Position numbers and translations under genes: made by a program. DNA of 34,523 nt from an uncultured Verrucomicrobiota bacterium (GTDB lineage: Bacteria; Verrucomicrobiota; Verrucomicrobiia; Limisphaerales; UBA9464), in the NCBI GenBank assembly GCA_903854475.1, contig CAINWP010000138.1, forward strand, positions 1 through 34,523, in the 5' to 3' direction. The notes under the pieces were generated by a model. It saw nothing but the letters and a program-made list of their open reading frames with translations, was not told where the DNA came from and ran no database searches. This document shows positions 1-34,523 of the stretch, in pieces (position 1 is the stretch's first letter; each line of letters begins with the position of its first letter).

Positions 1-34
1 AGGCTAAGTTTGTGGAAGGATCCAGGTATGTAGC

Positions 35-71
35 CCTACCTCGGAGGTGCTTGGGTGAGGTAGGTTTTTTT
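35..71 (+). terminator. Rho-independent terminator of an upstream gene
   Basis: The arms CCTACCTC (35-42) and GAGGTAGG (57-64) form a perfect 8-bp stem with a 14-nt loop. Seven T residues follow directly (65-71). This fits a plus-strand intrinsic terminator for a gene left of the window. The left arm lies in GCCCTACCT (33-41), a sequence that also closes the two palindromic repeats near 27.0 kb, so the hairpin may derive from that repeat family. Confidence 0.6.
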
Positions 72-234
72 GGAGGTTCGCCTCAGCCGCACTTCCAAAA
101 CACGCCAAGCCCTGCCTAGCTCGAGCAACCTTCCAAGTGTCACCTCCCCCCTTTCCCACTGAAAACAGCGAGGAACCGAGAAATTGTTGTGCCGATGTCG
201 AATTCAGCAGTGGTTAAAGGTCAGCGCCAGCAGC

Positions 235-300
235 TAAAAAATACAGAAACGGGGAAAAATGATGTAAAAATAACAAAATGTTTTAAAAATTTATCCATTA
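235..300 (+). promoter_or_regulatory. AT-rich tract upstream of the first gene
   Basis: In an otherwise G+C-rich window, about 65 bases just before the first gene consist mostly of A and T, with several A runs and a TTTTAAAAATTT stretch. Such tracts often mark a promoter or UP-element region. I could not pick a convincing -35/-10 pair. The rest of 72-317 contains nothing I recognise. Confidence 0.25.
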
Positions 301-317
301 GTTAGGCTCCCTTGGTG

Positions 318-1178
318 ATGAGTTTCAGAGGATGGATTATTCTGGTCGCCAACAGCTTGGGTTTGGGGGCCGCGCTGATCGGGTGGGGGGCTGAGCCGGA
401 CAAGAGTCAGTATCACCTCTTCAACCCAGTGCCTCGAGAGGCGATGCGTCCTTTGATCACCGATCGTCCCAGTCTGACCGAAGGACCGTATACGGTGGAT
501 GCCGGTCACTTTCAGGTGGAGTCGGACATCGCCACATGGACGCACGACACCGATGTCTCAGGGGTGGTGTCCGAAATGACCAAAATTGCCTCGGTGAACC
601 TGAAGACCGGCCTCCTGCCTTCTTTGGATCTTCACCTGATTTTAGACAGCTATGTGCGAACTCGCACCGAGGACCGCGCGGCGGGGATTTTAGATCGAGC
701 CTCGGGTTTGGGAGATCTGACCGTTCGGTTCAAGAAAAACTTCTGGGGCAACGATTCTGGATCCTCTGCTTTCGGGATAATCCCTTACTTCAAGGTGCCC
801 ACCGCGGGGCGGGGTATCGGCAACGGGTCCGTGGAGGGCGGACTGTTGTTGCCCTTGGCTTTGAGGCTTCCGGGAGAATTTGATGTGGGGCTTCAGACTC
901 GATTGGATTGTCTGCGCAACGATGGGCGTTCTGGGCACCACTTGGAGTCGGTCAATTCGGTGGTGGTGGGCCATTCGATCGTGGGCCCGCTTTCGGGTTA
1001 TGTGGAGTTCTTCACGATCCACCCTTTTGAATCGAATTCCCCATGGCAGGGGTTGGTGGACTGCGGGTTCACCTATCTGCTCACCAAGGACATTCAGTTG
1101 GATGCCGGTTGCAACTTCGGCGTCACCGCGTCGGCCCCGGATTACAACCCGTTCCTGGGGTTGTCGTGGCGTTTCTGA
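318..1178 (+). CDS. Outer-membrane beta-barrel protein, MetA-pathway/transporter-like family
   Basis: The product is 286 residues with an N-terminal signal peptide (about residues 1-24, ending near GWGAEP). The mature part opens with RPLITDRPSLTEGPYTVDAG, the usual start of the 'transporter' outer-membrane family related to the phenol-degradation MetA proteins. The rest is alternating short beta-like segments, and the last residue is phenylalanine (LSWRF), as expected for a barrel inserted by the BAM machinery. TTG and GTG lie in frame just upstream (312, 315), but ATG at 318 is preferred. No clear ribosome site is visible. The substrate is unknown, and I infer a passive channel or small-molecule uptake role only from the fold. 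It stands alone, 64 bases before the DUF1080 gene. Confidence 0.65.
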   Translation: MSFRGWIILVANSLGLGAALIGWGAEPDKSQYHLFNPVPREAMRPLITDRPSLTEGPYTVDAGHFQVESDIATWTHDTDVSGVVSEMTKIASVNLKTGLLPSLDLHLILDSYVRTRTEDRAAGILDRASGLGDLTVRFKKNFWGNDSGSSAFGIIPYFKVPTAGRGIGNGSVEGGLLLPLALRLPGEFDVGLQTRLDCLRNDGRSGHHLESVNSVVVGHSIVGPLSGYVEFFTIHPFESNSPWQGLVDCGFTYLLTKDIQLDAGCNFGVTASAPDYNPFLGLSWRF

Positions 1179-1242
1179 CGGATTAAAGGGACCTCTCGTT
1201 GACAAGCTTTGGGGTGCTTGCTGCGATTGAAACCACAGTCCC

Positions 1243-1842
1243 ATGAATACCTCCAAGACCCTCCCATCCGGCCGTTGCCTGGCTCTGGCTCTGGCCCTCC
1301 TCACCTGCGCGGCTCAAGCCGACTCCTTTAAGCTGGAACCGGGATTCATTTCTCTGGTTCCAGGCAAGGACCTGACGGGTTGGAAGTACAAGCCGTCCGA
1401 GAGTTTTGACGGCAAGATTGAAGCCAGTGATGGGCGCTATACGGCCAAGGACGGGCAGATCGTGGTCAATGACTACAGTGCAGCCAAGGGACCGCACCTG
1501 CGCCAGTTGTGGACCCAAAAGGAATTTCCGAAGGACTTCATCCTTCGTCTGGAGTTTCGGGCTTCGGTGAACGCCGACAGCGGGATCTTTTTGCGCGGGC
1601 CGCAGTTGCAGTGCCGGGATTACTTGGTGGCCGGCCCGTACAAGGCTCTTAAGAAGTACAAGCCGCAGGATTGGAATCAGATCGAGGTGGTGGTGAAGGA
1701 CAATGTCGCTCATTGCACCTGCAATGGCGAAGTTCTGGAAGCTGCCCTCAAGTTGCCAGAGACGGGGCCTATTGGTTTGGAAGCCGATCACGGCCAGATG
1801 GAGTACCGCCGGATCCGAGTCAAGGAAGTGACTTCGAAGTAG
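1243..1842 (+). CDS. Secreted DUF1080 (3-keto-disaccharide hydrolase family) protein
   Basis: This 199-residue protein has a signal peptide (about 1-27, cut after AQA) followed by a single DUF1080 domain. The family opening FISLVPGKDLTGW is visible near residue 34, as are the mid-domain pattern DSGIFLRGPQLQ and the closing RRIRVKEV. The domain is a concanavalin-like jelly roll. It is very abundant in Verrucomicrobia and Planctomycetes, and some members hydrolyse 3-keto-glycosides in the periplasm. That activity cannot be assigned from this sequence alone. It is at the short end for the family, with no extra domain. It lies 64 bases behind the outer-membrane protein in the same direction, so co-transcription is possible. 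Confidence 0.8.
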   Translation: MNTSKTLPSGRCLALALALLTCAAQADSFKLEPGFISLVPGKDLTGWKYKPSESFDGKIEASDGRYTAKDGQIVVNDYSAAKGPHLRQLWTQKEFPKDFILRLEFRASVNADSGIFLRGPQLQCRDYLVAGPYKALKKYKPQDWNQIEVVVKDNVAHCTCNGEVLEAALKLPETGPIGLEADHGQMEYRRIRVKEVTSK

Positions 1843-1847
1843 CCACA

Positions 1848-1896
1848 AGGAGGGCCCTCCTGGCCGGAACGATTCAGTTGAGACGAACGTTCCGGC
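1848..1896 (+). terminator. Inverted repeats after the DUF1080 gene, possible terminator
   Basis: Just after the stop codon lies a perfect 14-base palindrome, AGGAGGGCCCTCCT (1848-1861). Next comes a 9-bp inverted repeat, GCCGGAACG (1863-1871) with CGTTCCGGC (1888-1896). There is no T run after either, so termination is a guess. The second repeat could also be an operator for the oxidase gene that starts at 1970. Confidence 0.35.
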
Positions 1897-1969
1897 GTAG
1901 GCCGTTCGGAATGGGCTCTGGCGAAGTCACGCCGGGCCGAATCGATCGGAACGGACGATCCGTTGGCAG

Positions 1970-3394
1970 GTGCCTTTCCGTGTTTCCTCCGGCATCACCT
2001 CAGCGCAAGATCGCCGGGTGACGCGACGGTCCCTCCTAGGTCGTCTGGCGCGGCAGTTGCCGGCCGGAGAATTAGTTTTCACTCCCGAAACTTTGGCGGC
2101 CCATGCGGGCGACAAGTGGTTTGCATCCCACCTGCCCGAAGCGGTGGCTCTGCCGGGTTCGGTGGAGTCGGTGTCACGAATCCTCGCCTTCGCCTCGAAG
2201 CACCAGATTCCGGTGACCCCCCGCGGTGCGGGGCATGGCTATGTTGGGGGGTGTGTTCCCATGCACGGCGGCATCGCTCTTTCCGTGGCGGGAATGAATC
2301 GAGTTCTAGAAATTAGCGCGGCGGATTTCGTGGCAGTGGTGCAACCGGGCGTGGTGACCGCCTCACTGCAAGAGGCTGTGGAACGGCAGGGACTTTATTA
2401 TCCGCCAGATCCGGCCAGTCGTGCTGATTGCTCCATCGGGGGCAACATCGCCACCAATGCCGGGGGGCCGCGATGCCTCAAGTACGGGGTGACTCGGGAT
2501 TACGTGATGGCTCTCCAGGTGGTGCTGGCTGATGGAACGGTGACCCGACTCGGTGGGCGGACCCACAAGAACAAGACGGGCTTCGATTTGCACCGCCTCT
2601 TCGTTGGGAGTGAAGGAATGCTCGGGGTAGTCACCGAAGCGACCTTGAAACTGCTGCCGCTCCCGGCCTACCGGGCCTGTGTCGGGGTGGGATTCCCCGA
2701 CATGAAGACGGCCGCCCGGGCGATCCGGGCCATTTTCGCTGCACGATTCCTGCCGAGCGCCTTGGAATTGGCCGATCGCTTCACGGTGGAAGCGGCCCGG
2801 CGTCGGACCGGATCCAAACTCCTGAAGGGCGCGGGTGCGTTGATGATTGTCGAGTTGGACGGTCGGGAGCGGGCCGTTCGCTCCGAAATCACCGAACTCA
2901 GCCGACTGCTTTCGGAGTTCCAGCCCACCTTTGTCCAACGCGGTCTGGGACCGGAGGGCTGTGAGCGTTTCTGGAAGTTACGCCGGGAGTTTAGTTACTC
3001 ACTGCGGGACACGGGACTGACCAAGTTGAACGAGGATGTCGTAGTGCCTCGCGGGTCGCTGGAAGCCTTGTTTCAACTTGGAGCCTCTCTCCAGAAAAAG
3101 CACGGCATTCAGGTGGCCTGCTTCGGGCATGCCGGAGACGGGAATATTCATGTGAACCTGATGCTCGATGAATCGGTTCCAGCGCAGCGCGAGGCGAGCG
3201 AACGGGCCCTCGATGAGTTGTTTCAAGGTGTCGTCGCGCTGGGGGGGAGCATCACGGGCGAGCACGGGGTGGGTTTGGCCAAAAAACCGTGGTGGAATAT
3301 CGCCGTCTCATCCGAATCCGATGCGCTGCATCGGCGGGTAAAGGCCGCCCTCGATCCGGCCGGCATTCTCAATCCAGGGAAATTCCTGGGCTAA
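1970..3394 (+). CDS. FAD-linked 2-hydroxyacid oxidase, GlcD/D-lactate dehydrogenase family
   Basis: This 474-residue flavoprotein belongs to the family that oxidises glycolate or D-lactate to the 2-keto acid. The PCMH-type FAD-binding domain (about 40-220) shows PRGAGHGYVGG and CSIGGNIATNAGGPRCLKYG. The C-terminal FAD-oxidase domain shows FGHAGDGNIHVNLM (about 385) and ITGEHGVGLAKK (about 435), and ends with the family's NPGKFL. No iron-sulfur domain is fused, so a GlcF-type partner would have to be elsewhere. The start is uncertain: GTG at 1970 is used, but GTG at 2018 would begin closer to where homologues start, and no strong ribosome site decides it. The exact substrate cannot be read from the sequence. 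Confidence 0.85.
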   Translation: MPFRVSSGITSAQDRRVTRRSLLGRLARQLPAGELVFTPETLAAHAGDKWFASHLPEAVALPGSVESVSRILAFASKHQIPVTPRGAGHGYVGGCVPMHGGIALSVAGMNRVLEISAADFVAVVQPGVVTASLQEAVERQGLYYPPDPASRADCSIGGNIATNAGGPRCLKYGVTRDYVMALQVVLADGTVTRLGGRTHKNKTGFDLHRLFVGSEGMLGVVTEATLKLLPLPAYRACVGVGFPDMKTAARAIRAIFAARFLPSALELADRFTVEAARRRTGSKLLKGAGALMIVELDGRERAVRSEITELSRLLSEFQPTFVQRGLGPEGCERFWKLRREFSYSLRDTGLTKLNEDVVVPRGSLEALFQLGASLQKKHGIQVACFGHAGDGNIHVNLMLDESVPAQREASERALDELFQGVVALGGSITGEHGVGLAKKPWWNIAVSSESDALHRRVKAALDPAGILNPGKFLG

Positions 3395-3415
3395 TCCCGG
3401 TTCTTGCTGGCGGGG

Positions 3416-3760
3416 TTAATCTTCTTCGTCCCAGTGGAATTGGTGGAGTACTCGGTGGATGAGCGGGGTGAAGATCAGTGCTGCGGTCACGATGAAGACC
3501 AAACCCGCATAGAGGGCATAGCATCCGGCGAAGAGTTTGCCCAGGTCGGTCTTGGGCGTGTTCACCGGGCCCATCCCGCCCAGTAACATGGATGCATTGA
3601 GAAAGGCGTCCAGGGGGGACAAGTCTTCAAGTGCCATATAACCGGCCATGCCCCCGGCCAACGAGATGCCGAGCAATGCGATCGAGACCCCTACATGGAC
3701 CAGGAGGCGGCCCAAGAATTTCCGACTGTGCAGCGGGGTCTCCGTTCGGGTTTCGTACAT
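3416..3760 (-). CDS. Small two-helix membrane protein resembling a potassium-channel pore module
   Basis: The product is 114 residues with a hydrophobic helix at about 20-45, a short re-entrant-like segment, and a second helix at about 80-105. The segment DAFLNASMLLGGMGP followed by GKLFAGCYALYAGLVFI has the layout of the pore loop and inner helix of two-helix potassium channels. The filter signature TVGYG is missing, with LLGGMG in its place. It may therefore be a non-selective or non-conducting relative. This is inferred from pattern only. ATG at 3760 is used; a TTG lies two codons upstream. It is the last gene of the kdsC-lpt-hprK run, 17 bases after hprK. It ends 21 bases from the convergent oxidase gene. 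Confidence 0.6.
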   Translation of the reverse strand: MYETRTETPLHSRKFLGRLLVHVGVSIALLGISLAGGMAGYMALEDLSPLDAFLNASMLLGGMGPVNTPKTDLGKLFAGCYALYAGLVFIVTAALIFTPLIHRVLHQFHWDEED

Positions 3761-3777
3761 GGGCAAACAATGAAGGA

Positions 3778-4719
3778 CTAAAGGCGGGGGTTCATTTGCA
3801 TCATCAGGCGACGTTGCAAATCCTCAGCCGGGTTGACGCCGCTGAGTTTGAGTTTGGTGTGCAATGCGGCCACCTCGATGACCCGGGCAATGTCACGACC
3901 CGGCCGCACGGGCAAGTCCATGTGCGGAATGTCGATCCCTAGGTAATTCGTATACCCTTGATCCAAACCCAGACGGTCGATCTCGCCGGCTTTTTCCCAG
4001 ACCTTCAGCGTCACCGCCAAATCGACACGCTTTTCGGCGCGGATGGCGGCGACACCGAACAACGCGGCGACATCGATGATTCCAATGCCGCGCACCTCCA
4101 TGAGGTTGCGGGTGATGGTTTTGCCGGTACCGAAGAGTTCTTTGCCGTCGGCCAGTGTGAGGCAAACGATGTCGTCGCAAACGAGGCTGTGACCACGCTC
4201 CAGCAGCCCGAGCACCGCCTCGCTTTTACCAATTCCGCTCTCACCCTGGATGATCACGCCAATGCCTTGGATATCGACCATGCAGCCATGGATCTGAGTC
4301 CGAGGGGCAAACAGTTGCTCCAGCGCCAATGTGGCCTGGCTGATGAACTTCATCGTGACCAACTCCGTTTGGAACACGGGCACCCCTCGGCCGTCGGCAG
4401 CAGCTAGGAACTCCGGTTCCGGGCGGATGCCACGGCAGAGCACGATGCAGGGGATCTTGTAGCGAAAGAGTTCGTTGTAGCGCTGTCGGCGGAGGTCCGG
4501 CTCGATGGAGCGCAGGTAGGAAGTTTCGACCGCTCCCAGCACCTGCACTCGCTTGTTGGCGAAGTAGCGGCGGAAACCGGCCAGGGCCAAACCGGGGCGA
4601 TTGACCGTAGGCTCCTGGATCAGACGGTTGAGGGAGTCTCCTCCGGTCAGTAATTTCAGTCCCAGCGGTCCAGCGTGGTCGGTGTAGAATTTCTCGACGG
4701 TGACGTTGGACGGTTTCAT
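3778..4719 (-). CDS. hprK: HPr kinase/phosphorylase
   Basis: HprK phosphorylates and dephosphorylates a serine of the phosphocarrier HPr and couples carbon or energy state to regulation. The 313-residue product has the usual N-terminal domain (about 1-130) with RPGLALAGF. The catalytic domain carries His144, the Walker A motif GESGIGKS (159-166), CDD at 181-183, the family signature LMEVRGIGIIDV (206-217) and VRPGRD near the end. All expected catalytic residues are present. ATG at 4719 is chosen because GAAAGGTG lies 6 bases upstream and homologues start with MKPS-like sequence; a GTG nine codons earlier is possible. It follows lptB by 34 bases. In Proteobacteria lptB is followed by rpoN, hpf and PTS regulators or hprK; here the middle genes are missing. 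Confidence 0.93.
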   Translation of the reverse strand: MKPSNVTVEKFYTDHAGPLGLKLLTGGDSLNRLIQEPTVNRPGLALAGFRRYFANKRVQVLGAVETSYLRSIEPDLRRQRYNELFRYKIPCIVLCRGIRPEPEFLAAADGRGVPVFQTELVTMKFISQATLALEQLFAPRTQIHGCMVDIQGIGVIIQGESGIGKSEAVLGLLERGHSLVCDDIVCLTLADGKELFGTGKTITRNLMEVRGIGIIDVAALFGVAAIRAEKRVDLAVTLKVWEKAGEIDRLGLDQGYTNYLGIDIPHMDLPVRPGRDIARVIEVAALHTKLKLSGVNPAEDLQRRLMMQMNPRL

Positions 4720-4753
4720 AGGCGGCACCTTTCGGAGGTTCTTCACAGGTCCT

Positions 4754-5524
4754 TCACATGTTGAAGTCGGGGCCCAGGTAGATGTCCCGAGCCTTTGAAT
4801 CGTTCACTAAGAATTCGGCGGTGCCCTCCACCAAGACCTTGCCCTGATGGATCACATAGGCCCTATCGACCAACCGGAGGGTTTCCCGGACGTTGTGATC
4901 TGTGATGAGGATTCCCAATCCGCGGTCTCGAAGTCGTCGAACAATTTTCTGCACCTCGTAAACTGCGATGGGGTCGATGCCGGCGAACGGTTCATCGAGC
5001 AATAACAGTCGAGGTGAGGTCACCAGAGCGCGGGTGATTTCGAGGCGGCGCTTTTCGCCACCACTCAACTGGTAGGCATAGCTCTTGGCGAGCCGGGCCA
5101 GATCCAGTTCGTCCAGCAGGTAGGCCAGTCGCGATTGGCGCTCGCTGGCGGAACCTTCGCACGTTTCCAGGATGGCCAGTAGGTTCTGCTCGACGGTCAG
5201 CTTTCGGAACACGCTGGGCTCTTGCGTGAGATAGCCGATGCCCAGGCGTGCGCGCTGATGCATGGGCAAGCGGGTGATGTCGATGCCGCGGAACTGAACC
5301 GAACCCGCATCGGGGCGGACCAGCCCCACGGTCATGTTGAAGGAGGTGGTTTTGCCGGCGCCGTTGGGGCCAAGAAGCCCCACAATCTCACCCGCACCCA
5401 CATGGATTGAAACACCATCGACCACTCGACGGCCCGAGTAGGCTTTGGCCAGTCCTTGGACCGACAGCAACGGCGTCGAATCTTGAGAGACTGCCGGAGC
5501 GGCGGTCTTGGCTGCAGTGGCCAT
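4754..5524 (-). CDS. lptB: LPS export ABC transporter ATP-binding protein LptB
   Basis: This cytoplasmic ATPase powers extraction of LPS from the inner membrane together with LptF/LptG. The 256-residue product has an alanine-rich N-terminal extension of about 17 residues, Walker A GPNGAGKTT, Q-loop LTQEPSVF, ABC signature LSGGEKRR, Walker B LLLLDEPFAGID and switch histidine ITDHN. It ends with the LptB-typical YLGPDFNM (E. coli LptB ends in a similar YLGEDF motif). Gene order supports the call: it starts 2 bases after the lptA stop and follows kdsC and an lptC-like gene. lptF/lptG are not in the window. Confidence 0.93.
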   Translation of the reverse strand: MATAAKTAAPAVSQDSTPLLSVQGLAKAYSGRRVVDGVSIHVGAGEIVGLLGPNGAGKTTSFNMTVGLVRPDAGSVQFRGIDITRLPMHQRARLGIGYLTQEPSVFRKLTVEQNLLAILETCEGSASERQSRLAYLLDELDLARLAKSYAYQLSGGEKRRLEITRALVTSPRLLLLDEPFAGIDPIAVYEVQKIVRRLRDRGLGILITDHNVRETLRLVDRAYVIHQGKVLVEGTAEFLVNDSKARDIYLGPDFNM

Positions 5525-5526
5525 GG

Positions 5527-6099
5527 TCAGCGGGATTTGGACGAGTTGGTGCCCCGGTTGAAGAGCGTCGAACCCTTGAGGATGTCGGCCTTGAGCTCGA
5601 TCCGGTAGGAGCCTCGATTGCGCATGGTCCGCGACTTTAGGTCGTAGATGAGGGCTTCGGTTCCTATCATGACACCAGAGGCCGTCTCGATTCGGGGGTC
5701 TCCCGTCAGAATGAGAATCTCCTGCTGTGAGCCGTATTCGGCCTGCTTGCCGAAGGCACGCACGACATTGGTCGAGCCGTTGGCTCCGGGTTGGAAGAGT
5801 TCAATAACCACGTTTCCGGAGGCGATGAGCGATTGGAGTTTGCCGCCGGTCGGAAGGGGGCCTGATGTTCCGGAGGCTTTGTCCTGCGGCAGGGCTGCAC
5901 GGAGGTCATCGCAGGTGATTTGTAGAACTCCGGGCGACTCCACTCGGACATGATCCCAGAGATGGTACACGCCTTTTTCGAGCTCCAGCACGCAGTTGGT
6001 GGCGGACAGTAGAATCTTGTCTTGTTGCTGTGCCTGCACCGAACCGGAGACCAGGGTCAGAAACAGGGCGAGGAGTGGGAAGAGGACGCTGCGGATCAT
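5527..6099 (-). CDS. lptA: Periplasmic LPS bridge protein LptA (OstA-like)
   Basis: LptA forms the periplasmic bridge that carries LPS to LptD. The 190-residue product has a signal peptide (about 1-23, ending VQA) and then an OstA-like beta-jellyroll. The repeat pattern includes ITCDDLRA, LIASGNVVIEL, AFGKQAEYGSQQEILILTGDPRIE and GTEALIYDLKSRTM, which match the LptA pattern of removing and adding 'temporary' strands. ATG at 6099 overlaps the upstream stop by 4 bases (ATGA), so translation is probably coupled. The open frame extends further upstream, but only over the preceding gene. Confidence 0.85.
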   Translation of the reverse strand: MIRSVLFPLLALFLTLVSGSVQAQQQDKILLSATNCVLELEKGVYHLWDHVRVESPGVLQITCDDLRAALPQDKASGTSGPLPTGGKLQSLIASGNVVIELFQPGANGSTNVVRAFGKQAEYGSQQEILILTGDPRIETASGVMIGTEALIYDLKSRTMRNRGSYRIELKADILKGSTLFNRGTNSSKSR

Positions 6100-6605
6100 G
6101 GAGAAACGGGTTTGGGCTGGAAGAGTCGGGTGCGCAGTTCGATTTGCACTGAGTTGGTGACGGTCAGACTTCGTTCGGTGCCGTTGAATTGAAAACCGAG
6201 GCCGCGGATCGAGATGCCGTCGGCTTCTCGTCGGGCCGTGAAGCTGCCGACGGATGCGGCGTCTTTGGTGGTGACATTCACCCGGCAAGACGGCGATTCG
6301 ATGATAAAGTCGGAAGTTTCATCGGGCCGGAAGGATTCTAACCTCAGTCCGGTAACATCCCACACAGCCGGCACGAGACCGCCTTTGTCAGAGGGTGCGG
6401 GCGAGGCCTCGGTGGACGAAAATCGCAATTGGACCCGGCCGGTGACGGTGTCACGAAGGCTGATGCCCCACTGACGGATGGTGGCTGCAGCCGAGGCCGA
6501 CAGGGCGTTGGTGGCACCTGCCGATCTACCGCCTTGGGCCAAGGCCCCGCAGGCAATCAAGCCTAGGAGGGCGGTGAGCCCGAATCGGAGATTTATCGAG
6601 GACAT
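6096..6605 (-). CDS. Probable LptC-like LPS export protein
   Basis: This 169-residue protein has a hydrophobic N-terminus that looks like a cleavable signal (about 1-22, ending ALAQ) and a beta-rich remainder. Its last third (DGISIRGLGFQFNGTERSLTVTNSVQIEL) has the OstA/LptC-type strand pattern. Position between kdsC and lptA is the position of lptC in other Gram-negatives. Sequence similarity alone would not be conclusive. A true LptC is normally membrane-anchored, whereas this one appears to have a cleavage site. The start at 6605 is 31 bases after the kdsC stop. The alternative is a second LptA-type protein. Confidence 0.6.
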   Translation of the reverse strand: MSSINLRFGLTALLGLIACGALAQGGRSAGATNALSASAAATIRQWGISLRDTVTGRVQLRFSSTEASPAPSDKGGLVPAVWDVTGLRLESFRPDETSDFIIESPSCRVNVTTKDAASVGSFTARREADGISIRGLGFQFNGTERSLTVTNSVQIELRTRLFQPKPVSP

Positions 6606-6636
6606 GGTTGAAGAGTCTTGGAATCCAGGTCGCGGC

Positions 6637-7170
6637 TTAGGAAGCGAATTTCTCAACCATCCGTTCCCAATGACCCTGGGCTTTGAGCAGCAGATCGGCG
6701 GCCTCGCGGACAGATCCATGGCCGCCGGGTTTCTGAGTGACCCAATGGGCGAGGTTGCGCGCCTCCTCGATGGCGTCGGCTGGGGCGATGGCCAGACCGG
6801 CTCGCTTGAGTGCGGCCAGATCCACCCAGTCGTCCCCCATGTAGAGGACTTCGTTCCACGTTATATTGGTCTCGCGCAGCCAGGTTTCGATGGCGGCGAC
6901 CTTTGGGCCGGAAGACTGGTGGAGGAAATCGATCTTCAAATCCTGGGCTCGCTGGATCGTGGCTTCGCTGGGGCGGGCTGAAACCCAGCCCACGCGAATG
7001 GACGCTTCGGTCTGCAGGAGTCGCAAGCCTAGACCATCCCGGATGTCGAACACCTTGGTCTCGGCTCCGCCTCCCATGCTGACGGTGGCGTCGGTTAACA
7101 CACCATCCACATCGCAGATAAAGAGGCGAACCCGCCGGGCTCGAATCAACAGATCTTCAGAAAACGACAT
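6637..7170 (-). CDS. kdsC: Kdo-8-phosphate phosphatase KdsC (HAD family)
   Basis: KdsC removes phosphate from 3-deoxy-D-manno-octulosonate 8-phosphate to give Kdo, the first inner-core sugar. The 177-residue size fits the capless HAD C0 type. Motif I is DVDGVLTD (Asp20, Asp22), motif II is the Ser in SARPS (64), motif III is Lys90, and motif IV is GDDWVDL (113-117). The tail GGHGSVREAADLLL (149-162) is the KdsC-specific C-terminal loop. KVFDIRDGLGLRLL is also typical. ATG at 7170 is used; an in-frame TTG at 7209 is less likely. It begins the kdsC-lptC-lptA-lptB-hprK run. Confidence 0.92.
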   Translation of the reverse strand: MSFSEDLLIRARRVRLFICDVDGVLTDATVSMGGGAETKVFDIRDGLGLRLLQTEASIRVGWVSARPSEATIQRAQDLKIDFLHQSSGPKVAAIETWLRETNITWNEVLYMGDDWVDLAALKRAGLAIAPADAIEEARNLAHWVTQKPGGHGSVREAADLLLKAQGHWERMVEKFAS

Positions 7171-7227
7171 CCTGTGGTCGACGATCCGGCAATGCTTCAA
7201 GGTGGGCAAACAGGAAACCCAAGCCGA

Positions 7228-9276
7228 TCAAGGAGATCGGCGGAGGCGCATCTCCCGCACCGTTGGGCTCCAGGGGTGGCGCTGCTGAAGTCCTCCGGGC
7301 CAGCGGACGTGAACCGCGGTCGGTGGCGTGGCCCCGGTGATGAGCACGCGAGAGGAGTCTTGGGACCACCATCCGGACCCCGCTCGAATCTCGATGGCTG
7401 GGCCGCTGGAGTTGCCGAACTCGGCCCGAACGACCGCGCCGATGGCCATCGGATTGGGGCCGGGATGTTCGAGTCGCAGTGCCCAACCGGGCCGTGCCCG
7501 GCGGTTGTGGAGCACAGCGGTGGGCCCGGCGTGCTGGGTGACCACGAGATCGACCCGTCCATCGAGGTCGAAATCACCCGCTGCGCTGCCGCGGCCTTCG
7601 CCGGGTAAGACGATGCCCGAAGCCGCCGGTGACAATGCCTTGAAATGACCCCGACCGTCGCCGATGAGCAGAAGCCCCAGACCTGCATCGTGCCGGGAAG
7701 TCTCGGCATCGACTCCGAAGAAGTTCTGCGCCAGGAATAAATCCTGATGACCATCCCCGTCGAAGTCGGCGGCGGTGAGACCAAAGGCCGGAGCCCATTG
7801 GGCCTCGGTAGGGAGTGCGCGGACTTCGAATTGGTCTCCTCGGTTGAGGAACACCGTCGAAGCATGCCATTGAGATTCGACGCGTCGGGCTCGGGATCCA
7901 TGAGGACCGAGAAGAGCCAACAAGCCCCCTTTGCCGTAGGCTTCGTGTGAAGGGACGGTTTCAGCAGCAAAGGGCAGGGCCTCACGGAGGGTGCCGAGTT
8001 CTCGCCAGGGTACCTCGCGCCGGTGCAGGGGGTCCCATGAGTGGATCAGGGGGGTAACGGTGCCGGGTACAAACTCGGCATAGGTAATTCGCACGGGGTC
8101 GCGAGCGGGATCGATGCGGCCTTCGCCGAAGTTCCAGCCCCAATTGCCTGCGGCGAGGTCGAGTCGGCCGTCGTTGTCGAAGTCGGCGGCGGTGAGTCCG
8201 GTCCAGCGTCCCTGGTAGTCGAGCCAGTCGGTGGCGTTGCCTTCGGCGGTCACCAGGCCCGGTTTCCATGGATGCAGGTTGGTTCCATCAGCTCGAAAGA
8301 ATCGCAGGGGACCGAACTCCGCTGCCAAGACCAGTTCCGGGCGTCCATCACCGGTGAGGTCGCTGGCGATCATGCCCGTGGCCAGGCCGGTGTTGGTTAG
8401 GGTGAGCCAGGGTAGGTACTGGCCGTTTTGGCCGTGAAAGATTCGGGTGTCTGCCGACTCTGGCCAGCGTCCTGGCACATGCCGCCCAGCCACGGCGAGG
8501 TCGAGTTCCCCGTCTCCATCCCAGTCTGCCAGCACCACGCTGCCGGAGGCTTGAAGGGATTGGTCGAGGTTTCGGAGTTGGTTGGTCCTCAGCACGGAGC
8601 CGAGTGGCCCAGGGGCGTTGCTGCCGGGAGAGGGTTGGTGACCTGTCGTCAACACCATGCCGTGGCGATCGACGGCGGCGGCAATGCCCGTCACCGAATG
8701 GGCTTGCCCAGACTTGAGGCTGAGGTCGGGCCGCGGTTGGAAACCACCCGCATGGTCGTTCCGGAAGACCATCCATTCTCCTCGTCCTGCCAAGAGCAGG
8801 TCGTCGAATCCGTCGGTGTCGATGTCGAAGAAAGCGACTCCGGGGCCCTCGGTGGACAGTCGGCGGGGGATCAGGGGTTGGCGATCAAAATCCTCGGTGG
8901 ACGCCTGGGTTGAATCGCGGTGATTCAGTGCAGCTGAGATTTCTTCGAAGAGAGCCGTGGTCGAGAGCGGAGACGTCGCGATGGAATCATTGTGGGATAG
9001 ACCGGCGGCCTCGCCCAGATTGGAGGTCACCACAAGTCCGTCACGGGTGACGTCAGTGACATCAAGGGTCATGGAGCTGAGGATTTGGTTTCGGAACAGC
9101 CCGGTGGTGTCCGGGGACATTCGAGTGAACCCGGTCTGAGTTCCTGTGAGGGATGGCAGGGAGCGGATGCGTCCGCCGGAAACATCGCGCCAAACCGATG
9201 CGGGCGCACCGGATTCAGCCAAAACGGCCATTCCAAGTGCCCAGCCTACAGAGAGGAATCTGGGAAACCAAAGCAT
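7228..9276 (-). CDS. Secreted FG-GAP repeat protein with ASPIC/UnbV C-terminal domain
   Basis: This 682-residue protein starts with a signal peptide (about 1-22). It contains several FG-GAP/VCBS-type calcium-binding repeats of the form DxDxDGxxDL: DIDTDGFDDLLLAG, DWDGDGELDLAVAG, DFDNDGRLDLAAGNWG, DFDGDGHQDLFLAQNFF and DFDLDGRVDLVVTQHAG. These repeats usually build a seven-bladed propeller. The C-terminal ~90 residues match the ASPIC/UnbV domain (IGAVVRAEFG, IRAGSGWWSQDSSRV, VHVRWPGG). The family is common in Verrucomicrobia and Planctomycetes, and its function is unknown beyond extracellular binding or adhesion. It ends 57 bases before kdsC in the same direction, but the product has no obvious link to LPS. 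Confidence 0.88.
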   Translation of the reverse strand: MLWFPRFLSVGWALGMAVLAESGAPASVWRDVSGGRIRSLPSLTGTQTGFTRMSPDTTGLFRNQILSSMTLDVTDVTRDGLVVTSNLGEAAGLSHNDSIATSPLSTTALFEEISAALNHRDSTQASTEDFDRQPLIPRRLSTEGPGVAFFDIDTDGFDDLLLAGRGEWMVFRNDHAGGFQPRPDLSLKSGQAHSVTGIAAAVDRHGMVLTTGHQPSPGSNAPGPLGSVLRTNQLRNLDQSLQASGSVVLADWDGDGELDLAVAGRHVPGRWPESADTRIFHGQNGQYLPWLTLTNTGLATGMIASDLTGDGRPELVLAAEFGPLRFFRADGTNLHPWKPGLVTAEGNATDWLDYQGRWTGLTAADFDNDGRLDLAAGNWGWNFGEGRIDPARDPVRITYAEFVPGTVTPLIHSWDPLHRREVPWRELGTLREALPFAAETVPSHEAYGKGGLLALLGPHGSRARRVESQWHASTVFLNRGDQFEVRALPTEAQWAPAFGLTAADFDGDGHQDLFLAQNFFGVDAETSRHDAGLGLLLIGDGRGHFKALSPAASGIVLPGEGRGSAAGDFDLDGRVDLVVTQHAGPTAVLHNRRARPGWALRLEHPGPNPMAIGAVVRAEFGNSSGPAIEIRAGSGWWSQDSSRVLITGATPPTAVHVRWPGGLQQRHPWSPTVREMRLRRSP

Positions 9277-9422
9277 GGGGATCTGCCGTTGGCCTTAACA
9301 GGATTCCGCTCCCGGAGGGAAGCTCGGACTGAGGAAGGTTTTTCGAATTCGGCGGCCGTAGGCCTAGTGCGTTGGAGCCGGGGGATACCTCGGTATCGTG
9401 GCTAGATCGCGAGCCGAATAAA

Positions 9423-10547
9423 TTAAGGGTTTCGCGCGAGCGCTTCCAAGGCTGCGTGCACCGCGCGTTCTACCGAAACGGACTGCATACAGCCGAAATT
9501 TACTGGGCAATGCCGCAGGAAGCACGGGGCACACGGAGCCTCTCCCAGCAGGAGGTGGTGGCGTGGATCGCCGGGTAATCCGGGGCCGGTGAGTTCGGGC
9601 GAGGTGCTGCCGAAAGGGACAACCACTGGAACGCCCAAGGCCGCGGCCAGGTGCATGGGGCCGGTATCATTGGTGATCACCACTCGACACACGGCCAGCG
9701 CGCCCATCAATTCGGCGAGCGTCGTCTGGCCAGCGAGTGAAGTGACAGAGAGGCCTTGCAGGCGGTGGGTGAGTTCTCCAGCCAACGGGATATCGGCCTT
9801 GCCGCCGAAGAGGACGAAGTGGCACCCCGTCCGCTCAGCCAGCGTTCGAGCAACGTCAGCGAAGCGTTCCAACGGCCAACGTTTGGCTGGGCCATATTCG
9901 GCGCCGGCGTTGAGTCCGATGAGTGGCTTTCCTGAGGTCAGCGAGGCTCCGAGGCGGGCGCGCATCGCTTGGGTTGCAATTGTTCCTGCCACTAATCGGG
10001 GGGGCACTGGCTCGGCGTTGGCTCCCAGGTGACCCACTAGCCGGAGGTAGTGGTGAAGTTGATGAGAGGCGACTGGGTAGGCGGTTCGGGCAGCAGCAGG
10101 GCTTGCCAGCGTTGTGGTCAGTCGGCGCACCTCCGCCTGAGTCCGTTTGCGCATGCGCGCCGCGCCCGGGACCGGCTGGACCCGATCGGTGAGCAGCCAG
10201 CTTCGAGGGAAATTGCCCGAGCCGACCCGCCTCGGAATGCCTGCCCACCAGGTTTCCAGCGCAGAACGCAGGGAGTTAGGAAAGATCACCGCCAAGTCGG
10301 CATCGATTGAGCGCAGGCGGCGCGCCACTGACAGAAATCTCTCGCCGGTCTTAAAGGTTTGCACGGCATCCACCGCAGGATGAGAGACCCAGAGATCGTG
10401 GAGCTTTTCTGGGCAGAGTAGGGTGATCTGCGCCTCGGGGAAGCGTTCCCGAAGACGGAGAACTGCTGGGGTCGTCATGACAGCGTCTCCCAGCCAATTC
10501 ACGCCCCGAATGACGATGTGCCGGGGGGTGATGAGGGTGGAGCTCAT
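9423..10547 (-). CDS. waaF: Heptosyltransferase II-type glycosyltransferase (family 9)
   Basis: GT9 enzymes of this type transfer L,D-heptose from ADP-heptose to the LPS inner core. The 374-residue product begins HIVIRGVNWLGDAVMTTPA, the WaaF N-terminal signature. It also shows NAGAEYGPAKRWP (nucleotide-sugar binding), TSLAGQTTLAELMGAL and NDTGPMHLAAALGVP, and the C-terminal cysteine-rich CAPCFLRHCPVNFGCM seen in many WaaF-like proteins. The start at 10547 overlaps the lpxL stop by 4 bases (ATGA), so the two are translationally coupled. A heptose-activating gene (rfaE2) is present at 25505. WaaC versus WaaF specificity is judged from the overall pattern and is less certain than the family. 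Confidence 0.87.
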   Translation of the reverse strand: MSSTLITPRHIVIRGVNWLGDAVMTTPAVLRLRERFPEAQITLLCPEKLHDLWVSHPAVDAVQTFKTGERFLSVARRLRSIDADLAVIFPNSLRSALETWWAGIPRRVGSGNFPRSWLLTDRVQPVPGAARMRKRTQAEVRRLTTTLASPAAARTAYPVASHQLHHYLRLVGHLGANAEPVPPRLVAGTIATQAMRARLGASLTSGKPLIGLNAGAEYGPAKRWPLERFADVARTLAERTGCHFVLFGGKADIPLAGELTHRLQGLSVTSLAGQTTLAELMGALAVCRVVITNDTGPMHLAAALGVPVVVPFGSTSPELTGPGLPGDPRHHLLLGEAPCAPCFLRHCPVNFGCMQSVSVERAVHAALEALARNP

Positions 10548-11458
10548 GAGGTCGGACCTGGCGCCTGGTCGTGCGACCTCTGATTGGCCGTGGGGGGTTT
10601 CCACCGTCGATGAACCCAGAACCAATTCGCCGGGTCGCGGCGCACGGCGATGTCATATTGGCGATGGATCTCGAAGGTGATGTCCTCCAATGAGCGTTCC
10701 TGCCCGTGTTCGTCGTGAGTGGAAATCACCGGGCCGACTTCAATTCGCCAGCGCGCTAGGTCAGTGCGGTAGCAAATGGCCATGGTCAGAAGCGCCTTGT
10801 AGCGTAGGGCGATGACGGCTGGAGCAGGACTGCAGGAACAGTCACGCCCGAGAAATGGCAGCCACAGCCCCTTGCCTCCACCGTGTTGGTCCGAGAACAG
10901 GGCCAGTATGGACTTATTTTTATTGAAGAGCTCGGAGACGGCTTGGACCGCATTGTGCCGCTCGATGAACTGGACTCCGGTCAGGTCCCGGAGACGTTGT
11001 AGGGCCGTGTTGAGGGGGGTAAACCGTTGGGCCCGGTAGGTCGTCGCTAAATGCCAATCGGGCCAGTGTCCCTGCACATGCGCGAGCAGATCAAAGCCGC
11101 CGAAATGGCCTGTGGCTACGACCAGGCGCTCGGCACCGCTTTGTAGGAGGTCGTCAAGACCCACGAACTCAATGCGTGCTAACAACTCTTTCGAATCCAT
11201 GCCCGGGGTGCGGATGGCGCAACCGTAGGCTTCCCCGATGCGTCGAAAGTTCTCTAGGGCCAAGGACTGTATTTCCTTCGGCCTCAACTCGGGGAAAGCT
11301 TTGGCAATGTTGTCTTCGGCCACGCGGCGGTGGCGGCGGTCGAGTCGGCAAGCCAGGCCGCCGAGCAGACGCCCCAATCGGGCGACCGTTACCAGTGGTA
11401 AGCAACGGATCGAACCTAACAGGGCGAACAGAAACCATTCAACAACTCGGGAAAACAC
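10544..11458 (-). CDS. Lipid A biosynthesis acyltransferase (LpxL/HtrB family)
   Basis: These inner-membrane enzymes add a secondary acyl chain to Kdo2-lipid IVA. The 304-residue product has a hydrophobic N-terminal anchor (about 5-25) and the catalytic HX4D motif as His118-FGGF-Asp123. It also shows FSDQHGGGKGLWLPFLGR and ends its core with DPANWFWVHRRWK, the usual LpxL C-terminal signature. The start is GTG at 11458, with no clear ribosome site. It lies 33 bases after the helicase gene and overlaps waaF, so lipid A acylation and core glycosylation are co-expressed. Whether lauroyl or another chain is used cannot be read. Confidence 0.9.
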   Translation of the reverse strand: MFSRVVEWFLFALLGSIRCLPLVTVARLGRLLGGLACRLDRRHRRVAEDNIAKAFPELRPKEIQSLALENFRRIGEAYGCAIRTPGMDSKELLARIEFVGLDDLLQSGAERLVVATGHFGGFDLLAHVQGHWPDWHLATTYRAQRFTPLNTALQRLRDLTGVQFIERHNAVQAVSELFNKNKSILALFSDQHGGGKGLWLPFLGRDCSCSPAPAVIALRYKALLTMAICYRTDLARWRIEVGPVISTHDEHGQERSLEDITFEIHRQYDIAVRRDPANWFWVHRRWKPPTANQRSHDQAPGPTS

Positions 11459-11491
11459 AGCGTGGGTAGGAAGTTGCTACGAAGGTCGGGA

Positions 11492-13687
<2,196 letters not shown>

Positions 13688-13751
13688 GGGGGCCGGAGGA
13701 TGAGGCGCAGCGGTGGGGGGTCAAGGGGCACCCCAAAGGATTCCGAAGGTT

Positions 13752-13786
13752 CTCCCGGAATCTCCTTGAGGCGGGGACTCCGGGAG
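13752..13786 (-). terminator. Inverted repeat between thrS and the helicase gene
   Basis: CTCCCGGA (13752-13759) and TCCGGGAG (13779-13786) form a perfect 8-bp stem with a 19-nt loop, just behind the thrS stop on the minus strand. No T run follows on that strand. It may act as a weak terminator or RNA-stabilising stem rather than a full stop, since the downstream genes have no other obvious promoter. Confidence 0.35.
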
Positions 13787-13801
13787 TGGTTTTGGCGGAA
13801 C

Positions 13802-15799
13802 TCAAGCGCGGCGTTCGCGGATGGAGGCGAGCAAATCTGCAATGGCCTCTCCCCGCGGCTTCGCACCCACATTGCCCTTGCCGTGCAACCGGACGCTAAC
13901 GACCCCGGCCTCGAGGTCGCGCTGCCCCACAACCAGCATGGTGTGAACCTTGGAAGTTTCGGCGTCGGCGATCTTCGCTTTCACGGGGTTGGCACTCCAG
14001 TCGCCTTCCACGCGGACGAACTGAGCGCGCAGCTCAGCGGTGATCGACTTGGCATATTCAACGAGCGGAGCCTCGTCGTTGAGCGTCAGGACACGCACTT
14101 GTTCGGGGGCCAGCCAGAGCGGGAAGTTGCCCGCATAGTGCTCGATGAGGAAGCCGATGAACCGCTCGTGCGTGCCCAGCGGGGCGCGGTGAATGCACAG
14201 CGGAGTCTTTTCGGTGTTGTCCCGGTCGCGGTAGGTCAGGCCGAAGCGGGCGGGCACGGCGAAATCGACCTGGTTGGTGGCGATGGTGAATTCGCGGCCA
14301 ATGGCGCTCCAGACCTGCACATCGATCTTAGGTCCGTAGAACGCCGCCTCGTTGGCCACCTCCACGTAGTTAATGCCGGACTCGATGAGAACCTGCCGAA
14401 CCATGTCTTCGGTCTTCTTCCAGAGTTCGGGTTCGTTGACGAACTTTTGACCCAAGCGCGCCGGATCATGGGTGCTGAAGCGCATTTGGTAGCGGTCGAG
14501 CCCGAAGATCTTGAAGTACTTCAGGTACATCTCGTTGACCGCTCGGAACTCTTCGGCGAACTGCTCTGCCGTGCAGTAAATGTGCGCGTCGTTCATGTTC
14601 ATGCTGCGAACGCGCATGACACCGAAAAGTTCGCCGGATTGCTCGTAGCGGTAGCAGGTGCCGTATTCGGCGAGCCGCAGCGGCAGGTCGCGGTAGCTGC
14701 GCGGTTCCGCCGCGAAGATGCGGTGGTGATGCGGGCAGTTCATCGCCTTCAGATAATACCGTCCGCCTAAAAGGGTGATCTCGGTCTCCAGTTTCTGGAT
14801 GTCGTGGCGAACCTGCTCCTCGGTGTAGCCGCTGGGGTTGGGTGCGATGGCCTTGCCCATGCCTTCGGCAAGTTGGATGAGGTCGGCACGGCGCTCCATG
14901 AGAGCATCGCGCTTCTTCCGTTCGTCCTCCTCGAGCATTTCCATCGGGGGGAACATGGACTCGGCGTAGTACGGGAGGTGGCCGGAGGTCTTGTACATCT
15001 TCTCCTTGGCCAGGTGTGGCGTTTTGACACGCACGTAGCCGGCTTGGAATTCGGTCTCTTTGGCCAACCGTTCCAACTCCTCCACTAGCACCGTTCCTTT
15101 CGGTAGCCACAGCGGTAGGCCCGGCCCGACATATTCCGGATCCATCGCGAAGAGCCCCATTTCGGTGCCGATCTTTCGGTGGTCCCGCTTGCGGGCTTCC
15201 TCTTGCATGAGGAGCCAGTTGTCCAACTCCTCCTTGTTCTTGAAGGCCGTGCCGTAAAGGCGCTGGAGCTGGGGGTTCTTCTCGTTGCCCCGAAAATACG
15301 CGCTGGCGACCTTTAGAATCTTAATGCCCCCGGGCTTCACGTTGCCCGTGCGCATCACGTGAGGGCCGGCGCACAAGTCCACGAACTCGCCGTTCTTGAA
15401 GAAGCTGATGGGCTCACCCTCGGGGATGTCGCCCATGCGTTGCACCTTGAAGGTCTGACCCTTGCTCTCGAAGTAGGCCAGGGCCTCGGCCCGCGTCTGG
15501 ATCGACTTCTCGAAGACTTGGTTCTCCTTGGTGATTTTGCGCATCTCCTCTTCGATCTTCGGGAAATCGTCGGGGGTGAAGCGGTGCTTCAGTTCAAAGT
15601 CGTAGTAGAATCCCTCTTCGGTGGGCGGCCCAATGTCTAACAACGCATCGGGCCAGAGCCTCAGGACCGCGGTCGCCAAGATGTGCGCGCACGAGTGACG
15701 CAGGCGCATCAGCTCGGTCATCTGCTCCCGTTGGTCCAGCGTCTTGCGCTGAACCTCGGACTTGGCGGATTCAAACTGGGGTTGTTGTTCGTCGTTCAT
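13802..15799 (-). CDS. thrS: Threonyl-tRNA synthetase without TGS domain
   Basis: ThrRS charges tRNA-Thr. The 665-residue product starts with a short linker and enters the editing domain directly at HSCAH (35-39), with CAGPH at 143-147, so the serine-editing zinc-site residues are intact. The catalytic core has MNCPHHH (Cys355), motif 2 TCYRYEQSG (Arg384), NDAHIYCT (His406) and CIHRAPLGTHERF. The three expected zinc ligands (Cys, His, His) are present. The anticodon-binding domain closes the protein. Two oddities stand out. There is no N-terminal TGS domain, and an in-frame TGA sits immediately before the ATG, so none can be added upstream. About 60 extra charged residues (about 285-347) are inserted before the MNCP motif compared with E. 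coli ThrRS. Confidence 0.95.
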   Translation of the reverse strand: MNDEQQPQFESAKSEVQRKTLDQREQMTELMRLRHSCAHILATAVLRLWPDALLDIGPPTEEGFYYDFELKHRFTPDDFPKIEEEMRKITKENQVFEKSIQTRAEALAYFESKGQTFKVQRMGDIPEGEPISFFKNGEFVDLCAGPHVMRTGNVKPGGIKILKVASAYFRGNEKNPQLQRLYGTAFKNKEELDNWLLMQEEARKRDHRKIGTEMGLFAMDPEYVGPGLPLWLPKGTVLVEELERLAKETEFQAGYVRVKTPHLAKEKMYKTSGHLPYYAESMFPPMEMLEEDERKKRDALMERRADLIQLAEGMGKAIAPNPSGYTEEQVRHDIQKLETEITLLGGRYYLKAMNCPHHHRIFAAEPRSYRDLPLRLAEYGTCYRYEQSGELFGVMRVRSMNMNDAHIYCTAEQFAEEFRAVNEMYLKYFKIFGLDRYQMRFSTHDPARLGQKFVNEPELWKKTEDMVRQVLIESGINYVEVANEAAFYGPKIDVQVWSAIGREFTIATNQVDFAVPARFGLTYRDRDNTEKTPLCIHRAPLGTHERFIGFLIEHYAGNFPLWLAPEQVRVLTLNDEAPLVEYAKSITAELRAQFVRVEGDWSANPVKAKIADAETSKVHTMLVVGQRDLEAGVVSVRLHGKGNVGAKPRGEAIADLLASIRERRA

Positions 15800-15922
15800 T
15801 CAGGAATCGGGATTGGCAGCAGATGGACGCAGATGAAGGCAGAAGGGGGGCGGTTGTGGCAACTCTCGGGGACGTCTCGAGTGGAGATGAGGCGGGGGCG
15901 CTGGAGTGGGGCCCAGGCTTGT

Positions 15923-17140
15923 TTATCTCAGGTGAGGCGCCGACTTGGGTACGAAGAGTCCGAGCGAGGCGGTGTAGCCGTGCAGGAAATTTTGGCGGGC
16001 CACCGGACCCAACTCGCCATGCCCGAAAAATCCGGTGATGGCTGTGCAGCCCAGTTGCTCCTGCACGAGGCCCGCGTCGTGGTTTGGGGTGCCGAAGAGT
16101 CGGGACCCGCGGCCATTGCAAACGGTCAGACATCCCCCGTAAATCGGGCGTCCGGCCAGTTGTGTGCGCGCTTGTGCCAACAGGGCCGACAGTTCCGCGT
16201 CGGCCGTCTCTGAGTCGCGTCGCTGGAACTGGAGAGTTTGTCCGGCGCGCGGGTAGGCTCCGACAGCAAGGGCTCCATTCTTGGGGTCTCCACCCAAAAG
16301 ATTGCGGACTAAGAAATCACCGCAGTGCAACTCCTCGCGGTATTCATCGATCGCTAAGCCTACGAAGAGATTATTTTGGCTTTTCTTCCGCTCCTCCAGA
16401 CTCATTCCATCGAAGGTCTCCATCAAGACTGAGTAGGCAGGGCGATTACCGATCCCCAAGATGAAATTTCGGTCGGCTCGGGTGATAGTCCAGCTCTCGC
16501 CGATCGGCGTGCACCCTTGTGACACCACCGTTTCAAGCGTCATATCCCCACAGAGGGCCACGGCGACGAGTCCCTGCTCATGGACTCCGCCATTAAAGTA
16601 GACCTGACTTTGCTCGGCCGAGAAATCGCCGCTGGCTAAGCCGCCAACGGCAGGGATGCCGGGGTAGGCCGTGTTCCATTGCCTCAGCCACGCCTCGCCG
16701 TTGAGATGGAACGGGCTAGCAAAAACGAGCCAACCATTGACTTGCTCCGGGGGGAGTCCGGTTTTTTGAATCCACGACGGCGCGTCACCTGTGGCGTCGA
16801 TTGCGTCGTTGTCGAAGTGGAAGCCCTTCAGAGTGGCTCCGGGAAGATGGTAAAGCCCGAGCACTAGGTCGGCCCCTTCTTCAAACTCGTTGCCATCCGA
16901 AATTAATCCCACGCCGGAACAGCCTGCTAGGCAGGGAATCCGCCCATGAACACGGAGTACCTCCAAGACATCTTTGGCATAGGGAAACAGCGATGGGGCC
17001 AAGAAGACCAATCCCAAGGTGACGCTCGAGTGGGTCAATTGGGCCCGCAATGCCGCAGCCCAGCGGATCAGTTCCGCTTCGTTCCAGCCGCCTTTCCAAA
17101 CTCCAGTGACCCCGTGACTCCCCTGCATGCCGCTCACCAT
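15923..17140 (-). CDS. FIST-domain sensor protein (FIST N plus FIST C)
   Basis: This 405-residue soluble protein has the FIST N domain (about 10-225), with VFLAPSLF and CLAGCSGVGLISDG near its start and PAVGGLASGDF mid-way. The FIST C domain (about 225-385) shows LVAVALCGDMTLETVVSQGCTPIGESWTIT and closes with ITGFFGHGELGPV. FIST is a predicted small-ligand (possibly amino-acid) sensing domain, often fused to signalling outputs. Here it stands alone, so an output partner must be separate. ATG at 17140 is used. The open frame extends 130 codons further upstream, but that part overlaps the divergent TPR gene and does not look like protein. It is divergent from the TPR gene across 129 bases. Confidence 0.8.
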   Translation of the reverse strand: MVSGMQGSHGVTGVWKGGWNEAELIRWAAALRAQLTHSSVTLGLVFLAPSLFPYAKDVLEVLRVHGRIPCLAGCSGVGLISDGNEFEEGADLVLGLYHLPGATLKGFHFDNDAIDATGDAPSWIQKTGLPPEQVNGWLVFASPFHLNGEAWLRQWNTAYPGIPAVGGLASGDFSAEQSQVYFNGGVHEQGLVAVALCGDMTLETVVSQGCTPIGESWTITRADRNFILGIGNRPAYSVLMETFDGMSLEERKKSQNNLFVGLAIDEYREELHCGDFLVRNLLGGDPKNGALAVGAYPRAGQTLQFQRRDSETADAELSALLAQARTQLAGRPIYGGCLTVCNGRGSRLFGTPNHDAGLVQEQLGCTAITGFFGHGELGPVARQNFLHGYTASLGLFVPKSAPHLR

Positions 17141-17188
17141 AGTCTCTGTTGGTAAATCGGGAAGGATCCTGTTTTCAGTCTTTAGTTG

Positions 17189-17234
17189 GGGAGTTTTGCT
17201 CCCGAGTAGCCTCTGCGGAGAGACTGCTCTCCGC
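17189..17234. promoter_or_regulatory. Two hairpins in the divergent FIST/TPR intergenic region
   Basis: GGGAG (17189-17193) and CTCCC (17199-17203) form a 5-bp stem. GCGGAGAG (17215-17222) and CTCTCCGC (17227-17234) form a perfect 8-bp stem with a 4-nt loop. Both lie between divergent start codons and have no T run, so they are better read as candidate operators or leader structures than terminators. Confidence 0.35.
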
Positions 17235-17269
17235 TTGCTCGTTGGCCGGTAGGTCCGGAGAGTGGACCG

Positions 17270-19876
17270 ATGCGTTGGTTGCGCGAGAAATCGAGTCGGG
17301 GGTGGGGCTGGATGGTGGGAACTGTCCTGAGCCTGTCGGTTCTTGCGGCCGATGGGCCAGACCAAGTCGCCTTTAATGCTGCTCTGCGCTCCTTCTCGAT
17401 AGGAGCTTATGCGCGCGCTGCCGACGAGTTTGCTGCATTTTCCGGAGAATTTCCCGATTCCGCCCTGAAGCCCGAGGCCGTGCGCCGAGCCTTGTACGCG
17501 CAAGGGGAGGCCGAGGCGGGGCGTGGTGATCATGCCGCGGCGCAGAAAACCTTCGGGCTCTACCTGGCCCAGTTCTCTGGATCCGAATTAGCCCTTCACG
17601 CCTCGGTGCGACAGGCCGAGGCCCTTTTCAGATCCGCTCAACCACAAGAAGCGGCCGCCTTGTTGGATCAGCCTGAAGGGCTGTTCCGACGCGCCTTGAG
17701 CCAAGGCAAACCGGCAGACTTGCTTTGGACCGGTTCGATGGTGGTTGCCGAAGCGCATTTGGCTGCGGGCAACTGGACCCGGGCTCGTGAAGCCGTGGCC
17801 GCCGCAGCTCCCTTGGCCCAGACGCCGGAAGCCCAGTGGGATCGGTTGAGGCTCGAGGTCCGCATCTTGGAGGCGGGACGGCAGACGGAGCAGGCCATCG
17901 CATCGGCTGAACAGTTGCGGCGCAGTGCCGATGCGAACGGGTTAGTCGCTCGACGCCCGGAATCCTCAGCACTGTTGGGGCGCCTGCTCTTGGCCGCGGG
18001 GCAGGGGGCGCGTGCGGTGGCGCACTTGGAGGAAAATTTGGCCCCGACGGTTCCTGCGGTATTCCGCAGCGATGCCATCCGCAACTTGAGTGACTGGTGG
18101 GTGTCCCAAGGACAGTTAGCGCTCGCTCGTGAACGCCTCGAAGGAGTCGTCACTGGACTGGCTGACGACGCCTCCGTCGCCGCGCTGCGATTGCGCTTGG
18201 GGCAGATTCATCTCCGGGAACACCTGGCCCGACGGGGTGCCGATCGGGTGGACTCAGGCATCGCAGAATCCCACGTCAGCCTCACCCGGGCTGTGGCCGA
18301 ACTAGAACGGGCCGCCACGCTGAATCCCTCTCCCGAGGTTCGTGGGCCCCTCACTCTGACTTTGGCTTGGTGCCGCTGGGAAGAAGCTCTCTCGGGCAAT
18401 TCTAAGGCGCTGATGGCGCAGGCCTTGAGTGGTTTCCAGACAGCGTTGTCCCAATTACCGGATGGATCCCCCGATCGTCTAGTGGCTCGTTTCAAGGCTG
18501 CCGATGCCGCCGCGTGGTTAGGGGATGCTCCCACGGCATTGAAGGGCTATCTGGAGGTGGCTGACGCCGTCGCCAAGAGTCCCGTTGAGCGGGAGGCCTG
18601 GATGCCGGCCGCCCTCGAGCAGGCGGTGATTGCTGCTATCGCCAGCACCAACGCGCCGGCCGGCGAATCGGCCCTGCGCCGTTTGTTGGAAATGCCCCAG
18701 GCGGCGGCGCGGGCAGGACAAAGTGTCCTGTGGCTGGGATCGTCCCTGGCGCGGCAGGGGGCTGGTGAGCTGGGCCGCAGCCTTTTGCAGGATTACCTCG
18801 TGCGGTTCCCGGAGAGTAAGGTCCGTCCCGAAGTGCAATTAGAATTGGCCATGCTCGGGTTGCATGACGAGCGTTGGGCTGATTCGGTGGCCGAATTGCG
18901 GCGCTGGTTGGCGGCCCATCCCCAGCATCCCGGTGCGGTGCGTGCAGGATTTCATTTAGCCTACGCGCTGTCTCGTTCCGGCGATCCTGCGGCGGCCATG
19001 GTTCAGTTCTCACAATTGGCCACCAAGAACCCCACGGATCCCGGGACCTTGTCTGCCCAACTCTGGCTGGCGGGCCGATTCTTCGAGCAACAGGACTACC
19101 TTCAGGCCGGGCAGGCCAGTGCCGCCATCCTGACCAATGCCGCGGTGCGTGCGGTGAGAGGTGATACCTGGTATCGCGCCAAGCTGTGGGCTGCGGAAGC
19201 AGGTCGCAAACTGCAGAACTTCGATTCCTCTGCCGAACATTTCCGCGAGTTGATCAACGACAAGGTGGCCCCGCCCGAGATTCAGTCCGCTGCGCTCTTC
19301 CATTACGGCGAACTCCTGCAAGCCAAGCCGGTAGAATCCGGAAGCGATCCGCTGTCTCGCTACCGTTTGGCGCTGGAGGCCTTCACTCGGGTTCTAGAGT
19401 TCACCAACAGCCCCTACATCGCGCCGGCCCTCGGGATGATGGGTAATTGTCATTTCCAGCTCAGCACCCTCAATCCAGCCGACTACACCCGTGCCGCCGA
19501 GCTCTACTTGCGTACGGCCAAGCTTCCGGGAGCCGGAATTGAAACTCGTTGCCGCGCGTGGTTGGGCTATGCCGCGGTGAATCGCAAGATGTCTGAACTG
19601 CGCAGTGGCACTGAATCCGGAGAGTTCTTGGAACGGGCGATTCAGGCGGGTTTGGATGTCGCATTGGGCAAGGTATTGTTGCCCGGCGAAAAGCTCTCTG
19701 CCGACCTCTTGACGGAGGCGGCGCGGGCCACGGGAGAGATTCTCGAACGCCTCGGTCGCACGGGTGAGGCGGCTGGTCTCTATGAGCATGTCGCTCATGA
19801 ATTGCCCGCAGTGGCGGCGACCTGGGGGCAACGCGCCCGGCGTATCCGCGAGAGCCAGCTCGAAAAGCCCCGCTGA
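17270..19876 (+). CDS. Large periplasmic TPR protein
   Basis: This 868-residue protein has a signal-like N-terminus (hydrophobic about 13-26, ending LAADGP). It is then almost wholly helical repeats of the TPR type found in YbgF/BamD-like proteins. Examples are AFNAALRSFSIGAYARAADEFAAFSGEFPDS near the start, RSGDPAAAMVQFSQLATKNP in the middle and AERALDEL-like helices further on. Alanine and leucine spacing is regular and no catalytic motif is seen. Such proteins act as scaffolds in the periplasm or at the outer membrane, for example for secretion or envelope assembly, but no partner can be named. It is alone on its strand before the 19973 gene (96 bases apart). Confidence 0.75.
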   Translation: MRWLREKSSRGWGWMVGTVLSLSVLAADGPDQVAFNAALRSFSIGAYARAADEFAAFSGEFPDSALKPEAVRRALYAQGEAEAGRGDHAAAQKTFGLYLAQFSGSELALHASVRQAEALFRSAQPQEAAALLDQPEGLFRRALSQGKPADLLWTGSMVVAEAHLAAGNWTRAREAVAAAAPLAQTPEAQWDRLRLEVRILEAGRQTEQAIASAEQLRRSADANGLVARRPESSALLGRLLLAAGQGARAVAHLEENLAPTVPAVFRSDAIRNLSDWWVSQGQLALARERLEGVVTGLADDASVAALRLRLGQIHLREHLARRGADRVDSGIAESHVSLTRAVAELERAATLNPSPEVRGPLTLTLAWCRWEEALSGNSKALMAQALSGFQTALSQLPDGSPDRLVARFKAADAAAWLGDAPTALKGYLEVADAVAKSPVEREAWMPAALEQAVIAAIASTNAPAGESALRRLLEMPQAAARAGQSVLWLGSSLARQGAGELGRSLLQDYLVRFPESKVRPEVQLELAMLGLHDERWADSVAELRRWLAAHPQHPGAVRAGFHLAYALSRSGDPAAAMVQFSQLATKNPTDPGTLSAQLWLAGRFFEQQDYLQAGQASAAILTNAAVRAVRGDTWYRAKLWAAEAGRKLQNFDSSAEHFRELINDKVAPPEIQSAALFHYGELLQAKPVESGSDPLSRYRLALEAFTRVLEFTNSPYIAPALGMMGNCHFQLSTLNPADYTRAAELYLRTAKLPGAGIETRCRAWLGYAAVNRKMSELRSGTESGEFLERAIQAGLDVALGKVLLPGEKLSADLLTEAARATGEILERLGRTGEAAGLYEHVAHELPAVAATWGQRARRIRESQLEKPR

Positions 19877-19972
19877 CCCCTGAAGCCATCGAGTATCCCT
19901 GGATTTGAAGGGAGTGGGCCGGCGTTGCGCTGTTTTGCTTGAGCTTTGGCCGAGGGCGTTGTTTCTGGAGCT

Positions 19973-20839
19973 ATGAATTCCCGCCGTCGGTTCCTTTCGG
20001 TCCTTCCACTCATCGCAGCGGCTCCGGCTTTGAGCGGTCGAGCCGAGTCCAACGGTGGAGCAGAGTTGCGGTTGATGACCTACAATCTCCGCTACGCGAC
20101 CACCAAAGGACCGGAGGCATGGCCAGATCGCCGTCCGGCCATGCAGACCCTCCTGAAGCAGTACGCCCCAGACCTAATGGGAACGCAGGAGGGGGTGTAT
20201 CATCAATTGCGTGACCTGGCCTCGGACCTTCCTGAATACGACTGGATTGGCACCGGTCGCGACGGAGGGAGTCGTGGGGAGTTTATGGCCATCTTCTACC
20301 GGCGCGCGCGCTTTGAACCGCTGGCCTATGACCATTTCTGGCTGAGCGACACTCCGGAGGTCATAGGCTCGTCTACCTGGGGCAACCCTAACCGACGCAT
20401 GGTCACTTCAATTCACTTTCGCGACCGTCAGACAGGGAAAGAGTTTCATCTCTGGAACACCCATCTAGACCATGCGCTTCAGCCCGCCCGTGAGAAGGGA
20501 GCCGCCTTGATCCGGAGCCGATTGGCGAAAGTTCCTGCAAATGAGCGGGTGATTTTGATGGGAGATTTCAACGCCGTGGCCACTCGGAACACGGTCTATG
20601 AGGCGCTGACCCGGGACATCGGATTCACGGACACTTGGTTCGCTGCGGCTCAGCGTAAGAATGAAACGCTTAATTCCTTCAATGGCTTTGGTAAGTCCAC
20701 CTTCAACAGCGCCCGTATCGATTGGATCCTGTCTCGGGGTGAGGCCGAAATTCCGTGGTCCGAAGTCGTCGACTTGACCCCAGGAGGGCGTCAGCCGAGT
20801 GACCACTTTCCCGTCTTTACCCGCATGACCTGGAAGTAG
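19973..20839 (+). CDS. Exported endonuclease/exonuclease/phosphatase-fold hydrolase
   Basis: The 288-residue product begins NSRRRFLSVLPLIAAAPAL, a good twin-arginine (Tat) type signal, so it is probably exported folded. The metal-dependent EEP fold is shown by TYNLRY, TQEGV (metal-binding Glu), NTHLDH, MGDFNAV and the closing PSDHFPV with the catalytic Asp-His pair. Family members cleave phosphodiesters of nucleic acids, inositol phosphates or sphingomyelin; the short size and TYNLRYAT start resemble the 'endonuclease/exonuclease/phosphatase family protein' group with unknown substrate. ATG at 19973 is chosen with GGAG just upstream; a GTG-type start at 19946 would put extra residues before the Tat motif. 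Confidence 0.85.
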   Translation: MNSRRRFLSVLPLIAAAPALSGRAESNGGAELRLMTYNLRYATTKGPEAWPDRRPAMQTLLKQYAPDLMGTQEGVYHQLRDLASDLPEYDWIGTGRDGGSRGEFMAIFYRRARFEPLAYDHFWLSDTPEVIGSSTWGNPNRRMVTSIHFRDRQTGKEFHLWNTHLDHALQPAREKGAALIRSRLAKVPANERVILMGDFNAVATRNTVYEALTRDIGFTDTWFAAAQRKNETLNSFNGFGKSTFNSARIDWILSRGEAEIPWSEVVDLTPGGRQPSDHFPVFTRMTWK

Positions 20840-20896
20840 CCGCGTCGAGGGTTGAGGGGAATGACTGCGTCGGTCTGGGGCTTGGTTTAAGGCCTA

Positions 20897-20929
20897 AGCC
20901 AGAACGATTTCAATCGGATCGTTCTGGCT
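20897..20929. terminator. Bidirectional terminator between convergent genes
   Basis: AGCCAGAACGAT (20897-20908) and ATCGTTCTGGCT (20918-20929) form a perfect 12-bp stem with a 9-nt loop. It sits between the convergent hydrolase and DMT genes, and the right arm overlaps the DMT stop codon. There are only short T/A runs nearby, but position and stem strength support a shared terminator. Confidence 0.65.
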
Positions 20930-21929
20930 AAGAATCGAGGGGCTTGCGCGGTGGTAGCAGGAGGATCCAGACATTGGCCGCCAGGATGCACGAACCACCG
21001 AGGATTAGCCGTAGGTGAACGAACTCATCGGGGTAATTCAGGCCGGTTGTTTTGGAAATCCAACCGGGCACGAACAGGCAAACCACACTGGTGAAGACCG
21101 GTTCCGTGCAATAGAGCAGGCCCGCCTGGGTGGCCGTTACCTTGGGCTGCCAGTGATTGGCCAGAGGGAAGGTGACCAAAGTGCAACCGAAGAGCAGCAG
21201 AGCGAAGAGGGAGGCGATTTCAGGGGAGCTGACCGCCTTCACGATATCGTGGGGGTGCTGAGCCAAGGCGAAGGCCAGAGGCCAAGCCGTCAGCGCCATG
21301 GCGCCGAACATAATGGTGGTGGAACGAACGGAGTCATTGCCCGCGAACTGCGGCCGCTCTAACCACAGGATTTGGCCAGCGAACAGGACAGACCCGGCCA
21401 GCGTCTCCAACTCTCCTCGCCCGAGGTGGAAGTGGTCCCAGCGAACTCCCGCAAGAATGGCCGCACCCAACCCCACCAGCAGGCAGGCTCCCACGATCGT
21501 CCAGCCAGGCAGGCGGCGAGCCGTGAGAGTGACCCAGATCGGGATTAACACCGCATAGCCCTGCGTCAAAAATGCCGACACGGAACCCTCCGTGTAGGCC
21601 AACCCATCCATCTGAAGAATAAGCCCTATCGAGCCAAAGATCCCGATGCCCAAACCTTGCTTCCACTCCAACGCGGTAGGGCGGATGGAAAGAGGGCTCT
21701 TATTGTTGCACCGTCGTCGCCACCCGCTGCGGATTGCATTACCAATGAGGAACAACCCCGCGGCACAGCTGAAGCGGCAGGCGACCAGCAAGGTGGAGAG
21801 GGAGAGACTGGTGCTCCCCGGCGCATTGCGTTGGCCCAGTTGCTCGATGGACTTAAGCAGTGGAAAGCTGAAGGCCCAGAGAGCGCAGGTTCCGATCAGG
21901 ACTAGCGAGGCGGTAATGCGGGGGTTCAT
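20928..21929 (-). CDS. EamA/DMT-superfamily permease
   Basis: This 333-residue inner-membrane protein has about ten hydrophobic helices arranged as two EamA repeats. The first repeat starts LIGTCALWAFSFPLLK and includes the TEGSVSAFLTQGYAVLIPIWV stretch typical of the family's fourth helix. The second shows the matching QAGLLYCTEPVFTSVVCLFV. The superfamily exports or imports small metabolites such as amino acids or nucleotide sugars; the substrate is unknown. ATG at 21929. It is set off by hairpin terminators on both sides, so it is a single-gene unit. Confidence 0.85.
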   Translation of the reverse strand: MNPRITASLVLIGTCALWAFSFPLLKSIEQLGQRNAPGSTSLSLSTLLVACRFSCAAGLFLIGNAIRSGWRRRCNNKSPLSIRPTALEWKQGLGIGIFGSIGLILQMDGLAYTEGSVSAFLTQGYAVLIPIWVTLTARRLPGWTIVGACLLVGLGAAILAGVRWDHFHLGRGELETLAGSVLFAGQILWLERPQFAGNDSVRSTTIMFGAMALTAWPLAFALAQHPHDIVKAVSSPEIASLFALLLFGCTLVTFPLANHWQPKVTATQAGLLYCTEPVFTSVVCLFVPGWISKTTGLNYPDEFVHLRLILGGSCILAANVWILLLPPRKPLDS

Positions 21930-21936
21930 GGAAAGC

Positions 21937-21965
21937 AGAAACGCCGCCAGGACGGCGGCGTTTCT
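21937..21965 (-). terminator. Rho-independent terminator of the pseudopilin gene
   Basis: AGAAACGCCGCC (21937-21948) and GGCGGCGTTTCT (21954-21965) form a perfect 12-bp stem with a 5-nt loop. Read on the minus strand it follows the pseudopilin stop by 26 bases, and a T-rich TTTCTGCTTTCC runs out of the stem. It separates that gene from the DMT permease. Confidence 0.85.
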
Positions 21966-21991
21966 TGGGTACGTACTGAACTAGAAGAGGA

Positions 21992-22843
21992 TTACTGAGT
22001 GGACACCGTGGTGTTGTCAGCCATCCAACCCACATCCAGAAGTGACTTGGGGTCATTGGCTGGGATCACTCCGCCGAGTGCGATGTAGTTGCCCGTTGCG
22101 TTGAAGTTGACCTTGGCCTGACCAATCTTGGCTCCGAGCCAGCGACGGATTTCGGCATGACCATCGGAGAAGGAGAATCCGGCCGCACCGTTGTGGTAGT
22201 TGGCGGGTTGATCGACCACCTTGGAGCGCCCGGCCTTTTTGGCATCGGTCATGATGTTGGCGAAGGCGGCGTCATTAATGCTATCCGGATGCTCGTCGAT
22301 CAGCACCCAGGTTTGTGAGGGTTGGACCACCGTTCCCAGCTTGTTGTACTTGCGCCACTTCGTCTGGGCCTGGTTGTAGTCGTAATCGAGCCAGTCACCG
22401 TTGCCCCAGACTTGGCTCATGGAGTTGCTGCGGATACGCGCCACCTTCAACTGGCCGACGCGGACCGTCTGGCGGTCGGCCGGGCACTTGAAGACCGCCT
22501 TGGATCCGCCGACGTACTTGAAGAGGGGGCTGTTGGTAATGTAACGCTCGTTAGCGCTGTCGGCGGAGTAGTCGATGTTGCCAGCGATCCAGTTCGGGCG
22601 GCGATCGCCACCGTCTTGGGCTGACACCGTCGCGTCTGAATTGTCATCGGCGTACAAGCGCCATCCGAGCATGAGTTGCTGGAGATTGTTCATGCACAGG
22701 ATGCCGGTGGCCTTAGACTTGGACTTGGCCAAAGCCGGCAAGAGCATCCCGGCGAGGATCGCGATGATCGCGATGACCACCAGTAGTTCGATGAGCGTAA
22801 AGCCGCGCCGGAGGGCACGACCCGCGGAAAGGTTCAGTTTCAT
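21992..22843 (-). CDS. Type II secretion-type pseudopilin with H-X9-DG C-terminus
   Basis: The 283-residue product has a short basic leader and then the prepilin peptidase motif [27 protein letters not shown], with cleavage after Gly and Glu at +5. The C-terminal part carries [12 protein letters not shown], the H-X9-DG motif that defines a huge paralogous family in Verrucomicrobia and Planctomycetes, together with [14 protein letters not shown] and similar family blocks. It is probably an envelope-anchored pseudopilin of a secretion or surface fibre; the role of the many copies is unknown. Single gene with its own terminator. Confidence 0.92.
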
Positions 22844-23101
22844 TTGAAGAAGCTGCTATAACCGGATGGTTCTTCTGGGTCAACCCAAGCCCCAAGAAGT
22901 TGAAGGTGGGTGTGCTTGCAAAATTGGCCGCCCGGGGTCGAGGGCTTCCGAAATTGTCCGCGGCCAAGGGGTTTAAAATGGTGTCTTTGCTGCTCCCCAA
23001 GACATGGATTCGAGGCGGCAATAAAATGGAGATTTCATTTTTCAGGAGAAATCCATTGTAACCCGGCCGGCATTTCCGCACTTTCCGATCCTCGTTTGGT
23101 T

Positions 23102-23178
23102 CGGGGCGTAGCGTAGCCTGGTAGCGCGCTTGTTTCGGGTACAAGAGGTCGTGAGTTCGAATCTCACCGCCCCGACCA
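23102..23178 (+). tRNA. tRNA-Pro(CGG), CCA encoded
   Basis: This 77-nt cloverleaf has acceptor arms CGGGGCG (23102-23108) and CGCCCCG (23168-23174). The anticodon stem CTTGT/ACAAG encloses the loop TTCGGGT, giving anticodon CGG. The T arm GTGAG/CTCAC carries the loop TTCGAAT. Discriminator A and CCA are encoded in the DNA. Confidence 0.95.
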
Positions 23179-23287
23179 TCTGTTCACTGCCTAGAGGAGA
23201 CTTCTGGCGAATGAGCTGAAGGGAGTCTAAGCTGACCTCGAAATCGTAACCGATCTCGAGATCAGTTTGGAAATCGAACGATACAAT

Positions 23288-23372
23288 GCGCACGTGGCGA
23301 AATTGGCAGACGCGCTACCTTGAGGTGGTAGAGCCGTAAGGTGTGCAGGTTCAAGTCCTGCCGTGCGCACCA
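23288..23372 (+). tRNA. tRNA-Leu(GAG), CCA encoded
   Basis: This 85-nt class II tRNA has acceptor arms GCGCACG (23288-23294) and CGTGCGC (23362-23368). The anticodon stem CTACC/GGTAG encloses the loop TTGAGGT, giving anticodon GAG. A long variable arm (AGCCGTAAGGTGT) and the T arm GCAGG/CCTGC with loop TTCAAGT follow. Discriminator A and CCA are encoded. Confidence 0.95.
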
Positions 23373-23380
23373 CTTTCAGA

Positions 23381-23419
23381 AGCCCTTCTGGAGCAATCCA
23401 GAGGGGCTTTTTGTTTTTT
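23381..23419 (+). terminator. Rho-independent terminator after the tRNA pair
   Basis: AGCCCTTCTGG (23381-23391) pairs with CCAGAGGGGCT (23398-23408), an 11-bp stem with one G-U pair and a 6-nt loop. The T-rich run TTTTGTTTTTT follows. It lies 9 bases behind tRNA-Leu and closes the tRNA transcription unit before the kinase gene. Confidence 0.9.
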
Positions 23420-23515
23420 GGGCGTTCCCGAGAGGCGTTGTTTTGGAGGGGGCTTTCGGTCGTGCGCGGAGGAATGAGCGTTGCCTGAGACAGTGGTCGC
23501 GGCACTGTTACCGAC

Positions 23516-24613
<1,098 letters not shown>

Positions 24614-24718
24614 TCTGGAGCCCTCCGTGGCCAGACGATTTTGAGCGAGGTGGATGAATGCGCCAAAAAGCCTTGTCCGCGGACTCGACAGCGCTAAATC
24701 CCTTGTCACGGTTAGCCC

Positions 24719-25453
24719 ATGCCCGCGATTCGAGCCATCGTTGTAGACGATGAACCCCTGGCCCGGGAGCGGCTTCGCCACTGGCTGAGTCGCGAGCCGA
24801 ATATTGTTTTGGTGGGCGAATGCTCCCAGGGCAACGAGGCGGTGGAGGTGCTGCGTCGAGAACGCCCGGACTTGGTTTTCTTAGATGTTCAAATGCCTGG
24901 GTTGACTGGGGTCCAGGTGCTGGAGGCCCTTGGAGATTCGGCTCCGCCGGCCGTGGTCTTCGTGACGGCTCACGAGCAATTCGCCGTGGAAGCATTCGAG
25001 GTTCAGGCCGTGGATTATTTGCTCAAGCCGGTTTCCCGGGAGCGGTTTAAGACGGCGCTGGATCGGGTGTCCAAGAGGCTGGCGCTCTCCCGGTCGGAGG
25101 CGAGCCCGCCGGCGGTTAAACTTCCTGATCGCCTGCCGGTGAAGCACAACGGCCGCATCGTCTTTGTGCCGCTGGCTGACATCGATTGGATTGGTAGTGC
25201 TGACAACTACGTGGAGCTGCATGTGGGCTCCCAAACCTTCTTGATGCGCGAGACCATGAACGCCATCTCCCAACGACTGCCCTCCGAGCGATTCGTTCGG
25301 GTAAGCCGCACGGCCATCGTGCAGGTGGCCCGAGTCCGTCAACTTGAGCCGCTTTTCCATGGGGAATACTGCATCGAGCTTCTCTCGGGGGCCAAAGTCA
25401 CCCTGAGCCGCAGCCATCGCGATCAGTTGCCGCGATTGGGTCTGCAAGGATAG
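24719..25453 (+). CDS. LytTR-family response regulator
   Basis: This 244-residue regulator is the partner of the preceding LytS-type kinase. The receiver domain (about 1-120) has the acid pair Asp10-Asp11, phospho-acceptor Asp56 (LVFLDVQMPG), Thr83 and Lys103 in LLKPVSRERF. The LytTR DNA-binding domain (about 138-240) shows DIDWIGSADNYVELHV, a family hallmark, and RFVRVSRTAIVQVARV. Target genes are unknown. ATG at 24719 lies 105 bases after the kinase. rfaE2 follows 51 bases later, which makes a regulatory link to envelope genes possible but unproven. Confidence 0.93.
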   Translation: MPAIRAIVVDDEPLARERLRHWLSREPNIVLVGECSQGNEAVEVLRRERPDLVFLDVQMPGLTGVQVLEALGDSAPPAVVFVTAHEQFAVEAFEVQAVDYLLKPVSRERFKTALDRVSKRLALSRSEASPPAVKLPDRLPVKHNGRIVFVPLADIDWIGSADNYVELHVGSQTFLMRETMNAISQRLPSERFVRVSRTAIVQVARVRQLEPLFHGEYCIELLSGAKVTLSRSHRDQLPRLGLQG

Positions 25454-25504
25454 AGGGTGTTCCGGATTGGCAGAAGGCGTTGGCTGAGAGAATATCTCGC
25501 CATA

Positions 25505-25990
25505 ATGGACACGGTCCACAAACTCATTAGCTCCGAGGCATTCCCCGCCTGGCGCGAAGCTGTAAAGGCTTCGGGCAAGGTCTTGGTGGTGACCAATGGT
25601 TGCTTTGATTTGCTCCACGCGGGCCATGTCGCCTATCTGGAGGCGGCGCGCTCTCTGGGGGATGCACTACTTGTGGGTTTGAACGGCGACTCGAGCGTGC
25701 GTGAACTTAAGGGGCCCACCCGACCGCTCAATATCGAGGGCGATCGCGCCCGCGTGCTGGCGGCCCTAGAATGCGTCTCCGCTGTGGGGATTTTCCCGGA
25801 GAAGCGGGCCGTCCGCTTCCTGGCTGATGCTCGTCCGGACATCTACGTGAAGGGCGGAGATTACACCCTGGAAACCGTTGATCAGGATGAACGTCGGGCC
25901 GTGGAATCCGGTGGAGGCCGCATCGTATTCATTCCCTTCCTGCCAGGCCGTTCCACCACCGGGTTGGTGGCCAAAATTCAAACGCTTTGA
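25505..25990 (+). CDS. rfaE2: D-glycero-beta-D-manno-heptose 1-phosphate adenylyltransferase
   Basis: This enzyme activates heptose 1-phosphate to ADP-heptose for LPS core synthesis. The 161-residue product matches the stand-alone C-terminal half of HldE. It shows VVTNGCFDLLHAGHVAYLEAAR with the HAGH nucleotidyl-transfer motif (38-41), GLNGDSSVRELKGPTRPLN, KGGDYTLE and the closing GRSTTGLVAKI. The N-terminal sugar kinase (RfaE1) is not fused and not in the window. ATG at 25505 is preferred to the upstream in-frame GTG-type start. yhbY follows 2 bases after the stop, so they form an operon. Confidence 0.9.
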   Translation: MDTVHKLISSEAFPAWREAVKASGKVLVVTNGCFDLLHAGHVAYLEAARSLGDALLVGLNGDSSVRELKGPTRPLNIEGDRARVLAALECVSAVGIFPEKRAVRFLADARPDIYVKGGDYTLETVDQDERRAVESGGGRIVFIPFLPGRSTTGLVAKIQTL

Positions 25991-25992
25991 AC

Positions 25993-26313
25993 ATGTCTTC
26001 CGAGACCCCCGCGGCCGAGCCGCTTTCCAATGCCCTAGTCCGCAAGCTCAAGGGACAGGCACAACGCCTCGAAGCCTCCGTCCGCCTTGGGCGTGGAGGA
26101 GTTTCTCCGGCGTTTCTCGCTGGCCTTGATCGCGAGTTGGCCCAGCACGAGTTGGTGAAGATTCGGCTCTTCGACCTTAAGGACAAGCGCCACGAGATCG
26201 GCGAACAAGTGGCCCGTGAGTCGAATAGCCACTTGGTCACGGTGATCGGCCACGTGGTGGTTTTGTACCGTCCCAAGCCTGCCCAGGCCGACGCCTCCGA
26301 CTCGGCTCACTGA
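25993..26313 (+). CDS. yhbY: YhbY/CRM-domain RNA-binding protein
   Basis: The product has 106 residues. A single CRM domain fills about 15-95, with LKGQAQRLEASVRLGRGGVSP (the GxxG-like RNA-binding loop), HELVKIRLFD and VIGHVVVLYRP, all close to E. coli YhbY. The protein binds ribosomal precursors and is thought to help 50S assembly. The C-terminal tail is short and polar. ATG at 25993 is chosen over a TTG two codons upstream. It is packed between rfaE2 (2 bases) and the esterase gene (3 bases). Confidence 0.9.
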   Translation: MSSETPAAEPLSNALVRKLKGQAQRLEASVRLGRGGVSPAFLAGLDRELAQHELVKIRLFDLKDKRHEIGEQVARESNSHLVTVIGHVVVLYRPKPAQADASDSAH

Positions 26314-26316
26314 TCC

Positions 26317-26991
26317 ATGAACCGCCGGTCCTGCTTCCCCGTCGCGCTCTGGGTAGCGTTGTGTCTGGGGATGCTAGGCTGGGGGATGCTCGCGGCGGAA
26401 ACCGCTTCTAACTCCTCGGGCACGCGGCCGGCTGACAAGATCCTGGTCGTGCTGGGTGACAGCCTCTCGGCAGGATTCGGGGTCGACCCGAGTGAGGCGT
26501 GGCCGGCACGGATTCAGGAAAAGATCCGTGAAGCGGGCTTGTCTTGGAAGTTGGTCAATGCCGGGCTGAGTGGGGATACCTCCGCGGGCGGGCTCCGTCG
26601 GTTGGATTGGATCCTGCGTCGCCCCGTCGATGCTCTTTTGCTGGAGTTGGGTAGCAATGACGGTTTGAGGGGGCTGCCGCTGGAGGCCACCCGCACCAAC
26701 TTGCAGACGGTGATTGAGCGCACCCGAGCTAAGTATCCGAACGTGCGCGTGGTGTTGGCCGGCATGAAGATGCCTGAGAACCTCGGCGAGGCCTACACTC
26801 GTCAATTCGAGTCCCTTTATCACGACCTGGCCGAGACGAACAAGGTTGCCCTGATCCCGTTCCTTCTCGACGGCGTGGGAGGCCGGTCGGAACTCAACCT
26901 TCCTGACCAGATCCACCCCAACGCTGAAGGCCACCGCCGCGTGGCTACCAACGTCTGGAAGGTGCTTCAGCCAGTCCTGCAGCCGCGCTGA
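26317..26991 (+). CDS. Periplasmic GDSL/SGNH esterase, TesA-like
   Basis: The 224-residue product has a signal peptide (about 1-27, ending LAAE). The SGNH blocks are clear: block I VVLGDSLSAGFGV (nucleophile Ser), block II NAGLSGDTSAGGLRRLDW, block III ELGSNDGLRG and block V LPDQIHPNAEGH with the catalytic Asp-His. This matches TesA-type arylesterase/lysophospholipase/thioesterase enzymes of the periplasm. It starts 3 bases after yhbY and is the last gene of the operon; two palindromic repeats follow at once. Confidence 0.9.
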   Translation: MNRRSCFPVALWVALCLGMLGWGMLAAETASNSSGTRPADKILVVLGDSLSAGFGVDPSEAWPARIQEKIREAGLSWKLVNAGLSGDTSAGGLRRLDWILRRPVDALLLELGSNDGLRGLPLEATRTNLQTVIERTRAKYPNVRVVLAGMKMPENLGEAYTRQFESLYHDLAETNKVALIPFLLDGVGGRSELNLPDQIHPNAEGHRRVATNVWKVLQPVLQPR

Positions 26992-26992
26992 G

Positions 26993-27057
26993 GGTAGGGC
27001 GCCTTCTGCGAAAGCACCGGTGTGACGTGTGGCCGGCTCGGAGATCGGAGCCCTACC
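26993..27057. repeat. Palindrome-ended repeat, copy 1
   Basis: A 65-base unit begins GGTAGGGC (26993-27000) and ends with its exact reverse complement GCCCTACC (27050-27057). Inside is the block TTCTGCGAAAGCACCGG, which is shared with copy 2 apart from two substitutions. It lies between the esterase stop and the convergent amidohydrolase. The structure is REP/MITE-like. Confidence 0.65.
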
Positions 27058-27079
27058 TGGAGATGTCGATGGCTCAGGG

Positions 27080-27143
27080 GGTAGGGCGATTTCTCCGAAA
27101 GCGCCGGGGGGATGTACCTCCGTCTCAAAGATTCAGCCCTACC
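27080..27143. repeat. Palindrome-ended repeat, copy 2
   Basis: A 64-base unit has the same ends, GGTAGGGC (27080-27087) and GCCCTACC (27136-27143), and the inner block TTCTCCGAAAGCGCCGG. The rest of the interior differs from copy 1. The copies are 22 bases apart and in the same orientation. The right end GCCCTACCT also occurs at 33-41. Confidence 0.65.
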
Positions 27144-27183
27144 TGAGGAGCGCTACCTAGATTGGTTCCTCCCTCCTTGGGAC

Positions 27184-28938
27184 TCACTCAGTAAACTCAA
27201 GCCAACCGAAGCGCTCGGGTGTGTGGAAGCTGCCACTTAACAGTGGGTTCGAGGCGAGGAACGCACGATGGACCCGGTCAATACGGTAGAGGTTGGCGCG
27301 CCACCGGGTTCCGACCGTGGGAGCGGTCTCCGACAAGGCGGACAACGGAATGCGAACTTCGCTCGTCCACACCTTGCGCCCGCGATCCACACGCACTTGC
27401 CATTCCATTTTGCTGCTCCAGGCGAAGTCGGACTCGGGACGGCGAAGGCGCAGGTCGAGGGCCTCGTTGTTTGGAGCCCACTCGTATTCGGTGTAGTGAT
27501 TCAACTGCGACGGGTCGGGAGCGCAGAAGAATTCCACCACGTCCTTGTCCCACAGCGAACCTTCCTTGGAAACCCGTTCACCGGAGCGTGCCTTGCCGAA
27601 ATCGGTGAGTTCGGTGAACGGGCACTCGTAGGCCAGGTACAGAAACCGGTCCGACCACAGCACTCGGCAGGTCGTGCTGATCTCCGGGCGGACTCGCCCA
27701 TCCGCCGCCTCTTGCTCCAAGCGGAAGGGCGTCGCCCGAGACCATTCGCGCTCCCGCAACCGTCCGTCGGGCTTAAAATCTCGGGTGATGCGGTGGGCCC
27801 GGACCGTGGTGAAAGGCAGCGAACGCACCAGCAAGCGGCGGGCATTATCGAAGTATATTTTCCGGAGCACCTCGGGCGCCAACCCGATGGCGCTGATGGT
27901 CCAGTCGCCCTGGATTGGGGTCATGTGCGGCCAGTTGCGGTCGCGCGTTTCCAGCCAGCGCCATTCTTTGGAAAAGAACGCGGCCGCATCCTCGTCGGTG
28001 GGTTTTTCCGCGTCGCCCGAAGAACCGAGGATCAACTTTTCGTACACCTGGAAATCGGTGGCGAAGAGGATGCGATCTTGGTGGCGGATGAAGAGCTGCC
28101 GCAGGGCCTCGGGGTCGTGCCGGCCCAGTTCTGGGATCCGCGCAGCCAGGTCGGCGTGCATGTTGGGATGCTCGGTGAGCGTGCGGTCCACCCAAGCGAG
28201 GTCTTCGGCGTTGTTGGCGAAGTGCACGCAAACGAAGGTCGTCTTTGGATGACGGCGGATCACCCGGTCGAGCGCTTCGAGCAATTTCTCGCGCGTCGGA
28301 AATTGTTTCGGGTCACCGAACCACCAGCTCCGGTGATCCTTAAGCTCCTTCCAGCGCTCGTTCTGTGCGGTGTAGGGCAACCAGAACGCCTTCGGGTCGG
28401 CGACGTGGATGCTGACCGGCAAACCCAGCTCACCGCAGCGCTTCCAGACGCCGTCGAGGCGTGGATCATCGATGCGGATCAACTGGCCTTGTTGGTCGCG
28501 CAGAAAGAGGCCCAGTCGCTTGTATTCCTTTAGGCCGGCCGCGCCGAGAGCGTGCGCGCGGTTCACTTGTTCGATGGCCCGTTCGGCGAAGCCGGGTTGA
28601 TCCCAACCGGTATAGTCGAGGTTGAAGTACAGGACCGCTCGCCCCGGAGCCAACCGTTCGGTCAGGGCCTGCGTTCGTTCGAAGGCGGAGAGTTCGCCGG
28701 GCTTAGCCGTGACCGTGCCGCCGCTGAGGTTGACCCCGACGCCCACGCCGACCTGGTCCATGATCCGTAACCAGCGACGGACGTGCTCTTCAGTGCCGTT
28801 GACATGCTGGTGCAAGTCGATGATTCGGTGTTCCTGCCGCCACTGTTCGGGCAGTGAAGGCCGGCGGTCGGCGGCTTGCCCGGGAAGCCCGAGTGCCAGC
28901 GCTAGGGCAATCCAGCGAGCAACGGCGGGAAGTTTCAT
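27184..28938 (-). CDS. Secreted amidohydrolase fused to a CBM9-like domain
   Basis: The product has 584 residues with a signal peptide (about 1-23, ending GQAAD). The N-terminal TIM-barrel (about 35-375) is of the amidohydrolase-2 type. Metal ligands are suggested by DLHQHV, SIHVADP, CVHFANN and FATDFQVYE, and the barrel ends with KIYFDNARRLL. The C-terminal ~200 residues resemble the family 9-like carbohydrate-binding domain used in PVC bacteria: WSRATPFRL, WSDRFLYLAYECPF, LWDKDVVEFFCAPD, NHYTEYEWAPNNEALDLRL and FGWLEF. A barrel hydrolase joined to a sugar-binding module suggests action on a polysaccharide-derived substrate; the reaction is unknown. GTG lies two codons before the chosen ATG. 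It is 50 bases downstream of the PVC cytochrome and probably in its operon. Confidence 0.85.
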   Translation of the reverse strand: MKLPAVARWIALALALGLPGQAADRRPSLPEQWRQEHRIIDLHQHVNGTEEHVRRWLRIMDQVGVGVGVNLSGGTVTAKPGELSAFERTQALTERLAPGRAVLYFNLDYTGWDQPGFAERAIEQVNRAHALGAAGLKEYKRLGLFLRDQQGQLIRIDDPRLDGVWKRCGELGLPVSIHVADPKAFWLPYTAQNERWKELKDHRSWWFGDPKQFPTREKLLEALDRVIRRHPKTTFVCVHFANNAEDLAWVDRTLTEHPNMHADLAARIPELGRHDPEALRQLFIRHQDRILFATDFQVYEKLILGSSGDAEKPTDEDAAAFFSKEWRWLETRDRNWPHMTPIQGDWTISAIGLAPEVLRKIYFDNARRLLVRSLPFTTVRAHRITRDFKPDGRLREREWSRATPFRLEQEAADGRVRPEISTTCRVLWSDRFLYLAYECPFTELTDFGKARSGERVSKEGSLWDKDVVEFFCAPDPSQLNHYTEYEWAPNNEALDLRLRRPESDFAWSSKMEWQVRVDRGRKVWTSEVRIPLSALSETAPTVGTRWRANLYRIDRVHRAFLASNPLLSGSFHTPERFGWLEFTE

Positions 28939-28988
28939 AATCACAACGGGATCTCAGGAGGCTGGGGTTGGCCAGTGAAAGTTATGGG

Positions 28989-31900
28989 CTACTTCAGCGT
29001 GCCTAGAAACTCCACGAGGTCGCGCAGTTCGAAGCGCGTGAGGGTCTCGCCGAAGCCTTCAGGCATGCCGCTGGGTCCGCGGCTGCGAGTGCGAATATCT
29101 TTTTTGGAGAGGCTTACCTCGCCCTCGTCGGGCGTGAGCAGGGTGAGGGAGGTTTCAGTCTCGTTCCGCACCACTCCCGCCAAGACCGCGCCCGAAAGCG
29201 TGGTCACCAGGGTGCTCTCGAAGCCGGTCGCAATTTGGGCATTGGGGAGCACGAGGCTTTCGAGCAGGTGTTCTCGAGTGGCCCGCGAGGCGAGTCCATC
29301 GAGCTTCGGGCCGGCATTGCCACCAGAGTCGGTGCCGATTTGGTGGCAGCGGGTGCAGGCCACGGCGGCGTGTTCGTAGAAGAGAGAACGACCCCGGGAG
29401 GCGTTGCCGCCCACGAGTGCTTCGCGGTAAGGCGAGAGCGCGTCCTTGGGAAGCTTCCAGTCTTGGTAGGCAGCCAGTCGGGTCTGGACCGCTGCGGCCG
29501 GGTGCAATCGAGCAGCCTCGACCAAATCAAGCATCACCTCATTGGCCACTTCGCGCTTCATGAGTCGGTCGAGCCAGTCGACCAGAACGGCATCGACGGC
29601 GTCCGACTTGAGGTCGCCCAGCGAGGCGAAGGCGGCTTGCTGTTCCGCCAAAGACCCTCGTTCGAGGAGGCCGGCCAGTTTCCCGACCGCATCGTTGGGA
29701 TTGAGTTCGGTAGACAGTTTCGAGGCGGCGAGTCGCAGGGGTTCGGCAGGGTCGGTCGCGGCGAAGGTGAGCAGGGGTTGCAGTTTGGTCGGCGGATGGG
29801 CCAATCGGAAGGCCGCGGTGAGGGCCGCTGCCCGTGCCTTGGCTGATGCCTGGGGGCGACGCACGAGGGTCTCGAGTGCTGCGACTGAGTTCGTTAGGTG
29901 TAATCGGCTCAGGGCTTCGGCTACCGCCACCTGAATGGCTTCGGTGGTGTCTCCGAGCAGCAGTGCAGGAGCGACAGTGCCAAGCGCGTTGATGGCTGGA
30001 CCCGCAGGCCGAGTCGCCAGGGGTCGGTAGACGCCCAAAAGGCGATCCCGGGCCGGGGGTGTTTCCCAGTGGCCTAGGGCGAGCAGGGCTTCGGTGCGGA
30101 TGCGCTCCGGCAGCCCGGTGTCGCGGGCCAGTGCGGCGAGACGTTGGGCCGCCTGCGGGGTGCCCAGGCGGAAGTTGGCATTCACGATGCGCAGCAGCAT
30201 CGGCGAGGCGTGATCCACGGGCGCGTCGCCCCAGGGCAGAGGTTGATCGGCCCGCAGGTCTCGGATGGCTCCGGGCGCCGGAGTCGGGACGGGCAGGGGA
30301 GCCTTGGCGGCCAGGGCACCTCGCCAGGCCTGAAGCGGAGCCGGTTCAGCCAGTGAGGCCAGGTTCGGGAGAGCCGCAGTCAGCGGCAGGTCGTGGATCG
30401 CCCGCGCGGCCTCGAGCGCCAGCAGTGGATCTGGGTCGGACAGGAAGCCTCGGATCGCCGGCGACGGGTGAATGCGGGCCGCGAGCAGCACCAGTTGCCG
30501 CACCTCGCGGTCGGCGTCGGAGCGATGGGCCTCGATGACCCGATCGGACAGAGCGGAGGCCAGCCCATAGGCCAGACCGTGGCGCAACACGGCGTCGGGC
30601 GTTCCAAACCGACGCACACTTCCGATGAAGGCGGCGGCATCACCGTCGGACAATCGGGCCCGACCCAGGCCCAGTGCCGCGGCCAATCGCACGCGGGGAT
30701 TCGTGTGGGCTAATTGGTCTTTGAGCCACGGAGCCGTACCCGGTTTCCGCACTAATTCCGTGGATGAAGCCAGCGCTCGGATGGCTTGGACGCGCACCTC
30801 ACCCTCGGCGTTCTTGGCCACATCCAGCAGCAGTTTTCCGAGCGGAGCGGGATCTTTCCGGGCCAATTGCCCGAGCGCCCGGATCGCGTGGATGCGCACC
30901 CGCTCGTCGGTGGCCTTTGAGGCCAGGGTCTTCAAGGTTGGCACCGAGCTGGAACCGCGCCGCACCCACTCGTATTGAGCCTCTTGCCGAACCCTCTGAT
31001 CGCGATGCCCCAACAAGGACGACAGCTCCTCGGGCGCTCGGTCCTTCATGCCGACCGCGAGCAATTGCTGAGTCCGGGCCACCTCGGGATCGGCGGCCAC
31101 CTCGGCGAAGATGGCTTTGTAGATTCGGCCTTTATTGCTCTTGGGCCAGCCCTCGTGCCAGTCGGCAAAGAAGATGGATCCGTCGGGCCCCAGGTCGACA
31201 TCGGGCACCAGGGAGTTCCAGATCAGCGGGTCGTGCGCCACCAGCTCGTGAGTTGCACCGGAGGGTCGCAATTGCAGCGAACTAATCCCGCTCTTGGCAC
31301 TGGTGCCTTTGAAGTAGGCCAGCAGAAAGCGCCCGCGCAGCGCCTTCGGAAGGCTGGTGCCCGAATCGTGGACTAGCCCGCTGGGGCCGTCGGCGATATT
31401 GGCGATGGGCGTCAGGATGGAGGCCGATTGCCCCTCGAACGGCGGGACCCACAACCGCTCCAGGTTCCACAGCCCCGCATTGCCCAACGGCGCGTGTTGA
31501 TGCCCCACCCGCCAACCGGAGTCGGCCCCTTCGATCACGGGCACCCAGCGCTCCCGGTCGCCTTGATCCGAATCGTTGTCACCGGTGAAGAGATCGCCCT
31601 CATCGTTGAAGGCCAGTTCCTGCGGATTGCGCAACCCGCGATGGACCACCTCCAGCTTCGAACCATCGGGTTCACAGCGAAACACCGCCCCTTCGTCGGG
31701 CAAATCGATCACCGTGCCCTCCTGCGTCACCACGTGGGCACCGCGATCGCCGCAGGAGAAGTACAGGCGCCCATCCGGTCCGAAAATGAGCCCATGCAAG
31801 TCGTGGCCCGTGAAGCTGAAACGCACCCCGAAGCCGTGCAAAATCGCCCGCGCCTCGAGCGACTCAGGATGCACCTGGGGTTTGGATTGCAGCGCGGGTT

Positions 31901-32591
31901 CCTTGGGTTTCGGCAAGTTGCCCCGAACCGAACCGGCCGGCCCGATGTGCCACAGCGACGGAATCTCGGTAAACCACACCTGCCCCTGGCGGGCCAGCAC
32001 ACCACTGCCAATGCCGCTGAGGGGGCTGGTGAAGTGTTCTGCCACGATCTCGGAGTGGTCAGCCCGGCCATCGTGATCGGTGTCCTCTAGTTTGCGGATC
32101 ACTTCCGTTTCTTGGCTCAGCGCTCGCTCGCCCTCGGGACCGAACCATTTGCGAATTTGGGCCAAGCGGTCTTCCACGGTGCGCGAGGCCAGATCGTCCT
32201 CCAGCATGAACATGTAATGCCGGATATCGAGCACACTGGTTCGGTACCGGTACGTTTCGCTGGTGAACACGCGCCCCTGTTCATCGACCGAGAAAGCCAC
32301 GGGATTGGCTAATTGGGGTTCAGCGGCCCAGAGCTTTACTGAAAGACCCGGAGCCAGTTGGAACTGTTTGATCCGCTGTTCGCCCTCGGAGGATGGCGGC
32401 GCCAGAACCGGCGTTGCTGTGCGATCATCCTTCACCAGCGGTCTGAAGCCGTTGGGTGCGGCGTTGTTTAGGCCTTTGCCCGCTGGCGCGATATCCGCAC
32501 TGAAGGCAATGGGCATCAGCAGCCTCAGCGGCATAAGCCCCAGCAACAGAGATCGTATCCAGAGTGCGCGAGTCAACGAGCGGCGTGGCAT
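28989..32591 (-). CDS. PVC-type membrane-bound dehydrogenase with HEAT repeats and CxxCH heme domain
   Basis: The product has 1200 residues, the largest in the window. After a signal peptide (about 1-32) comes a beta-propeller-like domain (about 80-500) of the PVC 'membrane-bound dehydrogenase' type, with VAFSVDEQGRVFTSETYRYR, SGIGSGVLARQGQVWFTEIPSLW, HDLHGLIFGPDGRLYFSCGDRG and GSIFFADWHEGW. A long HEAT-repeat segment (about 520-1000) follows. The C-terminal heme domain has CTRCH at 1079-1083, a single c-type heme site, and ends in the usual ELRDLVEFLGTLK. The family is expanded in Planctomycetes and Verrucomicrobia and is thought to oxidise sugars in the periplasm. ATG at 32591 is used; a TTG lies 5 codons upstream. 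It is followed by the amidohydrolase. Confidence 0.9.
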   Translation of the reverse strand: MPRRSLTRALWIRSLLLGLMPLRLLMPIAFSADIAPAGKGLNNAAPNGFRPLVKDDRTATPVLAPPSSEGEQRIKQFQLAPGLSVKLWAAEPQLANPVAFSVDEQGRVFTSETYRYRTSVLDIRHYMFMLEDDLASRTVEDRLAQIRKWFGPEGERALSQETEVIRKLEDTDHDGRADHSEIVAEHFTSPLSGIGSGVLARQGQVWFTEIPSLWHIGPAGSVRGNLPKPKEPALQSKPQVHPESLEARAILHGFGVRFSFTGHDLHGLIFGPDGRLYFSCGDRGAHVVTQEGTVIDLPDEGAVFRCEPDGSKLEVVHRGLRNPQELAFNDEGDLFTGDNDSDQGDRERWVPVIEGADSGWRVGHQHAPLGNAGLWNLERLWVPPFEGQSASILTPIANIADGPSGLVHDSGTSLPKALRGRFLLAYFKGTSAKSGISSLQLRPSGATHELVAHDPLIWNSLVPDVDLGPDGSIFFADWHEGWPKSNKGRIYKAIFAEVAADPEVARTQQLLAVGMKDRAPEELSSLLGHRDQRVRQEAQYEWVRRGSSSVPTLKTLASKATDERVRIHAIRALGQLARKDPAPLGKLLLDVAKNAEGEVRVQAIRALASSTELVRKPGTAPWLKDQLAHTNPRVRLAAALGLGRARLSDGDAAAFIGSVRRFGTPDAVLRHGLAYGLASALSDRVIEAHRSDADREVRQLVLLAARIHPSPAIRGFLSDPDPLLALEAARAIHDLPLTAALPNLASLAEPAPLQAWRGALAAKAPLPVPTPAPGAIRDLRADQPLPWGDAPVDHASPMLLRIVNANFRLGTPQAAQRLAALARDTGLPERIRTEALLALGHWETPPARDRLLGVYRPLATRPAGPAINALGTVAPALLLGDTTEAIQVAVAEALSRLHLTNSVAALETLVRRPQASAKARAAALTAAFRLAHPPTKLQPLLTFAATDPAEPLRLAASKLSTELNPNDAVGKLAGLLERGSLAEQQAAFASLGDLKSDAVDAVLVDWLDRLMKREVANEVMLDLVEAARLHPAAAVQTRLAAYQDWKLPKDALSPYREALVGGNASRGRSLFYEHAAVACTRCHQIGTDSGGNAGPKLDGLASRATREHLLESLVLPNAQIATGFESTLVTTLSGAVLAGVVRNETETSLTLLTPDEGEVSLSKKDIRTRSRGPSGMPEGFGETLTRFELRDLVEFLGTLK

Positions 32592-32857
32592 GGTGCTAGC
32601 ATGCAAAGGCGAGCCCGAGGGGCCAAGGTTGAGTTGGGTGAGTGAGTTGGAATGGGTGTTTGGATCGAGAAGGTGTGCAGTGTGGCATTGATCGAAAGTG
32701 AGCCGGTGAAACTAGAGCCGAAGAGCGGCCCTGGTTTGAGAAAAGTCGCTACGCCTACGGTTTTCACACACCCGATTTCCACCATGTTTCGACATTTTCC
32801 AAAACCCCACTTGCGCTTCAGTCGATGATTCCCTTTATTTGCCGGGCTCTAACGGAG

Positions 32858-32931
32858 GGCGGGGTCGCCAAGTGGTAAGGCACGGCTCTGCAAAAGCTGC
32901 ATCGTCGGTTCGATTCCGACCCTCGCCTCCA
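32858..32931 (+). tRNA. tRNA-Cys(GCA), CCA encoded
   Basis: This 74-nt cloverleaf has acceptor arms GGCGGGG (32858-32864) and CCTCGCC (32921-32927) with one G-U pair. The anticodon stem CGGCT/AGCTG encloses the loop CTGCAAA, giving anticodon GCA. The T arm GTCGG/CCGAC carries the loop TTCGATT. Discriminator T (U73, a Cys identity element) and CCA are encoded. A weak promoter is possible upstream (TTGCGC at 32811, TTTATT at 32834, 17-base spacing). The 266 bases between this gene and the cytochrome start hold no other gene. Confidence 0.93.
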
Positions 32932-33042
32932 GTGCGTTTTCCTCGGTTCCCCGGGGGGGTCTCGAGGCTCAACCTCCAAAATGCCGTTAACTGTCAGCAA
33001 AGGCGTCAGTAAACGGCGCACTCGCTAGCGGAGGTGAGGGCA

Positions 33043-33320
33043 ATGGTCTCACGCTTTATAACCAAACCGGTTATGATGCCAAAATTCCGATTCTTCCGAC
33101 GCGCGAAAACTTTCTGGTGCGAGGACGCCAAAAGCGGCCGACAGCAGTCCCTCGGCACCAAAACAAGGGCGACGCCACATGCCTGCTCCACGGGCGCAAT
33201 GAGGCCCATGCCGTCCCCTTCGCCAACCTCCAGATAGCTCGCGCCTACCTGATGGCCGCTGACTCCAAGGCACCCACCCGGACTTGGGGGAACGTGTTCG
33301 AGGAGATCATCAAGCCTAAG
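33043..33320 (+). pseudogene. Frameshifted N-terminal remnant of a tyrosine-type integrase
   Basis: Frame 1 reads MPKFRFFRRAKTFWCED then AKSGRQQSLGTK from about 33076. The reading then continues in another frame as KGDATCLLHGRNEAHAVP, FANLQIARAYLMAADS and TRTWGNVFEEIIK to about 33316. Joined, these match the start of site-specific integrases common in Verrucomicrobia (an FRR...CED...GKQxSLxTKD, LLHAxNEA, NLQIARAYLAA, RTWxxVxDE pattern); this family link is from memory. The shift lies in the A-rich ACCAAAACAAGG near 33153-33164, consistent with loss of one base. After EEIIK the similarity stops; the core-binding and catalytic domains are gone. It lies 111 bases behind tRNA-Cys. Confidence 0.65.
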
Positions 33321-33510
33321 TGGTGGTGCCGCTTCTCTCCGCCTACGAATCGCAACAGGCGACCGACCTCAGCCGCGAAATCCGTTTCCCGAGCCCTGTG
33401 CCTGCGAATCCCCCGTTCAATCCTCCCAGCTCCGCCGTCGCCTTCACGTCATAAAACCATTCGCCGAGTTTCACTCCAGAGTTTCCGTCTAGGAGACATC
33501 CGACAGGCAC
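33321..33510 (+). other. Unassigned spacer with a tRNA/tmRNA-tail-like stretch
   Basis: No gene is supported here. A short open frame (33326-33454, 42 codons, PLLSAYESQQATDLSREIRF then a proline-rich end) has no recognised relative. Within it, GTTCAATCCTCCC-AGCTCCGCC (33417-33438) resembles the T-loop and 3' end of a tRNA-Ser or tmRNA with one base missing, so it might be an old attachment-site scar. The match is weak. Confidence 0.3.
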
Positions 33511-33540
33511 TTGCTAATATGTGCCGACGTATTGTATCTT
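33511..33540 (+). promoter_or_regulatory. Candidate promoter and operator of the AbiE module
   Basis: TTGCTA (33511-33516) and TATCTT (33535-33540) are an 18-base-spaced -35/-10 pair, four matches each to consensus. Between them lies the near-palindrome AATATGT-GCCG-ACGTATT (33516-33533), with one mismatch per arm. AbiEi proteins are known to repress their own promoter through inverted repeats, so this is a sensible operator candidate. The -10 ends only 6 bases before the ATG at 33547, so the mRNA may be leaderless. Confidence 0.45.
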
Positions 33541-33546
33541 TAAAGC

Positions 33547-34149
33547 ATGGCTGGCACCCTGGATTTTAGGCTCAACCCGCTGCTACGCCGGAAGCGGGTC
33601 ATCCGTACCCGTGACCTCGCGGGTTTCGGACTCCCGCGCAGCGCGCTGGAAACGCCCCTCGCCGACGGAAGGATCTCCCGACTCAGCCATGGGGTCTACG
33701 CCGTGGCGGGTCATGAGGTCTCCGAGCACCACAGCCTGGCACAAGCCGCCGTGAGGGTGCCACACGGGGTCGTCTGCCTGCTCTCAGCCCTTGTGTTCCA
33801 TGAACTGACCACCGAGTCACCTCACGAAGTCTGGCTGGCCATTGACCGCAAGTCCCGACCACCAGCCCAGGGGTATCCGCCGCTCCATATCGTGCGGTTC
33901 GGAGGCGAGGCCTTGAAGTCCGGAACGGCTCTTCACCAAGTTGACGGCGTATCCGTGCAAATCACCACCCCTGCCAAGACCGTCGTCGACTGTTTCAAGT
34001 ACCGGAACAAGATCGGCATCCATGTCGCCGTCGAGGCGCTTCGTGACGGCTGGGCTCGGCGCCGATTCACGATGGACGAGCTCTGGGTCATGGCTCGCGT
34101 ATGCCGCATGGAAAACGTCCTTCGCCCCTATGTGGAGTCGCTCGCATGA
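33547..34149 (+). CDS. AbiEi-family antitoxin/transcriptional regulator
   Basis: The 200-residue product has an N-terminal winged helix (about 12-55) with IRTRDLAGFGLPRSALETPLADGRISRLSHGVYAV, the AbiEi antitoxin pattern 'GLxRxxLxxLxxxGxLxRLxxGVY'. The C-terminal domain has VCLLSALVFHEL, HIVRFGG, VDGVSVQITTPAKTVVDCFKYRNKIG and AVEALRDG, also typical. In type IV systems AbiEi counters an AbiEii nucleotidyltransferase toxin without binding it, and represses the operon. The gene looks intact. It overlaps the toxin start by 4 bases (ATGA). The toxin is broken, so this is an orphan antitoxin here. Confidence 0.88.
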   Translation: MAGTLDFRLNPLLRRKRVIRTRDLAGFGLPRSALETPLADGRISRLSHGVYAVAGHEVSEHHSLAQAAVRVPHGVVCLLSALVFHELTTESPHEVWLAIDRKSRPPAQGYPPLHIVRFGGEALKSGTALHQVDGVSVQITTPAKTVVDCFKYRNKIGIHVAVEALRDGWARRRFTMDELWVMARVCRMENVLRPYVESLA

Positions 34150-34403
34150 AGACGCCCAATGTCGCCGCCTCGGTGCGGCAGCGTCTCCTCACCCTGGCCC
34201 AGGCGAAGAATTGGGAATTCAACCGCGTCCTTGCCCGGTACGGCGTCGAACGGGTGCTTTGTCGGTTGGCCGCCTCGCCCCACAGCGAGCGCTTCCTGCT
34301 CAAAGGAGCCACGCTCTTCACCGTTTGGGAAGGGGCGCCACACCGGGCCACACGTGACTTGGGTAAAGGTGTAAAGGGGTCGGTTCTTGATATTGATATG
34401 TAA
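34146..34403 (+). pseudogene. Truncated AbiEii-type nucleotidyltransferase toxin
   Basis: The open frame gives 85 residues. The first ~72 match the start of AbiEii/AbiGii toxins: NVAASVRQRLLTLAQAKNWEFNRVLARYGVERVLCRLAAS, then FLLKGATLFTVWEGAPHRATRDL. The family continues with D-L-L and the remaining catalytic acids. Here the frame switches after 34361 to unrelated GKGVKGSVLDIDM and stops at 34401-34403. The catalytic Asp pair and some 200 C-terminal residues are lost, so the toxin must be inactive. The break coincides with the start of a RAYT-type element. Confidence 0.8.
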
Positions 34404-34406
34404 AGG
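34362..34406 (+). repeat. RAYT/REP-type element boundary with GTAAAGG repeats
   Basis: At the toxin break the sequence becomes AAAGGGGTCGGTTCTTGATA, the kind of flank seen at REP-associated transposase elements (AAAGGGGTCAGGTCTTGAT is a common form; from memory). GTAAAGG occurs three times, at 34363, 34371 and 34400. The last copy runs straight into the transposase fragment. Confidence 0.55.
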
Positions 34407-34523
34407 AACGGCGCGGGGCGGAGGAAGGCGAGGAGTTCAAGCCGATTCGGCGCGGTTGGTGTCTGGGCGAGGAGAAGTTTCGGGAGGATTTGCTGACGCA
34501 AATGAGCGAGCGGATGGGGGCGG
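34400..34523 (+). pseudogene. C-terminal fragment of a REP-associated (Y1/RAYT) transposase, cut by window end
   Basis: The frame from 34400 reads KERRGAEEGEEFKPIRRGW, then CLGEEKFREDLLTQMSERMGA, to the window edge. The RRGWCLGxEEFRxELLxQ pattern is typical of the C-terminal part of RAYT transposases, which belong to the IS200-like HUH family. The N-terminal part with the HUH pair and catalytic Tyr is absent: an in-frame TGA lies just upstream and no start is visible. It is either a deletion derivative of the element or a remnant. The rest lies beyond 34523. Confidence 0.65.

Follow-up and report, generated by a model that had tools for sequence, protein, structure and literature searches.

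A conserved Gly-Met-Gly-Pro loop in a small two-helix protein related to NaK-type pores, a probable simple ion channel of an unnamed kind

The open reading frame at positions 3416..3760 (minus strand) of the window, by which we mean the whole stretch of 34,523 nt that was analysed, is a real gene, and the loop between its two transmembrane helices is under constraint. The product of 114 amino acids almost certainly belongs to the channel-pore superfamily. Probably it represents a simple type of ion channel that has no name so far, and not a partner of the sugar-regulation or envelope genes beside it. At about even confidence, we propose a minimal homotetrameric cation channel that would not be selective for K+ and might be gated by protons at a conserved set of histidines.

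The gene begins at an ATG at 3760 and its stop codon ends at 3416. An alternative in-frame TTG at 3766 would give a product of 116 amino acids, and residues in the model, the alignments and the features are numbered from this TTG. Many relatives of the 114-residue frame share a start of MYE or MFE. These many relatives, dN/dS values of 0.05-0.20 in 21 pairwise comparisons (the window gene with six near relatives, and these relatives among themselves), and a confident AlphaFold2 model indicate that the frame is real and did not arise by chance. Relatives were encoded in 87 genome-contig stretches, and the 80 best of these were retained. The patterns behind this 80-locus set included part of the filter region, which biases the set toward the filter; whole-genome profile searches were made without that filter pattern, but with a profile built from the pattern-derived set. 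The relatives' gene is labelled 'hypothetical protein' in two annotated records. An earlier note on this DNA had described a helix, a loop and a helix with DAF, LLGGMG and GKLFA stretches, and the translation reads as described, the loop running on as GPV. That description did not contain the conserved, His-rich end of the second helix.

The case for homology to channels is built on sequence matches, and the predicted fold agrees with them. In a phmmer search of 177635 solved-structure sequences, the window protein alone matched the pore of a CNG-mimicking NaK (E 1.4e-5), and the same pore was matched by a 48-member family profile (hmmsearch, the same 177635 sequences) at E 1.2e-5. NaK-type or similar pore constructs filled the first 26 rows of both lists; TASK2 followed them in the family-profile list at E 0.019. 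Two other matches, to ATP synthase subunit a (E 0.096, family profile) and to 7jhj (E 0.23, single sequence), look like chance. Among solved structures, a NaK-type two-transmembrane (2TM) pore thus appears to be the closest relative, and the homology is well supported. The likeness to a channel pore claimed in the earlier note is upheld in this more specific form, NaK being the best structural match as well.

The predicted model has the outer helix, pore helix, filter loop and inner helix of a NaK-type 2TM pore. The AlphaFold2 monomer (mean pLDDT 90.7, pTM 0.77) contains helices at residues 14-47, 51-62 and 74-115. Taken with conservation, these place the outer, or first transmembrane, helix (TM1) at residues 20-46 (3629..3709, minus strand), where G39 and G42 are invariant and Y43 is nearly so. 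The pore helix occupies residues 51-62 (3581..3616, minus strand) with D53, M60 and L62 nearly invariant, and the inner, or second transmembrane, helix (TM2) residues 76-100 (3467..3541, minus strand) with K77, F79, Y83, A84 and G88 nearly or fully invariant. Within a core set of 103 sequences, conservation along TM1 showed helical periodicity (shuffle P 0.009), and no significant periodicity at 90-110 degrees was found along TM2 (P 0.345). The top rows of a Foldseek search were mostly NaK chains at probability 1.00, with a best E of 7.3e-3 and no match at E <= 0.001. VIA-align gave Z 11.6 to 4zbm over 95 residues (rmsd 5.4 A), a value to be read with the caveat that Z below about 13 can reflect a mere common arrangement in helical proteins. 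Below it came more chains of NaK, of MthK and of other channels, and ion-channel chains made up 50 of 50 among the matches listed.

Pfam was not leaned on for the channel reading, because the best match to Ni_hydr_CYTB (E 0.00087; six of the 48 family members matched) was better than the best match to Ion_trans_2 (E 0.0018; 24 of the 48 matched at E <= 1). The comparison with the Ion_trans_2 profile (PF07885) suggested in the earlier note gave a split answer: the window protein does match this profile (E 0.028), yet its 14.7 bits fall below the gathering cut-off of 22.5 bits. Cross-matches to SieB, Ni_hydr_CYTB, CbtB and DUF7139 look like shared transmembrane make-up. At E values up to 10, NCBIfam yielded no match for the window protein; for the 48 members it gave no credible one (best E 0.013). 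Two proteins with Ion_trans_2 domains are encoded in the window's genome, on contigs other than that of this gene.

The loop that replaces TxGYG, G63-G-M-G-P-V68 (3563..3580, minus strand), was delimited from HMMER alignments and conservation. In the ungapped HMMER alignments, obtained with the single sequence and with the profile, GGMGPV lies over T-T-V-G-E-T of the CNG-mimicking NaK. Read in this register, the loop has the length of a CNG-type filter and keeps the filter glycine, with the second Thr changed to Gly and the Glu to Pro. The pattern across the family is [G/S/T/A]-G-M-G-P-[V/L]; a K+ filter is longer by one residue. Residue counts were made on 124 distinct sequences, from which duplicates, the incomplete or interrupted L051, L114 and L172, and the later-fetched loci L184-L210 were excluded. 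GMG is kept in 120 of the 124. Position 64 is Gly in 123, position 65 Met in 120 (Gln in two, Leu and Glu in one each), position 66 Gly in 122 and position 67 Pro in 121. Among the later-fetched loci, GMGP was read in 20 family members and GNGP in two (L186 and L187). The core set used for column entropy, which further excludes L084, L085, L086 and L118 (103 sequences, Neff 78), had its lowest mean in the filter, at 0.44 bits. Next came the first half of TM2 (0.72 bits), the pore helix (0.91), then the His tail (1.09), the second half of TM2 (1.93) and TM1 (1.97), and the ends and turret reached 2.2-2.7 bits. The replacement of TVGYG by a non-standard filter, as reported in the earlier note, is real and is conserved in several phyla. 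L186 and L187, from the phylum of the Planctomyces locus L015, combine the GNGP filter with only one of the three histidines described below and represent a natural filter variant. The relative on a Thioclava nitratireducens plasmid (L084, 2868-5283) has GEG for GMG; its gene comes after a patatin-like gene and shares 4 nt with an MscS-type channel gene.

The inner helix ends in a second conserved motif, P101-x-x-H104-R-x-x-H108-x-x-H111 (3434..3466, minus strand). P101 is present in all 124 distinct sequences, H104 in 119, R105 and H108 in 121 each and H111 in 122. The protein stops at residue 116, five residues past H111. As the structural match to NaK reaches model residue 114, the residues of this motif would make up the last part of the inner helix itself, and from the channel fold it follows that this end is probably cytoplasmic. 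A Gloeothece member (L085) keeps GMGP and has lost all three histidines. In Proteus mirabilis H63 (L086:3440-4840) HRxLHxWH is kept and the gene lies between two universal stress protein (Usp) genes; the record is called a plasmid, yet is 4.08 Mb long and has only 45 features in its gene table.

These features suggest the following arrangement. Within the tetrameric cation-channel superfamily, the protein would make up a minimal pore-loop channel with two transmembrane helices per subunit, four copies being placed around a central pore. Its short, glycine-rich filter of CNG length would let monovalent cations through and favour K+ little or not at all, since the loop is without the filter threonine and the GYG stretch from which K+ sites are built. 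We consider conduction of cations somewhat favoured, and the lack of K+ selectivity an evenly balanced call. Four subunits would bring twelve histidines to, or just below, the inner gate, and protonation (or a metal ion) at these histidines might open or close it. Gating is the most speculative part of the proposal, and protons acting through the histidines are suggested only tentatively. We know of no characterised channel with Gly-Met-Gly-Pro filter chemistry. Within the open-licence literature, no paper was recognised as describing a GMGP pore-loop family, a weak negative given that scope. A bolder reading, possible but doubtful, is that free-standing small subunits in several phyla use the Gly-Met-Gly-Pro filter to select a species different from K+, such as Na+, protons, ammonium or a hydrated cation, with a ring of twelve histidines gating the pore from the inner side.

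It is also conceivable, though rather unlikely, that, as the earlier note had allowed, the protein has a channel fold and does not conduct, acting instead as a regulatory subunit or as a proton- or metal-sensing anchor whose working part is the His-rich tail. The proline at the position of the filter Glu in the CNG mimic speaks for this, as the ion path may be closed there. So do two divergent members, L086 (Proteus) and L118, in which GMG is lost and the His motif kept, so that the tail may be of greater importance than the pore; one of the two has the Usp genes on both sides. However, no stretch in the core set is better conserved than the filter loop, and with such strict conservation a broken, non-conducting remnant is not expected. 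Moreover, no partner to be regulated recurs across clades, and the genome's two Ion_trans_2 proteins are encoded on other contigs. We prefer a conducting pore.

That the protein is a K+-selective channel we regard as improbable. In such a channel G-M-G would align with GYG, its carbonyls would still form K+ sites, and the altered letters would have little effect. The two glycines are nearly fully conserved at a GYG-like spacing around a middle residue that is M, rarely L or E, and N in L186 and L187, and hhalign against K+ channel pores indeed gave a gapped register with GMG over GYG. The probability of that alignment was low (34%), and its set of nine mixed pores, some without the first helix in the stretch taken, only shows that the register is uncertain. 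In contrast, the HMMER alignments to NaK are ungapped in the other register, which is preferred because the pore helix then has its usual length, although the matter is not fully settled. In addition, T-x-G-Y-G or T-x-G-F-G occurs at the loop in none of the 124 distinct sequences; the sole match to either pattern, in L044, lies near the N-terminus and outside the loop.

The gene lies behind hprK (3778..4746, minus strand; Pfam Hpr_kinase_N and Hpr_kinase_C, the latter at 9.1e-60), and the 17-base packing given in the earlier note is correct, as 17 nt separate the end of hprK at 3778 from the ATG at 3760. On the other side a convergent FAD-linked oxidase (1970..3394, plus strand; FAD_binding_4 and FAD-oxidase_C) marks the edge of the site. 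A joint function with HPr kinase or the LPS-export genes in envelope or energy regulation, as the earlier note had proposed, would suit this spacing and the presence of hprK beside the gene in seven other genomes of the genus, but it was rejected as highly improbable because the adjacency is not conserved past near relatives and the gene is decayed or missing at other such sites. hprK lies next to the gene at 7 of 80 loci, every one from a near relative, and in 8 of the 28 loci of the window's taxonomic family; the conserved neighbourhood looked for in the survey is thus confined to near relatives. Elsewhere the neighbours differ: trpC is the upstream neighbour in 11 loci and rsmA the downstream one in 11, mostly in Opitutae, pyrD lies upstream in five loci of a Verrucomicrobia group, and neighbours seen at a single locus include pntB, thyA, enolase, glyA and alaS. 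Neighbours were taken with a crude ORF caller from 108 loci, with 21 named near-duplicates left out, as frames on the same strand of at least 110 amino acids at a distance of at most 150 nt. This gave 56 upstream and 40 downstream neighbours, of which 48 and 36 were scanned with Pfam. The commonest families were DHO_dh and IGPS (three each) upstream and RrnaAD (six) downstream, and no recurrent partner gene across clades was found among these 48 and 36 neighbours.

Within the window's genus, 8 of 19 genomes carry the window-type gene, two carry a distant type (L156 and L165) and nine gave no match, some of the genomes being incomplete (G691, for example, at 79%). Eleven genomes are thus without the window-type gene; nine of these were searched for hprK (G692 and G696 lay outside the search) and all nine have it. 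At two sites (L175 and L176) about 25 N-terminal codons remain, with the usual start gone, and join directly onto the FAD oxidase at its end. At two more (L177 and L178) hprK faces the oxidase and there is no such gene between them. In L179-L183 neither the pore-loop gene nor the oxidase was found within 1.5 kb beside hprK. Because hprK is kept where the gene has decayed or is missing, the gene appears dispensable in the genus and not tied to hprK.

The family is distributed patchily across at least five phyla. Counting as a member any profile match at E < 1e-15, and with each draw of genomes including its seed genome, members were found in 23 of 288 genomes of the window's phylum (partial in G086 and in two pieces in G124) and in 28 of 50 genomes of the window's own taxonomic family (L172 has an internal stop). 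The corresponding counts were 5 of 398 in the phylum of the Burkholderiaceae locus L013, 5 of 246 in that of the Planctomyces locus, 11 of 198 in that of the Nitrospirae locus L048 and 32 of 247 in that of the Chlorobium locus L027 (several stops in G1299, partial in G1290 and G1342); the names given to these four loci come from their record titles. Weaker profile matches occurred in 12 genomes of the window's phylum and two of its taxonomic family, and in 1, 9, 28 and 37 genomes of the phyla of L013, L015, L048 and L027, respectively. These lie mostly in frames of about 335-430 amino acids, with a few shorter. All six that were read (L119 and L188-L192) have T[VI]G[YF][GQ] filters; in L188 and L189, frames of 335 and 374 amino acids, the filter is TVGYQ and not TVGYG.

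In a tree built from 118 columns, with many forks open, the window clade (eight rows, support 99/95) falls within a part made up of Pseudomonadota rows, far from the remaining two members of its genus. Transfer of the window copy between phyla is likely. No sign of a phage origin was found: no match at E <= 0.01 occurred in 50,697 phage records, and the best E against PHROGs was 0.055. Two IMG/VR contigs (L113 and L114) encode relatives, the match in L114 being split over two frames. Four loci bear the titles Akkermansia muciniphila or Klebsiella pneumoniae (L005, L012, L029 and L032), and such MAG titles may be wrong; L005 and L029 have the window's gene order at high identity, and in the tree L012 and L032 are surrounded by environmental Pseudomonadota rows.

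K+ channels are marked by the TxGYG filter, and where nature departs from it one can learn what filters need in order to select and to conduct. Filter design could be studied here in a natural system rich in sequences: the strict loop is nearly uniform across the family, and the subunit has about 114 residues. NirBac, the nearest precedent found, was described from three genes, compared with 124 distinct sequences of the GMGP family here. The family could also give a name to a gene now annotated as hypothetical.

Among known systems, the larger bacterial channels of Ion_trans_2 type (the frames of about 335-430 amino acids) account for most of the weak matches, which cover TM1, the pore helix and the filter region. 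They differ from the GMGP family, which has no filter like the T[VI]G[YF][GQ] of the six that were read, and we take these larger channels to include an RCK part. KcsA is a small 2TM channel and resembles the protein in this layout; its K+ filter and its sensor residues are other than those here. No chain named KcsA was among the phmmer or hmmsearch matches to solved-structure sequences. The proton sensors of KcsA, H25 and E118, are on the intracellular side (PMC5669632) and offer a precedent for a sensor at that place. In CNG channels a wider filter that passes partly hydrated ions is proposed as a reason for poor selectivity (PMC12375067). NirBac, from Anaeromyxobacter and Gemmatimonas, shares with the GMGP family, going by its published description, a non-TxGYG filter on a K+-channel scaffold. 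That study describes K+-channel relatives with oligomers consistent with tetramers, and two of the three genes as purified and non-selective, passing Na+, K+ and other monovalent ions (PMC4607889). NirBac proteins are homologous to KirBac and carry a Kir domain in the cytoplasm, whereas the protein here ends five residues after H111, and no Kir-type Pfam match was present among the matches listed for the window protein and the 48 members. The closest likeness is to NaK and its CNG-mimicking mutants (PDB 4zbm, 3k0d, 3e83 and others), which share the 2TM pore-loop layout, a similar size and the ungapped filter alignment. The filter, TVGDGN in wild-type NaK (PMC9822992) and TTVGET in the mimic, is GGMGPV here, and the conserved His-rich end of the inner helix is a further difference.
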